From Paraburkholderia agricolaris (GTDB lineage: Bacteria; Pseudomonadota; Gammaproteobacteria; Burkholderiales; Burkholderiaceae): a DNA stretch of 64,000 bases. Shown one piece after another: positions 1-64,000 of this stretch (position 1 is its first letter; every line of letters starts with the position of its first letter). Position numbers and translations under genes: made by a program. A model generated the notes under the pieces. That model did not search any database. It saw nothing but the letters and a program-made list of their open reading frames with translations, and had not been told where the DNA came from. Location: the NCBI RefSeq assembly GCF_009455635.1, contig NZ_QPER01000001.1:4712001-4776000 (forward strand). The letters are read 5' to 3'.

Positions 1-338
1 AGGCGTGCCACGTCGTCTTCAGTGCGTACCGGCCGGGCGAATTTCGGACCCTCGCCGGCGACGAATTCGAGACCCAGGCCCATGGCGTCCGGCACGGTCA
101 GGATGTCGGAAAACAGGATCGCGGCGTCGAGCGGATAGCGCTCCAGCGGTTGCAGCGTTACCTCCGTTGCGTACGCCGGGTTCTTCGCCAGACCAAGGAA
201 ACTGCCCGCACGAGCTCGCGTGGCGTTGTATTCCGGCAGATAGCGGCCAGCCTGCCGCATCAGCCAGATCGGCGTGTAGTCGGTCGGCTGGCGCAGCAGC
301 GCGCGCAGGAAAGTATCGTTCAGGAGTTTATGGGCCAC
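1..338 (-). CDS. hemE: Uroporphyrinogen decarboxylase, N-terminal part (runs off the window)
   Basis: Decarboxylates uroporphyrinogen III to coproporphyrinogen III in cytosolic heme synthesis. Only the first 112 or so residues are in the window. The reverse-strand translation begins (V/M)[16 protein letters not shown] and contains the family signature [15 protein letters not shown] near residues 22-36, with the substrate-binding Arg and Asp region [16 protein letters not shown] further on. The start is taken as GTG at 338-336 because the family's normal N-terminus begins there. No good Shine-Dalgarno sequence is seen, so the start is less certain than the identity. It is divergent from the pheC-like gene at 557; the 218-base gap between them must hold both promoters. 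Confidence 0.93.
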
Positions 339-556
339 GTTGCGTACGACTGAAGGCAAAGGGGCATTTTACCGGAGCCGGCCCGCCGTATCGCGCTTGA
401 TCCAGGCAATAACGCTCACACACCTTGCTTGCGGCCGGCTTTTTCGCTGCCCCGTGCGGCGCCATGACTCAGCTGAACGGCCAATGTTCAAGCGCGAATT
501 GCCGGGCTATCATCCGACGGCCTTACCAAACAATTACGCGCAACCAAGGAGACTCG

Positions 557-1354
557 ATGAACAAGGCAGCACTCGCACTGCTCGGCGTTTTGACCGGTGT
601 TTTGATGCACGCAGGCGTGGCCCAGGCGCAGACCAGCACCACGGCCGCGGCGCCCTCCCGGCTCGACGAAATCCTCGCGCGTGGCACGCTGCGCGCCTGT
701 ACAACGGGTGACTACAAGCCGTACTCGTTTTACAAGGCAGACGGCCAGTTCGAAGGTATCGATATCGACATGACCGAGTCGCTCGCCAAATCGCTCGGCG
801 TGAAGGCTGAATTCGTCAAGACGTCGTGGTCGAACCTGATGAACGACTTCGTCGCGAAATGCGACATTGGCGTGGGCGGGGTTTCGCCAACGCTCGAGCG
901 TCAGAAGCGCGCGTTTTTCACGCAGGCGTACATGATCGACGGCAAAACGCCGATCGTCCGGTGCGACGACGTCAACAAGTATCAGACGGTAGCGCAGATC
1001 GATCAGCCGGCGACCCGCGTGATCGTCAATCCGGGCGGCACCAACGAGCGTTTCGCCAAGCAGTATTTCCCGCACGCGAATCTGACTATCTATCCGGACA
1101 ACGTGACGATCTTCAAGCAGATCCTCGCCGGCAAGGCCGATGTCATGGTGACGGATGCGTCAGAGACCCTGCTGCAGCAAAAGCTGAATCCGGGTCTTTG
1201 CTCAGTGCATCCGGACAAGCCGTTCCAGTACGGCGAGAAGGCGTGGCTGCTGCCGCGCGGCGATGTGACGTTCCAGCAATACGTCGATCAGTGGCTGCAC
1301 CTCGCGCGCGCGACCGGCGAGTATCAGGCAATCTCGGACAAATGGCTGAAGTAG
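557..1354 (+). CDS. pheC: Cyclohexadienyl (prephenate/arogenate) dehydratase, periplasmic, solute-binding-protein fold
   Basis: 265 residues. Predicted to dehydrate and decarboxylate prephenate to phenylpyruvate (or arogenate to phenylalanine) in the periplasm. The ATG at 557 has AAGGAG at 546-551; the longer in-frame start at 425 has no ribosome site. A signal peptide of about 24 residues ends at VAQAQ. The rest is a family 3 solute-binding protein fold. It resembles Pseudomonas aeruginosa PheC, as I remember that sequence, in several blocks: TGDYKPYSF, DGKTPI, IVNPGGTNERFA, PDNVTIF and YVDQWLH. The motif VTDASE places a Glu at residue 203, where PheC has its catalytic Glu173 (mature numbering, from memory). 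That favours an enzyme over an amino-acid ABC binding protein, and no permease genes are adjacent. Automatic annotation could easily call it a transporter. Confidence 0.8.
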   Translation: MNKAALALLGVLTGVLMHAGVAQAQTSTTAAAPSRLDEILARGTLRACTTGDYKPYSFYKADGQFEGIDIDMTESLAKSLGVKAEFVKTSWSNLMNDFVAKCDIGVGGVSPTLERQKRAFFTQAYMIDGKTPIVRCDDVNKYQTVAQIDQPATRVIVNPGGTNERFAKQYFPHANLTIYPDNVTIFKQILAGKADVMVTDASETLLQQKLNPGLCSVHPDKPFQYGEKAWLLPRGDVTFQQYVDQWLHLARATGEYQAISDKWLK

Positions 1355-1835
1355 CTGGAGGGACGCGGTCTGCGTCCTGCCCAGTTGGCAAAGACTGGCA
1401 GGTCGATTGACTAATAAGTCCGCACGGCTGACACAATCGTGTAACCAGCGTTTGAGGTGTTAAGCAAAACCTGAGCAATCCAGTTGAACAGAGGGTCGAC
1501 GAACCGGCCCTCTGACAAGTCTTCCCCGCATGCATGAAATGCTGCGGCGCAGCGCGCAGAACTGCCCGCGAATAAGCGGGTTTCGTCACGCCGGAAAACC
1601 GCCTGTAATACAGCCGATCCGTCCTGAAAAAGTTGAGCATGCAACCATTTCATGCGGAATCGACTGAACGGATTACGCCGCGATATGCGTCACGAGTAGC
1701 ATCAATCAGGCGTATGAAATTGCACAACTGTCATCGGTAAAATTTACGTTTAAAACGTTTCGGATTGGAAATAAGTCCTGCAACGCCTTATCTGGCGGGC
1801 GTTACAACCTGAAACACTTTGTTACCGCGCTGGTA
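1355..1835. other. Gene-free gap upstream of the 6S RNA candidate
   Basis: About 480 bases with no convincing coding region. The short open frames on the minus strand (for example 1411-1653) have no family resemblance and no good ribosome site. The stretch 1690-1830 is noticeably more AT-rich than its surroundings, as expected for the promoter of the RNA that follows, but I cannot assign -10 and -35 boxes with confidence. Confidence 0.5.
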
Positions 1836-2024
1836 GGTTAATTCGCCCACAATGCCCTCAACGGTTTCAACACGGATGTGGCTGGGTGCGTGGTGTGAGC
1901 GGATACGATGCACTTGCCGGTCGGCGTATGCCGAAGCCCTGTGAAGGGGCATCCCTGCTGGGGCCGTAGTCGACGCAGGGTCGTCGTCTCAGTTGGTTCC
2001 ATCTTTGGTCTCCTCGCGCTAACC
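1836..2024 (+). ncRNA. ssrS: 6S RNA candidate
   Basis: About 189 nt, close to the usual length of 6S RNA (about 184 nt), which binds sigma70 RNA polymerase holoenzyme and mimics an open promoter. There is no open reading frame, and a strong intrinsic terminator follows at 2044. Blocks align in order with E. coli 6S RNA from memory: TGCCCTCAACGGTTTCA against UCCCCUGAGCCGAUAUUUCA, GGATGTGGC against GAAUGUGGC, and GTGTGAGCGGAT..GGTCGGC..GCCGAAGCC against the UGGUGAGCAUGCUCGGUCCG..CGAGAAGCC strand. GGTTA (1836-1840) can pair with TAACC (2020-2024) to close the molecule. Hairpins such as TCGGC-GTAT-GCCGA (1921-1934) lie near the middle. Exact ends are uncertain, and the call rests on an alignment done by eye. 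Confidence 0.65.
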
Positions 2025-2043
2025 CCGTAGCGTGTGGTTTTTA

Positions 2044-2068
2044 GCGGGCTCCAGGCCCGCTTTTTTTT
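2044..2068 (+). terminator. Intrinsic terminator after the 6S RNA candidate
   Basis: GCGGGC (2044-2049) pairs with GCCCGC across a short loop, followed by eight T residues at 2061-2068. Since no gene lies directly upstream on the plus strand, it points to a non-coding transcript ending here. Confidence 0.85.
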
Positions 2069-2227
2069 CGTCTGGTCAAACGTTTGCGAGCTTCATAGCG
2101 GGTTGATTTGTGGCGGTTTCCAGCTGTACCTTTTCCCGCGCACGGCTCCTCTTCCGGCAAACGGTTTTCCTCAAAATGTCGGCCGGCGCCACGCGGATCT
2201 ACGCGTGGCGCCGAACCAGCATGCCCA

Positions 2228-3958
2228 TCAAGCCGTCTTGTCTTCCTGAATCTTCAATTCGCTGATCATCCGGTCACGCATGACGAACTTCTGCACTTTG
2301 CCGGTTACCGTCATGGGCAATTCGTCGACGAAGCGGATGTACTTCGGCACCTTGTAGTGAGCGATCTGGCCCTGGCAAAACTGCTGAATTTCCTCCGCCG
2401 TGGCTTGCTCTCCTGAGCGCAATACAATCCACGCGCACACTTCCTCACCGTATTTCTTGTCGGGCACGCCAAACACCTGCACGCTCTGGATTTTCGGATG
2501 GCGGAACAGAAACTCTTCGATCTCACGCGGGTAGATGTTTTCACCACCGCGTATCAGCATGTCCTTCAGGCGGCCAACGATGTTGCAGTAGCCGTCGGCG
2601 TCAAGCGTCGCCAGATCGCCGGTATGCATCCAGCCGTCAACGATACTTTCCCGCGTCTTCGCTTCGTCCCCCCAGTAGCCTTGCATCACCGAATAGCCCT
2701 TGGTGCACAGTTCACCCGTTTCCCCCACCGGCACGATATTGCCAAGCGGATCGACGATTTTCACTTCCAGATGCGGCTGAATGCGTCCAACCGTCGTGGT
2801 GCGTTTGTCGAGCGGATCGGTGGTCGAACTCTGGAAGGACACCGGGCTCGTTTCCGTCATGCCATAGGCGATGGTGATCTCACTCAGATGCATGCGCGCG
2901 ACGACCTTCTTCATCGTCTCGATAGGACACGGCGAACCGGCCATGATGCCCGTGCGCAGACGCGAGAAGTCGTAGGTGGCGAAGTCCGGATGATCGAGTT
3001 CGGCGATGAACATGGTCGGCACACCGTGCAGCGCGGTGCACTGCTCTTCAGCCACGGCCGCGAGCGTTGCCGCCGGATCGAAGCCCTCGCCTGGAAACAC
3101 CATGTTCGCGCCGACCGATACGCACGCAAGCACCGCCAGCACCATGCCAAAGCAGTGATAAAGCGGAACAGGAATACACAGGCCGTCCTGCTCCGTTAGC
3201 CGCATCGCCATCGCGATATAGCGGGCGTTGTTGACGACGTTGCTGTGTGTCAGCGTCGCGCCCTTCGGATTGCCCGTCGTGCCGCTGGTGAACTGAATGT
3301 TGATCGGTTCGTGGCAGGACAGCGTCGCACCGATAGCATCGAGCTTCGCGACGTCCAGCGTTGCGCGGCCCTGCTCGATTACGTCGGAGAAGGTCAGCAT
3401 GCCGGGCGTTTCCGTGTCGCACATGCGAATCACGTAGCGCAACTCCGGCAAGCGAGCGGCGTGCAGTTCGCCCGGCTTTTGCGTCGCCAGTTCCGGTGCG
3501 AGCTCCTGCAACATTTCGAGGTACATCGACGTCTTGAAACGCTCGGCCGCGATGATCGCCTTGCAGCCCACCTTGTTCAACGCGTACTCGAGTTCCGCGA
3601 GTCGGTAAGCCGGATTGATGTTGACCAGCACCGCGCCGATGCGCGCGGTGGCGAACTGCGTGAGCAGCCATTCCACACGGTTCGGCGACCAGATGCCCAC
3701 CCGGTCGCCTTTCTCGATACCCAGCGCAAGCAGCCCGGACGCCAGCACGTCGATCTCTTCCGAGAACTCCCGCCACGTCCAGCGAATACGCTGCTCGCGA
3801 AATACCACGGCCGGACGGTCAGGGAAGCGCGCTGCGGTGTCGCGCAGAAACTGGCCGAGAGGCGCTTCATTCAACGGAATCTCAGTCGACCCGCGAACAT
3901 ACGACAAATTGTCTTTAGGTTCGATGAGTGCACCTTCGCCTGACATATACGTTGCCAT
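2228..3958 (-). CDS. AMP-dependent acyl-CoA synthetase (medium/long-chain fatty acid-CoA ligase type)
   Basis: 576 residues, the full length of an acyl-adenylate-forming enzyme. It activates a carboxylic acid with ATP to an acyl-AMP and then to an acyl-CoA in the cytosol. Visible motifs are the phosphate-binding loop [11 protein letters not shown] (about residues 224-234), YGMTE (A5), [18 protein letters not shown] (A7-A8) with the hinge [13 protein letters not shown], and the C-terminal catalytic Lys in [10 protein letters not shown]. The architecture matches the family often labelled FadD-like or AMP-binding domain protein in Burkholderia. Chain-length preference cannot be read from the sequence. 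It stands alone between the 6S RNA terminator and the 3' end of the atp operon. Confidence 0.88.
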
Positions 3959-4151
3959 GGTGTTGTCTCCGTGAGCGAAAGCTCGCCCAGTCTATTGAAA
4001 TGAATTTGAAACCGATTGTGCCACCGGCGTATGTCCGTACGGCATCAAGTGTTACCCGCCCTCTGCGCCAACGGTGGCTGTGACGATTACCCAATGTCTG
4101 CAGACTGAATCTGCGATTTTGCTGACCTTTCCGTAAACGTCAAGTAGTGGT

Positions 4152-4180
4152 CAAAAAAAAGCAGCCGCGAAGGCTGCTTT
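4152..4180 (-). terminator. Intrinsic terminator of the atp operon
   Basis: Read on the minus strand, AAGCAGCC pairs with GGCTGCTT (plus-strand positions 4159-4166 and 4172-4179) around a six-base loop and is followed by a run of T. It lies about 20 bases after the atpC stop codon. Confidence 0.9.
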
Positions 4181-4198
4181 CTCTCTGATACGTATTGC

Positions 4199-4624
4199 TT
4201 AGCTCTGACCGCGCAGCTTGCGCAGACGCTGAATCGCAGCGAGCTGAGCCGTCGCGTACGCCAGTTCCGCTTGCGCGGTCGCGTATTCGAGGTTCGAACC
4301 CGTGTTTTGCAGCGCTTCTTCTGCGCGCTTGCGTGCATCTTCGGCTTTGGCTTCGTCGAGATCCTTGCCACGGATCGCCGTGTCGGCGAGAACCGTCACA
4401 GCGCCCGGCTGGATTTCGAGGATGCCGCCGGCGACGAACACAAACTCTTCTTCGCCGTTTTCAGCTTCGATGCGCACCGCACCCGGACGAATCCGCGTGA
4501 TGAGCGGCGTGTGGCCCGGCAGAATGCCGAGTTCACCTGCTTCGCCCGGCAGTGCGACGAACTTCGCCTGGCCCGAGAAGATCTGCTCTTCCGCGCTGAC
4601 TACGTCTACTTTAATGGTTGCCAT
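4199..4624 (-). CDS. atpC: F1 ATP synthase epsilon subunit
   Basis: 141 residues. Part of the central stalk of the F1Fo ATP synthase; couples rotation of gamma to the c-ring and inhibits ATP hydrolysis. The N-terminal beta-sandwich carries [18 protein letters not shown], the family signature, and the C-terminal part from about residue 88 is the two-helix inhibitory domain (Ala/Glu/Arg-rich). It is the last gene of the minus-strand atp operon, 69 bases after atpD and directly followed by the terminator. Confidence 0.97.
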
Positions 4625-4693
4625 ATCGACTCCTGGTGAGCGTAATTCGAGGGCACCGACATTGGCCGGCGCCCGCTTCTATACACCCGACCT

Positions 4694-6106
<1,413 letters not shown>

Positions 6107-6204
6107 TCAATTCTTCACTCGCGCAAAGGCGCAATTTCGATGGGACCGCCAAGGTGGGGTGCGCCACGAAGGCGCACACGAAGCGGCATGCCTGACCGTT
6201 AGGG

Positions 6205-7089
6205 TCAGACCGCCGCCGCGCCACCGACGATTTCCGACAGTTCTTTCGTGATCGCGGCCTGACGGCTCTTGTTGTACACGAGCTGCAGTTCGTTGATAAC
6301 CGTCTTCGCGTTGTCCGAAGCGGCCTTCATTGCGACCATTCGTGCCGACTGCTCCGATGCCATGTTTTCCGCGACAGCCTGATAGACCAGCGCTTCGACA
6401 TAACGCACCAGCAGTTCGTCCACCACTGCCTGTGCATCCGGCTCGTAGATGTAGTCCCACTGCGTGCTCGGCGTCGTGCCGTCCTCTTCCTTGCGCTCGA
6501 ACTGCTCTGCCGACAGCGGCAGCAGTTGCTCGATCACCGGCTCCTGCTTCATCGTATTGACGAAGCGCGTGTACGCGAGGTACACCGCTGAAACCTTGCC
6601 TTCCGAGTACAGGTCGAGTTGCACCTTCACCGCGCCGATCAGCTTTTCCAGATGCGGCGTGTCGCCCAGATGCACGACATTCGACACCACCTTGGCGCGC
6701 AGACGGTTCAGGAAGCCCAGACCCTTGGTGCCGATCGCAGTTGCTTCGATCGTCTTGCCCTGGCCTTCCAGTTCCTTGAACTTCTGCAGCGACGCACGCA
6801 GCACGTTGGTGTTCATCCCGCCGCACAACCCTTTATCGGTTGTGACGAGGATGATGCCGGCCGTTTTCGCACCTTCGTTCGACACCATGAACGGGTGACG
6901 ATACTCCGGGTTCGCACGGCTCATGTGCGCAGCGATATCGCGGACCTTGTCGGCATACGGGCGAGCAGCGCGCATGCGCTCCTGAGCGCGGCGCATCTTC
7001 GATGCGGCCACCATCTCCATCGCTTTCGTGATCTTGCGCGTGTTTTGCACGCTCTTGATCTTGCCGCGAATTTCCTTCATTCCAGCCAT
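6205..7089 (-). CDS. atpG: F1 ATP synthase gamma subunit
   Basis: 294 residues. Rotating central shaft of F1. N-terminus [20 protein letters not shown] and C-terminal [20 protein letters not shown] are the two family-defining helices that form the shaft, flanking the Rossmann-like middle domain (GLCGGMN). The ATG at 7089 follows AAGGAGCAAGCA; a longer in-frame start at 7146 would add 19 unrelated residues and is rejected. Confidence 0.97.
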
Positions 7090-7228
7090 TGCTTGCTCCT
7101 TGTCGGCCCAAGTTAGCGCTTTAGCGCTTACTCGGGTCCCATGCAAAGCGATCTAAGCAGCGCGGGTTCAGTTGCTTGCGGCCCGCGCCGCTTCAAGGTC
7201 CTTTTATGCCTTGCGGATCACTCGCAAA

Positions 7229-8770
7229 TCAATAAGCGCCGGACTTCTTGAAGTCTTTGAGAGCCGTATGCAGCAGGGCTTCGTCGTCCTTCGAGAGTTC
7301 CTTGGTATCTTCGATGCGCTTGACCAGGTCAGCGTGGCTCGACTTCAGATAGTCGCGCAGGCCCTTTTCGAACGGCAGCACTTGCGCAACTTCCAGATCG
7401 TCGAGGTAGCCGTTGTTCGCTGCGAACAGCGAGACAGCCAGTTCCCACACTTGCAACGGCTGATATTGCGGCTGCTTGAGCAATTCCGTCACGCGGCGGC
7501 CGCGCTCCAGTTGCTTGCGGGTCGCTTCGTCGAGGTCCGATGCGAACTGCGCGAACGCAGCCAGTTCACGGTACTGTGCGAGGTCGGTACGGATACCGCC
7601 CGACAGCTTCTTCACGACCTTGGTTTGTGCCGCACCACCAACGCGCGACACCGACACGCCGGCGTTAATTGCCGGGCGGATACCTGCGTTGAAAAGGTCG
7701 GTTTCCAGGAAGATCTGGCCGTCGGTAATCGAGATCACGTTCGTCGGAACGAATGCGGTCACGTCGCCTGCTTGCGTTTCAATGACCGGCAGTGCCGTCA
7801 GCGAACCGCTCTTGCCCTTCACTTCGCCGTTCGTGAACTTCTCGACGTACTCTTCCGAAACGCGAGCAGCACGTTCCAGCAGACGCGAGTGCAGATAGAA
7901 CACGTCACCCGGATAAGCTTCACGGCCCGGCGGGCGGCGCAGCAGCAGCGAGATCTGACGGTATGCCCAGGCTTGCTTGGTCAAATCGTCATAAACGATC
8001 AGGGCGTCTTGACCGCGGTCGCGGAAGTATTCGCCCATCGTGCAGCCGGCGTACGGTGCGAGGTATTGCATCGCGGCCGATTCCGAAGCCGAAGCGGCCA
8101 CGACGATCGTGTATTCCAGCGCGCCGGTTTCTTCCAGCTTGCGCACCACGTTCATGATCGACGAAGCTTTCTGGCCGATCGCGACGTAGATACAGAAGAG
8201 GTTCTTGCCCTTCTGGTTGATGATCGCGTCGACTGCGACTGCGGTCTTGCCGCACTGGCGGTCGCCAATGATCAGCTCGCGCTGGCCACGGCCAACCGGC
8301 ACCATCGCGTCGATCGACTTCAGACCGGTTTGAACCGGTTCCGAAACCGACTTACGCCAGATCACGCCCGGAGCAATCTTTTCGATTGCGTCGGTCTTTT
8401 TCGCGTTGATCGGGCCCTTGCCGTCGATCGGGTTGCCGAGTGCATCGACCACGCGGCCGAGCAGTTCCGGACCCACCGGCACTTCGAGAATGCGGCCCGT
8501 CGTCTTGACGATGTCGCCTTCCGAAATGTGTTCGTACTCACCCAGAATCACGGCGCCGACCGAGTCGCGCTCGAGGTTCAGTGCGAGACCGAAGGTGTTG
8601 CCCGGGAATTCGAGCATTTCGCCCTGCATCACTTCCGACAGGCCGTGGATGCGCACGATACCGTCGGTCACGGAGATCACGGTGCCCTGGTTGCGAACGT
8701 CTGCGCTCGCTTCAAGGCCCTGGATCCGGCTCTTGATCAGCTCGCTGATCTCAGAGGGATTGAGTTGCAT
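7229..8770 (-). CDS. atpA: F1 ATP synthase alpha subunit
   Basis: 513 residues. Non-catalytic nucleotide-binding subunit that alternates with beta in the F1 hexamer. Walker A is GDRQCGKT; the alpha/beta signature [22 protein letters not shown] is visible (given here in part as [20 protein letters not shown]), as is the start [16 protein letters not shown]. Full family length. An antisense open frame of 583 codons covers it (7172-8923, plus strand) but is a GC-rich shadow. Confidence 0.98.
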
Positions 8771-8828
8771 TATTCGCTCCTGATAGTCAATTCTGTTGCG
8801 TGCCAGCTGCTGAAGCGCCTCGGGCGCT

Positions 8829-9368
8829 TCAGGCCGTCAGAGCCGTCTGCATGCTGGCAAGCCGCGCGCGGACCGAGGTATCGAGCACTTCGTCGCCGAC
8901 CGTCACGCGCACGCCGCCGATGAGCGACGAGTCGACTTCGACCGTCGGCTTCAGCTTGCGCTTGAATTTGCGTTCGAGACTTGCGACGAGTTCGTTCAAC
9001 TGCGCGCCTTCGAGCGGGAATGCGCTGACGATCAGCACATCTGCCGCCCCTTCGCGGGCGTTCTTCAACTCTTCGAACTGCGTAGCGATTTCCGGCAGCA
9101 ATTGCAGGCGATGGTTATCCACCAGCATTTGCACCAGATTCTTCGCTTGCGCGTTGTCCTTGAGCGGTGACTTGACCGCAGCCAGCAGCAGTTCGCTGAC
9201 CTGGGCACGGCTTACTTTCGGGCTCGAGGCGATCGACAGCACTTCGGGCAGACGCGCAACCTGTGCCAGCTCCTGCACGAGCGTGGACCAGGCGGCGATG
9301 TCACCAGCTTCGGCCACGCCAAACAGCGCTTCTGCGTACGGACGGGCGATGGTTGCAAGTTCGGCCAT
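8829..9368 (-). CDS. atpH: F1 ATP synthase delta subunit
   Basis: 179 residues. Links the F1 head to the peripheral stalk b subunits. The N-terminus [20 protein letters not shown] is typical, and the C-terminal domain contains the OSCP signature [20 protein letters not shown]. It starts 2 bases after the atpF stop codon, which suggests translational coupling, and ends 58 bases before atpA. Confidence 0.97.
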
Positions 9369-9370
9369 GA

Positions 9371-9841
9371 TCAGAGCTCGGCTTTCAGTTGATTCAGCAG
9401 GTCAGCGTGAGCTGCCTGGTCGACTTCGCGCTTCAGGATCTGTTCAGCGCCCTTCACTGCCAGTGCGGCGACTTCGCCGCGCAGCGTTTCGCGCGCCTTC
9501 ACGACTTGCTGTTCCGCGTCGGCCTTCGCTTGCGCGATGATGCGAGCGGCTTCAGCTTGTGCTTGAGCCTTGATTTCGTCAGCGACTGTCACTGCGCGCT
9601 TTTCTGCGTCAGCAATACGTTGCTGACCGTCATTGCGTGCCTGAGCGAGTTCCTGGTCGACGCGCTTGTGGGCGGCTTCGAGTTCCGCCTTACCCTTTTC
9701 AGCAGCCGACAAACCGTCAGCGATCTTCTTCGAGCGCTCGTCGAGGGCGTTGATCAACGGCGGCCACACGAACTTCATCGTGAACCACGCGAGGATCAGG
9801 AACACGACCATTTGCGCAAACAGGGTTGCGTTGAGATTCAC
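9371..9841 (-). CDS. atpF: Fo ATP synthase b subunit
   Basis: 156 residues. Peripheral stalk. One N-terminal membrane segment ([20 protein letters not shown], residues about 7-26) is followed by a long charged, Ala/Glu/Lys-rich helix predicted to form the right-handed coiled coil of the b dimer. Size and layout match the single-b type of proteobacteria rather than the b/b' pair of phototrophs. Confidence 0.96.
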
Positions 9842-9979
9842 GGTGTTTCCTTAAACGTTGCTAGTTCGGAAAGTGAAACGGCAAGGCGCTCATCGATTCT
9901 GTATTCGATCAGCGCCCAAGTGCCCGTTCCGCCCTGCGCCTTTACCAGTTATAGCTCAGGCGCAAACTTCCGAGGAACC

Positions 9980-10273
<294 letters not shown>

Positions 10274-10343
10274 TTAGAACTGGTTGGAACTGGGATTTAA
10301 ATAAAACAAAACTAAAAACAATTCGTCGTTCGACACGCCGTGA

Positions 10344-11195
10344 TTAGTGGCTGTCGTGTGCCTGTCCGATGTACACCAACGTCAGCATCATGAAAATGAA
10401 TGCCTGCAGGAAAACGATCAGGATGTGGAAGATCGCCCAAACCGTGCCTGCGATGACGTGGCCGATAAAGCCGAGCACTGACGCGTCCGCGCCGAAACCC
10501 CACATGCTGCCGAGCAGGGCAATCAGCAGGAACAACAGCTCGCCCGCGTACATGTTGCCGAACAGCCGCATGCCGAGCGAAACCGTCTTTGCGACGAACT
10601 CGATGATGTTCAATGCAAGGTTCGGGATCCACAGCAGCGGATGCGCGCCGAACGGAGCCGACAGCAGTTCATGCACGAAACCGCCTGCGCCCTTGATCTT
10701 GAAGTTGTAGTAAATCATCAGCGCGAACACGCCGAGCGCGATGCCGAGCGTGCCGTTCAGGTCGGCGGTCGGCACGATGCGATGATGGGGAATGACTTGC
10801 GACAGACCCAGCCAGCCGATCACGCGGCCCGGCAGATCGACGGGGATGAAGTCGAGGGAGTTCATCAGGGCAACCCAGACGAACACGGTCAATGCCAGCG
10901 GAGCGATAAAGGTACGCGAGCCGTGGATCATCGACTTCGATTGATCCTCGACCATTTCGACCAGCATTTCGATTGCGCATTGGAAACGGCCCGGCACGCC
11001 GGACGTTGCCTTGCGAGCAGCAAGATGCAGGATGGCGATGGTGGCCAGACCGCAAACGATCGACCAGAAAAGGGTGTCCAGATTCCACACGTGAATGTCG
11101 AAAATCGACGTCTGGTGCGCGGTGGAAAAGTTCTGCAAGTGGTGCGCGATGTACTCGGACGGATCCAGAGCGCGCGTGCCTTCGCTAGCTGCCAT
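10344..11195 (-). CDS. atpB: Fo ATP synthase a subunit
   Basis: 283 residues. Stator membrane subunit forming the two proton half-channels. The essential Arg is in [16 protein letters not shown], and the last helix carries [17 protein letters not shown]. Several hydrophobic segments are evident. The start [16 protein letters not shown] at 11195 is preferred. An upstream in-frame start at 11270 would add 25 residues with no homology to the family. Confidence 0.95.
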
Positions 11196-11367
11196 ATCGT
11201 TAATGCCACCCAAATTGTCGAAAATCGTCTTAGGCCGTTCCCGCCGCAATGCTGTATTGCGGGAACACACCGGGTGCGGATCGTGTCATATCCGCACTCC
11301 TTACGCCAGCGCTACGCGCCGGCCTGAATTTTGTGCTGCTTTTGTGCTGCTACTCTCTGCTACGACC

Positions 11368-11913
11368 TTAACGCCACGCGAGGGCGATCCAGTACGTCTT
11401 GAGCGCGATGAGGTAAGTCACGAGCAGCGGCACCCAGCATACGTCGTGATACCAGAAGGCGATGACTACAAACATCGCGATCGTTGTCCCCATCTTGAGC
11501 GCTTCGCCGATCATCCAGCTCATTGCTGTTTTGGCGCCGCTCAGCGTTCTAAGACGTGCCGCGAACAGCGCGCTCGGCACCCAGCAGATCGCCCCCCCCA
11601 GGAACGCGGACAGCGCAGCAGCGCCCGGCGGCTTGTAGAACAGCCACCACACCAGCGTCGCACCCAGGGACAAAACCATTTGCGCCGCCACGACCTTGAA
11701 AGGCGTAACGCGCGATGGACGACTCACATTCGGGCCAAACAGCTTTTCAGCCTCGACCCGGGTGAGCGGAACGATATTGTTATCTTGTTGCTCGACATCC
11801 CACGCATCGTCAGTTGTAACGTGCTGACCGGTGGACGCATCGGAAACGGTGCGTTCAGCGCGGTGGTCGTCACGCCCATTCTTCGGCGCTTGATTCGACG
11901 TTTTAACCGCCAT
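11368..11913 (-). CDS. atpI: ATP synthase subunit I (assembly factor)
   Basis: 181 residues. Small membrane protein thought to help assemble the c-ring; not part of the mature enzyme. The first 65 or so residues are hydrophilic. Hydrophobic segments follow around VVAAQMVLSLGATLVWWLF, GAICWVPSALFAAR, MGTTIAMFVVIAFWY and WVPLLVTYLIAL. The N-terminal tail is longer than in enteric AtpI, which is usual for Burkholderia. First gene of the operon, 172 bases before atpB. Confidence 0.88.
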   Translation of the reverse strand: MAVKTSNQAPKNGRDDHRAERTVSDASTGQHVTTDDAWDVEQQDNNIVPLTRVEAEKLFGPNVSRPSRVTPFKVVAAQMVLSLGATLVWWLFYKPPGAAALSAFLGGAICWVPSALFAARLRTLSGAKTAMSWMIGEALKMGTTIAMFVVIAFWYHDVCWVPLLVTYLIALKTYWIALAWR

Positions 11914-11992
11914 CGCAGTGTTCCGAAAGTCTTGTTCCAGCCCGCGAGCTTACGCTGCGCTTACGGGGTTGCCGTGCAATTAAATCCGGGCG

Positions 11993-12021
11993 ATTGTAAG
12001 CGATAGTTGCAGGCAATTCAA
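11993..12021 (-). promoter_or_regulatory. Probable sigma70 promoter of the atp operon
   Basis: On the minus strand, TTGAAT (plus 12016-12021) and TACAAT (plus 11993-11998) are separated by exactly 17 bases. The -10 matches the consensus at 5 of 6 positions and the -35 at 4 of 6. It would give a leader of roughly 70 bases before atpI. Confidence 0.5.
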
Positions 12022-12708
12022 GACTTTAGGCCGTTCAATAACCTGTGTGAAAACGACCTTCACGATGCGGAAACGTCCTCTCGGGCGGCCTATACACGGC
12101 AAATGTAAGGCGGTCGGGGGATGGCAAAACATGCGCGATGAATCGAGTCGATTGAAGCTCGCCGATGTGTCGTTTCGACGCTGCTGCGGACGTCTCAAAA
12201 ATGCAACAGACGATCATTTTCGTCAGCTTTGGTGGACATAAAGGACGGCGCCGGGTAAAGGCGGGGCGGCTACGAGTAGGCCGCAGTCCCTTCCTCATTG
12301 AAATCGAACAACGTTGGACGCTACCCTCGACACCGGGCGATCGACACGGCCGGCAGTCAGGCACCTCCTACGGCATGTCACCACCTACCCTACCGCCGCA
12401 AACGGCCGCCTCTTCAAGGCACACCCTCCCACCATGCAGGCGCCACCGGGAAAACGGCGGCGCAACTCAATACATTGGAATCCTTATTATTAAACACGTC
12501 AAATAATCAGGAATCCAATGCGAATCCGCGTAGGCTACCAATCTATCTGAGAACTCATCAATCGGGCGACGCCTGCGGCAAGTACAACCGCGACGCCGCT
12601 GCTACCAAAGAGAACCCCGCCTGACGCCGTTTGCGGGGGGAAGCAGACGCGTGGCCCAACGAGGCCGCAAGCCCGCCCAACGTCCGCCACAGATCGAACC
12701 TGCCGCCC
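12022..12708. other. Gene-free gap between parB and the atp promoter
   Basis: No open frame here looks like a protein family, and codon bias is not like the neighbours. The notable item is the imperfect inverted repeat at 12473-12520, in a short AT-rich patch. No terminator with a clear T-run is seen after parB. Confidence 0.5.
12473..12520. repeat. 19-bp imperfect inverted repeat
   Basis: CATTGGAATCCTTATTATT (12473-12491) and the complement of AATAATCAGGAATCCAATG (12502-12520) match at 17 of 19 positions around a 10-base spacer. There is no T-run on either side, so it is not an obvious terminator. It may be an operator or a remnant repeat. Confidence 0.6.
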
Positions 12709-13596
12709 TCACGCCGTAGCGTTGCCGCGCAACCGGACAAGAATGCCTTCCAGTGCGTCCAGATCGCCGAAGTCCACCAGCACCTGGCCGCGGCCGCGCC
12801 GGCCGAGCTTGATCTTAACCGTTGCGGCAAGCAGATCGGACAACTCCTCTTCGAGCCGTCGCGTGTCGCGGCCGCCGTCCTGATTCGCCCGTGCCTTCAC
12901 TGTCGGCGCAGCCTTGGTGGTCGCCGTCACCAGTTTTTCGGTCTCGCGGACCGACATGCGCTTGTTGACGACCTGATTGGCCAGCGTGATTTGCGTCGCG
13001 GCATCAACGGCCAGTAGCGCACGTGCGTGCCCCATGTCGAGATCACCCGCCAGCAACATCGTCTGCACCGGTGTCGCCAGATTGAGCAAACGCAGCAGAT
13101 TCGATACGGCACTGCGTGAGCGGCCCACCGATTCAGCCGCCTGCTCGTGCGTGAAATTGAACTCGTCGAGCAAGCGCTGAATGCCCTGCGCTTCTTCCAG
13201 CGGATTCAGATCTTCGCGCTGGATATTCTCGATCAGCGCCATTGCCGCGGCGGCCTGGTCCGGCACGTCCTTCACCAGCACCGGCACCTCATCGAGACCG
13301 GCTATGCGTGCAGCGCGGAAACGCCGCTCGCCGGCAATGATCTCGTACTTATCCGCCGAAACCGGCCGCACGAGGATCGGCTGCATCAATCCTTGAGCAC
13401 GAATGCTGGCTGCCAGCTCCTGCAACGCGCCTTCGTCCATACGCGTACGCGGCTGGTACTTGCCCGCCTGCAGCTTGCTGAGCGGCAGCACGTTCGGCGC
13501 GCCCTCGATCGCCACCACCTCGGTAATATCCGCACTGCCACCCAGCAATGCTTCCAGACCGCGGCCCAACCCCTTCTTTCTTGCTACTGCGTTCAT
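12709..13596 (-). CDS. parB: Chromosome partition protein ParB (CTP-dependent parS-binding clamp)
   Basis: 295 residues. Binds parS and spreads as a CTP-dependent sliding clamp to segregate the origin region. The CTPase motifs are GERRFRAA (about residues 89-96) and ENIQREDLNPLEEA, followed by the helix-turn-helix with SRSAVSNLLRLLNL and a C-terminal dimerisation domain. The N-terminus MNAVARKKGLGRGLEALLG carries the Arg/Leu-rich segment that stimulates the ParA ATPase. Lies 18 bases after parA in one operon; its likely targets, two parS sites, are about 2.1 and 3.7 kb upstream of the parB start. Confidence 0.96.
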   Translation of the reverse strand: MNAVARKKGLGRGLEALLGGSADITEVVAIEGAPNVLPLSKLQAGKYQPRTRMDEGALQELAASIRAQGLMQPILVRPVSADKYEIIAGERRFRAARIAGLDEVPVLVKDVPDQAAAAMALIENIQREDLNPLEEAQGIQRLLDEFNFTHEQAAESVGRSRSAVSNLLRLLNLATPVQTMLLAGDLDMGHARALLAVDAATQITLANQVVNKRMSVRETEKLVTATTKAAPTVKARANQDGGRDTRRLEEELSDLLAATVKIKLGRRGRGQVLVDFGDLDALEGILVRLRGNATA

Positions 13597-13614
13597 TGTG
13601 CTTCCTCGATCCGC

Positions 13615-14406
13615 TTAGGACGCCTGGGGCGCGTCATTCAATGTGCGCACCCGCTCAATCATCTCTGCACCGAACTGCACATACGCCTGCGCGCCACGCG
13701 AGGCCTTATCGAACACGACACCCGGCAACCCATAGCTCGGCGCCTCGGCAAGACGTACATTGCGCGGAATTACCACGTCGAACACCTTGTCGCCGAAGTG
13801 CTCCTTCAACTGATCCGAAACTTGCTGCTGCAATGTGATGCGTGGGTCGAACATGACGCGGAGCAGGCCGATCACCTTCAGATCGCGATTCAGGTTCGCG
13901 TGCACCTGCTTGATCGTGTTGACCAGGTCAGACAGACCTTCGAGCGCGAAGTACTCGCACTGCATCGGGATCACCACGCCATGCGCGGCGCACAAGCCAT
14001 TGAGTGTCAGCAGCGACAACGCCGGCGGGCAATCGATCAGCACAAAGTCGTATTCGCTTTCGACCGCCGTCAAGGCGATCTTCATTTGACGCTCGCGGTT
14101 CTGCACGCTGACCAGTTCGACTTCGGCACCCGCCAGTTCACGATTCGCAGGCAGCACGTCGTAGCCGACAGCCTCTGGACGGACTCGCGCATCTGCCACC
14201 GACACCCCATCCACGAGTACCTCGTAGACGGTGTTCGTGCACGCGGCCTTGTCGATGCCACTGCCCATCGTGGCGTTGCCTTGCGGGTCCAGATCGATGA
14301 GAAGGACTCGCTGTCCCTGCGCTGCCAAGCTCGCGGCCAGATTGACTGCCGTCGTCGTCTTGCCGACGCCACCCTTCTGGTTTGCAACGCAGAAGATTTT
14401 TGCCAT
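13615..14406 (-). CDS. parA: Chromosome partition ATPase ParA (Soj type)
   Basis: 263 residues, no N-terminal DNA-binding extension, so the small chromosomal (type Ib/Soj-like) class. The deviant Walker A box is KGGVGKTT (residues about 10-17), with Walker B DFVLIDCPPALSLL. The protein begins MAKIFCVANQKGGVG. Together with parB and parS it forms the chromosome 1 ParABS system. Its closeness to rsmG and mnmG is the classical origin-proximal arrangement. Confidence 0.97.
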   Translation of the reverse strand: MAKIFCVANQKGGVGKTTTAVNLAASLAAQGQRVLLIDLDPQGNATMGSGIDKAACTNTVYEVLVDGVSVADARVRPEAVGYDVLPANRELAGAEVELVSVQNRERQMKIALTAVESEYDFVLIDCPPALSLLTLNGLCAAHGVVIPMQCEYFALEGLSDLVNTIKQVHANLNRDLKVIGLLRVMFDPRITLQQQVSDQLKEHFGDKVFDVVIPRNVRLAEAPSYGLPGVVFDKASRGAQAYVQFGAEMIERVRTLNDAPQAS

Positions 14407-14499
14407 CGTTGGTGTGTCCCTTTTGCTGCTTAAAACTGCTTGAATAAAGTAGAAAGCGCTTTCAGGCCGCGGTGCGCGCCCCGAACCTGCCGGTGGCCG

Positions 14500-15183
14500 T
14501 CAGTTGTCGGCGTCCACCAAAACCTTGATCAAATGCCGCTCCGCGTCGAGCGACGGCACGTTCAGCCGAATGATCTGCTCCACGTGGGCACCCGCCGGCA
14601 GACGCTCGATCTCACCATCCGGACGCACGCCTTTCATCGCCCAGATCGCGCCCTGCTCCGCAACCAGATGACGGGCCAGTGTAACGAAATCCGCGAGCTC
14701 TGCGAATGCGCGCGACACGATTACGTCGAACTTCGCCGGCACTTCGGCGCCCGGCTGCAAAGTCTCGACGCGGCCCGTGACAACCGACAGATTCGCAAGG
14801 CCGAGTTCGGCTTTGGCCTGCGCCTGAAAAGCCGTCTTCTTGTGAACGATATCGTTCACGGTGACGGTCCAGTCGGGCAGCACAATAGCGAGCACGATAC
14901 CCGGCAGGCCACCACCGGAACCCACGTCCAGCACGGAAGATGCGCCGCGCGTAGCAAGGTGCGGCACGATCGAAAGCGAATCCAGGATGTGCTGTATCAG
15001 CATTTGCCGCGGATCGCGAATCGCCGTCAGGTTATAGACGGCGTTCCACTTGGACAGCAGCGCAACGTAGTCGAGCAGTTTGCAGAGTTGCGCCTCGCTC
15101 AGATCAAGACCGAGTTCGCGAACACCGCTCGCCAGCAGCGGCGACAATGCCTCGTTACCGCTTCCCTTCTGCCCCACCGTCAT
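14500..15183 (-). CDS. rsmG: 16S rRNA (guanine527-N7)-methyltransferase
   Basis: 227 residues. SAM-dependent methylation of G527 in 16S rRNA. Motif I for SAM binding is [18 protein letters not shown]; the preceding [20 protein letters not shown] is also a family block. The ATG overlaps the mnmG stop codon by 4 bases (ATGA), indicating translational coupling in an mnmG-rsmG-parA-parB operon. Confidence 0.96.
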
Positions 15184-17138
15184 TGCACCACCGGCGTGCT
15201 ATCGGTGCCGGGTTCGGCGGGTTTCGCGGCACGGCGCCCCAAACCGCGTTTCAGGTGAACCATCAGCAAGGAGATCGCCGCCGGCGTGATGCCGGAGATA
15301 CGCGACGCCTGACCGATGGTTTCGGGACGGAATTGCGTCAGTTTCTGACGCGCTTCAAACGACAGCCCTCTTACCTCGGCGTAGTCCAATCCCTCCGGCA
15401 GACGCGTACTTTCGTGCGACTCATTCCGCTCGATCTCATCGGCCTGACGATCGATATAGCCCTGATACTTGATACCGATCTCGATCTGCTCCTTGATCTG
15501 GGCGAGCAGAACGTCGTCCTCGGCTAGCGTTTCAGGCGCAGCACATGCGCCTGCGCGCAAACCACAGACGCCGTCGTACGTCACGCCCGGACGACGCAGC
15601 AAATCAGCCAAACTATATTCGTGGTCAATCGGCTTGCCGAGCAAGGCGGTCGCCTCTTCCGCCGGTAAGGTCTTAGGATTGACCCACGTCGTACGAAGAC
15701 GCTCTGTTTCACGTGAAACAGCATCGCGCTTGCGGCTGAATGCGTCCCAACGAACGTCGTCGACCACACCGAGTTCGCGACCCATCTCGGTCAGGCGCAT
15801 ATCGGCGTTATCTTCACGCAGACTCAGCCGGTATTCGGCGCGGCTGGTGAACATGCGGTACGGCTCCGACACTCCACGCGTGACCAGATCGTCGACGAGA
15901 ACGCCCAGATAGGCCTGATCGCGGCGCGGGCACCATGCGTCCTTGCCCTGCACCTGCAAGCCGGCGTTAATCCCCGCCAGCAAACCCTGCGCAGCAGCTT
16001 CTTCGTAGCCGGTCGTGCCGTTGATCTGGCCCGCAAAGAATAGTCCGTTGATCACCTTGGTTTCCAGCGACGCCTTCAGCCCACGCGGATCGAAGTAGTC
16101 GTACTCGATCGCATAGCCCGGCCGCAGAATATGCGCGTGCTCCAAGCCCCGCATCGAACGCACGAGCTCAAGCTGCACGTCGAACGGCAGACTGGTGGAA
16201 ATCCCATTGGGATAGAACTCGTTCGTCGTCAGCCCTTCCGGTTCGAGGAAGATTTGATGCGATTCCTTCGACGCGAAACGGTGAATTTTGTCCTCGATCG
16301 ACGGGCAGTACCGCGGCCCGACCCCTTCAATCACGCCCGTATACATGGGCGATCGATCGAGACCTCCGCGGATAATGTCGTGCGTACGCTCGTTCGTATG
16401 CGTGACCCAGCACGGTACTTGACGCGGATGCTGCTCCGCACGTCCCAAAAACGAGAAGACCGGCACCGGGTCCAGATCGCCCGGCTGTTCTTCCAGCATC
16501 GAAAAATCGATCGTCCGACCGTCGATTCGCGGCGGTGTCCCGGTCTTGAGACGGCCTTGCGGCAGCTTCAATTCCTTAAGGCGGGCAGACAATGAGACCG
16601 CTGCCGGATCGCCAGCGCGGCCACCCGTGTAATTGTTCAAACCCACGTGAATCTTGCCGTCGAGGAATGTCCCGGCCGTCAGCACCACGGCGCGCGAGCG
16701 GAAACGAATCCCCACCTGCGTGACCGCGCCGACCACCCGGTCGCCCTCCACCATCAGATCGTCGACCGCTTGCTGGAACAGCCATAGATTCGGCTGATTC
16801 TCCAGCCGATGCCGGATCGCTTGCTTGTACAGCAGACGGTCCGCCTGCGCGCGCGTTGCGCGAACAGCAGGCCCCTTCGACGAATTGAGGATGCGGAATT
16901 GAATACCGCCCTCGTCCGTCGCGGCCGCCATGGCTCCACCGAGCGCATCGACTTCCTTCACCAGGTGGCCCTTGCCAATCCCGCCAATGGACGGGTTGCA
17001 GCTCATCTGACCGAGGGTCTCGATGTTATGCGTCAGCAGGAGGGTGGTATTGCCCATGCGAGCCGAAGCCAAAGCGGCTTCGGTGCCGGCATGACCGCCG
17101 CCGACGACGATTACGTCAAATTCTGTGGGAAAAAGCAT
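15180..17138 (-). CDS. mnmG: tRNA uridine-5-carboxymethylaminomethyl modification enzyme, FAD subunit
   Basis: 652 residues. With MnmE it installs the cmnm5 group on the wobble uridine of certain tRNAs. The FAD-binding motif is [14 protein letters not shown] near the N-terminus, and [17 protein letters not shown] is the diagnostic block. The ATG at 17138 (MLFPTEFD) matches the family; a GTG 12 bases upstream is possible. The codons for the conserved segment AVSRETER contain a perfect parS site. A downstream gene for the same pathway, mnmC, is at 47.3 kb. Confidence 0.97.
15704..15721. other. parS: parS site inside mnmG
   Basis: An 18-bp perfect palindrome, CTGTTTCACGTGAAACAG, containing the GTTTCACGTGAAAC core used by chromosomal ParB proteins. 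It lies in the mnmG reading frame and encodes part of AVSRETER, so the protein and the centromere-like site share the same bases. Confidence 0.9.
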
Positions 17139-17248
17139 CGCGGATCTCACGCCAGATCGTCGCGTGAGCCTTTCAAAGGAAAATGTATGGGCGAATTATA
17201 ACGGGTTCGGTTTAGGCCCGAATTTCGTCCGAATGGCCAGGCAACAAA

Positions 17249-17282
17249 AAAGCGGTGTGTTTCACGTGAAACACACCGCTTT
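17249..17282. other. parS: parS site embedded in a 34-bp palindrome that also works as the livF terminator
   Basis: GTTTCACGTGAAAC (17259-17272) sits at the centre of a perfect 34-bp palindrome whose arms read AAAGCGGTGTGTTTCAC. On the minus strand the stem is followed by TTTTTT, so it also has the form of an intrinsic terminator for the liv operon that begins at 22293. The only departure from a normal terminator is the absence of a loop in the strict palindrome; the centre would open to give one. Confidence 0.9.
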
Positions 17283-17313
17283 GAGCCACAGCGACTCAAC
17301 CGAAAAAAGAGAC

Positions 17314-18081
17314 CTAAGCCACTTTCTTGGCCAGCCCCAGGTACGTCTCGATCACGCGTGGATTCTGCGCCAGATCGGCTGCGGGCCCCTCCAGCGCCAG
17401 TTCACCGGTTTCAAGCACGTAGCCGTAATCGGAAATCTGCAGCGCCGCGCGGGCGTTTTGCTCGATCAACAGCGTGGCAACGCCGGTCTGCCGCAGCGCG
17501 CTAATGATGTGGAAAATTTCCTTCACGATCAGCGGAGCAAGACCCAGACTCGGTTCGTCCAGCATCAGCAGATCGGGCTTGCCCATCAACGCACGACCGA
17601 CCGCCAGCATCTGCCGTTCGCCACCCGATAGCGTACCGGCCGCCTGCTTCCGGCGCTCTTTCAAGCGAGGAAAAAGCGTAAAGACCGGCTCGAGTTGATC
17701 GAGAAAGTTGCGCTCCCCTGCCCGCTTGCGCCGATACGCGCCGAGCACCAGATTGTCTTCAACAGTCATCGACGCAAACAGTTCGCGCTTTTCCGGCACC
17801 AGACACATGCCGCGCGCGACCCGCTTTTCGACCGGCACCGCGCTGACGTCTTCACCTTGATAGAGAACCTCGCCTTTCGCATGCCCCGTAGTGGGCAACG
17901 CGCCCATGATCGCATTCAGCAACGTGGACTTACCCGCGCCGTTCGGCCCAATCACCGAGACAATCTGCCCGGGCCGCACTTTGATCGCCGCGCCGTGCAG
18001 CGCTTCGACCTTGCCATAGCGGACCGACAAACCATTCACGTCGAGAATCGGTGCGGCTGCATTCATCGTGTTCTCCATCAC
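17314..18081 (-). CDS. livF: Branched-chain amino acid-type ABC transporter ATPase (LivF)
   Basis: 255 residues. One of the two ATPases of a Liv/HAAT uptake system. Walker [10 protein letters not shown] (about residues 42-50), signature [16 protein letters not shown], Walker [14 protein letters not shown], and the LivF-type C-terminus [12 protein letters not shown]. Canonical Lys is present, unlike the second LivF at 27694. It overlaps the upstream livMG fusion by 4 bases. Substrate is not fixed by the sequence: these systems take leucine, isoleucine and valine but also urea, amides or aromatic acids. Confidence 0.92.
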
Positions 18082-19862
18082 TCCACCCCGCCCAGATAAG
18101 CCTCAAGCACAGCCGGGTCTTGCTGGACATCCTGCGGCAAGCCTTCTGCGATCCGCGTGCCGAACTCCATCACAACCAGTCGATCGGTGAGATTCATCAC
18201 GAAATCCATATCGTGTTCGACCAGCAGCACGCTCATGCCTTCGGCCTTCAGACGACGCAGCAAGTCCGCCAGTTGCAGTTTTTCCTGATACCGCAGACCG
18301 GCGGCGGGTTCATCCAGCAACAGTAAGGTCGGGTCACAGCACAAGGCGCGTGCAATTTCGAGAATTCGCTGCTGCCCCAACGCCAGGCTGCCCGCCTCGT
18401 CGTACATATGTTGCTCAAGCCCGACGCGACGAATCTGGCGAGCCGCTTCGGCCATCAGGCGCGCTTCCTCAGCGCCGTTCAGTCGCGCAACACTGCGCCA
18501 CACACCGGCGTGGCCGCGCAGATGCGCGCCGATCGCGACGTTCTCGAGCACGGTCATCCCGGGCAGCAGCTTGACGTGCTGGAACGTACGGCCAATGCCA
18601 CGCTTGACGATTTCACGTGAACTCAGCGAATCGATACGTTCGCCGCGGAAGGTAATCTCCCCGCTCGTCGCCTGCAACACGCCCGTGACCAGATTGAAGG
18701 TAGTCGACTTGCCAGCGCCGTTCGGGCCGATCAAACCGATGATCTGCCCGGCTTTCACATCGAAGCTGACATCGTTCACCGCGACCAGACCACCGAACTG
18801 CTTGCGCGCTTTATTCACCGTCAGCAGATTCTCGCCCGCGGCCGGTTTGCTGCGTTGCGGCAACGGTTCAGCATGGTCCGACAGATGTGCGCGCGACCCC
18901 TTCGGGAAAAACCGCGCGACAAACGGCCAAACGCCCTGGCGAGCGTATTGCAGCAGCAGCACCATCAGGATGCCAAACACGATCACTTCGAAGTTGCCGT
19001 TCTCGCCCAGCAGCTTCGGCAGCAGGGTTTGCAGATAGTCCTGCAACACCGTCAGGATCGCCGCGCCGAGCAACGCGCCCCAGACATGCGACACGCCGCC
19101 CACCACCGCCATGAACAGAAACTCGATGCCGTGGTTCAGACCAAACGGCGTCGGATTCACTGCGCGTTGCAGATGGGCATACAGAAAACCGGAAATCGAC
19201 GCCAACACTGCGGCATAGACAAAGATCACCACCCGCATCCACGCCGTGTTGACGCCCATCGCCTCGGCCATCATCCCGCCGCCGCGCAAGGCGCGGATCG
19301 CTCGCCCCGGCCGGCTATTAAGCAGGTTTTGAACAGAAATCACCGCGCCGAGCACCACCACCCAGATCAGGTAATAGATATGGCGACCGGACTCCAGGTC
19401 GATGCCAAAAACATTCAGCACGGGAATTCCATTGATGCCGTCGTACTTGCCGAGCATCTCGAGGTTGCCGAACAGGTAGAACAGCGCCAGCCCCCACGCG
19501 ATCGTGCCGAGCGGCAGAAAGTGGCCCGACAGCCGCATCGTCACGAGGCCCAGCATCAGCGCGATCAACGCCGTCACCACCACGCCCGCGATCAACGCCA
19601 GCCACGGCGACACGCCGTACGTCGTGGTCAGATACGCGGTTGCATACGCACCGATACCAACGAACGCCGCCTGCCCGAAGCTCGTCATCCCGCCGATACC
19701 CGTCAACAGCACGAGACCAATCGCGACGATCGAGTACAGGCCGATGTAGTTGAGCAGCGTCACCCAGTACTCGGGCACGTGAATCGGGTGCGGCAACACC
19801 GGCAGCGCGAACAGCACCACGAGAAACAACCAGAAGAACTTGTTTTGCATGATCCGTTTCAT
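18078..19862 (-). CDS. LivM permease fused to LivG ATPase
   Basis: 594 residues. Residues 1 to about 310 are a LivM-type permease with many hydrophobic helices and the family block [19 protein letters not shown]. After a short hydrophilic linker (about 315-345) a LivG ATPase follows: Walker [10 protein letters not shown] at 379-387, the LivG-type signature [15 protein letters not shown] and Walker [12 protein letters not shown]. Normally these are two proteins; here one reading frame joins them with no internal stop. It overlaps livF at its end and is 4 bases from livH upstream, so it belongs to a compact livH-livMG-livF operon. Confidence 0.92.
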
Positions 19863-19866
19863 CGTG

Positions 19867-20922
19867 TCACTCCTCTTCCTCTTCCGAGTGCGGGCTGGCC
19901 AGACTCCGCCACAGCAGCACCGGAATAATCAGCGTGAACACGATCACTTCCTTGTAAGCGCTCGCCCAGAACGACGAATACGACTCCAGCAGACCGACGA
20001 GGATCGAACCTGCGGCAGCCAGCGGATAGCTGACCAGGCCGCCGATAATCGCCCCCACGAAGCCCTTCAAACCGATCAGGAAGCCCGAGTCGTAGTAGAT
20101 GGTGGTCAAGGGTGCGACGAGGATGCCGCACAGCGCACCGAGGCCCGCAGCGAGCGTGAACGCGAGACGCCCCGCCTGCGTCGTGCCGATGCCGACGAGC
20201 CGCGCGCCGAGCCGGTTCACCGAGGTCGCGCGCAGCGCCTTGCCGGAGATCGAGCGATCGAAGTACAGATACAGGCCGCCGATCAGCACCACCGCCGTGC
20301 CGACCACCCACAAACTCTGCCCGGATATCGACAGGCTGCCGAGATTGAAGGTCGCGTCGGAGAATGCCGTGGTGCGCGAGCCTTCCGCACCGAACATCAC
20401 GAGCCCGAGGCCGACCATCGCAAAGTGCACCGCCACCGCCACGATCAGCAACAGCAGCGTGGTTGCCTCCGCGATCGGCTCATACGCGAGCCGGTAGACG
20501 AACGGTCCCATCGGAATCACGATCAGCAGCGTCAGCGCGATCTGAGCGATCATCGGCAGTGGGTGCAGGAAAACGCCTTGCGTGAGCGCGTACACCGCGA
20601 CCGGGAACAGCAGGTATTTGCCGACCAGCATCACCAGCGTGCGAGCCGCATGCCGACGCCTTTCGGGGTGCCGCACCAGCCCCGCGATCTCGACGACGAA
20701 GCACGCCGCGCCCATCGCCATCAGCAACCAGCACGTCGCAGGAAATTTTTGCGTCTGCAGTGCGGCAAGCGTCAACGCACCGTACGACACAAACTCCCCC
20801 TGCGGGATAAAGATCACTCGCGTCACAGAGAACACCAGCACCAGCGCGAGCGCGAGCAGCGCGTAAATCGCGCCGGTGGTGATGCCGTCCTGCGCGAGGA
20901 TCGCCGCAATTGATAGATCCAT
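19867..20922 (-). CDS. livH: Branched-chain amino acid-type ABC permease (LivH)
   Basis: 351 residues, longer than the usual 290-310. The ATG at 20922 follows GAGGAAG; an upstream in-frame start adds 27 residues that do not look like LivH. N-terminal ILAQDGITTGAIYALLALAL is the family start. The extra length lies at about residues 55-110, where a hydrophobic insertion (a segment with LVRHPERRRHAARTLVMLVG and further helices) separates the first helix from the rest. The C-terminus ends in acidic EEEEE. It is 210 bases downstream of livK. Confidence 0.88.
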   Translation of the reverse strand: MDLSIAAILAQDGITTGAIYALLALALVLVFSVTRVIFIPQGEFVSYGALTLAALQTQKFPATCWLLMAMGAACFVVEIAGLVRHPERRRHAARTLVMLVGKYLLFPVAVYALTQGVFLHPLPMIAQIALTLLIVIPMGPFVYRLAYEPIAEATTLLLLIVAVAVHFAMVGLGLVMFGAEGSRTTAFSDATFNLGSLSISGQSLWVVGTAVVLIGGLYLYFDRSISGKALRATSVNRLGARLVGIGTTQAGRLAFTLAAGLGALCGILVAPLTTIYYDSGFLIGLKGFVGAIIGGLVSYPLAAAGSILVGLLESYSSFWASAYKEVIVFTLIIPVLLWRSLASPHSEEEEE

Positions 20923-21132
20923 ACTTCCTCGTCCTGAAGCGTCGAAATCGAAATCGGGAAACAGTCGTGGCGGCAGAACCCGCGGCCGGCCACCGGCCTG
21001 CAATGCCAGAAAAGGCGACCGCCGCGCCGGGACACGGCGCGGCGGTCGTTGCCATTGTTATCGAACAGAATGGCAATGCGGCATCAGTCATGCGCCGCAA
21101 GTTGCGCGAGAGGCGCGTACCGCTTTTTGTTA

Positions 21133-22293
21133 TTAGTCGTTCTGCAGCTTCCACTTGCCGTCGACGATCTGCACGATCACGCGTGCACGCTTGTCGAGGC
21201 CATTGTGGTTGGTCGGCGTGGTGTTCATGATGCCGTGCGAGACCGGCAGTTCCTTGATGTTTTCCAGTGCGCCGCGCAGTGCCACGCGGAACGCTTCGGT
21301 GCCCGGCTGAGCGGTCTTCAGCGCGACCGGAATCGCAGCTTGCAACATCTGGCCGGCATCCCATGCGTGACCGCCGAACGTCGCCACCGAACCCGTGCCA
21401 TACGCTTTCTCATACGCGGCCTTGTAGGCTTCCGACGACTTCTTCACCGGATTCGAATCCGGCAGTTGATCCGCCACCAGGATCGGGCCGGCCGGCAGGA
21501 ATTCGCCTTCACAATCCTTGCCGCACACGCGCAGGAAGTCGTTATTCGCGACACCGTGCGTCTGATAGACCTTGCCCTTGTAGCCGCGCTCCTTGAGCGT
21601 TTTGGCCGGCAGTGCCGACGGCGTACCCGCGCCGGCGATCAGCACCGCGTCCGGGTTCGCGCTCATTGTCTTCAACACCTGGCCGGTCACCGACGCATCG
21701 GTACGGTTAAAGCGTTCGTTGGAGACGATCTTCAGATTGTGTGCCGCAGCCGCAGCGGTGAACACGTTGTTCCAGCCGTCCCCGTATGCATCCGCAAAAC
21801 CGATAAAGCCGACCGTCTTCACGCCGTGATGCTCCATGTAGTCGGCGATCGCGTCAGCCATCAGGCTGTCGTTTTGCGGCGGTTTGAAGGCCCATGCGCG
21901 CTTGGCGTCCATCGGCGAGATGATCGCGGCCGATGCCGCCAGCGAGATCACCGGCGTCTTGCCTTCGGCTGCGGGATCGAGCATCGCCAGCGAATTCGGC
22001 GTAACGGTCGAACCGATGATGGCGTCGACGTGGTCTTCGTCGATCAGCTTGCGCGTGTTCTGCACGGCCTTGCCGGTATCCGACGCGTCATCGAGGATGA
22101 TGTACTGCACCGTCTTGCCGCCAATCTCTTTCGGCAGCAGCGCGATCGTGTTCTTTTCAGGAATCCCGAGCGATGCGGCCGGCCCCGTGGTGGACAGCGT
22201 GACGCCGATTTTCACCTGCGCGAAGGCAGCGCCCGCGCCGCACATCAACGCCATCGCGATACCGGTGCGTACCCATTGCTTTGTCTTTTTCAT
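21133..22293 (-). CDS. livK: Liv-type periplasmic binding protein, paralogue 1
   Basis: 386 residues. Periplasmic binding protein (type 1 fold) that delivers ligand to the LivH/LivMG/LivF transporter. The start MKKTKQWVRTGIAMAL gives a signal peptide cleaved near AAFA-QVKIG; GGAGA-like ribosome site GGAGAC precedes. Two Cys in RVCGKDCEGEFLPAGP probably form a disulphide. It is very similar along its length to the next protein at 22688 (shared block GPAASLGIPEKNTIALLPKE), so the pair arose by tandem duplication. Each copy has its own upstream gap. Confidence 0.92.
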   Translation of the reverse strand: MKKTKQWVRTGIAMALMCGAGAAFAQVKIGVTLSTTGPAASLGIPEKNTIALLPKEIGGKTVQYIILDDASDTGKAVQNTRKLIDEDHVDAIIGSTVTPNSLAMLDPAAEGKTPVISLAASAAIISPMDAKRAWAFKPPQNDSLMADAIADYMEHHGVKTVGFIGFADAYGDGWNNVFTAAAAAHNLKIVSNERFNRTDASVTGQVLKTMSANPDAVLIAGAGTPSALPAKTLKERGYKGKVYQTHGVANNDFLRVCGKDCEGEFLPAGPILVADQLPDSNPVKKSSEAYKAAYEKAYGTGSVATFGGHAWDAGQMLQAAIPVALKTAQPGTEAFRVALRGALENIKELPVSHGIMNTTPTNHNGLDKRARVIVQIVDGKWKLQND

Positions 22294-22474
22294 GCAAGTC
22301 TCCAAACGCTTTGAAGCGCGTATCTGTAATCCGGCGCACAGGCCGGGTGTCTGAATCTAGTTATAGGGTTCAGGCATGCCAAGCATGGTTTTCCCTGCTC
22401 AGCGTCAATGCCTTCGCCATTCTGGTGCCACTCCCCTGCTGCGAACCACTGCTGCGATTTCTTGTGCATCAACC

Positions 22475-22488
22475 ACTAACATGTTAGT
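22475..22488. promoter_or_regulatory. 14-bp palindrome, possible operator upstream of livK
   Basis: ACTAACATGTTAGT is a perfect palindrome about 180 bases upstream of the livK start, in a locally AT-richer patch. Its form fits a dimeric regulator's site. No regulator gene is adjacent, so the partner is unknown. Confidence 0.4.
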
Positions 22489-22625
22489 AGTATTGCGTTT
22501 TGCATCATTTACGGTCAATAGACTGTCGCCCGAATGCGGGTTTGTCCCGAAACCCGCTACCCAGCCACGTTGCGTTAACCCCACTTTGACCGCGCTTTCA
22601 TCATCTCCCATCAAACGCGGACAAT

Positions 22626-22658
22626 AAAAAAGACGCGTCAACTGCTCGCGTCTTTTTT
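22626..22658 (-). terminator. Intrinsic terminator after livK paralogue 2
   Basis: AAAAAAGACGCG (22626-22637) and CGCGTCTTTTTT (22647-22658) form a 12-bp stem around nine bases, with T-runs in both directions. It separates the transcripts of the two binding proteins. Confidence 0.85.
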
Positions 22659-22687
22659 GATGGGGTCCCGTATCGCGTCGCCTTCGC

Positions 22688-23854
22688 TCAGTCGCCGGAC
22701 AGCTTCCACTTACCGCCGACGATCTCCACCATCACACGCGCCCGCTGGTCGAGACCAGCATGGTCGTTCGCGCTCATGTTGAAGATGCCGTGGGAAGCGG
22801 GCATGTCTTTCGTGTTTTCGAGTGCCGCACGCAGCGCTTCGCGGAACGCAGGCGTGCCCGGCTGGGCTTTCTTCAGCGCAAGCGGGATCGCGCGTTGCAG
22901 CAGCAAGCCTGCATCCCATGCGTGACCGCCGAATGTCGACACCGAACCGGCGCCGTATGCGGCTTCATACGCATGCTTATATGCGAGCGAAGTATTCTTC
23001 ACCGGGTTCGAATCGGGCAATTGCTCAGCAACCAGCAGCGGACCGGCCGGCAGATAGGTGCCTTCGCAATCCTTGCCGCACACGCGCAGGAAGTCATTAT
23101 TGGCGACGCCGTGCGTCTGATAATACTTGCCCTGGTAGCCACGCTCCTTGAGGGTCTTTTGCGGCAGCGCAGCCGGGGTGCCCGCACCGGCGATCAGCAC
23201 CGCGTCGGGATGCTGCGACATGATCTTCAGCACCTGGCCGGTCACCGAAGCATCGCTACGCGCAAAGCGTTCGTTCGCGACGACCTTGATCTTCGCGAGA
23301 TCGGCCGCCTTGCCGAACTCCTTGAACCAGCTTTCACCGTACGCATCCGCAAAGCCGATGAACCCGACTGTCTTCACGCCGTGATTCGCCATGTGCTGCG
23401 CGATCGCGGTGGCCATCAGAATGTCGTTCTGCGGCGTCTTGAAGACCCATGCGCGCTTCGCGTCCATCGGTTCAACGATGCTCGCCGCCGCGGCCATGGA
23501 GATCATCGGCGTAGTGCTTTCAGCGGCGACGTCGATCATGGCCAGCGAGTTCGGCACGACGGTCGAACCGATCAATGCATCTACGTGATCTTCGCTAGTG
23601 AGCTTGCGCGCGTTCTTGACGGCCTGGGTCGAATCCGTGGCGTCGTCCAGCACGATGTAATCGATTTTCTGGCCCGCCACCTCTTTAGGCAGCAGCGCGA
23701 TTGTGTTCTTTTCCGGAATACCAAGCGATGCAGCCGGTCCGGTTGCCGATACCGTCACACCGATTTTCACGTCCGCGAATGCATGGCCGCTCCATGCTGC
23801 GGATACTCCCGTTGCGACCAATGCCGCGCTTATCCATCGCAATGCCGACTTCAT
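22688..23854 (-). CDS. Liv-type periplasmic binding protein, paralogue 2
   Basis: 388 residues. Same family and layout as the protein at 21133: signal peptide MKSALRWISAALVATGVSAAW..AFA, mature start DVKIGVTVSATGPAASLG, and the paired Cys in VCGKDCEGTYLPAGP. Differences between the two are spread through the protein rather than confined to one domain. It has its own terminator and its own roughly 500-base upstream region, so it is probably expressed separately and supplies the same membrane complex with a second specificity or affinity. That is inference. Confidence 0.9.
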   Translation of the reverse strand: MKSALRWISAALVATGVSAAWSGHAFADVKIGVTVSATGPAASLGIPEKNTIALLPKEVAGQKIDYIVLDDATDSTQAVKNARKLTSEDHVDALIGSTVVPNSLAMIDVAAESTTPMISMAAAASIVEPMDAKRAWVFKTPQNDILMATAIAQHMANHGVKTVGFIGFADAYGESWFKEFGKAADLAKIKVVANERFARSDASVTGQVLKIMSQHPDAVLIAGAGTPAALPQKTLKERGYQGKYYQTHGVANNDFLRVCGKDCEGTYLPAGPLLVAEQLPDSNPVKNTSLAYKHAYEAAYGAGSVSTFGGHAWDAGLLLQRAIPLALKKAQPGTPAFREALRAALENTKDMPASHGIFNMSANDHAGLDQRARVMVEIVGGKWKLSGD

Positions 23855-24374
23855 CCCGCTCCTCGAACTACCCCGTCATTCAATTGAATTTAAATCCATG
23901 AATTTCAATCGCCGACCAGGCGGTCGGTGAATGGCGAGTTTAGCGGACGAAAGCCCCGCACTGCAAGCATTTTGCAGGCTGGAAACTGTTGAACCCGGAT
24001 GTGGTTCGGTGAATAAAAAAGGGTCACCGAATTAGCAGAAGAATTGAATGGCGCTTTATGAAAAAGCCAAATAAAAAGCGCTGTTGGATATCAATCCAAC
24101 AGCGCTTTCGTCTGGGCACTGAGTGCCTCATTGTCTCCTCGTTCTCCACCTGCAAAATTCGTGGTGCATCAGAACTGCATGAAGATTAAACGAGCACCTA
24201 ATCCCTTACAACTAGCAATTACCCTAGTGGTGCACTGCGGCACAAATTTGGGGCACGTTTCGTGCGCCTTTGATCGCGGGTGGAAATTCACGCACAACAC
24301 AAGAGCAACTCTGGCCGATTCAGAGGTGCCGAATTATATCGGAGACCAAATCAATTTAAAATCCGCTGCCGTTT
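23855..24374. other. Gene-free gap with promoter region and terminator
   Basis: About 520 bases between livK paralogue 2 and livM. The part next to 23855 should hold the promoter of the binding protein. The hairpin at 24075-24108 is the only clear structure. The rest (24110-24370) is AT-richer than the coding neighbours and shows no gene. Confidence 0.55.
24075..24108 (-). terminator. Strong intrinsic terminator of the second liv operon
   Basis: AAAGCGCTGTTGGAT (24075-24089) pairs perfectly over 15 bp with ATCCAACAGCGCTTT (24094-24108) around ATCA. On the minus strand it is followed by TTTTTATT. It lies about 270 bases after the livM stop codon, so the operon would have a long 3' untranslated tail. 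Confidence 0.8.
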
Positions 24375-25349
24375 TCAGGCTCGCAATGGCCGCACTCGCG
24401 CGACAATCTCACCGACAATGCCGCGCCGGAACGCCAGCACGCAAGCAATGAAAATCACGCCGGTCACGATGGTCACGGACTCGCCAAGCGAGCGGAACCA
24501 GTCGATTCCGGTAGTGGCCGCCAGCGCCGTACCGATATCGCCGAGCCGGTCTTCGAGCGCTACGATCAGCGCCGCGCCGAGCAGCGGGCCAAACAACGTG
24601 CCCATGCCGCCCACCAGCGTCATCAGGATCACCAGACCCGACATGGTCCAGTACGCGTCGCTCAGCGTCTCAAAGCCCTGCACCAGCACCTTGAGCGAAC
24701 CCGCCAAACCGGCAAGCCCCGCGGACAGAATGAAAGCCAGCAACTTGAAGCGATCGGTGTCGTAGCCCAGCGATACGGCGCGCGGCTCGTTCTCCTTGAT
24801 CGCCACCAGCACCTGCCCGAACGGCGAGTGCACGATCCGCACGATCAGCAGGAACGCCGCCACCATCACGGCTAGCACGACAAAGTACAAAGTCACGTCC
24901 GACGACAGATCCAGCAGGCCGAACAGCTTGCCGCGCGGCACGCCTTGCAGCCCGTCCTCGCCGTGCGTGAACGGCGCCTGCAGGAACACGAAGTAGACCA
25001 TCTGCGCGAGCGCCAGCGTCACCATCGCAAAGTAGATGCCCTGCCGACGGATCGCAAACAGGCCGACCACCAGACCAAGCAGCGTCGCCGCAGCAGTGCC
25101 GGCCAGCACACCCAGCTCCGGCGAGAAGCCGAGCGTCTGCATTGCATAGCCGGTGACATAACCGGCCGAGGCGAGAAACATTGCGTGGCCGAACGAGAGC
25201 AAACCCGTGTAGCCGATCAGCAGATTGAAGGCCGCCGCGAACAACGCGAAGCACAGCACCTTCATGACGAACAGCGGATAGATGCCGAGCACGGGCACCG
25301 CGAGCAGCGCGATCAGCAGCAGACCGTAGAGCACTTTTCTCTGCATCAT
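24375..25349 (-). CDS. Liv/HAAT-type ABC permease (LivM), second system
   Basis: 324 residues. Multi-helix permease of the LivM type; the block NLLIGYTGLLSFGHAMFLA near residue 45 is the family signature. ATPase-contact region EPRAVSLGYDTDRFKLLAFILSA is present. The ATG overlaps the livH stop by 4 bases. Last gene of the operon livG-livF-SBP-livH-livM on the minus strand. Confidence 0.92.
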   Translation of the reverse strand: MMQRKVLYGLLLIALLAVPVLGIYPLFVMKVLCFALFAAAFNLLIGYTGLLSFGHAMFLASAGYVTGYAMQTLGFSPELGVLAGTAAATLLGLVVGLFAIRRQGIYFAMVTLALAQMVYFVFLQAPFTHGEDGLQGVPRGKLFGLLDLSSDVTLYFVVLAVMVAAFLLIVRIVHSPFGQVLVAIKENEPRAVSLGYDTDRFKLLAFILSAGLAGLAGSLKVLVQGFETLSDAYWTMSGLVILMTLVGGMGTLFGPLLGAALIVALEDRLGDIGTALAATTGIDWFRSLGESVTIVTGVIFIACVLAFRRGIVGEIVARVRPLRA

Positions 25350-26230
25350 TTTTCCTTGCCGAAGAGACCCGCCGGGCGCACCAGCAGCACGAGCGCCATG
25401 ATCACGAAGACGACGGTCGCCGACGCTTCCGGGTAAAACACGCGCGTCAGCCCTTCGATCACGCCGAGCATCAGGCCGGTCAGAATCGAGCCCATGATCG
25501 AACCCATGCCGCCGATCACGACCACCGCGAACACGGTGATGATCATTGGCTGGCCCATCAGCGGCGAGACCTGAATCACCGGCGCGGCCAGCACGCCGGC
25601 GAACGCCGCCAGCGCGACGCCGAAGCCATAGGTGAGCGTAATCATCAACGGCACGTTGACCCCGAAAGCCTCGACCAGTTTCGGGTTTTCAGTGCCTGCG
25701 CGCAGATAGGCGCCAAGGCGCGTCTTCTCGATCACGAACCACGTCGCGAAGCAGATCACGAGCGACGCCACCACCACCCACGCGCGATAGTTCGGCAGGT
25801 ACATGAAGCCGAGATCGGTCGCGCCAGAGAGTGCTGCCGGCACGTCGTAGGGCTGGCCGGAAGAACCGTAGATCGAACGGAACACGCCTTCGACAACCAG
25901 CGTGAGTCCAAAGGTGAGCAGCAGCCCATACAGATGATCGAGCTTGTACAGCCAGCGCAACATCGAGCGTTCGATCACGATGCCGAACACGCCGACAATC
26001 AGCGGTGCGAGCACCAGCATCACCCAGTACGGCAGACCGAAATACGACAGGCCCATCCACGCGAGCATCGCGCCAAGCATGAACAACGCGCCGTGCGCGA
26101 AATTGATCACGTTGAGCAAGCCGAAGATCACTGCAAGGCCCAGGCTCAGAATCGCGTAGAACGAGCCGTTCACGAGCCCCAGCAACAACTGGCTCAGCAT
26201 CGCCGGTAGCGGAACGCCAAAGATTTCCAT
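25346..26230 (-). CDS. Liv/HAAT-type ABC permease (LivH), second system
   Basis: 294 residues, normal LivH length. Starts MEIFGVPLPAMLSQLLLGLVNGSFYAILSLGLAVIFGLLN (typical first helices), with INFAHGALFMLGA and the C-terminal GLFGKEK. Translationally coupled to livM. Sits 197 bases after the binding-protein gene at 26428. Confidence 0.93.
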   Translation of the reverse strand: MEIFGVPLPAMLSQLLLGLVNGSFYAILSLGLAVIFGLLNVINFAHGALFMLGAMLAWMGLSYFGLPYWVMLVLAPLIVGVFGIVIERSMLRWLYKLDHLYGLLLTFGLTLVVEGVFRSIYGSSGQPYDVPAALSGATDLGFMYLPNYRAWVVVASLVICFATWFVIEKTRLGAYLRAGTENPKLVEAFGVNVPLMITLTYGFGVALAAFAGVLAAPVIQVSPLMGQPMIITVFAVVVIGGMGSIMGSILTGLMLGVIEGLTRVFYPEASATVVFVIMALVLLVRPAGLFGKEK

Positions 26231-26427
26231 TGAAGCCTTAATCCCTTAAGCCATCGTCAGGATGAGATCGGTTATGTACGGTCCGCCCGGCATGCGATCG
26301 GCGAGTCATCCGCCCGACCGCATGCCGGCATGTGAAGCGGCTTGCCATCATCCTGTGTACCAACGTGGCACTATGCAATTCCCGCCCGGCGAGGCAGGAT
26401 GATGGTCATCTGGTTATCAGTCTGCGT

Positions 26428-27642
26428 TTATTTCCACAACGTGCAGCGCGTCTGCGCCTTGGTCGTGAACGCCTGTTCACCCGGGATCGTCGCCATGATC
26501 TTGTAGTAGTCCCACGGCTCTTTGGATTCGGCCGGCGTCTTCACCTGCATCAGGTACATGTCGTGGATCATGCTGCCGTCCTGACGGATGTAGCCCTTCG
26601 CGTAGAAGTCGTCGATCTTGGTCTTCTTCAGTTGCGCCATCACCTTATCGCTGTCTGTCGAGCCGACGGCTTTCACCGCGTTCAGATAGGTCATGGTCGC
26701 CGAGTAATCAGCCGCTTGCAGGCTCGACGGCATCTTCTTCATCTTGTCGAAATAGCGCTGCGCCCACTTGCGCGTGGCGGCGTCCTTGTTCCAGTACCAG
26801 CTGTCTGTCAGCACCAGACCTTGCGTGGTTTCCAGACCCAGACTATGCACGTCGTCGATGAACATCAGCAGCGCAGCCAGCTTCATCGTCTTCGTGATGC
26901 CGAATTCCTTCGCGGCCTTGATCGAGTTGACCGTATCGCCGCCGGCATTCGCGAGGCCAAGAATTTGCGCCTTCGAGGCCTGCGCCTGCAACAGGAACGA
27001 CGAGAAGTCCGAAGCCGACAGCGGCGCACGCACGGCGCCCAGCACCTGCCCGCCATTCGCCTTCACGACGTCCGAAGTCGCCTTTTCCAGTGCCTTGCCG
27101 AACGCGTAGTCGGCCGTCAGGAAGTACCACGTCTTGCCGCCCTGCTTCGTCACGGCCGAACCCGTGCCGTTGGCCAGCGCCGTGGTGTCGTACGCGTAAT
27201 GGACCGTGTACGGGGTGCACTGCTCGTTGGTCAGCGTGTCGGCGCCGGCGCCGATATTGATGTAGACCTTGTGCTTCTCGCCGGCCACCGTGTTCATCGC
27301 CAGACCGGTCGCCGAGTTCGTGCCGCCGATCAGCAGATCGACGCCGTCACGATCGAACCACTCACGCGCGCGCGACGAGGCAATATCCGCCTTGTTCTGG
27401 TGATCGGCGTAGACCAGCGTAATCGGCTTGCCGTTGACCTTGCCGCCGAAGTCGGCGATCGCCATGCGGATCGCTTCGAGGCCGCCCTGGCCGTCGATGT
27501 CCGCATACAGACCCGACAGGTCGGTGATGAAGCCGATCTTCACCGCATCGTCGGCCGCTTGCGCGCTCGTCATCGTCAACGCGGCGCCGGCGGCAACCGC
27601 GAAACACAGTGTGGCAAGCCGCGCGAGTGGGTTCTTTTTCAT
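26428..27642 (-). CDS. Periplasmic binding protein of the second Liv-type system
   Basis: 404 residues. The start at 27642 (MKKNPLARLATLCF) has AGGAGACAGGA before it and yields a signal peptide ending near TSAQA. The mature part starts DDAVKIGFITDLSGLYADIDG. It is only distantly related to the two LivK-like proteins at 21-24 kb; the length and the motif GGTNSATGLAMNTVAGE resemble binding proteins annotated for aromatic or other small acids rather than leucine. Ligand unknown. The gene is in mid-operon between livF and livH. Confidence 0.88.
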   Translation of the reverse strand: MKKNPLARLATLCFAVAAGAALTMTSAQAADDAVKIGFITDLSGLYADIDGQGGLEAIRMAIADFGGKVNGKPITLVYADHQNKADIASSRAREWFDRDGVDLLIGGTNSATGLAMNTVAGEKHKVYINIGAGADTLTNEQCTPYTVHYAYDTTALANGTGSAVTKQGGKTWYFLTADYAFGKALEKATSDVVKANGGQVLGAVRAPLSASDFSSFLLQAQASKAQILGLANAGGDTVNSIKAAKEFGITKTMKLAALLMFIDDVHSLGLETTQGLVLTDSWYWNKDAATRKWAQRYFDKMKKMPSSLQAADYSATMTYLNAVKAVGSTDSDKVMAQLKKTKIDDFYAKGYIRQDGSMIHDMYLMQVKTPAESKEPWDYYKIMATIPGEQAFTTKAQTRCTLWK

Positions 27643-27693
27643 TCCTGTCTCCTGTTTCTTCACTTGTGGTTATCAGAGGCAATCGGACGCTTT

Positions 27694-28452
27694 TTATACG
27701 CCCAGTAGGTCGTGCAACACCGGCATCTTGCTTTCGAGCTCGTTGGCCTCGAAGTGCTCGACGATCGCACCGTGCTCCATCACGTAAAAGCGATCGGCAA
27801 GTGGAGCGGCAAAGCGGAAATTCTGTTCAACCATCACGACCGTGTAGCCGCGCGCCTTGAGCGTCATGATCATGCGTGCCAGCGCTTGCACGATGACGGG
27901 CGCGAGGCCTTCCGAGATTTCGTCGAGCAGCAGCAAACTCGCGCCGGTACGAAGAATGCGCGCGACGGCCAGCATCTGCTGTTCGCCGCCCGAAAGCCGT
28001 GTGCCCTGGCTCATGCGGCGTTCCTGCAGATTCGGGAACATCGAATAGATTTCTTCGAGCGACATCATGTGGGCCTTGTCGCCGACGGGTGGCGGCAACA
28101 GCAGGTTTTCCTCGCATGAGAGGCTCGAAAAAATGCCGCGCTCTTCCGGACAATAGCCAATGCCGCAATGCGCGATGCGATGCGTGGGCAGGTTGATGGT
28201 TTCGCGTCCGCCGATGCGGATCGAACCGGTGCGTCGGCCCGTTAGCCCCATGATTGCGCGCAGTGTGGTGGTGCGCCCCGCGCCGTTACGGCCCAGCAGC
28301 GTGACAACTTCGCCGCGGTTCACCGTCAGGTCGACGCCATGCAGGATATGGGACTCCCCGTACCATGCCTGCAAACCCGCGATCTCCAGCGCGGGGGCAC
28401 CCCCAGCCGTGCCGCTCACCTCGACGCTTTCGCGCTCGGCAATCGTATTCAT
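27694..28452 (-). CDS. Liv/HAAT-type ABC ATPase (LivF), Walker A Lys replaced by Arg
   Basis: 252 residues. LivF-type ATPase: signature RLSGGEQQMLAVARIL and Walker B LLLLDEISEGLAP, in which the usual DEPxxGL is DEISEGL. The Walker A loop reads GRNGAGRTT: residue 60 is Arg (codon CGC, plus strand 28273-28275) where the ATP-binding Lys normally stands. The frame and flanking sequence are intact, so it is not a decayed gene. The unusual loop may be a subfamily trait. It has an N-terminal extension of about 20 residues before the ATPase core and overlaps livG by 4 bases. Confidence 0.9.
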   Translation of the reverse strand: MNTIAERESVEVSGTAGGAPALEIAGLQAWYGESHILHGVDLTVNRGEVVTLLGRNGAGRTTTLRAIMGLTGRRTGSIRIGGRETINLPTHRIAHCGIGYCPEERGIFSSLSCEENLLLPPPVGDKAHMMSLEEIYSMFPNLQERRMSQGTRLSGGEQQMLAVARILRTGASLLLLDEISEGLAPVIVQALARMIMTLKARGYTVVMVEQNFRFAAPLADRFYVMEHGAIVEHFEANELESKMPVLHDLLGV

Positions 28453-29228
28453 GCGTGGGCTCCGGCAAGCGCAGCGTCCGCGCTGCCCATATAGGCCTGC
28501 ATCACGAGCGGATTCTTCGACACTTCGGCATAGCTGCCTTCGGCGAGCACTTCGCCTCGTTGCAGGACGGTGATGGTGTCGGAGATCCCGGCGATCACAT
28601 TCATGTTGTGCTCGACCATCAGGATCGTACGGCCGCTCGAGACTTTCTTGATCAACGCCGTGACGCGATCGACGTCTTCATGGCCCATGCCTTGCGTGGG
28701 TTCGTCGAGCAGCATCAACTCGGGCTCCATCGCGAGTGTGGTGGCAATTTCCAGCGCGCGCTTGCGGCCATATGAAAGCTCGACCGTCAATACATCGGCG
28801 AAATCGGTCAAACCGACTTGCGTGAGCAGGTCCATCGCCCGATCGTCGAGTTGATGCAGCGTGCGTTCGCTCTTCCAGAAGTGAAATGCCGTGCCGAGCA
28901 CGCGCTGCAAACCGATGCGCACGTTCTGCAATGCCGTCAGATGCGGAAATACGGCGGAGATCTGAAACGAGCGGATGATGCCGCGCCGGGCGATTTGCGC
29001 CGGACGTTCATTGGTGATGTCGATCCCGTTGAAGACGATCTGGCCCGCAGTCGGTTCCAGAAATTTGGTGAGCAGATTGAAGCAGGTGGTCTTGCCAGCC
29101 CCATTCGGGCCGATCAGCGCATGGATCGAGCCACGGCGCACGCGCAGGTTCACCCCGTTCACGGCAATGAAGCCTTTGAACTCGCGGGTGAGGCCGCGCG
29201 TTTCGAGAATCGTATCGCCGAGAATCAT
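28449..29228 (-). CDS. Liv/HAAT-type ABC ATPase (LivG), second system
   Basis: 259 residues. Walker A GPNGAGKTT with normal Lys, LivG signature LSYGRKRALEIATTLAM and Walker B LMLLDEPTQGM. The ATG at 29228 has GGAAGGGAAC before it; an in-frame ATG four codons upstream is less well supplied. First gene of the five-gene operon, with the promoter in the 244-base gap up to 29472. Confidence 0.92.
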   Translation of the reverse strand: MILGDTILETRGLTREFKGFIAVNGVNLRVRRGSIHALIGPNGAGKTTCFNLLTKFLEPTAGQIVFNGIDITNERPAQIARRGIIRSFQISAVFPHLTALQNVRIGLQRVLGTAFHFWKSERTLHQLDDRAMDLLTQVGLTDFADVLTVELSYGRKRALEIATTLAMEPELMLLDEPTQGMGHEDVDRVTALIKKVSSGRTILMVEHNMNVIAGISDTITVLQRGEVLAEGSYAEVSKNPLVMQAYMGSADAALAGAHA

Positions 29229-29472
29229 GTTCCCTTCCATACGGAGTAAGGCGAAGCACTACGATCTTCCGCGCGAACGGCTGCGCGACGTTTGATAACG
29301 GCGACACCCCCGTGCCGCTCGTTGGCGTGCTGCACCAATCCGGACGGTAATCCATGGGGCGACACGCAGCATGGCTGCCATTGTCGCGCCAATGATGCAG
29401 CGCATTCATTGGGATTTGCACTTAGTGGATGACGACTGCATGCGCCAAAGGTAAGGCTGGCCCCAAGGCATG

Positions 29473-31179
29473 TCACACGGCGGACATGGACGGCGCCGCG
29501 CTCGTTTGAACAGGGACGCTGCCGGCCACACGCGCGCGACGGTCTTCGCGGATCATGTCGCTGGCGCGTTCGGCGATCATCAGCGTCGGCGAATTGGTGT
29601 TGCCCGAGGTGATGAAAGGCATGATCGACGCATCGACCACACGCAATCCGTCAACGCCGAGAACGCGTAAGCGGTTGTCGACGACGGTGCCGGGATCGTC
29701 GGTGGTGCCCATGCGGCAGGTGCCGACCGGATGAAAGATGGTGGTGCCGACCGCGCCTGCGGCCTGCTGAAGCTCTTCTTCGGTCTGGTACTGGATGCCG
29801 GGCAGAATCTCCTGCGGCCGATAGGGTGCGAGCGCGGGTGCAGCGGCGATGCGGCGCGTGAGGCGCAACGCGTTGGCGGCGACATGCCGGTCGTAATCGG
29901 TGGACAGGTAGTTCGGCGCGATCAACGGTGGCGTCGACGCATCGGGTGATTCGATATGAATACTGCCACGCGAGGTCGGCCGCAACTGGCACACTGACGC
30001 GGTGAACGCGTTGAAGCGATGCAGCGGTTCACCAAAACGATCGAGCGAGAGCGGCTGCACGTGATACTCGAGGTCGGGGCGCGTCAGCAGGCGATCGTCC
30101 GGATCGGATTTGGCGAATGCGCCGAGTTGCGACGGTGACATCGACATGGGGCCGCTTTGAAAAAGCGCGTACTGCATGCCGATCATCAGCTTGCCCCACC
30201 AATGAGCGGAGGCGGTATTGAGCGTGCGCACGCCGTCGACTTTATAGGCCATACGCAATTGCAGATGGTCCTGCAAATTCTCGCCGACCCCGCGCAGATC
30301 CTTTACGACCTCGATGCCAAGATTTTGCAGACGCGCGCCATTGCCGATTCCCGAGAGTTCGAGCAATTGTGGTGAGTTGACTGCGCCGGAACTGAGGATC
30401 ACTTCACAACGGGCTTTGGCAAGATAGTCGGTGTTATCGCCGCGATATTCGACGCCGGTGCAGCGGCGTCCTTCGAACACGACGCGCTGGGTGTGCGCGC
30501 CGGTAATGACGGTGAGATTCGGACGTTTGAGCGCCGGACGCAGGAATGCTTTCGATGCGTTCCAACGGATACCGCGTTTCTGATTGACGTCGAAGTAGCC
30601 GACGCCGGTGTTGTCGCCGCGATTGAAGTCGTCGGTGGCGGGTATGCCGGTTTGTTGCGCCGCTTGCGAGAACTCCTCGAGGATCTTCCATTTCAGACGC
30701 TGCTTTTCGACACGCCATGGGCCGCCTGCTCCATGCGATTCGGATACACCGGCGTGGTGGTCTTCGCTACGTTTGAAGATTGGGAGGACGGCGTTCCAGG
30801 ACCACGAGGCGTCATTGGTGACGCGGGCCCATTCATCGTAGTCTTCGCGCTGGCCGCGCATGTAGATCATGCCGTTGATCGACGAACTGCCGCCCAGTAC
30901 GCGTCCGCGGGGATATGAGAGGGAGCGGCCGTTCAGGCCGGGTTCCGATTGGGTTTTGTAGAGCCAGTCCGTGCGGGGATTGCCGATGCAGTAGAGGTAG
31001 CCTACCGGTACGTGGATCCAGTGGTAGTCGTCTTTGCCGCCGGCTTCCAGGAGCAGGACCTGGATTTCCGGGTCTTCCGAAAGGCGGTTGGCGAGGACGC
31101 AACCTGCCGTGCCGGCGCCTACTATGATGTAGTCGAATTCGCCTTCCAGGCGGGGGGGTGTTTTTTCTGTGATGCTCAT
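29473..31179 (-). CDS. GMC-family FAD-dependent alcohol/choline dehydrogenase
   Basis: 568 residues. Oxidises a primary alcohol to an aldehyde with FAD. The ADP-binding motif is YIIVGAGTAGCVLANRL near the N-terminus, followed by the GMC signature 1 GRVLGGSSSINGMIYMRG and signature 2 GAVNSPQLLELSGIG. The C-terminal catalytic block HPVGTCRMG has the active-site His. Family includes BetA, but without a betB or betI neighbour the substrate is open. Upstream on the same strand, beyond a repeat element, is mmsA; an alcohol-to-aldehyde-to-acyl-CoA pair is plausible but not shown. AGGAGACGAAACG precedes the ATG. Confidence 0.88.
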   Translation of the reverse strand: MSITEKTPPRLEGEFDYIIVGAGTAGCVLANRLSEDPEIQVLLLEAGGKDDYHWIHVPVGYLYCIGNPRTDWLYKTQSEPGLNGRSLSYPRGRVLGGSSSINGMIYMRGQREDYDEWARVTNDASWSWNAVLPIFKRSEDHHAGVSESHGAGGPWRVEKQRLKWKILEEFSQAAQQTGIPATDDFNRGDNTGVGYFDVNQKRGIRWNASKAFLRPALKRPNLTVITGAHTQRVVFEGRRCTGVEYRGDNTDYLAKARCEVILSSGAVNSPQLLELSGIGNGARLQNLGIEVVKDLRGVGENLQDHLQLRMAYKVDGVRTLNTASAHWWGKLMIGMQYALFQSGPMSMSPSQLGAFAKSDPDDRLLTRPDLEYHVQPLSLDRFGEPLHRFNAFTASVCQLRPTSRGSIHIESPDASTPPLIAPNYLSTDYDRHVAANALRLTRRIAAAPALAPYRPQEILPGIQYQTEEELQQAAGAVGTTIFHPVGTCRMGTTDDPGTVVDNRLRVLGVDGLRVVDASIMPFITSGNTNSPTLMIAERASDMIREDRRARVAGSVPVQTSAAPSMSAV

Positions 31180-31197
31180 CGTTTCGTCTCCTAAGCT

Positions 31198-31818
31198 TTT
31201 TTGCCTGTTCGGCGGTTTTGTTTGGTTGTGCTTGTATGGCGTTGGCCTTTCCTTGTTTTGTTAGTGGTCTATTAGCGTTCCCCCTGTGCGGGGGGGCACC
31301 TACTTTTCTTTGCCTGCCGCAAAGAAAAGTAGGCAAAAGAAAGCGGCTCAAACCGCTAATTCTTAAGCGGGTCCCCCGCACAGCCGCGGTAGTGGTGCAT
31401 CTGGAATCTGTCCCATCGCACACTCCGCCTCAGTGACAAGGCAGTCATACCTCCGGCGACGCTGCGCGCGCCGACGCCCAGTTCATCACACCATCAGTTA
31501 TGCAAATCGCCGGCCAGGTTTCCCTGGCAAACCCATCCGCGACGCACGTAGTGCGGAGTGGGAGTTGATGAGCGCTTTGTCACTAACGCACAGTGTGCGA
31601 TGGGACAGATTCCAGATGCACCACTACCCCCTCCAAGCCAGGGGACCCACTTATGAGCTAGCGGTGTGAGCCGCTTTCTTTTGCCTACTTTTCTTTGCGG
31701 CAGGCAAAGAAAAGTAGGTGCTGCCCCGCACAGGGGCAACGCTAATAGACCACTAACACAGCAAGGAAAGGCCAACGCCACACAAGCACAACCAAACAAA
31801 ACCGCCGGCCCGGCAAAA
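31198..31818. repeat. Composite inverted-arm repeat element, copy 1
   Basis: About 620 bases, filling the gap between mmsA and the GMC gene. The outer ends match as TTTTTGCC..GGCAAAAA. The left arm (31198-31439) and right arm (31577-31818) are inverted copies with several perfect blocks, such as the 19-mer at 31406-31424 against 31592-31610. Each arm contains the hairpin CCTACTTTTCTTTG-loop-CAAAGAAAAGTAGG (31299-31333 and 31684-31718). The arms are not identical: the left has a CCCCCGCACAGCCGCGG segment where the right has CCCTCCAAGCC-type sequence. The unpaired core is 137 bases. The same design recurs at 60861-61505. Confidence 0.9.
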
Positions 31819-31824
31819 AACCAG

Positions 31825-33363
31825 TTACTTAGCCACCGGCATAGTGAACTCAGCCCCCTTCCCAATACTATCCGGCCACCTCTGCATAATGCTCTTGTAG
31901 CGCGTATAAAACCGCACACCCTCCTCCCCGTAGGCATGATGATCCCCAAACAGAGACCTCTTCCACCCACCAAAAGAATGCCACGCCATCGGCACAGGAA
32001 TCGGCACATTAATGCCCACCATCCCGATCTGAATCTGCCGCGAAAAAGCCCGAGCCACGCCACCATCCGAGGTAAACAACGCCACCCCATTAGCAAACTC
32101 GTTAGCGTTAATAAGCTCAACAGCAGAAGCAAAATCCGGCACCCGCACAACACACAGCACAGGACCAAAAATCTCTTCGCGATAAATCTTCATGTCGGTC
32201 GAGACATCGTCGAACAACGTGCCGCCGAGAAAGAACCCCTTCTCATGTCCAGCCACCTGATGACCACGTCCATCGACAACGAGCTTCGCACCCGCCGTAA
32301 CGCCGGCATCGATATAACCCGCCACCTTCTCGCGATGCGCCGCCGTCACCAACGGCCCCATCTCGGCTTCCTTTTCCATCCCGTTCAAAATCTTCAGGCT
32401 CTTCACTCGCGGTGTCAGTCGCTCGATCAATTCATCGGCAATATGTCCCACCGCAACGGCCACCGAAATTGCCATGCAGCGCTCGCCCGCTGACCCATAT
32501 GCGGCGCCGATCAATGCATCGACAGCCTGATCGAGATCCGCGTCCGGCATCACCACCAGATGATTCTTCGCACCGCCCAAAGCCTGCACACGCTTGCCGT
32601 GCTTCGTGCCTTCCGTATAGATATATTCCGCAATCGGCGTCGAACCGACAAACGACAACGCACTCACCTCGGGATGCACCAGCAACGCATCCACCGCTAC
32701 CTTGTCGCCATGCACGACGTTGAACACGCCATCCGGCAATCCCGCCTCTTTCAGCAATTCAGCCAGTCGGTTCGACGCGGAAGGATCACGCTCCGACGGC
32801 TTCAGCACAAACGTGTTGCCGCATGCAATCGCCACCGGAAACATCCAGCACGGCACCATCATCGGGAAATTGAACGGCGTAATACCGGCGACCACGCCCA
32901 ACGGCTGACGCAGATTCCAGTTATCGATGCCGCCGCCGATCTGGTCGGTGAAATCGGTCTTCAACAGATTCGGAATGCCGCACGCAAACTCGACAATCTC
33001 GATGCCGCGCATCACCTCGCCCTTCGCATCGGAAAACACCTTGCCGTGCTCACGCGTAATCAGTTCCGCCAGTTCGTCATGGTGACGGTCGAGCAATTCC
33101 TTGAACTTGAACAGCACCCGCGCCCGCTTGATCGGCGCGGTTTCGCTCCATGCAGGAAACGCGGCATTGGCGGCCGCGACCGCCGCATCCACCTCGGCGA
33201 CGCTCGCCAGCGGCACGCGCGCGCTCACGCTGCCAAGCGCAGGATTGAAGACGTCGCCGAAACGGCCGCTCGTGCCTTCAACCGTCTTGCCGTTGATGAA
33301 ATGGGTCAACGCGCGGGCGCTCGTCTCGCTGCGCACGCTCTCGTCCTGATATGTCTCGCTCAT
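31825..33363 (-). CDS. mmsA: CoA-acylating methylmalonate-semialdehyde dehydrogenase
   Basis: 512 residues. Converts methylmalonate or malonate semialdehyde to propionyl-CoA or acetyl-CoA with NAD and CoA, in valine, thymine, inositol or propionate-type catabolism. The aldehyde dehydrogenase fold is complete. The catalytic Cys is in [14 protein letters not shown], the MMSDH-specific version of the motif, and [21 protein letters not shown] marks the cofactor domain. Divergent from a LysR gene 136 bases away, which is its likely regulator. The stop codon lies only a few bases from the repeat element. Confidence 0.93.
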
Positions 33364-33499
33364 CGTCCTGTCCTCTTCCTGTGAAAGTATTCCTCCGCCC
33401 GTTGCTAGCAGCGTGATGAAGGCAAGCGTACGGCGCTTCGGGGCGACAAATCCAATGAGTAATGCTCAACTGCGCTATAAGCCGCGCTAATATCAGGAT

Positions 33500-34399
33500 A
33501 TGGATCTGACTCTGCTACGGGCGTTCGTCACCGTCGCGCGCGAAGGCAACCTCACGCGTGCCGCGGTGCAACTTCACCTGACCCAACCTGCCGTCAGCCT
33601 GCAAATCAAGCATTTGCAGGAGACGCTCGGCGTGACGCTGTTTACCCGGACCTCGCACGGGCTTTCGCTGACCCGCGATGGGCAGGCCCTGCTGCCCCAT
33701 GCGGAACGCGCGCTGGGCGCGGCGGGCGACGTGGAGCGCGCGGCGGCGTCGCTACGTCATGAAGTGCGCGGTCGATTACGGATCGGCACGATTCTCGATC
33801 CGGCTTTTCTGCGTCTCGGCGGCTTTCTCAAGCAACTGGTGGAAACCTGGCCGCACATTGAAACGGCCTTGCGCCACGGCATGTCGGGCTGGGTGCTGGA
33901 GCAGGTTCGCGCGGGAGAGCTGGATGTCGGCTATTACATCGGCCTGCCATCCGACGACGCCAGCCGCGACAGCGCCGCCTTTCACGCCGTCACGCTCACG
34001 CACTTCCAATACCGCGTGCTCGCGCCGGCAGGCTGGAAAGATCGCGTGAAAGGCGCACGCGACTGGCGCTCGCTTGCCGCGCTGCCGTGGATCTGGACGC
34101 CGCCCGCCTCCGCGCACAATCGATTGTTGTCACGCTGCTTCGACGAAGCCGGCGTAAAACCGGTTAAGGTGGCGGAAGTGGATCAGGAGCCGTCGATGCT
34201 CGATCTGGTCAAGTCGGGCGTCGGTCTGACGCTCGCGCGCGACGCCACGGCGATCGCCGAAGCGCACGCGCACGCGTTGACCATCGTCGAAGGCATCACC
34301 GTGCCGACCCAGCTCAGCTTTATCACGCTGGCCGAGCGCCGGGACGAACCGGCGATTGCCGCCGCGTTGAAGCTGATCGAGCAGCAATGGGCGACATAA
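33500..34399 (+). CDS. LysR-family transcriptional regulator
   Basis: 299 residues, full family length. The N-terminal winged helix-turn-helix is at residues 1-60 (FVTVAREGNLTRAAVQLHLTQPAVSLQIKHL), followed by a periplasmic-binding-protein-like effector domain. Divergent from mmsA, the arrangement in which LysR proteins usually control the neighbour from the shared gap 33364-33499. The effector is unknown; a metabolite of the mmsA/GMC pathway is the simple guess. Confidence 0.92.
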   Translation: MDLTLLRAFVTVAREGNLTRAAVQLHLTQPAVSLQIKHLQETLGVTLFTRTSHGLSLTRDGQALLPHAERALGAAGDVERAAASLRHEVRGRLRIGTILDPAFLRLGGFLKQLVETWPHIETALRHGMSGWVLEQVRAGELDVGYYIGLPSDDASRDSAAFHAVTLTHFQYRVLAPAGWKDRVKGARDWRSLAALPWIWTPPASAHNRLLSRCFDEAGVKPVKVAEVDQEPSMLDLVKSGVGLTLARDATAIAEAHAHALTIVEGITVPTQLSFITLAERRDEPAIAAALKLIEQQWAT

Positions 34400-34635
34400 G
34401 GTCACATAAGTGCCGCACAAGCGGCCGAGCATGCCGCGGATATGAGCGGCGCTCATGACAGCCGCATTGCCGCCGGCCGAAACAACGCCGTCACGCGCTT
34501 TTTGTTAGATTGAGGGTTCGCGCTCACGCGCCGGCCCGCTTCGTTCTTGTTCCGTCTGACTTCGCCCTTCCCGGCAGCTTCGCCCCGGCAACACCGGAAG
34601 CTGCCGACCACGCCATCCTTCGACAGGAGCCTGAC

Positions 34636-35172
34636 ATGGCACGCAACATTGAAATCAAAGCCCGCGCCCAGCACTTCGAGCAACTGCGCGAGCGAGCCGC
34701 AAAGCTTGCACCTGACGCCCCGCTGATCTTCCGCCAACAGGACTTTTTCTACGACGTGCCGCGCGGCCGCCTGAAGCTGCGCCAGTTCGACGACGGCACG
34801 CCGGCCGAACTGATCTTCTATCAGCGCGACGACCGCGATGGCCCAAAGGCGTCGTACTACACGCGCAGCCCGGTGACCAACCCTGAAGCCATGCACGCGT
34901 TGCTGGCCACGGCGCTGACCACGCGCGGCATCGTCACGAAGGAACGCCATGTGTATCTGACGGGCCGTACGCGGATCCATCTGGACCGGGTCGATGGTCT
35001 GGGCGACTTCGTCGAACTCGAAGTCGTGCTGGCGCAGGACGACGACGAAGAAAGCGGCCATGCCGAAGCGCACGCAATGTTCCAGACTCTTGGCGTGCCG
35101 GAATCGGACCTGGTGGCAGTGGCCTACGTCGATTTGCTGAGTCCGGACAGTGAACCGAAGCAAGCTGCGTAA
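34636..35172 (+). CDS. CYTH-domain protein (class IV adenylate cyclase / thiamine triphosphatase superfamily)
   Basis: 178 residues. The start at 34636 follows CAGGAG; longer in-frame starts lack this. The N-terminal MARNIEIKAR carries the ExK motif that defines the CYTH fold, and acidic and basic strands typical of the triphosphate tunnel follow (LKLRQFDDG, ELIFYQRDD, VYLTGRTRIHLDRVDGLGDFVELEVVL). These enzymes bind triphosphates with divalent metal; some make cAMP, others hydrolyse thiamine triphosphate or polyphosphate. The sequence does not tell which. Confidence 0.82.
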   Translation: MARNIEIKARAQHFEQLRERAAKLAPDAPLIFRQQDFFYDVPRGRLKLRQFDDGTPAELIFYQRDDRDGPKASYYTRSPVTNPEAMHALLATALTTRGIVTKERHVYLTGRTRIHLDRVDGLGDFVELEVVLAQDDDEESGHAEAHAMFQTLGVPESDLVAVAYVDLLSPDSEPKQAA

Positions 35173-35187
35173 ACCTAGGAAGAATCA

Positions 35188-35224
35188 AGGGCCGCGAAGG
35201 CACTCATGCTGAAACCGCGGCCCT
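35188..35224. terminator. Possible bidirectional hairpin between convergent genes
   Basis: AGGGCCGCG (35188-35196) and CGCGGCCCT (35216-35224) form a 9-bp stem around a 19-base loop between the CYTH gene and the lrp-like gene. There is no T-run, so the terminator role is uncertain. Confidence 0.35.
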
Positions 35225-35262
35225 GAAAACCCTCAACACCCGCAGCACCGGAAGCCACCGCC

Positions 35263-35754
35263 TCAAACAGCCGCCGCTCCCGGCGACAGATGACCCAGCG
35301 GCAACGGCCCATTGCGCTTGAACGTGGTCAACACGATATTGGAGCGCACGCTATCCACGCCCGGCACACGCATCAACTTCTTCATCACGAAGGTCGACAG
35401 ATAATTCAGGTCGGGCGCCACAATGCGCAACAGATAATCGGCGTCGCCGACCACCGCGTGACATTCCAGTACTTCCGGTAGCACCTCGATCTGCTGCTGG
35501 AATTGCTCGATGATCGAGTCGCCGTGATGCTTCAGCTTCAGACTCGTAAAAGCGGTCACGCCGAGCCCCAATTTTTCTGGACGCAGCACGACACGATAGC
35601 CGTCCACCACCCCCACCTGCTCCAGGCGCTGCAAGCGCCGTCCGATCTGCGACGGCGACAGCGGCACCTGCTCCGCCAATTGCTGATGCGTAGCCCGGCC
35701 GAAGCGCTGAAGTACATCCAGCAGCGCGAGATCGAAGTGATCAAGTTCCAGCAT
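35263..35754 (-). CDS. Lrp/AsnC-family transcriptional regulator
   Basis: 163 residues. N-terminal helix-turn-helix (LLDVLQRFGRATHQQLAEQVPLSPSQIGRRLQRL) joined to a C-terminal RAM (amino-acid-binding) domain with the usual LLRIVAPDLNYLSTFVMKKL. Divergent from phhA, so a phenylalanine- or tyrosine-responsive regulator of phhAB is the likely role; in Pseudomonas the same operon is controlled by the unrelated PhhR. Confidence 0.93.
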   Translation of the reverse strand: MLELDHFDLALLDVLQRFGRATHQQLAEQVPLSPSQIGRRLQRLEQVGVVDGYRVVLRPEKLGLGVTAFTSLKLKHHGDSIIEQFQQQIEVLPEVLECHAVVGDADYLLRIVAPDLNYLSTFVMKKLMRVPGVDSVRSNIVLTTFKRNGPLPLGHLSPGAAAV

Positions 35755-35902
35755 GATTTATATCCGCATTAAATCCGTATTTTATGCACGATTATTGCAT
35801 ATATCAACACCATAACGCCATCATTGCGCCCTTTCCGCACGCTGCCCGCTCTACACTTGCATCACCGTTTCAACCCGCAGTCGCCGCAGAGCGTGCAGCA
35901 TC

Positions 35903-36793
35903 ATGTCCACAGCCAACACCGCCAAACTCAAAGAGCAATTCGACGCCGGCCTCGAAACTCGCGCCGACTTCACCATCGATCAGCCAATCGAACGATACGG
36001 CGCCGTCGACCACGCGGTTTGGCAACAGCTTTATGCACGTCAAACCGCGCTGCTCAAGGGTCGCGTGTGCGATGAGTTTCTGGCGGGCGTCGACCGTATC
36101 GGCATGCCGTCCGATCGCGTGCCCTCGTTCGATGAAATCAACGCCAGGCTGACGCCCGCGACCGGCTGGCAAATCGTCGCCGTACCGGGACTCGTGCCCG
36201 ACCAGGTGTTCTTCGAGCATCTGGCGAACCGCCGTTTCCCGGTGACGTGGTGGATGCGCCGTCCCGATCAGCTCGATTATCTGCAGGAACCGGACTGTTT
36301 TCACGATCTGTTCGGCCACGTGCCGCTGCTGATTAATCCGGTGTTCGCGGACTACATGCATGCATACGGCCGCGCCGCGCTTGCCGCTAACGACGCCGGC
36401 GCCCTGCCGCTGCTCGCACGGCTCTATTGGTACACAGTCGAGTTTGGCCTGATCCGCGACCCGGCGAGTCCGAACGGCGTGAAGATCTACGGCGCGGGCA
36501 TCGTGTCGAGCAAAGGCGAGACGCTCTACAGCCAGCAAAGCGCGGCGCCGAACCGGCTTGGCTTCGATCTCGAACGCGTGATGCGTACGCGCTACCGCAT
36601 CGACACGTTCCAGAAAAGCTACTTTGTCATCGACGACTTCGCGCAATTGTTCAGCGTGGCGCAAACCGATTTCGCGCCGCTGCTGGCCAGGCTGGCCGCG
36701 CAGCCGGCCTTCGCTGCAGGCGACCTGCTCACGTGTGATGACGTCCTCACGCGGGGCTCGCAGGAAGGCTGGCAAGCCGACGGCGATATCTGA
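35903..36793 (+). CDS. phhA: Phenylalanine-4-hydroxylase
   Basis: 296 residues. Hydroxylates phenylalanine to tyrosine with tetrahydropterin, oxygen and non-heme iron. The iron ligands are the two His in [14 protein letters not shown] (about residues 131-144) and a Glu in YWYTVEFGL. The size is that of the bacterial catalytic-domain-only enzyme. A good ribosome site is not seen before the ATG at 35903. It is followed after 103 bases by the pterin-recycling gene phhB. Confidence 0.96.
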
Positions 36794-36896
36794 AAACACA
36801 ATCGGAGCAATCCGACAGCAGGCTGACGGCATCCGTGAAAAAATAGCGGGTGCGCATGCCCACTGGCGTGCCTGTTCAGATCAACGAGGTCGCATC

Positions 36897-37187
36897 ATGA
36901 TTAATAAACTCACTTCCGAAGAACGCGCCACGCTAATGACGGAACTGCACGGCTGGCAAGCCGTAGCGGGCCGCGACGCGATCCAGCGCCAATTCAAGTT
37001 CGCCGACTTCAACGAAGCATTCGGTTTTATGACGCGCGTGGCAATCAAGGCGCAGGAGATGGATCACCATCCCGAATGGTTCAACGTGTACAACAAGGTG
37101 GAGATCACTCTGTCCACGCATGAAGCGAATGGCCTGACCCAGCGGGACATCAAATTGGCACAATTTATCGACAGTATTACTGCTTAA
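36897..37187 (+). CDS. phhB: Pterin-4a-carbinolamine dehydratase
   Basis: 96 residues. Dehydrates the 4a-hydroxy-pterin made by PhhA so that the cofactor can be recycled. The catalytic block is [25 protein letters not shown] in the middle, with the diagnostic HHPEW. The start at 36897 has ACGAGGT upstream; a longer frame begins inside phhA and is rejected. An 8-bp hairpin, CTCGATGC/GCATCGAG, lies just downstream (37205-37225) between this gene and the convergent DUF3717 gene. Confidence 0.96.
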
Positions 37188-37281
37188 TACAAGCGCTCAG
37201 ATACCTCGATGCGCCCTGCATCGAGTGATTTGACGGTAATGAAAGGGCATTGCAGGCAATCCGGCGCCCAAACCTTCAGTT

Positions 37282-37506
37282 CTACAGGCTATTATTAAGG
37301 CAGACGTAAGAATCCCACGCTTGCCTGGCAATCCCGTCTAAACGATCCGGCGATAGCGTCTGCTGACGCTGTACAATCATCAGCGCATACGGCTTGGAGA
37401 GCGCGCTTGCCTCCTTGCACAGAACGAGTTCGTCGCCGCTCGAAGGTGAGCGGGCGCGCCAGAAGTTGATTGCGGCTTCCAGTTCGTGAATGCTTATCTC
37501 GGACAT
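37282..37506 (-). CDS. DUF3717-family small protein
   Basis: 74 residues, MSEISIHELEAAINFWRARS at the N-terminus and the block SALSKPYALMIVQRQQ. I recognise it as a DUF3717 protein, a small cytosolic family found mainly in Burkholderiales; function unknown. The internal ATG at 37506 is chosen because residues before it (start at 37614) are not part of the family. Convergent with phhB and divergent from the response regulator at 37688. Confidence 0.75.
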   Translation of the reverse strand: MSEISIHELEAAINFWRARSPSSGDELVLCKEASALSKPYALMIVQRQQTLSPDRLDGIARQAWDSYVCLNNSL

Positions 37507-37687
37507 GACGTCGTGATCGCCCGGTGGCTGCTGTTTGGCTGCCAGTGCAACTTCAGACTGCTCGATAGCTGTTTCGTGACCACCTTGTGCCAGTCCGGCA
37601 CGGCCACGCAGCATGCTGCCTGTGCAGCAGGCGCCCCGGCGAACCGCTTGCCCAGACGCCTAAAACCATTGTACTTGAGCGAAATCC

Positions 37688-38374
37688 ATGCGACTCCTTC
37701 TGATCGAAGATGACCGCCCCATCGCACGCGGCATCCAAAGTAGTCTCGAACAAGCCGGCTTCACCGTCGACATGGTCCATGACGGCATTTTCGCCGAACA
37801 GGCCCTCACCCAAAATCGCCATGAGCTGGTGATCCTCGATCTGGGCCTGCCCGGTATCGACGGCATGACGCTGCTCGCGCGCTTCCGTCAGAGCAATCGC
37901 CACACGCCGGTGATCATCCTCACCGCGCGCGACGAGCTGAACGACCGCGTTCAAGGCCTGAATTCGGGCGCGGACGACTACATGCTGAAGCCGTTTGAAC
38001 CCACCGAACTCGAAGCGCGCATCCGCGCGGTGATGCGCCGCAGCGGTCCGCACGGCGACATGCCGCGTCCGGAAGTGTCGCTGGGCGGTGTGCGTCTGTC
38101 GGGCGTCGATCGCCGCATTTTCAACGACGACAAGCCGCTCGAACTGTCGCCGCGTGAATTCGCAGTGCTCGAAATGCTGCTGCTGCGCCACGGCCGCGTG
38201 GTCAGCAAGGCTCAGTTGCAAGACCATCTGACGCACTTCGGCGGCGATCTCGGCGACACCGCGATCGAAGTCTACGTGCACCGGGTGCGTAAAAAGCTTG
38301 AAAACTGCCGTGTCGAAATCGTCACGGTGCGTGGCTTCGGTTACCTGTTGCAGGAAATCCGTCAGGCCGCATAA
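37688..38374 (+). CDS. OmpR/PhoB-family response regulator
   Basis: 228 residues. N-terminal receiver domain with the acidic pair EDD (residues 7-9), phospho-acceptor Asp in LVILDLGLPGIDG (about residue 51) and the conserved Lys in DDYMLKPF. C-terminal winged helix from about 130 on (LSPREFAVLEMLLLRHGRVV..VYVHRVRKKL). It resembles the QseB/TctD group. A histidine kinase follows 143 bases later on the same strand; together they make a two-component system. Confidence 0.95.
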   Translation: MRLLLIEDDRPIARGIQSSLEQAGFTVDMVHDGIFAEQALTQNRHELVILDLGLPGIDGMTLLARFRQSNRHTPVIILTARDELNDRVQGLNSGADDYMLKPFEPTELEARIRAVMRRSGPHGDMPRPEVSLGGVRLSGVDRRIFNDDKPLELSPREFAVLEMLLLRHGRVVSKAQLQDHLTHFGGDLGDTAIEVYVHRVRKKLENCRVEIVTVRGFGYLLQEIRQAA

Positions 38375-38517
38375 TCGCCACAAGGGCCGCACGCTGTTTT
38401 GCGGCCTGACGGCGCCGGGCCGGCGCCGCGCACTCGGTGCGCAGTTCGCCGGCAACCGGCGAGTTTTCACGGCGCCACGGTGCGTTTCGCCGTTGCCCCT
38501 TTCCTGCGCGTTCGATC

Positions 38518-40020
38518 ATGCCCCAGCCGGCCGCCAATAGTCTGCGCCGCACGCTGCTGCGGCGCCTCGCTGCTCCCCTTTCGCTGCTCGCCCTGATGAG
38601 CGGCCTGATCGCTTACTGGCTGGCGTGGCAGTACACGCAGCATGTGGTCGACCGCTCGCTTGCCGACCTCGCCACCGCGATCTCCAAACAGATTCAGATT
38701 GCCGGCCCTAACGCCAAGGTAACGGTGCCACCGCTCGCGCAGGCCATGTTCTCCGATCCGGTCGAACATCTCGTCTATCGAATCAGCAACGGCGAAACCG
38801 AGATCGCCGGCGACCACAATCTGCCGCTGCAAGGCACCAGCGTGCGGCGCATGCACTATGCGTACGTCTTCGAAACCCAGCACCAGGGCGTGACGGTGCG
38901 CGTGGCGCAGGTGCGCGTCGATCAGCCCAGCGGTAATCCGATCGTCGTCGAAGTCGGTCAGCCGGTGCATCATCGTTTTCGCATTGCCGCCGAGTTTCTG
39001 GTCGCGATCATGATGCCGCTGCTGTTGCTGCTGCTGGCCGGCTGGGCGATCGTATGGCGCGTGGTCAATCAACAGCTCAATCCGCTTACCGATCTCGCGG
39101 ACTCGCTGAACCGACAGACTCATACGTCGCTCGAGCCGGTGGACGAAACCTATGTACCGGTTGAAATCCGGCCCCTTACCGGCGCGCTCAACGCGCTGCT
39201 CGATCGCCTGAAAACCGCCCTCGACGGCCAACGCAAATTTATCGCCGACGCCGCGCATCAGCTGCGCACGCCACTCACCGCCGTCAAGCTGCATGCGGAG
39301 CAGGCCGCGGTCGCGCGAGACCCGCAGCAAACGCTTGCGGCAGTCCGTGAGCTGCGCGCAGCCGCCGACCGTGCCGTACGGCTGTCGAATCAGTTGCTTT
39401 CGCTGGCGCGCGCCGAACCGGGCGAACAAGCCGCACGTTTCGTCAACGTGGATATGGCCGCGCTCGCATTCGATACGGGTGCGGAATGGGTGCCGCGCGC
39501 GCTGACGTTCCACGTCGACCTCGGCTTCCAGCGGCTCGACGATCCGGCCAACGATCATCCGCTGATGGTGCGCGGTAATCCGGTGCTGCTGCACGAAGTG
39601 ATCGCCAATCTGCTGGATAACGCGCTCAAGTACGTGCCGCCTTCACGCTTCGATGGCGGCCGGATCACCGTAACGGTGTCGCAAACCGTGATCGACGAAC
39701 TGCGTATGGCCGAGATCATCGTCGAGGACAATGGGCCGGGCGTGCCGTACACACAGCAAGCCGATCTGTTCAAACGATTCTTCCGCGGCGACGGTCAGAG
39801 CGAAGCCGGTGTGGATAGCGGCGCCGGTCTCGGTCTCGCAATCGTTCATGACATCATGGTGCTGCATCACGGCAGCGTGCATTACGAAGATGCGCCGGAA
39901 GGCGGGGCGCGCTTCATCGTGCGCATTCCGCTTGTTCCGATCAGCGTTCACCACGACGTCGATATCGAGGCACGGCGTCCGGCAAAAAAATCGGCGCACT
40001 CGGCGCCGATCGATATCTGA
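38518..40020 (+). CDS. TctE/QseC-type sensor histidine kinase
   Basis: 500 residues. Membrane segment near the N-terminus (LLALMSGLIAYWLAWQYT), an extracytoplasmic 2CSK_N-type domain, a second membrane segment (FLVAIMMPLLLLLLAGWAIVW, about residues 160-180) and a HAMP-like linker. The H-box is ADAAHQLRTPLTAVKLHAEQ with the phosphorylated His; N-box NLLDNALKYV; G-boxes VEDNGPGVP and GAGLGLAIVHDI. The start at 38518 is preferred because residues before it do not form a signal or membrane segment. The ligand is unknown; TctE relatives often sense tricarboxylates. Confidence 0.93.
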   Translation: MPQPAANSLRRTLLRRLAAPLSLLALMSGLIAYWLAWQYTQHVVDRSLADLATAISKQIQIAGPNAKVTVPPLAQAMFSDPVEHLVYRISNGETEIAGDHNLPLQGTSVRRMHYAYVFETQHQGVTVRVAQVRVDQPSGNPIVVEVGQPVHHRFRIAAEFLVAIMMPLLLLLLAGWAIVWRVVNQQLNPLTDLADSLNRQTHTSLEPVDETYVPVEIRPLTGALNALLDRLKTALDGQRKFIADAAHQLRTPLTAVKLHAEQAAVARDPQQTLAAVRELRAAADRAVRLSNQLLSLARAEPGEQAARFVNVDMAALAFDTGAEWVPRALTFHVDLGFQRLDDPANDHPLMVRGNPVLLHEVIANLLDNALKYVPPSRFDGGRITVTVSQTVIDELRMAEIIVEDNGPGVPYTQQADLFKRFFRGDGQSEAGVDSGAGLGLAIVHDIMVLHHGSVHYEDAPEGGARFIVRIPLVPISVHHDVDIEARRPAKKSAHSAPIDI

Positions 40021-40102
40021 TTCTGCAGCAGGTCAACCCGCTGCTGAGGGCCGCCTCGAGTCCACCAACGTTCAACGTGGTGCTCAACTCAGGCGGCCCG
40101 CT

Positions 40103-40624
40103 TTATTTCTTCTTCGCCTTTTTCCCGGACGTTTTCGCCTTCTCCGTCTTGTCCGATCTGGACGCGCCCTTCTCTTTCTCCGGCCGCGCCAGCATCGTGC
40201 CGCGGCACTTGCGCGCGCCGCAGCGGCATTCGTATTCCTTCTTCAGCTTCTTGGTCTGGCGTGCGTCGATAACGAGGCCGTAGTCGTAAAAGACTTCCTC
40301 GCCCTCGGCGATGTCGCGCAGCGCGTGCACGTACACATGACCGTCGATCTCTTCGGCTTCGCAATTCGGCGCGCACGAATGGTTGATCCAGCGCGCGCTA
40401 TTGCCATCCACCTTGCCGTCGATCACCTTGCCGTTATCGAGCGCGAAGTAGAACGTGTGATTCGGTTCGGCCGGGTTATGCGGATGACGGCGCAACGCTT
40501 CCTTCCAGGAGATCCGCTCACCCTTGTATTCGATCAGCCGTTCACCCGCCGCAATCGGCTCGGTGGCAAACACGCCTTTGCCGTGCACACCCGAACGGCG
40601 CACGGCGATCCTGCGTGAACTCAT
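40103..40624 (-). CDS. SET-domain protein (putative protein-lysine methyltransferase)
   Basis: 173 residues. A compact SET domain, mostly known from eukaryotic histone methyltransferases. The SAM and catalytic motifs are ARWINHSCAPNCEAEEIDG (NHSCxPNC at residues 81-88) and EVFYDYG (110-116). A post-SET-like CxCxxxxC follows (Cys133, Cys135, Cys140). The last 25 residues are Lys-rich (KAKTSGKKAKKK). No signal for secretion is evident and no type III secretion genes are nearby, so host-directed effector activity should not be assumed. Convergent with the histidine kinase gene. Confidence 0.88.
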   Translation of the reverse strand: MSSRRIAVRRSGVHGKGVFATEPIAAGERLIEYKGERISWKEALRRHPHNPAEPNHTFYFALDNGKVIDGKVDGNSARWINHSCAPNCEAEEIDGHVYVHALRDIAEGEEVFYDYGLVIDARQTKKLKKEYECRCGARKCRGTMLARPEKEKGASRSDKTEKAKTSGKKAKKK

Positions 40625-40844
40625 TGAATGAATCCTTGTGAAGAACTGGGGGTGAAGATCCGGCAGTCGCCAGAAATGCCCGCGTCTGACGCGCTGCTTT
40701 TTCTGACGCGGATAGCAAACGCGGCGCCTTGCGAGCGCCGCGTCGACCTGCGACGCTCATGCGCCACATCCGGCATCCTACACGCTCAAGACGGCTTCCT
40801 TCAACCGTCAAAAAGACGTGAACGTACAACGTGCGTGTGCAGCT

Positions 40845-41957
40845 TCACCGTTGTCCGAATGAAATCTCGCCGAACAGCGCCTTTTGCTCGCGTGGTTGCG
40901 AACGCCAATACTGCGGCGGCGCTTCGACTGTCGCGCCGAGTTGAGCCGCGGCATGCCACGGCCAACGCGGGTTGTAGAGCAATGCACGCGCCAGTGCGAT
41001 CAGATCGGCGTCACCTTCTTCGATGAGTTGTTCGGCGTGCAGCGGATCGGTGATCAGGCCCACGCCGATGGTCGTGAGGCCGGTTGCCTGTTTGACGGCC
41101 CGTGCAAAAGGAATCTGATAACCCGGCTCGAGCGGAATCTTCTGCAACGGCGAGACACCGCCGGACGACACATCGATCCAGTCGCAGCCACGCTTTTTCA
41201 ACTCCTGCGCGAATACGATCGTCTCTTCGAGCGTCCAGCCGCCTTCCACCCAGTCAGTTGCCGAGACGCGTACGCCGACCGGTTTGTCGGCCGGAAACGC
41301 CGCGCGCACGATGTCGAAGATTTCGAGCGGAAAGCGCATGCGGTTCTCGAGCGAACCACCGTAATCGTCGTTGCGTTGATTGGCGATCGGCGACAGGAAC
41401 TGATGCAGCAGATAGCCATGCGCCGCATGCACTTCCAGCGCGTCGACGCCGAGGCGCGCGGCACGCCGCGCGGAAGCCGCGAACGCTTCGCGAATCCGGT
41501 TCAGCCCAGGTGTATCGAGCGCGAGTGGCGGCTCTTCACCCGCTTTATGCGGCAACGCCGACGGCGCATGCGGCAGCCAGCCGCCTTGCGAAACGGTAAT
41601 CAGTTGACCGCCTTCCCAAGGCACGTGACTCGACGCCTTGCGTCCCGCATGTGACAACTGCATCGCAACGCGAATGTGCGAATGCTTGCGGATCGCGGCG
41701 AGAACCGGCACCAGAGCCGTTTCGGTGGCGTCGTCCCACAGTCCGAGATCGCCCGGCGTGATGCGCCCATCCGGCTCGACAGCGGTCGCCTCGATGCACA
41801 GCATGCCGGCGCCCGACAGCGCAAGACTGCCGAGATGGATCATGTGCCACGCGGTAGCCTCGCCACGTTCGGCGGAGTACTGGCACATTGGGGAGACGAC
41901 GATGCGGTTGGGAAGCGTCACGCTACGCAGCGTGAGCGGAGAGAAAAGCGCGCTCAT
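40845..41957 (-). CDS. Old yellow enzyme-family NADH:flavin oxidoreductase (YqjM/XenA-like)
   Basis: 370 residues. FMN-dependent ene-reductase acting on alpha,beta-unsaturated carbonyls or electrophiles. The N-terminal PMCQYSAERGEATAWHMIHL has the Cys of the thermophilic-like (YqjM) class near the flavin. The active-site His pair is in EVHAAHGYLLHQFLSP, and the C-terminal FMN phosphate loop is present (TIGVGLITDPLHAEQL). Physiological substrate unknown. Confidence 0.93.
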   Translation of the reverse strand: MSALFSPLTLRSVTLPNRIVVSPMCQYSAERGEATAWHMIHLGSLALSGAGMLCIEATAVEPDGRITPGDLGLWDDATETALVPVLAAIRKHSHIRVAMQLSHAGRKASSHVPWEGGQLITVSQGGWLPHAPSALPHKAGEEPPLALDTPGLNRIREAFAASARRAARLGVDALEVHAAHGYLLHQFLSPIANQRNDDYGGSLENRMRFPLEIFDIVRAAFPADKPVGVRVSATDWVEGGWTLEETIVFAQELKKRGCDWIDVSSGGVSPLQKIPLEPGYQIPFARAVKQATGLTTIGVGLITDPLHAEQLIEEGDADLIALARALLYNPRWPWHAAAQLGATVEAPPQYWRSQPREQKALFGEISFGQR

Positions 41958-42031
41958 GGATTACGCCCTGTAAAAACCCCAAGAGCGGACGAGCATAGCA
42001 CCGCGGGTAATTGTCTGCAGGCGCGCGCGGA

Positions 42032-42745
42032 TCAGGGTTTCGGTTCGACCTGATCGAGCCACTCGCCAAACATCCGGCGCGCCGCGGTTTCCAGTACCGG
42101 ACCGAACTGCGCTGTCTCGGCTCGCAAACGGCGTACGTCGATACCATGGCCGGCAATCTCGCCGGCGTTGCCGATCAGCCAGGGCTCGAACCGGTCAGCG
42201 CGAATCTCAGGATGGCATTGCAGACCCAGCACGTGGCTGCCCCAGGCGAATGCCTGGTTTTCGCAGGCAGGCGTCGAAGCGAGACGTGTGGCGTTGTCGG
42301 GCAGATCGAAGGTGTCGCCATGCCAATGCAGCATCGACGTGAGCGCGCCGTCCAGATGGCGCACCGGCGAAGCACGGCCGGCATCGGTGAGCGTGAGCGG
42401 TGTCCAGCCGAGTTCGGTATGGCCGGCGGGATAGACCCGCGCGCCGAGCGCACGCGCGATCAGTTGCGCGCCGAGGCAGATGCCGAGCGTCGGCAAACCG
42501 GCGGCGATGCGCTTTTCGATCATGGAGAGCAACGGCACGAGCGTCGGATAGAGCACGTCGTCAGTTGCACTGATCGGGCCGCCCAGGATTACCATGAGCG
42601 ATGCGGCGACCGGGTCCGGCGCTTCGATACGGGCAAAGCCGACATCGAGATAGCGCACCGGCCGACCGCGCTCGCCGAGCTCCAGCTCAAGACTGCCCAG
42701 ATCCTCGAAGTGCACATGGCGAATGGCCAGAACTTCGCGATTCAT
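42032..42745 (-). CDS. Class I glutamine amidotransferase-like protein
   Basis: 237 residues. The nucleophile Cys is in GICLGAQLIARALG, and the His-Glu of the triad is in LQCHPEIRADRF. The overall layout matches stand-alone GuaA-N-type amidotransferases (GMP synthase-like) whose partner is unknown. No synthetase gene is adjacent; the flanking genes are an OYE reductase and a MarR regulator. Confidence 0.88.
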   Translation of the reverse strand: MNREVLAIRHVHFEDLGSLELELGERGRPVRYLDVGFARIEAPDPVAASLMVILGGPISATDDVLYPTLVPLLSMIEKRIAAGLPTLGICLGAQLIARALGARVYPAGHTELGWTPLTLTDAGRASPVRHLDGALTSMLHWHGDTFDLPDNATRLASTPACENQAFAWGSHVLGLQCHPEIRADRFEPWLIGNAGEIAGHGIDVRRLRAETAQFGPVLETAARRMFGEWLDQVEPKP

Positions 42746-42873
42746 CAGCCTGCCCCACCTTCAGGTTGACTAAAGACTTGCCGCTACGCGGCGCGAACCG
42801 CCCGGCGGCCGGCAATCGCCGGCCGCCGGAGCACGGTTTGGCAGTGTAGCGGAATGTCCTGAAAGACGCCGCC

Positions 42874-43512
42874 TTATTGGGCGAAGATCTTCCAGGTCTT
42901 CTTCTGGGTGGCGATGTCAGCCGCTTCGTACACCGAGCAATCGAGACGCACGTCCGTGTCCGACATCTTCAGATTGAGCAGCGCGCAATGATGCGGCGTC
43001 TTCTTCGGCGTCTTGCTGGGCTCGAAATGCGTGCAGGTCAGGCACATGCGGTGCGGCGGAATCGTGCCTTGCACTTCCAGCTGATGGATGGTCTTGAGCA
43101 GCGTGCGATAGAACAGCGTCTGCTCTTCGTCGCGCAGCGTGCCGACCGCTTTGGCCAGAAAGTCCGGCCATTGCGCAGCGCGCTTCGCGGCGGTGCGGCC
43201 ACGCGCCGTCAGACGGACCGCGAGGGCGCGGCCGTCGTCGAGGGCACGGCGTTTTTCGACCAGGCCTTTGGTCTCGAGCGTGCTCACGGCATCGCTGGTG
43301 GTTGCGGCGGTCAACGCCGTTTCGCGGGCAATTTCGCCAAGACGCATCGGGCCCTTGCGTTGCATCAGCAAGACCAGGATTTCGCCCTGGGTCGGCGTAA
43401 GGCCTGCGCCTTCCGCCCATTCCCAAGCCTGGCTCCGCATGGCCGTGCTCAATCGCAATAGGCTGTGGGTCACTCGCCCGGTTGCCTGTTCTCCGTATAC
43501 GCCTTCGCTCAT
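42874..43512 (-). CDS. MarR-family regulator with Cys-rich C-terminal tail
   Basis: 212 residues. Residues about 20-140 form the MarR winged-helix dimer (LTPTQGEILVLLMQRKGPMR..TTSDAVSTLETKGLVEKRRALDDGRALAVRLT). The last 60 residues are not part of the standard fold and carry Cys157, Cys160, Cys176 and Cys192 plus His154, His162, His174 and His175, so metal or redox sensing is possible. The ATG at 43512 is used; a start at 43602 would add 30 unrelated residues. Its target may be the neighbouring minus-strand genes or itself. Confidence 0.9.
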   Translation of the reverse strand: MSEGVYGEQATGRVTHSLLRLSTAMRSQAWEWAEGAGLTPTQGEILVLLMQRKGPMRLGEIARETALTAATTSDAVSTLETKGLVEKRRALDDGRALAVRLTARGRTAAKRAAQWPDFLAKAVGTLRDEEQTLFYRTLLKTIHQLEVQGTIPPHRMCLTCTHFEPSKTPKKTPHHCALLNLKMSDTDVRLDCSVYEAADIATQKKTWKIFAQ

Positions 43513-44048
43513 AATCTTCGTTTGGTTTATTAAAGCTTGCGTGCAATGTCGGCGAACCGCTGCCGAACAAGCCCGTAGCCTGTGTGGGGTAGCCTCGCCC
43601 AAAAGCAGACGAGACGGTTTCTACTATCTCAAAAATTTACCGCCTTACCAGCCAAAGGCAGCTAAAGCGACATTCTATGCGAGACCGGCCAATCGTACAG
43701 CTAAGTTATCCAACATAAGCTGTGGATAACCATGGGAAAACATAGGGGATCGCCTGTGTGCCGATTCTTGATAAGCAAGCAGCCCCCGCTATCCTTACCA
43801 AAGTTGTCCTCGTTTACCGGCTCCGATGCACCCCGGATCCGCCTGGTTATGGTTTACCTAGCACTTTGACTTTTCAGGGAATTATTCAGTTGTCCACAGG
43901 CAGATGCAATGCTTGTTAACTACTACTACGTTTGTATACGTAAATTTTTGAAAAACCTAAGACCCCGCGAGCTGGAAATTTATTTACGAAAAAAAACCCG
44001 CACGAAGCGGGTTTCCTTACGGTTTAACGTAACCAATCCCGTCTCCGG
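43513..44048. other. AT-rich gap with DnaA-box-like sites and terminator
   Basis: No gene. The gap contains a perfect DnaA box TGTGGATAA (43721-43729, reading TTATCCACA on the minus strand) and a near-match TTGTCCACA (43890-43898). TGTATACGTA near 43933 also occurs in the other gap at about 47083, and GTTTACC-type words recur. The end next to 44048 holds the terminator of the ligase gene. Confidence 0.7.
43989..44014 (-). terminator. Intrinsic terminator of the YbdK-type ligase gene
   Basis: On the minus strand AAACCCGCTTCGTGCGGGTTT forms an 8-bp stem with a short loop and is followed by a run of T. It lies about 35 bases after the stop codon. Confidence 0.85.
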
Positions 44049-45164
44049 CTAGGCTCGCCACTGCAAACACTGCTGCCTTACGGCTTCGTGCAAGGACTTT
44101 TCCCGTTCGAAGACACCGCGCAGCCACGCCGCGTCATTGACCTGACCGCGTGCGATCGCGCCGATTTCGGCGAGCGCTTTGCCCGAACCCAATGCTTCGG
44201 CGTGCGGTGCAATCAGATCAAGCGTTTCGAGGATATCTTCGGAAATCGTCTTGCGCTCGCTCGTTTGCGGATTGATGCAGTTGCCGGCCAGTCCGAAGCG
44301 GCATGCTTCAAAACGGTTGAAAGTGTAGACAAGGTAATCGTCTTCTTTCGGCGTGATCGGCTTGTCGAGCAGCAGATGCCGTGCAAGGGTCTGGATGTAG
44401 CAGGCAATCGCTGCCGCGCGATCGACGGAAAACGGCGTATCCATCACGCGAACTTCGATCGTGCCGAAACCCGGCTTCGGCCGGATGTCCCAGTAGAAAT
44501 CTTTCATGCTGTTGACCACGCCCGTGTGAACCATCTTCGAGAAATATTCCTCGAAGCTGTCCCACGTCAGCACGAATGGCGCGCGCCCCGACAACGGAAA
44601 CGCAAACACGGAATTCAGTCGTGCCGAATGAAAACCGGTATCGACACCCTGCACGAACGGCGACGAAGCGGACAAGGCGATGAAATGCGGAATGAAGCGC
44701 GACATGGAATGCAGCAGGTACAGCGCGCTGTTCGGATCCGGACAGCCGATGTGCACGTGCTGTCCGAACACCGTAAATTGCTTGGCAAGATAGCCGTACA
44801 ACTCCGAAAGATACTGAAAGCGCGGTGTATCGACAATCTGCCTTTCACTCCATTGCTGGAATGCATGCGTGCCGCCACCGCACAAGCCGACGTTCAGATG
44901 ATCCGCAGCGGAAACCAGCGTGTCGCGGATCTTGCGCAAATCGGTGACGGCCTGTTCATGCGTCGTGCAGATACCGGTCGACAACTCGATCATGCTTTCG
45001 GTGATTTCCGGCGTGATGTTGCCGGGGATTTTTTCATCCTTGATGAGGCGCAGCAGGTCCGAGCCGGCTTTGGTCAGATCATAGTCATGCGTATTCACGA
45101 TCTGCATTTCGAGTTCGACACCGAAGGTGAACGGTTTCGAATCGATGAAGGGTTCGAGTGACAT
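44049..45164 (-). CDS. YbdK-type glutamate-cysteine ligase (carboxylate-amine ligase, GCS2 family)
   Basis: 371 residues. Belongs to the GCS2 family of ATP-dependent carboxylate-amine ligases; members make gamma-glutamylcysteine weakly or have other amino acid substrates. Blocks seen: [36 protein letters not shown] and [19 protein letters not shown]. Near 370 residues is typical of YbdK. Whether it is the organism's main glutathione enzyme cannot be decided here. Lies between two gaps rich in DnaA boxes together with the antiporter gene. Confidence 0.9.
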
Positions 45165-45304
45165 AGCGTCCCCTGAGTCAGGTCGGCCGGTGTGTCACAT
45201 GGTTGTGTCACAGGTCCGGCCGTTTTTTTGAAACGAATAAACAGGATAAAACGAGGGTAAAGCGCGCAAATCAGGCATCCAGCGCATCGAGTAGCAGTGC
45301 TGCG

Positions 45305-46510
45305 TTACTCTTCACGCCGTTCGGCCACCAGCGCCAGGCTGCGATACACGAGCCACGGCCCGAGAATCTGCAGCACGAAAATCGAACACATCACGATCGC
45401 GCGCAGTTGTGGATCGAAATTCGGATAAAGGTTGTAGGTATCGTCGACGAGCAGGTACGCAAGCGCCGACATCGGCGAGAGCGACAAACCGAGGGCCATG
45501 CCCTGCTTCCAGTTCAAACCGCTCGGCTTGGCAAAGGCCATCACGCCCACCAGTTTCGCAACCAGCCGCGCAATAATCAGACCCAGCGCAGCGACACCGC
45601 CGAGCGCGATGTCTTTCCATTCGAACGAAGTCAGCGTCAGCACGAACAGAATCACGGTCAGCAGCCAGCCTGCCGTGCCGAAATGCTCCGGCCACAACTG
45701 CGGACGCGCTTCAAGATTCTTAACGATGATGCCCGCAGCCAGCAACGCAAGAATGGTGGAAAGCTTGAACACGTGCGCAATCGCAATCGCCAGCAGTACG
45801 AGGCCGAATAGCGCGACAAACGAATGCTCGTCCTGCATGTTCAGACGTCGATAAAAAAACGTGCAGGTGCGTGCAAGCAGATAGGCCAGTACGAGCGAGC
45901 CGACCAGCAGATAAAGCGGTTGCAGAATCGTGGCATAGACGTTGCCGTAAACCTCCTGATGCAACCAGCTCGAGACCAGCTTTTCGATCACCACCGCGTA
46001 CATGCTGTTCAACGCGGTCAGGGTCAACAACCGTTGAGTCACCTGGCCTTCCGCGCGCAGCTCGGTTTTGAGCTGGATCACCATGGCCGGCGAAGTCGCC
46101 ATCGCAATCGCGGCGAGCACCGTTGCCACCATCAGCGGCACCTTCAGAAACAGCAGCACCGGCAACACCAGCGCGAACGTCAGCGTGGCTTCGGCGACGC
46201 TCGACAGAATCAACCAGGGATTGCGGCGGATCCAGCGTAGATCGAGCCGGCTGCCCAGTTCGAACAACAGCAAACCGAGCGCGACGTCGAGCAGCGGCCG
46301 GGCGGCGTTCGCGGACTCCGCGTCGATCACGCCGAAACCGGCAGCGCCTGCTATCAGACCGATGACCGCATACCCGGAAATGCGTGGCAAACGCCACGCG
46401 CGAAAGCAGAGTTCACCGCACAGGCCAGCGGCGAGCAAGGCGAGACCGGCCCAAAAAATGGCGTCGGGAGTGAGTGGCCAGGCTGGAAAAAATGAAAACG
46501 CCGACTTCAT
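45305..46510 (-). CDS. Cation:proton antiporter, Kef/CPA2 type
   Basis: 401 residues. About a dozen hydrophobic segments, no soluble C-terminal TrkA domain, so a membrane-only monovalent cation/H+ antiporter. Family-like blocks are DVALGLLLFELGSRLDLRWI, AIAMATSPAMVIQLKTELRA and SLSPMSALAYLLVDDTY. The start at 46510 has GGAGAAC upstream; the alternative at 46564 adds 18 residues rich in Cys and Arg that do not fit. Transported ion unknown. Confidence 0.87.
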   Translation of the reverse strand: MKSAFSFFPAWPLTPDAIFWAGLALLAAGLCGELCFRAWRLPRISGYAVIGLIAGAAGFGVIDAESANAARPLLDVALGLLLFELGSRLDLRWIRRNPWLILSSVAEATLTFALVLPVLLFLKVPLMVATVLAAIAMATSPAMVIQLKTELRAEGQVTQRLLTLTALNSMYAVVIEKLVSSWLHQEVYGNVYATILQPLYLLVGSLVLAYLLARTCTFFYRRLNMQDEHSFVALFGLVLLAIAIAHVFKLSTILALLAAGIIVKNLEARPQLWPEHFGTAGWLLTVILFVLTLTSFEWKDIALGGVAALGLIIARLVAKLVGVMAFAKPSGLNWKQGMALGLSLSPMSALAYLLVDDTYNLYPNFDPQLRAIVMCSIFVLQILGPWLVYRSLALVAERREE

Positions 46511-47310
46511 TGTGATGGGTTCTCCTTGGCAGCAACGGCAGACGACACGAACCGGCCTCAACACCGGTGAGCGGCTGAGCGCATGAGGCGCTCACTGTTG
46601 CGATCGCTTCGCGTGACCCGCGTTGCGAGTTTTCAATGATCGGATGATCTGAATGCGCCACGGTCGCGTGGAGCGCGACGCATTTCGGGGTGCGGCCGTA
46701 GCAACCGGCACGGAACGGTGAAAGAACGCCGTCGACTTTGAATCAGATTCTGATTGAGCGGCACCGTTCCGTTGCAGCGAGTGCCGCCCAGGGCGAGGCG
46801 CGACGCGGAAAAGAACGGCGATTGTGCCATAGCTTTTTCATACTTGACTGAAAAGACCGGAACATGCCGTCAAAACGGTAAAAACGTACGTTAACTTCGC
46901 ACGACGTGGAAAATGCGACCGTTTTAACACTGAATCAGGCTCTCACAGGTTACAGATTCAACGTTGCAGAACGGTTTTTCGGAAAACTGCCGGCGTCGTT
47001 TTCTACCCATTGCAGGAGGTTCGAGCTCGGCGATTGCGCTCGATCGCACGCGGGTTCTTCTGTTTACAGGTTTACCGTATGTATACGTAGTAACAGTTAA
47101 CAAGGTGCCTCGTTTTCTGTGGATAACCCCGGTTTACCGAATCGATTCATCGGGTTGTCGCTCGCATAACAGGATGCACAGCATGTGCGGCAGCAGCGGG
47201 TATACAAGGGTAACTTTTGGCGATTTTCGGCGGCGGCAAAGTTACCCCGTTTACGTCCACAACGGTTCCACATGAGTTGCGCGGGTTAACAAGGCAGTTA
47301 TCCACAAGTT
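46511..47310. other. oriC: Candidate chromosome replication origin (oriC1) gap
   Basis: An 800-base gene-free stretch. It holds perfect DnaA boxes TGTGGATAA (47118-47126) and TTATCCACA (47298-47306), with AGTGGATAA at 47313-47321 just inside the mnmC end. GTTAAC or GTTTACC words are repeated several times (46890s, 47060s, 47090s, 47130s, 47285), and the region 46840-47100 is AT-richer than the chromosome around it. A nested inverted repeat lies at 46701-46775. Genes to the left are mainly minus strand and the large operon to the right plus, as expected at a divergent origin. Not proven. Confidence 0.55.
46701..46775. repeat. Nested inverted repeat upstream of the antiporter gene
   Basis: ACGGAACGGTG (46710-46720) pairs with CACCGTTCCGT (46762-46772), and the loop contains a second perfect palindrome AATCAGATTCTGATT (46741-46755). 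This could be extruded as a cruciform or form an RNA structure in the antiporter leader. Confidence 0.6.
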
Positions 47311-49326
47311 TCAGTGGATAACTTTTTCGTCACCCGTGTTCATGTTCAGCGCGTGCGCTTGGTCCGCGGTGCCATGGCGCAACGCACGTAAGAGGAAGCG
47401 AGCCGGATCGAGGTCTTCGGCCAGGTCGCGTTCGAGCGGCCACGGCTCACCTTCGATCTGGGAGGCGATCAACTCGGCGCCCAGGCTTGCCCATACCAGA
47501 CCGCGCGAGCCGTAAGCGAATGCGCCATACAGGCCGTCGATGCGTGGCAAATCGAGCGGCCAGGCGCCACGCAGACGCTGGGCGTCACGTGCCGCTGCGG
47601 GTTCGTCGGCAAAATTGCCGATCATGGGCATCCGGTCGCTCGTCACGCAGCGAAACGCGACGCGCCCGGCGAGCGCTGCCACGCCTGCCGGATCGATAAC
47701 GCCGTCAAAAGCCGGCAGCATCTGCGCGACCCGTTCGAGGTTTTCCAGATGGCCATCCGGGCGTAGCGACGTGTCAGGGTCGTCGAGTTCGTAGGTGGCG
47801 CCGGTTAGCGTGACGCCGTCGGCGAGTGGAACCGCGTAGCCTTCACCTATCACCGGCATGCCGAGCGGAGGTACGGTGCCGGCCGGCAGCAAAGTCAGCT
47901 GGCCGCGGATGCTGCGAGTTGGCGCGTGACGCAAACCGGCGATGCGCGCGGCCTCGTGTGCACTTGCGACAATGACCACCGGCGCGCGCGCGATCGCCTG
48001 CCCCGCCACATCGAAGACGGTCCATTGATTACCGGACCGTTCGAGGCGCCCCACGTCCACGCCGAAGCGGCGCTCGAGCAACCCAGCCGCGGCTGCACAC
48101 TGCGCTGCGCAAAGCGACGCCGGATCGATCCAGCCGCCGTGCGGAAAGAACCAGCCACCGCGTGCGAGCGGCATGCCCGCTAATTGCCGGGCTTCGCTCA
48201 GCGATACGGGCGTGACGTATTCAGACGGGTAACCGAACGCCGTGATTGCTTCGCTCATCGAACGTGCTTCGTCGTCGTCCGCGGCGATCTGCAACAGGCC
48301 TCGAGCGCCGCGCAAGGGACGATGGCCCAGCCGTTCGAGCGCGGCCCAGCGTCTGAGCGTATAGAGAAAGCCCGCTCGCGTAACGCGCGAGGCGACGCTG
48401 TCATCCCGCGAGATCATCGGATGGAATACGCCGGCCGGGTTACCCGAGGCGTCCTGAGCGACCGATGCGTGCCGCTCCAGCGAGGTGACGCGCCAACCAC
48501 GTGAGGCCAGACGCTCGATCGTCGCGCAGCCGGCGAGTCCGGCGCCGATCACGATCGCGTGCCGCTCATCGACTTCAAGCGGCGCGGGCGGTTCATAGCG
48601 GCGCACGCGCCAGCGTGGCGCGAAATGGCCGACCAGCATCGCGCGCTTCCAGCCAAAGCCGTCGACTTTTTGGTACACAAAGCCGTTCTGCGTCAGCGCA
48701 CGCTTGATGTCGCCGGCACTGCTGTAGGTCGCGAACGTGGCGCCCTCACCGGCCAGGCGAGCGAGCGCCTTGAAGATCGCAGGTGTCCAGATTTCCGGGT
48801 TCCTGGCTGGCGAGAAGCCGTCGAGATAGAACGCATCGGCGCGTAACCTCAATGCTGGCAAGCTTTCCGCCGCGTCGGCGAACACGAGTGTCAGTGTGAC
48901 GCGGCCGTTCTCGAACTCGAGCCGATGCGTGCCGGGGACCAGCATTGGCCATTCAATGGCCAGTGTTTCCGCCAGCGCGGCAATCTCGGGATTCGAAATC
49001 GTCGCTGCATAGACGCTGCGCAAATCGGCCTGAGTAAACGGATGCTTCTCGGTCGAGACGAAGTGCAAGCGCTCGCAACGCGCCGGATCGGCTCGCCATG
49101 CGGACCATGTCGTGAGGAAATTGATGCCCATGCCGAAGCCGGTTTCGAGCACGGTAAACACGCGCTTGCCCTGCCACTGCTGCGGTAGCTTATTGCCCCG
49201 GAGGAACACGTATTCAGCCTGTTCGAGACCGCCGACGGCGCTGTGATAAATGTCGTCGTAGCGCGGTGAAAAAGGCGTGCCGTTGTCGCGGAATGCGAGG
49301 ACGGCGGGGATCAACGGATCGGTCAT
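47311..49326 (-). CDS. mnmC: Bifunctional tRNA 5-methylaminomethyl-2-thiouridine biosynthesis protein
   Basis: 671 residues. The N-terminal half (about 1-240) is the SAM-dependent methyltransferase MnmC2 (VLETGFGMGINFLTTW, SPARNPEIWTPAIFKALARL). The C-terminal half is the FAD-dependent oxidase MnmC1 beginning AIVIGAGLAGCATIERLASRG. Together they turn the cmnm5 group made by MnmEG into mnm5 on the wobble uridine. Its last codons coincide with a DnaA-box-like AGTGGATAA. Confidence 0.96.
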   Translation of the reverse strand: MTDPLIPAVLAFRDNGTPFSPRYDDIYHSAVGGLEQAEYVFLRGNKLPQQWQGKRVFTVLETGFGMGINFLTTWSAWRADPARCERLHFVSTEKHPFTQADLRSVYAATISNPEIAALAETLAIEWPMLVPGTHRLEFENGRVTLTLVFADAAESLPALRLRADAFYLDGFSPARNPEIWTPAIFKALARLAGEGATFATYSSAGDIKRALTQNGFVYQKVDGFGWKRAMLVGHFAPRWRVRRYEPPAPLEVDERHAIVIGAGLAGCATIERLASRGWRVTSLERHASVAQDASGNPAGVFHPMISRDDSVASRVTRAGFLYTLRRWAALERLGHRPLRGARGLLQIAADDDEARSMSEAITAFGYPSEYVTPVSLSEARQLAGMPLARGGWFFPHGGWIDPASLCAAQCAAAAGLLERRFGVDVGRLERSGNQWTVFDVAGQAIARAPVVIVASAHEAARIAGLRHAPTRSIRGQLTLLPAGTVPPLGMPVIGEGYAVPLADGVTLTGATYELDDPDTSLRPDGHLENLERVAQMLPAFDGVIDPAGVAALAGRVAFRCVTSDRMPMIGNFADEPAAARDAQRLRGAWPLDLPRIDGLYGAFAYGSRGLVWASLGAELIASQIEGEPWPLERDLAEDLDPARFLLRALRHGTADQAHALNMNTGDEKVIH

Positions 49327-49742
49327 GCGCTGTGGAAAATGACGCTCGAAAGAGCGGATCAGACGTTACCGCCGGCGCGGGCAGCTCGCCAGGCGGCGAA
49401 AAAGACGTGCGGCAACGTTGGCAAAAACCAACGCTAAGCCCCGTCCACGCTGGGTTTCAGCCTTCGATTGAGGTCCGCGAAGAGAAAAAAGAAGGGTTTC
49501 CCCTGAATCTTGGCCCCAGAACCGCTTAAATCTTCGAAACCCTTATCCTGATTGGGTTTGCGCTGCGCTATCATAGCAAGCGCCGCGAAGGGAGCGGCGG
49601 CACGGCCGTGGGGCAGTCAATTACCCCATGCTAATTGTCCGGAGGGGATCCGGAGCCGCAGCTGCTCGACGGCGCGGCCCGCGCACGTATAATCGGCGCG
49701 TTCGCGCTGTTCGTGTCAACCTAAACTCAGAAAGGAACCTTA
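49327..49742. other. Intergenic region upstream of HU
   Basis: About 415 bases between divergent mnmC and hupA. It contains the inverted words AAGGGTTTC (49492-49500) and GAAACCCTT (49537-49545), separated by 36 bases, and the hupA promoter. No coding signal. Confidence 0.6.
49666..49693 (+). promoter_or_regulatory. Probable sigma70 promoter of the HU gene
   Basis: A perfect -10 TATAAT at 49688-49693 with TCGACG (4 of 6 to consensus) 16 bases upstream at 49666-49671. Transcription would start about 45 bases before the HU start codon, and AAAGGAAC precedes the ATG. Confidence 0.65.
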
Positions 49743-50021
49743 ATGAACAAACAGGAACTGATCGACGCCGTCGCAGGACAGACGGGCGCCAGCAAGGCTC
49801 AAACCGGTGAGACGCTGGACACGTTGCTTGAAGTGATCAAGAAGTCTGTGTCGAAGGGTGATGCGGTCCAGTTGATCGGCTTCGGCAGCTTCGGTTCGGG
49901 CAAGCGCGCAGCACGTACGGGTCGTAACCCCAAGACCGGCGAAACTATCAAGATCCCGGCCGCCAAGACCGTCAAGTTCACGGCTGGTAAGGCGTTCAAG
50001 GACGCTGTCAACAAACGCTAA
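49743..50021 (+). CDS. hupA: HU-family nucleoid protein
   Basis: 92 residues. Small dimeric DNA-bending protein that compacts the nucleoid and assists DnaA at origins. [20 protein letters not shown] is the helical start, [22 protein letters not shown] the family signature arm with the intercalating Pro region, and it ends Lys/Arg-rich. Its own terminator follows, so it is a single-gene transcript. HU type rather than IHF is chosen from the short tail and the motif; which of several HU paralogues is not determinable. Confidence 0.95.
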
Positions 50022-50045
50022 GCAGATTACTGCCTGGCAGTTGAC

Positions 50046-50069
50046 ACCCGCCAATGGCGGGTTTTTTTT
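50046..50069 (+). terminator. Intrinsic terminator of the HU gene
   Basis: CCCGCC (50047-50052), loop AAT, GGCGGG (50056-50061), then eight T residues at 50062-50069. Confidence 0.92.
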
Positions 50070-50145
50070 CGTCTGGAATTACTGTTTAGCCGTGACGGGC
50101 GTCTCGGCCAGACAGTTGGCGTGAGGCCGCAACGGCCTCGCCGGC

Positions 50146-51462
50146 TCAATCGTGACGATGCACGATTTCGCCGTGGGCATGGCCGTCGTGGTCATGATGG
50201 TCGTGGTCATGGTCGTCTTCGTCGAAGTCCCATGCTGGGAACGGATCGGCGAATTGTTGCCATGCTTGCGGTCCCGCCGCGTATTCCTCGTCGGTGACGA
50301 GGCACGCATCGAACTTCGCTTTCCACACTGCCGGGTCAATGCCGACGCCGATCATCACCAGTTCCTGGCGACGGTCGCCAATGCTCAGATCGTCCGGATC
50401 GCCGTACCAGTCGGCGGCAATTTCGGCAGCCAGCTCGTCATCGCCATCCGGCCATTCGCTGCGATCCTGAGCGGCCCACCACATGCCCGCCGGACCATGC
50501 CGGCAAGCGCCACCTGCCTGCGACAGCGAACCCGCAATGTCGTTACGCGTGGCGAGCCAGAAGAAACCCTTGCTGCGCAAGACGCCCTGCCACTCCTGAT
50601 GCAGCAGCGCCCACAGGCGCTCCGGATGAAACGGCCGCCGCGCGCGGTAAATGAAATTGCCGATGCCGAATTCGTCCGCTTCACCGTGATGAGCGTGGCC
50701 GTGTTCATGGTCATGCTCATGTTCTTGATTGAGCGACGCCAGCCAGCCCGGTGCGCTCGAAGCCTCGTCGAAATCGAAACGTCCGGTGTTCAGCACGTCG
50801 GCAAGCGGCACCTCGCCGAAACGGCTTACTACCTGCACGGCACGCGGATTGACGCGCGCGAGGATGCGCTGCAAACGCGTGAGTTCGTCGGCGCTCACCA
50901 GATCGGCCTTGTTCACCACCAGCACGTCGCAGAACTCAATCTGCTCGATCAGCAATTCGACCAGCGTGCGATCGTCCTCTTCAGTGGCGGCGATGCCCCA
51001 TTCGGACAGCGCGTCGGCGGAACCGTAGTCGCGCAGAAAGTTGAACGCGTCGACCACCGTCACCATCGTATCGAGCTGCGCGATGTCGGATAGCGACACG
51101 CCGTCGTCGTCGACGAAGGTGAAGGTTTCGGCGATCGGCATCGGCTCGGCCACGCCGGTCGACTCGATCAGGATTGCATCGAAGCGCTTTTCGCCGGCCA
51201 GCCGCTTGATTTCAACCAGCAAGTCGTCGCGCAACGTGCAGCAGATGCAGCCGTTCGACAGTTCGACGAGCTGTTCTTCGACATGTGAAAGCGCGGCGGC
51301 GTCGCGCACCAGCGTTGCGTCGATATTGACGGCCGCCAGATCGTTGACGATCACGGCAACGCGCAAACCTGCACGGTTCGCGAGGATGTGGTTCAGGAGC
51401 GTGGTCTTGCCCGCGCCCAGAAAACCGGAGAGGACGGTGACGGGCAATAGCGGCTGGTTCAT
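50146..51462 (-). CDS. COG0523 (CobW/YjiA/ZigA-type) metallochaperone GTPase, His-rich
   Basis: 438 residues. G3E-family GTPase that hands metal, usually zinc, to client proteins. Walker [10 protein letters not shown] at residues 13-21; the metal-binding CxCC is Cys72, Cys74 and Cys75 in [12 protein letters not shown]; the guanine-specificity motif is VVNKADLV. Two His/Asp/Glu runs stand out: [18 protein letters not shown] in the middle and [21 protein letters not shown] at the C-terminus. The start at 51462 ([14 protein letters not shown]) matches the family; the longer frame from 51564 does not. No Zur box was recognised upstream. Confidence 0.92.
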
Positions 51463-51604
51463 CGCAGTACAGAAAGACAAGAGGATTGGAGGGCGTGCCG
51501 GGTGGGGTCGCATGACTCCTGGGCCAGAAGATGGCCGAACACCGGCGGCAGCACGAAGCCGCATTGTGCATCAAAACGGAAAAGGGCCGTGCGGCGAGAA
51601 CGGC

Positions 51605-52051
51605 TCAGTGCGCAGCCGGCATCAGATTCCACTTGCGCAGGATGGCGGCGATTTGCTGCGCATACTTGTCACGCAACGCCGGCGTCTCGGAGTGATACGC
51701 GCCGACCGCCTGCCAGGTATTGCCGTACTTGTTCATCTGACGGCGCAGATGCCACGCCGCAATATAGACGTTCTTGCAAGGCTCCATCAGCGTGCCTTGC
51801 GAGATGCCGTACTGGGCGAGCGTGGGCAGATGAACCGAGTTGATCTGCATGACGCCGTAGTCGGTCGAGCCGTTGGCGTTCTTATGCAACGCATCCGGTC
51901 GATTATGTGACTCCTGCCACGCAATTGCGCGCAGAATCAGGGGGTTCACCTTTTGATATCCTGCGGCCTCGTCAAAGCAATCGGCACGCGCGGACCCTGC
52001 TGTGATCAGCACGGCAAGTCCTGCAGCGACAGTGACGAAGGTTCGTTTCAT
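51605..52051 (-). CDS. Small periplasmic lytic transglycosylase (IagB/VirB1-like)
   Basis: 148 residues. Signal peptide MKRTFVTVAAGLAVLITAGSARA; the lysozyme-like domain follows, with the catalytic Glu in RAIAWQESHNRPDA and the family blocks NGSTDYGVMQINS and GNTWQAVGAYHSET. Members open peptidoglycan locally so that secretion machines can pass. Divergent from gspD 520 bases away, so a helper role for the type II secretion system is plausible but unproved. Confidence 0.9.
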   Translation of the reverse strand: MKRTFVTVAAGLAVLITAGSARADCFDEAAGYQKVNPLILRAIAWQESHNRPDALHKNANGSTDYGVMQINSVHLPTLAQYGISQGTLMEPCKNVYIAAWHLRRQMNKYGNTWQAVGAYHSETPALRDKYAQQIAAILRKWNLMPAAH

Positions 52052-52571
52052 CAGTCAATAAATACGACTAAACAAATCGCAAGGATAAGGTTTGGTAAGG
52101 CAATGCATCGGCCATACTTCAGCCGCTGGAAGCCGGTGAGGCTCGCTGGCCGGGCCTTTGTCGGGCATCGGGGAAAACCCGCCTCGGCAAGTCGCTACCA
52201 GCACCTCGAACGGCTCGTATCATACCGGCAGGCAGACACCCGTCAAGTTGGCTAACCGACATAGAAGAGCGTAAAACGAAGCACTTTTGCGGGTCGGCGC
52301 ACACAAGCGCGTTTGCTTTCAATTGCTTGACGGTTCGAGGCGGTCTTTAGAGTAATCGCACCGGGTCGTTTGTTTTGTGACAAATCCGACATGAAAAACT
52401 GTTACTGTTCATTTTTTTCGGACTTTGGAGGTCCGGCATCCTGGGGATTGACCCCCCGTGAGGCCGGCTGGCAGACCGACAGGGCGGCGGCCTGCTCAAA
52501 TGTTCGCACTGCATGACCGTCGACGGCTTGGGCCGTCGGCTTCGAACCCACATTCCATGAGAAGAAATCGT
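52052..52571. other. Gap between the transglycosylase and gspD
   Basis: About 520 bases expected to hold the divergent promoters. TTGACG at about 52327 could be a -35, but no good -10 is found at the right distance. No gene seen; short open frames here are shadows. Confidence 0.45.
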
Positions 52572-54941
52572 ATGGCATTGCGTCGCGTCGCAACGGCGCT
52601 GCTGGTGGCTGGATTGATCACCGCGCAGACAGCACAGGCACAGGTGACACTCAACTTCGTGAACGCTGATATCGACCAGGTGGCCAAGGCGATCGGGGCG
52701 GCAACCGGCAAAACGATCATCGTTGACCCGCGCGTGAAGGGTCAGTTGAACCTCGTGTCAGAAAATGCAGTGCCCGAAGACCAGGCGCTGAAGACCCTGC
52801 AATCCGCTTTGCGGATGCAGGGTTTTGCACTGGTCCAGGATCACGGCGTACTGAAGGTGGTGCCCGAGGCCGATGCCAAGCTGCAAGGCGTGCCGACCTA
52901 TGTCGGCAATGCGCCGGTGGCGCGGGGCGATCAGGTCGTCACGCAGGTGTTCACGCTGAAGAACGAATCGGCTAATAACCTGCTGCCGATCTTGCGTCCG
53001 CTGATCTCGCCTAACAATACCGTGGCGGCCTACCCGGCCAACAACACGATTGTGGTGACCGATTACGCCGACAACGTGCGGCGCATCGCGCAGATCATCG
53101 CGGGTGTCGATACGGCCGCCGGCCAGTCGGTGTCGGTGGTGCCGCTGAAGAACGCGAACGCGATCGATATCGCCGCGCAGCTGACCAAGATGCTCGACCC
53201 GGGCGCGATCGGTAGCACCGACGCAACGCTGAAGGTGTCGATCACCCCGGACCCGCGCACCAACTCCCTGCTGATTCGCGCGTCGAACGGCGGCCGGCTC
53301 GCGGCCGCGAAGCAACTGGCGAGGGAACTCGATACGCCGACCACCATGCCCGGCAACATGCACGTCGTGCCGCTGCGCAATGCGGACGCGACGAAGCTCG
53401 CGAAGACCTTGCGCGGGATGCTCGGCAAAGGCAGCGGCGACACCGGCTCGTCAGGCGGCTCGAACGAAGCGAATTCGTTCAACCAGAACGGCGGTGGCGG
53501 GTTGGGCGGCAGCAATTCGACGGGCACGTCGGGTACGCCGCCGCTGCCCTCGGGCGGACTTAACAGCAGTTCGATGTCGTCGCCGATGGGCGGCGGTAGC
53601 GGTGGAGGCTCGAACAGCGGTTCCGGCGGCCTGCTCGGCGGTGACAAGGACAAGAGCGACGACAATCAGCCGGGTGGCATGATCCAGGCGGACGCGGCGA
53701 CCAACTCGCTGATCATCACGGCGGCCGAGCCGGTGTACCGCAATCTGCGGGCGGTGATCGACCAGCTCGACGCGCGGCGCGCGCAGGTCTATATCGAGGC
53801 GCTGATTGTCGAACTGAACTCGACCACGAACGCCAACCTCGGCATTCAGTGGCAGGTCGCGAACAGTTCGGTTTTTGCCGGCACCAATCTGGCGGCCGGC
53901 ACCGGCAACAGCATTATCAATCTGACGGCCGCCGCCGCGGCAGGCGCCGCTACCGGTGGTCTCGGTGCAGCACTCGCCAGTGGCTCGGGTCTTCAGCAGG
54001 GGCTCAACGTCGGCTGGGTGCACAATATTTTCGGTGTGCAGGGACTTGGCGCGCTGTTGCAGGCGCTGTCGCAAACCGCCGATGCGAACGTGCTGTCCAC
54101 GCCTAACCTCATCACGCTCGACAACGAAGAAGCGAAGATCGTGGTCGGTACGAACGTGCCGATCCAGACGGGTTCGTATTCGAATCTCACGAGCGGCACC
54201 AGCCCGGGTTCGGCGTTCAACACGTATGACCGTGTCGACGTGGGTCTGACGCTGCACATCAAACCGCAGATCACCGACGGTGGGATTCTCAAGCTGCAGC
54301 TCTACACGGAAGATTCGGCGATCGTGAACGGCACGACCAATGTGTCGACCAACCCGGCCGGTCCGCAGTTCACCAAGCGTTCGATCCAGTCGACGGTGCT
54401 TGCCGATAACGGCGAAATCATCGTGCTGGGCGGCCTGATGCAGGACAACTATCAGGTCAGCAACAGCAAGGTGCCGCTGCTGGGCGATATTCCCTGGCTC
54501 GGCCAGTTGTTCCGCTCGGAACAGAAGACCCGCCAGAAGACCAACCTGATGGTGTTTCTGCGTCCGGTGATCATCACCGATCGCGATACCGCGCAGGCCG
54601 TGACGGCGAACCGTTACGACTACGTGCAGGGCGTGACGGGCGCGTATAAGTCGGACAACAACCTGATGAAGGATAAGGACGATCCGGTGGTTCCGCCGAT
54701 GCCGCTCGGCCCGAGCCAGGGCGGTTCGCCGGCGATGAACCTGTTCAATCTCGACCAGATGCGTCGCCAGCAGATAGCGCCGCCGTCGGCTCCAGTGATG
54801 AACGGCGGTGCTGTGCCGGGCAACCCCGCTGTGCAGACGAACCCTGTTACTAACGGTGGCGCTGTGCCGACGAATCCCGCTGTACAGACAAACCCGGCAA
54901 CCGTGGGACCGTCCACCGCATCACCTGGAGCGCAGCCGTGA
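52572..54941 (+). CDS. gspD: Type II secretion outer-membrane secretin
   Basis: 789 residues. Forms the outer-membrane pore of the type II secretion system. Start MALRRVATALLVAGLITA gives a signal peptide ending at AQA; ATG at 52557 is an alternative. N0 (VTLNFVNADIDQVAKAIG), N1, N2 and N3 domains are followed by the secretin domain with IVVGTNVPIQTGSY and IVLGGLMQDNY. The N3 domain carries a Gly/Ser/Asn-rich insertion of about 75 residues. The tail repeats NGGAVPxNPAVQTNP twice. Its TGA overlaps the GTG start of gspE. Confidence 0.96.
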   Translation: MALRRVATALLVAGLITAQTAQAQVTLNFVNADIDQVAKAIGAATGKTIIVDPRVKGQLNLVSENAVPEDQALKTLQSALRMQGFALVQDHGVLKVVPEADAKLQGVPTYVGNAPVARGDQVVTQVFTLKNESANNLLPILRPLISPNNTVAAYPANNTIVVTDYADNVRRIAQIIAGVDTAAGQSVSVVPLKNANAIDIAAQLTKMLDPGAIGSTDATLKVSITPDPRTNSLLIRASNGGRLAAAKQLARELDTPTTMPGNMHVVPLRNADATKLAKTLRGMLGKGSGDTGSSGGSNEANSFNQNGGGGLGGSNSTGTSGTPPLPSGGLNSSSMSSPMGGGSGGGSNSGSGGLLGGDKDKSDDNQPGGMIQADAATNSLIITAAEPVYRNLRAVIDQLDARRAQVYIEALIVELNSTTNANLGIQWQVANSSVFAGTNLAAGTGNSIINLTAAAAAGAATGGLGAALASGSGLQQGLNVGWVHNIFGVQGLGALLQALSQTADANVLSTPNLITLDNEEAKIVVGTNVPIQTGSYSNLTSGTSPGSAFNTYDRVDVGLTLHIKPQITDGGILKLQLYTEDSAIVNGTTNVSTNPAGPQFTKRSIQSTVLADNGEIIVLGGLMQDNYQVSNSKVPLLGDIPWLGQLFRSEQKTRQKTNLMVFLRPVIITDRDTAQAVTANRYDYVQGVTGAYKSDNNLMKDKDDPVVPPMPLGPSQGGSPAMNLFNLDQMRRQQIAPPSAPVMNGGAVPGNPAVQTNPVTNGGAVPTNPAVQTNPATVGPSTASPGAQP

Positions 54942-56488
54942 GCACGCCGTCCACGCCGCCGTCAGCTTCGCGAACGTCGGCAGCAGCCCGAGCTTCGGCG
55001 ATTGCGCCCGCAGTTGTGGCGGAGCATGCCGAACGCATCGCGCCGTCGGCGGTGGCCGCGCGTCTCGTGCCCTATGGCTTCGCCCGCAGCGGCCAGATTC
55101 TGGTCGCGCATCAGCACGCCGACGGCCTCGAAGTCTGGATCAGCGAACGCACCAGCGACGCCGCGCTGGCCGAGGTCGCGCGCAACTTCGGCGCGTTGTC
55201 CGTGGTGCGTGTGCCGGCCGACGAACTGGCCCAGGCGATCAACCAGGCTTACGCGCGCCAGGACGGCAGCGCAGCGCAGGTGGTCGGCGAAGTGGAAGGC
55301 GAAGTCGATCTGTCGCGTCTGATGCAGGACATTCCCGAGGTCGAGGATCTGCTCGAATCGGAAGACGACGCGCCGATCATCCGCATGATCAACGCGCTGC
55401 TCACGCAGGCCGCGCGCGAACAGGCCTCGGACATTCACATCGAGCCGTTCGAGACTTCTTCGGTGGTGCGCTTCCGGGTCGACGGTACGTTGCGCGATGT
55501 CGTGCGACCGAAGAAGGCCCTGCATGGCGCACTGATCTCGCGGATCAAGATCATGGCGCAGCTCGACATTGCCGAGAAGCGTCTGCCGCAGGATGGTCGT
55601 ATCACGCTGCGCGTGGGCGGCCGTCCGGTCGACGTGCGGGTCTCGACCCTGCCTACCGGTCACGGCGAACGTGCGGTGCTGCGTCTGCTGGAAAAGGACG
55701 CCTCGCGCCTGAATCTCGAAGCACTCGGTATGGCGCCCGACACACTCGTCAGGTTCGACAAGCTGATCGGCAAGCCGCACGGCATCGTGCTGGTGACCGG
55801 GCCGACCGGCTCGGGCAAGACGACTACGCTGTACGCGTCGATGTCGCGGCTCGAAACGGCGACCACCAACATCATGACGGTCGAAGACCCGATCGAGTAC
55901 GACCTGTCCGGCATCGGCCAGACGCAGGTCAACGAGCGGATCGGCATGACCTTCGCGCGGGCGCTGCGCTCGATTCTGCGGCAGGACCCGGACGTCATCA
56001 TGATCGGCGAAATCCGCGACCTGGAAACCGCGCAGATCGCGGTGCAGGCGTCGCTGACGGGTCACCTGGTGCTGGCCACCCTGCACACCAACGACGCGGC
56101 CTCCGCCGTGACCCGTTTGACCGACATGGGTGTCGAGCCGTATCTGCTGGCGTCGTCGCTGCTGGGTGTGCTGGCGCAGCGGCTGGTGCGGCGTTTGTGC
56201 CCGGTGTGCCGCGAGGAGCGTGTCGAGGAAGACGGCAGCGTGCGCTGGCATCCGGTCGGCTGCGACAAGTGCGGACAATCGGGCTATGCGGGACGGCGTG
56301 GTGTCTACGAACTGCTGCTGATCGACGACGAGATCCGCACGCTGGTTCACCGCAACGCCTCCGATGCGGAAATTCTGGCGTCGGGACGTGCGCAGGGCAT
56401 GCGTACGCTGCGTGAGGACTCGGACCGCTGGCTGGCGTCGGGGCTGACGTCGCTCGAAGAAGTGATTCGCGTGACGGGCGGAGCATAA
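54938..56488 (+). CDS. gspE: Type II secretion cytoplasmic ATPase
   Basis: 516 residues. Drives pseudopilus assembly from the cytoplasmic face. It begins with GTG, overlapping gspD by 4 bases. Walker A GPTGSGKTT; Asp box and Walker B region IMIGEIRDLETAQIAVQASL; His box LVLATLHTNDAASAVTRL. The zinc-binding tetra-Cys motif is complete (CPVC..CDKC in VCREERVEEDG..GCDKCGQSGY). The first 45 residues are Ala/Pro/Ser-rich. Full family length. Confidence 0.96.
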   Translation: MSTPSTPPSASRTSAAARASAIAPAVVAEHAERIAPSAVAARLVPYGFARSGQILVAHQHADGLEVWISERTSDAALAEVARNFGALSVVRVPADELAQAINQAYARQDGSAAQVVGEVEGEVDLSRLMQDIPEVEDLLESEDDAPIIRMINALLTQAAREQASDIHIEPFETSSVVRFRVDGTLRDVVRPKKALHGALISRIKIMAQLDIAEKRLPQDGRITLRVGGRPVDVRVSTLPTGHGERAVLRLLEKDASRLNLEALGMAPDTLVRFDKLIGKPHGIVLVTGPTGSGKTTTLYASMSRLETATTNIMTVEDPIEYDLSGIGQTQVNERIGMTFARALRSILRQDPDVIMIGEIRDLETAQIAVQASLTGHLVLATLHTNDAASAVTRLTDMGVEPYLLASSLLGVLAQRLVRRLCPVCREERVEEDGSVRWHPVGCDKCGQSGYAGRRGVYELLLIDDEIRTLVHRNASDAEILASGRAQGMRTLREDSDRWLASGLTSLEEVIRVTGGA

Positions 56489-56492
56489 ACGC

Positions 56493-57710
56493 ATGCCGGC
56501 ATTTCGTTTCGAAGCGATCGATGCGGCGGGCAAAGCGCAAAAGGGCGTGCTCGACGCGGACAGCGCGCGCGGCGCGCGGACCAATTTGCGTTCGCAAGGA
56601 CTGACGCCACTCGTCGTTGAACCGGCCGCGACGCGCACACGTGGCGAGCGCAATCAGCGCTTGTCGCTGGGACGGCGTTTATCCCAGCGCGAGCAGGCGA
56701 TTCTCACGCGGCAACTGGCCAGTCTGCTGATCGCCGGCTTGCCGCTCGACGAAGCTCTCGCGGTGCTGACCGAGCAATCGGAGCGCGACTACATCCGCGA
56801 GCTGATGGCGTCGATTCGCGCGGAAGTGCTCGGCGGCCATTCGCTCGCGAATGCGCTGACGCAGCATCCTAAAGACTTCCCCGAGATCTATCGCGCGCTG
56901 GTGGCGGCCGGTGAACATACCGGCAAGCTCGGTCTCGTGCTGTCGCGTCTCGCCGACTACATCGAGCAGCGCAATGCGCTCAAGCAGAAGATCGTACTCG
57001 CGTTCACCTACCCGGCGATCGTGACGCTGATCGCATTCGGCATCGTCACGTTTCTGCTGAGCTACGTCGTGCCGCAAGTGGTAAACGTGTTCGCCAGCAC
57101 CAAACAGCAACTGCCGATCCTCACCATCATGATGATGGCGCTGTCCGGTTTCGTGCGGAACTGGTGGTGGGCGATGCTGATCGGCGTGGCCGCGCTGGCG
57201 TATCTGGTGCGCTCGATCCTGAAGCAGCCTGGTCCACGCCTCGCGTTCGACCGGTGGCTGCTGACCGCCCCACTGCTTGGCAAACTCGTGCGCGGCTACA
57301 ACACGGTGCGTTTTGCCAGCACGCTAGGCATTCTGACTGCCGCGGGCGTGCCGATTCTGCGCGCGTTGCAGGCCGCCGCCGAAACGCTCAGCAACAACGC
57401 GATGCGCGAGAACATCGACGATGCGATCGTGCGGGTGCGCGAGGGTACGTCCCTATCGCGCGCGCTCGGCAATACGAAGACGTTTCCGCCGGTGCTGGTG
57501 CACCTGATCCGTTCGGGTGAGGCGACCGGCGACGTAACGACCATGCTCGACCGCGCGGCCGACGGCGAAGCACGTGAACTGGAGCGGCGCACGATGTTCC
57601 TGACGAGCCTGCTCGAGCCGTTGCTGATTCTGGCGATGGGGGGTGTGGTGCTGGTGATCGTGCTGGCGGTGATGCTGCCGATCATCGAGTTGAACAACCT
57701 GGTGCAGTAA
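56493..57710 (+). CDS. gspF: Type II secretion inner-membrane platform protein
   Basis: 405 residues. Inner-membrane platform that contacts GspE. Two cytoplasmic domains of the T2SSF fold are seen: residues about 70-190 and 275-395, with three membrane segments including ALKQKIVLAFTYPAIVTLIA and PLLILAMGGVVLVIVLAVML. N-terminus MPAFRFEAIDAAGKAQKGVL is standard. Starts 4 bases after gspE. Confidence 0.96.
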   Translation: MPAFRFEAIDAAGKAQKGVLDADSARGARTNLRSQGLTPLVVEPAATRTRGERNQRLSLGRRLSQREQAILTRQLASLLIAGLPLDEALAVLTEQSERDYIRELMASIRAEVLGGHSLANALTQHPKDFPEIYRALVAAGEHTGKLGLVLSRLADYIEQRNALKQKIVLAFTYPAIVTLIAFGIVTFLLSYVVPQVVNVFASTKQQLPILTIMMMALSGFVRNWWWAMLIGVAALAYLVRSILKQPGPRLAFDRWLLTAPLLGKLVRGYNTVRFASTLGILTAAGVPILRALQAAAETLSNNAMRENIDDAIVRVREGTSLSRALGNTKTFPPVLVHLIRSGEATGDVTTMLDRAADGEARELERRTMFLTSLLEPLLILAMGGVVLVIVLAVMLPIIELNNLVQ

Positions 57711-57852
57711 GTGGTGCAGTGAGGACGCAGACGTGCTTCGGTTGCGCGTGGCTGCAACGAGGGATGTAGCAGCCGTTGTGACAATTGCTTGCGGGGCGGC
57801 CGCCTTGGGGCAACCGCCGCGCAATCCGCCGAAGCGCGGCGGAACGTCTGGA

Positions 57853-58272
57853 CTAGCGCACGTAGATAGTAGGACCTGCCGGATTGGCCGGCAGGAATAC
57901 TTCGGAATGCGCGCCATTGCGGTCGATGATGATCGAGCGGGGGCGGACTTCAGAGAGTTTGGCGCCTTGCATGAGCGCGCTGCCGAGCGACACCGCATGG
58001 GGCGGTTCACCGCCGACGCTGACGATGGCCGCGGCGCCTTCCCGCAAAGCGAGGATGCCGAACAGATGCACGTCCTGGTTGGCGCTCCGGGTGAGCTGGC
58101 CGCCGAACAGCGTGGCGGCCTGTTCGGTCGAGACCTGCGCGTGCGCGGCGGCAGCGGGCAACGGCGCACCGGACGTGGTGGCGAGCGTGATGACCCAGTA
58201 GGTCAATGTCGCGCAAAACACGGCGAACAGTGCGAGCGACAGAAGGCGGATTTGAATGGCGTTCATGCGCAT
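57853..58272 (-). CDS. gspC: Short type II secretion GspC on the opposite strand
   Basis: 139 residues. Inner-membrane clamp linking the platform to the secretin. One membrane segment (IRLLSLALFAVFCATLTYWVI, about residues 8-28) is followed by the homology region (LFGGQLTRSANQDVHLFGIL..IIIDRNGAHSEVFLP). The protein then ends, so the usual PDZ or coiled-coil domain is missing. Unlike the other gsp genes it runs on the minus strand, between gspF and gspG. Two start ATGs (58272, 58266) are possible; neither has a strong ribosome site. Confidence 0.85.
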   Translation of the reverse strand: MRMNAIQIRLLSLALFAVFCATLTYWVITLATTSGAPLPAAAAHAQVSTEQAATLFGGQLTRSANQDVHLFGILALREGAAAIVSVGGEPPHAVSLGSALMQGAKLSEVRPRSIIIDRNGAHSEVFLPANPAGPTIYVR

Positions 58273-58503
58273 ATTGTACGGACTATTGTGAAAATTGCGT
58301 TGGGGGAAAGTACTCCTAAGCTCGCGTGAAACGCGAGATCCCCGAGGGGACGCAAGAAACTGGGGGTTGCGTGGCGTTTTCTCGCAACCCTTCAACTGCA
58401 TGACATTAAAATGACCGGCCGGGCGTGTTCAATGGCAGCCCCGATTGGCTGACACGCGAATCCCGCCCGATCGAAAACTTCACCTGAAAAGAGGTAGCAA
58501 GCT

Positions 58504-58968
58504 ATGCAACTGTCGACCACTCGACGAATTGGAATCGCGAACCCGCGCAGCCGTCGTCAGCGCGGTTTCACACTGATTGAAATCATGGTCGTGATCGCGA
58601 TTCTGGGCATCCTGGCCGCGTTGATCGTGCCGAAAATCATGAGCCGTCCGGACGAAGCGCGCCGCGTGGCCGCCAAGCAGGACATCGGCACGGTGATGCA
58701 GGCGTTGAAACTCTATCGTCTCGACAACGGCCGCTATCCGACTCAGGAGCAAGGCTTGCGCGCATTGATCGAAAAGCCGACCACCGACCCGGTGCCGAAC
58801 AACTGGAAGGACGGCGGTTACCTCGAACGTCTGCCGAACGATCCGTGGGGCAATACCTACCAGTATCTGAATCCGGGCGTGCATGGCGAGATCGACGTGT
58901 TCAGTTATGGCGCGGACGGTAAGCCCGGCGGCGAAGGCAACGATGCGGACATCGGTTCGTGGCAATAG
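58504..58968 (+). CDS. gspG: Type II secretion major pseudopilin
   Basis: 154 residues. Main subunit of the pseudopilus. Prepilin cleavage site and hydrophobic helix are [20 protein letters not shown], with Glu at position 5 of the mature protein. The C-terminus has the GspG calcium-loop pattern [28 protein letters not shown] precedes the ATG at a good distance. Its expression may be separate from gspDEF because gspC lies reversed in between. Confidence 0.97.
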
Positions 58969-59108
58969 TCCCGGCGGTTTCGTAGTTCGGTAGTTTGATA
59001 ATTCATTAAGCGCAGTTGATCGTCAGGCGCGCCGGATCGCCCAGTTCCCTGGCGACCCACCGCGCGTCTTATCGACTCATTGTTTTTCTGATTTTTGGTT
59101 GATCGTTT

Positions 59109-59699
59109 GTGGCCGGCACTATGCGACTGTCCGCTTGCAAGTCCCCTGTGGACACTCCGTGTACGGCGTCGCTGCCGGGCACGGCGTGCGTCGGCGCGCG
59201 CGTGCGCGGCCGGCGTGGCGCAGGTGGTTCCGGTGCTACCGGCCCGAAGCGTGCGGCGGGTTTCACGCTGCTGGAAATGATGGTGGTGCTGGTGATCGCG
59301 GGCATTCTGGTATCGCTGACCGCGCTGACCATGACGCGCAACCCGCGCACCGATCTGAACGAAGAGGCGCAGCGTCTCGCGCTGCTATTCGAATCGGCTG
59401 GCGACGAAGCCCAGGTGCGCGCCCGGCCGATCGCCTGGCAACCGCTCGACGGCGGGTTTCGTTTCGATGTGCGTACCGAAGACGGCTGGCGTCCGCTGCG
59501 TGACGATTTACTCGGGCCGCGTAACTGGGAAGGTGGCGTGACTGGCGTCACGATCAATTATCCTGGGTCGGATTCGCACCCGAGCCGGGTCGTGTTCGGT
59601 ACCGAAGCGATCGACGTGCCCGTGCAGATCACGCTGTTTTCGGCGGTGGGACGCGCGACGATTGTCAGTACCGGCAACGGCCGCTATGAGGTGCACTGA
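59109..59699 (+). CDS. gspH: Type II secretion minor pseudopilin GspH, long leader
   Basis: 196 residues from the GTG at 59109 (or 192 from ATG at 59121). The prepilin motif AAGFTLLEMMVVLVIAGILV identifies it. Before the cleavage Gly there are about 51 residues, Arg/Gly/Ala-rich, compared with 5-10 in most GspH proteins. A later in-frame GTG (about 59202) would shorten the leader; no ribosome site settles it. The mature part has the usual length. Stop codon 1 base before gspI. Confidence 0.88.
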   Translation: MAGTMRLSACKSPVDTPCTASLPGTACVGARVRGRRGAGGSGATGPKRAAGFTLLEMMVVLVIAGILVSLTALTMTRNPRTDLNEEAQRLALLFESAGDEAQVRARPIAWQPLDGGFRFDVRTEDGWRPLRDDLLGPRNWEGGVTGVTINYPGSDSHPSRVVFGTEAIDVPVQITLFSAVGRATIVSTGNGRYEVH

Positions 59700-59700
59700 G

Positions 59701-60117
59701 ATGCGTCGTTGCAGGGACATGAGCGCGCGCGAGATGGTCCACGGCGCGCAGCGCGGTTTTACGATGATCGAAGTGCTGGTGGCGCTGGCGATCATTGCGA
59801 TTGCGTTGGCCGCGTCGCTGCGAGCGGTGGGGAGTCTGGCGAGCGGCGAGGCCGATTTGCATCGACGGTTGCTGGCGGGATGGAGCGCGGACAATACATT
59901 GGCGCAATTGCATTTGACACATGGCTGGCCGAATGTCGGCTCGACGAGTTTTGACTGCTCGCAGGGCAATTTGCAGTTGATTTGTACCGAGCATGTGACG
60001 GCGACGCCGAATCCGGTGTTTCGTCGAGTGGAAGTCATGGTGACGATGCCTGGGCGTTCCGGCAATCTCGCCCAGATGGTCACGGTGGTCGCGAATGAAA
60101 ACAACCGTTCGCTCTGA
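59701..60117 (+). CDS. gspI: Type II secretion minor pseudopilin GspI
   Basis: 138 residues. Prepilin motif QRGFTMIEVLVALAIIAIAL after a leader of about 20 residues; mature length typical. The ATG at 59701 comes directly after the gspH stop. It overlaps gspJ by 23 bases, a sign of coupled translation. Confidence 0.94.
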   Translation: MRRCRDMSAREMVHGAQRGFTMIEVLVALAIIAIALAASLRAVGSLASGEADLHRRLLAGWSADNTLAQLHLTHGWPNVGSTSFDCSQGNLQLICTEHVTATPNPVFRRVEVMVTMPGRSGNLAQMVTVVANENNRSL

Positions 60118-60772
60118 GCGCCGCGGCCGATCGGGCGCGCGTGGTTTCACGCTGATCGAGCTGCTGGTCGCGATCGCGATCATGGCGGTGATTGCCGTGT
60201 TGTCGTGGCGCGGGCTGGACCAGATCATTCGTGGCCGGCAGACGATTACGAATGCGATGGAAGACGAGCGCGTCTTTGCGCAGGTGTTCGACCAGATGCG
60301 GATCGACGCACGTCAGGCCGCGTCGGACGATGAGTCCGGGCAGGCCGCTGTGTCGATTAGCGGCAGTGTGCTGCAGATCGTGCGGCAGATCCTGCTGCCG
60401 GGGACGGCGCCGCGCTTGCAGGTGGTGAGGTATCGCGTATCCGAGGGGCGGGTGATTCGGTATGCGTCGCCGCCGCTGGCGAATGTGGGCGAGTTGCGTA
60501 GTGCGCTGCGCGGTGGCGAGGGTGATGGCTGGACGGCAGTGCCTTTGATGGGCGGCGTTGGGGCTATTTCGGCTCGTCTTTATGTGCCCAAGGTTGGCTG
60601 GACCACGCAGATGAAGGATGTGCAGAGTGCTATTACGGAGAACGATAATAATTTGAAGGTGCCCCAGTTGGGGAATGCGCCGCTGCCGCGGTCGGTGACG
60701 GGGCTGGAAGTGAGTGTGGGGGCTAAGTCGTTGGCGCGGCCTGTCACGCGGGTTTTTCTCGTCGGAGAATGA
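60095..60772 (+). CDS. gspJ: Type II secretion minor pseudopilin GspJ
   Basis: 225 residues. Prepilin motif ARGFTLIELLVAIAIMAVIA; the family block RGLDQIIRGRQTITN and the C-terminal GspJ body follow. GGAGAATGAG at its end supplies the ribosome site for the ATG at 60774. Confidence 0.95.
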   Translation: MKTTVRSERRGRSGARGFTLIELLVAIAIMAVIAVLSWRGLDQIIRGRQTITNAMEDERVFAQVFDQMRIDARQAASDDESGQAAVSISGSVLQIVRQILLPGTAPRLQVVRYRVSEGRVIRYASPPLANVGELRSALRGGEGDGWTAVPLMGGVGAISARLYVPKVGWTTQMKDVQSAITENDNNLKVPQLGNAPLPRSVTGLEVSVGAKSLARPVTRVFLVGE

Positions 60773-60773
60773 G

Positions 60774-62588
60774 ATGAGGGTTTTGTTGTTGTCTCCGCGA
60801 CGGTTTGTGGTTGTGTGGTTTGTTCGCCTTTTGCGGCGGGCTTGGTTGCGGTCTTCTTGTGTTGGCCTTTCCTTGTTTTGCTATCGGTCTATTGGCGTTC
60901 CCCCTGTGCGGGGGGGCACCTACTTTTCTTTGCCTGCCGCAAAGAAAAGTAGGCAAAAGAAAGCGGCTCAAACCGCTAATGCTAAGCGGGTCCCCCGCAC
61001 AGCCAACGGTAGTGGTGCATCTGGAATCTGTATTCCCGCACACTTCGCCTCAGTGACAAAGCAGTCATTAGCTCCGGCGGCGCTCCGCGCGCCGATGGGT
61101 ACACCTCAAACAATCGGGCCTTTGGGCGTGACGCCCTTTTCAGCCGCACTCCCCAGTTCTGACGCACCGGCATTGCCGGGGAAAAGGGTTGGGCACTTCG
61201 CCGAGGCGAAGCCGAGGGCTCCCACTCACCCCGGCCAAGGCCGGGGGTTTTCGAAGTGGACCGTTCCGGTGAGCGCGCAGCGCGAGGCGGGAGGTATGAC
61301 GGCCTTGTCACTTCCGGTTGGGGACATTGGGGCACGGATTCCAGATGCACCACTACCCTCTCCAAGCCAGGGGACCCGCTTAAGAGTTAGCGGTTTGAGC
61401 TGCTTTCTTTTGCCTACTTTTCTTTGCAGCAGGCAAAGAAAAGTAGGTGCCCCCCCGCACAGGGGGAACGCTAATAGACCGATAGCAAAACAAGGAAAGG
61501 CCAACAAAGCAATCGCACAGCCAAAAGCCCAACGCGGCGCAGCGATCATCAGCGCCCTACTGGTAGTCGCGCTCTCAGCGATATTAGTATCGGGCATGCT
61601 CTGGCGCCAGCAAGTCCAAATCCGCAGGATAGAAAACCAGCGTCTCCTATCCCAGGCGCAATGGGTCGCCCGCGGCGCGCTCGACTGGACGCGCCTGATT
61701 CTCCGCTCGGAGGGCGACACCTCGGCAGGCATCACGTATCTGGGCGGCCTATGGGGCGTCCCCATCGCCAAAACACGTCTGTCGGATTTCCTTGGACAAA
61801 TCGGTGAAGTCAGAGCCGAGCAAGGCCAGGCAACCTATCTGTCAGGTTCAATCGAAGACGCCCAGGCGAAATTCAATCTCCGCAATCTGGTCTCGAGCCC
61901 GGCGCCCGGCGTCATGCAAGTGAACATGGAGCAGGTCGACGCCTATCAGCGCCTGCTCGTATCTCTCGGTGTGAACAGCCAGCTGGCGAAAACCACCGCC
62001 TTGCAGGTGCGCTCGAGTCTCGCGCAATCGGCGACACGTTTCCAGACGGTCACGTCCGCCGCGGGCACGACGGCGACCCCGCTCACCGCGGGCGGCGGCG
62101 CTATAGGCGGCAGCTTCACCGATAAACCCGGTATCGAGGACGGTGACGACAACGCCGCAGTCGCGCCGCTGCAAATGACCAGCGTCGATTCGCTGCTCGA
62201 TATCCCCGGCTATACGCCGGAAATGGTCGCGCGTTTGCGGCCGTTCGTCACCGTGCTGCCGACAGTGTCGGCGGTCAACATGAATACGGCCTCCGCCGAA
62301 GTCGTCGCTGCAATCGTGCCGGGGATGAATCTGTCCGCCGCACAAGCCTTCGTCGCGCGCCGGCAGACCGTGTTTTTCCATAACGTCGCCGATGTGCAAC
62401 TGGCCTTGCGCGGCGCCGGCGTACAGTCGGTGTCGATCGATCCGAATGAGATGGACGTCAACACGAGCTACTTTCTGATCCACGGCCGCGTGCAGCACGA
62501 ACGCGCGGAAGTCGATCGCACGACCCTCGTCTATCGCGATGCTTTGACTCACACTACGCGTATCGTGCGGGTACAAGACCAATTATGA
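60774..62588 (+). CDS. gspK: Type II secretion minor pseudopilin GspK, 5' end invaded by a repeat element
   Basis: 604 residues if read from the ATG at 60774, against about 350 for the mature body alone and a leader of 10 or so in other bacteria. GspK caps the pseudopilus tip. The true body begins at the prepilin site QRGAAIISALLVVALSAILV (Gly255, mature Ala256 at base 61539). It continues with the GspK signature WVARGALDWTRLILRS, a SAM-like helix-hairpin region and NMNTASAEVVAAIVPGMNLS. The 255-residue leader is encoded mostly by repeat copy 2 (60861-61505) and resembles no family. Possible internal starts (such as ATG at 61296) exist; whether this protein is made and processed is unknown. 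Confidence 0.85.
   Translation: MRVLLLSPRRFVVVWFVRLLRRAWLRSSCVGLSLFCYRSIGVPPVRGGTYFSLPAAKKSRQKKAAQTANAKRVPRTANGSGASGICIPAHFASVTKQSLAPAALRAPMGTPQTIGPLGVTPFSAALPSSDAPALPGKRVGHFAEAKPRAPTHPGQGRGFSKWTVPVSAQREAGGMTALSLPVGDIGARIPDAPLPSPSQGTRLRVSGLSCFLLPTFLCSRQRKVGAPPHRGNANRPIAKQGKANKAIAQPKAQRGAAIISALLVVALSAILVSGMLWRQQVQIRRIENQRLLSQAQWVARGALDWTRLILRSEGDTSAGITYLGGLWGVPIAKTRLSDFLGQIGEVRAEQGQATYLSGSIEDAQAKFNLRNLVSSPAPGVMQVNMEQVDAYQRLLVSLGVNSQLAKTTALQVRSSLAQSATRFQTVTSAAGTTATPLTAGGGAIGGSFTDKPGIEDGDDNAAVAPLQMTSVDSLLDIPGYTPEMVARLRPFVTVLPTVSAVNMNTASAEVVAAIVPGMNLSAAQAFVARRQTVFFHNVADVQLALRGAGVQSVSIDPNEMDVNTSYFLIHGRVQHERAEVDRTTLVYRDALTHTTRIVRVQDQL
60861..61505. repeat. Composite inverted-arm repeat element, copy 2, inside gspK
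   Basis: 645 bases, from GTTGGCC to GGCCAAC. The left arm (60861-61059) and right arm (61305-61505) are inverted, each with the CTACTTTTCTTTG..CAAAGAAAAGTAG hairpin. They differ from each other in the same way as in copy 1 (CCCCGCACAGCC side against CTCCAAGCCAGGGG side). The core is 245 bases. Its first 30 bases resemble the start of the copy 1 core (GCGCGCCGA), after which the two cores diverge. The length is exactly 215 codons and no stop occurs in the gspK frame. Confidence 0.9.
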
Positions 62589-62616
62589 ATAACGCCTTTC
62601 CCAGAGAGAGTGGCCT

Positions 62617-64000
62617 TTGAGCACGCTGATCGTTCTATTGCCGCCGCGTGATCCGGCGGTGCCGTCGCAGGAATGGCAACTGCCGGACTTGCCGTTCGTG
62701 CTGCTCGACAAGTCGGGCCGCACCCAACGCGCGGGCCGCTCGGCGCTCGCGCTGTTGCCGCGCGCCTCGTCGACGGTGCTGATGGTCGCCGCCCGCGACC
62801 TGCTGATGATGCCCGCCAAGCTGCCGCCGTTGCGCGGTCCGCGGCTGCGCCAGGCATTGCCGAATATCGTCGAGGATCAACTGATCCAGGACCCGCAAAC
62901 CTGCCACATCGCCGTCGATCCGCAACCGGTCGCAGGCGGCCGGCAGTTGCTCGCGATCATCGACCGCGGCTGGTTCCGCTTCATCTGCGAGGGCTTTGCC
63001 GCAGCGGGCCACCGCAGCGTGCGCGCAGTGCCGGTTACGCGCTGTCTGCCGCAAGCCGTCGCGCTCGACACCCCCGCCGAAGTCGCGGAAATGGTCAACG
63101 CGGGCGAGCCGGTGATGGCAGGTACGGCCAGCGTGGCGACATCGCTGCCGGGTGTCGCGCCGGTAGTGGCGCCAGAAGTCGCGTCGGTAATGCCGATGGT
63201 GGCGGCCGTGCTCGGCGCCGTTGTTCAGACCGCGCCCGCATTGCTGCTTGAAGGCGCGGTCGAACGTGTGGTGGACAACGGTGCGCCACGTGTCGAACTG
63301 GCTATCGCGCGCGGCGTGCAAGGCGAAGGGCTGGCGGTGCCGGCCAGCGCGGTGAACGCGACGCTCAGCGCGCTCGCCGGCGCGGCGCCGGTCTCGCTGT
63401 ATATGCTGACGGAAGTGCCCGGCACCGAGCCGAGTCTCGCCGCAACCAGTCCGGCCAAGCTTGCCGCCTATGTGCACGGGGCCAGCCCGCTGCCGTTCGA
63501 GCAGCTCGCACGCCGCGCGCTGGCGTGCCGTTTCGACCTGTGCCAGTTCGAGTTTGCCTCGCAACCGTGGCGGCTCGACCGCGCGACGCTGCGGCGCCTG
63601 CGCCTGCCGGTCCTGCTGGCGGTCGGCGCGCTGGTGATCGCGATTATCGGCGCGAACGTGCAGTGGATGATGCTCGCGCGTCAGCGCGACGCGATCAACA
63701 CGCAGATGACCGAGCTGCTCCTGAACACCTTCCCCAAGACGACGGTCGTGCTCGACGCGCCCGATCAGATGTCGCGCCAGTTGCAGCAGTTGCGGGTGGC
63801 CGCGGGTGAACTGTCGCCGGACGATTTTCTGTCGCTCGCCGATGGCCTTGCGCGTTCGTTGGCGCCAGTGCCGGTCAACGGTATCGCCGCGCTCGACTAT
63901 CACGACCGGCGGCTCGACGTGACCTTCAAGCCCGAGGTGAAACTCGATGCCGATTTCGCCAAGCGTCTGTCGCGCAACGGCCTGACCGGTGCGATCGACA
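62617..64000 (+). CDS. gspL: Type II secretion GspL (3' end beyond the window)
   Basis: 461 residues are inside the window. Inner-membrane assembly protein that holds GspE to the platform. The start is TTG at 62617, giving (M)STLIVLLPPRDPAVPSQEWQ, with AGAGAGAG about 8 bases upstream; no ATG fits. The cytoplasmic actin-like domain occupies the first 320 or so residues, a membrane segment (LRLPVLLAVGALVIAIIGANV) comes at about 330-350, and the periplasmic part follows. gspM and gspN should lie just outside. Confidence 0.92.
   Translation, partial: MSTLIVLLPPRDPAVPSQEWQLPDLPFVLLDKSGRTQRAGRSALALLPRASSTVLMVAARDLLMMPAKLPPLRGPRLRQALPNIVEDQLIQDPQTCHIAVDPQPVAGGRQLLAIIDRGWFRFICEGFAAAGHRSVRAVPVTRCLPQAVALDTPAEVAEMVNAGEPVMAGTASVATSLPGVAPVVAPEVASVMPMVAAVLGAVVQTAPALLLEGAVERVVDNGAPRVELAIARGVQGEGLAVPASAVNATLSALAGAAPVSLYMLTEVPGTEPSLAATSPAKLAAYVHGASPLPFEQLARRALACRFDLCQFEFASQPWRLDRATLRRLRLPVLLAVGALVIAIIGANVQWMMLARQRDAINTQMTELLLNTFPKTTVVLDAPDQMSRQLQQLRVAAGELSPDDFLSLADGLARSLAPVPVNGIAALDYHDRRLDVTFKPEVKLDADFAKRLSRNGLTGAID

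Follow-up and report, generated by a model that had tools for sequence, protein, structure and literature searches.

A dispersed palindromic repeat held open within the gspK leader of Paraburkholderia, and the compositional halo beside its copies

In a window of 64,000 nucleotides from Paraburkholderia agricolaris (contig NZ_QPER01000001.1, positions 4,712,001 to 4,776,000; the window is the whole stretch of DNA that was analysed), the gspK gene of the type II secretion system (T2SS) contains a palindromic repeat element in its reading frame. The gspK frame is open at 30 of the 32 element-bearing junctions found among relatives, the leader encoded there is near-neutral, and the mature part of the protein is constrained. 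It is probable, in our judgement, that an old repeat copy is read through as the leader of GspK and that breakage or strand exposure at the repeat gives rise to a halo of biased composition beside it. The copy of the dispersed repeat would separate the start codon of gspK from the prepilin signal, and ribosomes that begin at the conserved ATG at 60774 behind gspJ would traverse the whole repeat, so that the GspK precursor would carry some 255 leader residues. This leader would stay in the cytoplasm; prepilin peptidase would cut after the Gly that precedes AAIISALLVV, and the leader would then be discarded. A leader that is cut off and discarded would therefore be nearly free to drift in sequence, with stops and frameshifts purged by selection. 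Read-through in the cell, cleavage of the leader and its disposal are steps that we infer from sequence comparison.

The repeat element and its family

The gspK reading frame with its long leader (60774..62588, + strand; 604 aa) was recognised as an open reading frame matching NF037980 (E 2.3e-89, residues 253-598, 300 bits against a cut-off of 130). Among its neighbours, GspF, GspG, GspI and GspL are matched above the respective cut-offs, and GspH and GspJ only below theirs. The open reading frame of gspJ (60095..60772, + strand) falls below the cut-off of TIGR01711 and is thus named by its position and this partial match; its end holds the GGAG that precedes gspK, and its 3' part lies within the left halo described below. 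By GspK, the closest named relative among the matches listed is P. fungorum LMG 16225 (99%). The prepilin leader as read from the sequence (60774..61538, + strand) ends in QRG followed by AAIISALLVVALSAILVSGM, that is, in a Gly and a hydrophobic tract as in class III prepilin leaders. It had been estimated at about 255 residues, and the exact count, including the cleavage-site Gly at 61536-61538, is 255. A Pfam search with GspK residues 1-256 gave no match at E 0.001.

The element itself (60861..61505, + strand) is defined by matches to other copies, inverted arms and stop counts, and lies in frame with gspK. Its onset is 87 nt past the ATG at 60774, at codon 30 of the gene; its left end is GTTGGCCTTTCC and its right end GGAAAGGCCAAC, with inverted arms and two short perfect hairpins between. 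A recheck of the window sequence bore out the original prediction of a 645-base inverted-arm element just past the gspK start, since the coordinates, the length (645 nt, or 215 codons) and the arms are all exact; the 215 codons indeed hold no stop in the gspK frame (0 stops, against 5-9 in each of the remaining five frames). By similarity to other copies, the 5' arm (60861..61096, + strand) is of type A and the 3' arm (61291..61505, - strand) of type B. The longest left inverted arm (60842..60996, + strand) pairs at 88% with the longest right one (61370..61524, - strand), and inverted-repeat analysis together with an exact core pattern locates two short hairpin cores at 60919..60953 and 61413..61447 (both + strand). 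As single-stranded DNA, the segment 60842-61524 folds 26 SD below 20 shuffles.

The repeat is widely dispersed in the same genome: the best 40 of 141 candidates, once scored, yield at least 145 matching stretches when both strands are counted, and the exact hairpin core occurs 51 times, whereas a reversed control pattern occurs 0 times. A second full copy in the window (31241..31776, no strand assigned) has 4-10 stops in each of six frames, and its palindrome extends about 30 nt past the core into both flanks. Of the 26 arm pairs found, one is the gspK copy itself and one duplicates the second copy of the window, which leaves 24 other full copies; 14 of the 38 fetched repeat loci lack an arm pair within 1200 nt and are uncounted among them. 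These 24 copies are 532-841 nt long, and every one has at least one stop in each of six frames, which rules out that the element is open by nature. An open frame is thus found in one of the 25 full copies examined in this genome, the gspK copy alone. The left end reads TTAGTGG in 20 of the 24, which is a TAG in the gspK frame, and the gspK copy has CTATCGG there.

Terminal inverted repeats, a feature of MITEs, are present, and a target site duplication, also a feature of MITEs, is not evident by eye at the 8 printed copies. For comparison with REP/BIME-RAYT systems, one Y1_Tnp match occurs in the genome (28.5 bits against a cut-off of 23; C1:4425901-4426191), and none of the repeat copies listed adjoins it. 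Some full copies are accompanied by additional end pieces of the repeat in head-to-tail arrangement, at C1:3201715-3201785 and in the left flanks in L145 and L128 (handles beginning with L denote loci).

Occurrence and age among relatives

The gspJ-gspK junctions were compared at 110 loci, 90 of them distinct, drawn as a non-random sample from the best-scoring relatives (30 loci plus the best 80 of 229). The element is recognisable at 32 of the 90 distinct junctions; the rest, including junctions of genus relatives, are without it. In 30 of the 32, the gspK frame is stop-free over gaps of 205-1085 nt, and the other five frames hold 1-17 stops each. The frame is interrupted at the remaining two junctions, by 5 stops in L074 and 3 in L080, and every one of these stops falls within the first part of the leader. 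All 16 rows of the P. fungorum clade carry the element, as do 16 of the 74 other rows (a remnant in L068 included), and this distribution rules out a recent strain-specific insertion. The plain insertion in this strain that had been envisaged is accordingly replaced by an old one, common to many species. A long leader in all relatives with no empty site, which the original prediction had held to count against it, is found throughout the P. fungorum clade, but element-free relatives do exist. To place the element on a tree built from GspJ and GspK takes 7 changes, and supported branches force at least 5 of them.

When the gspK copies were compared with one another, with 24 dispersed copies from the genome of the window and with 8 loci of LB400, the best match was the gspK copy of another species in 30 of 31 element-bearing rows, the exception being L114. 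The same element DNA is read in different frames by different species, for example as TYFSLPAAKK and as HLLFFAAAKK. Both inner arm pieces match better in reversed orientation in L014, L016, L017, L018, L020, L021 and L023, with the frame still open; the reversed core at these seven gspK loci reflects either inversion or replacement from another copy.

Selection on the leader

In all 17 pairs of relatives compared, dN/dS is 0.50-0.91 for the leader (231-361 codons long in these rows) versus 0.04-0.17 for the first 300 codons of mature GspK; the pairs reuse rows, and in one of them (L087-L093) the leader dS exceeds 1, so that its alignment is poor. Nine pairs sharing no row have 841 substitutions in the leader, for which 22.3 nonsense changes are expected and none is seen (Poisson 2e-10); this test takes the nine pairs as independent, and the L016-L023 and L014-L017 paths share one branch of the tree. 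Neither part of the leader is an exception, since 13.2 nonsense changes are expected in the first 55% and 7.0 in the last 45%, and 0 are seen in each. Because nonsense changes are missing and the leader is so much less constrained than the mature protein, selection acts on the frame and hardly on the peptide: it maintains the open reading frame and next to nothing of the amino acid sequence.

Among the options raised originally, tolerance of the long leader is the best supported, by the open frame at 30 of 32 junctions, the closed state of the other copies, the missing nonsense changes, a first part that is also stop-free, and the near-neutral leader. An impaired T2SS tip, another of these options, is unsupported, mature GspK being strongly constrained.

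Start of translation

A start codon in the gspK frame lies within 40 nt of the gspJ stop at 29 of the 31 element-bearing loci in this survey (those with a gap above 400 nt) and at all 59 other loci. In P. agricolaris, a GGAG inside the end of gspJ (60764..60767, + strand) is located 6 nt ahead of the gspK ATG. By a script rule, GGAG, GAGG or AGGA is found at a normal distance at 19 of the 31 element-bearing and 24 of the 59 other loci, and at many of the remaining loci, judged by eye, the first start codon shares bases with the gspJ stop and is followed 6 nt later by another ATG. These comparisons point to the upstream ATG at 60774 as the conserved gspK start, with an internal start needed only in L074 and L080; in these two loci an internal start can serve, or the genes may be broken. 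Four public GspK records disagree on this point. One has 604 aa from the upstream start, and those of P. fungorum, LB400 and another have 420, 432 and 347 aa, respectively. P0003, P0019 and P0022 have their starts within the repeat or at the site of prepilin cleavage, at places that vary with the species, that of the LB400 record P0019 (432 aa) falling at the place of an internal ATG (61296..61298, + strand). The recorded starts are probably wrong in three of the four.

This ATG at 61296 had been proposed as a candidate start, and GspK might begin only inside the element, there for example, the open frame upstream being a by-product of the element sequence. Such a start would fit the public records of 420 and 432 aa, which begin within the element, and that of 347 aa, which begins at the cleavage site; L074 and L080 require one, and the junction comparison places a Met at the corresponding position in the leaders of several relatives. 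However, the first 55% of the leader is stop-free too (13.2 nonsense changes expected, 0 seen), the other full copies are closed in 24 of 24 cases, a start codon stands near gspJ at 29 of 31 element-bearing loci, and the recorded internal starts vary among species, all of which makes an exclusively internal start quite improbable. The proposal concerning ATG 61296 is therefore unsupported for a sole start and survives in that L074 and L080 need an internal one. Use of two starts, in which a long precursor coupled to gspJ and a shorter internal one are both trimmed to the same mature protein, would agree with the many leaders that read Met at this place and with the stop-free last 45% of the leader (7.0 nonsense changes expected, 0 seen), but the GGAGG ahead of ATG 61296 lies only one base from it and L064 is without the Met; we consider this arrangement unlikely. 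Initiation at the conserved ATG 60774 remains the preferred reading.

A compositional halo beside the repeats

At 25 full copies, T and G are enriched on both sides in the strand that runs toward the element, a bias that fades over about 1 kb. The 50 flanks have, on this inward strand, A 3%, C 17%, G 34% and T 45% in the nearest 50 nt. There T exceeds A in all 50 flanks, and at 150-200 nt in 39 of 50; at 600-900 nt, 49 of the 50 have more G than C. The nearest flank bases are partly ragged outer arms, and coding flanks therefore weigh more. At gspK, flank and third-position composition define a left halo (60170..60860, + strand), in which the + strand is T/G-rich, and a right halo (61506..62200, + strand), in which it is A/C-rich although it is the coding strand of gspK; both outer limits are approximate. 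The third positions of gspJ are C-poor and T/G-rich within the left halo: at codons 40-60 from its end, T is 0.25 in the 31 element-bearing loci versus 0.04 in the 59 others, and C is 0.18 versus 0.42. In the same comparison, codons 1-20 of gspK have A 0.33 versus 0.03 and G 0.21 versus 0.49, and the gap is small at codons 220-300 (A 0.08 versus 0.04). Of the 16 flanks at 8 LB400 loci, 15 have more G than C and 12 more T than A, counts that carry little weight because most of the outer ends are undefined.

A third-position halo score above 0.15 is found at all 31 element-bearing gspJ/gspK loci and at 2 of the 59 others, L035 and L068. The former is element-free, with an 88-nt gap, and is nested among element-bearing species; the latter has a 112-nt element remnant. 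Both are probable losses of the element, and since they retain the halo, it seems to outlive the element. Five independent pairs on well-supported branches contrast halo with element, of which a mean of 3.7 go the same way, 0 the opposite way and 1.3 show no difference (sign test p 0.125).

The halo might be ascribed to transcription that enters the repeat both ways, as at a two-way terminator between convergent genes. A crude longest-ORF rule gives 25 inward, 11 outward and 14 undecided flanks, and the 25 inward ones would agree with it. In all 11 outward flanks, however, G exceeds C and T exceeds A at both 100-300 and 300-600 nt, and the right flank of gspK is the coding strand, contrary to such an origin. 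These flanks rule out a coding-strand or convergent-gene effect, and we regard transcription into the repeat as a very improbable cause.

Possible origin of the halo

In the account that we prefer, breaks or exposed strands would arise chronically at the palindrome, which we infer more weakly than the leader part. Strands with their 3' ends toward the palindrome would be single-stranded for a time and would gain T by C to T and G to T changes, and this gain on the inward strands would leave a T/G-rich halo on both sides. Resection at a break would give just such an exposure, on both sides, of the strands that run 3' toward the element.

Whether the bias is ongoing was examined with third-position changes on the inward strand in 13 triplets of element-bearing relatives, polarised by parsimony with one outgroup. 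C to T changes are more frequent near the element (the last 120 codons of gspJ and the first 120 of gspK) than far from it (gspK codons 200-348), at 58/844 versus 28/998 (p 5e-5), as are G to T changes (53/2796 versus 7/1392, p 2e-4), and none of the six other change types differs between near and far at 0.05 in these triplets. When 25 element-free triplets serve as the reference, the element-bearing ones have raised rates of C to T and G to T (p 1e-3 and 9e-5) and reduced rates of T to C (p 2.5e-10), G to C (1.5e-8), G to A (7e-3) and C to A (1e-2). In gspJ alone, C to T (22/304) is not higher than in element-free triplets (104/1608). A raised overall rate of change near the element is not clear from the eight third-position change types summed per site, which give 0.060 for codons 0-60, 0.083 for 60-120, 0.087 for 120-200 and 0.058 for 200-348.

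T/G-rich strands reading into a break possibly favour RecA loading or Chi-like signals, and the halo could on this ground be selected or repair-biased rather than mutational. The orientation is the one that 3' tails would have if the element were broken, and four reverse or other rates lie below those of element-free relatives, which is unexpected under a purely additive mutation process. Yet of the eight change types tested within lineages that carry the element, C to T and G to T alone differ between near and far. We hold such a bias to be rather unlikely; it nevertheless stays a serious rival to a mutational halo, because the four rates are lower and C to T in gspJ is alike in both groups.

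SbcC is the hairpin nuclease of E. coli. At E 0.001 it was not found in the genome of the window among the best 53 of 75 candidates scored, although 14 of 14 control genomes were positive, and SbcD gave a partial match only, below its cut-off. Among 60 genomes of the family, at least 37 have some SbcC match at E 0.001, mostly weak (best 10 candidates or fewer scored per genome), and at least 9 have one above 120 bits, none of these being among the 4 genomes of the same genus; the best-scoring candidates include no strong match in the genome of the window or in G003, G038 and G040. SbcCD is thus unsupported as the breaking agent, and the absence of SbcC from the matches may be a reason why such palindromes persist. 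A bolder version of the account, which we offer tentatively and with some doubt, is that the repeats are chronic break sites in a genome without recognisable SbcC, each writing a T-gain halo of about 1 kb that outlives loss of the repeat, and that the gspK copy has long been held as a translated, open spacer free in sequence while being rewritten by breakage-driven conversion and inversion.

Relation to known systems and significance

There are some bacterial precedents for repeats within reading frames. Rickettsia palindromic elements (RPEs) are about 150 bp long and carry a conserved peptide into many unrelated genes (PMC10969869, PMC6649704). The gspK element resembles them as a palindromic repeat in frame inside a bacterial protein gene, but it is 645 nt long, the dN/dS of its leader is 0.50-0.91 with frame and core orientation varying by species, and of the 25 full copies examined in its genome it alone is open, within a leader probably removed by cleavage. 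The enterobacterial repeats RU-1 to RU-3, of 103-168 bp, likewise lie within genes as open reading frames, with the amino acid sequence maintained (PMC2759123), whereas the gspK repeat is longer and its amino acid sequence is not maintained. Class III (prepilin) leader peptides are described as having 6-26 residues (PMC4471445); the GspK leader occupies the same place and ends likewise in a Gly followed by a hydrophobic tract, but has 255 residues.

As for the halo, inverted repeats in yeast cause palindrome breaks and increased mutation in flanking genes on both sides, which is thought to proceed via single-stranded regions, reaches up to 8 kb and is Pol zeta dependent (PMC3681665). Unlike that experiment, the bacterial repeats display an evolutionary, strand-specific signature over about 1 kb, with breakage as its putative mechanism. 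Palindromes of 460-480 bp in E. coli form hairpins and are broken during replication by SbcCD (PMC4245961), and the present case differs in that SbcC was not found among the candidates scored in the genome. Among the literature matches listed, which cover few subscription journals, there is no account of the repeat, of its site in gspK or of such a halo.

The gspK gene offers a clean natural case in which selection favours an open frame but not the peptide that it encodes, the leader being one that is probably thrown away. It suggests that prepilin leaders could exceed the described length of 6-26 residues about tenfold. If the halo is mutational, dispersed palindromes would durably mark where bacterial DNA breaks locally, and the halo would bear on codon usage, phylogeny and the annotation of gene starts near repeats.
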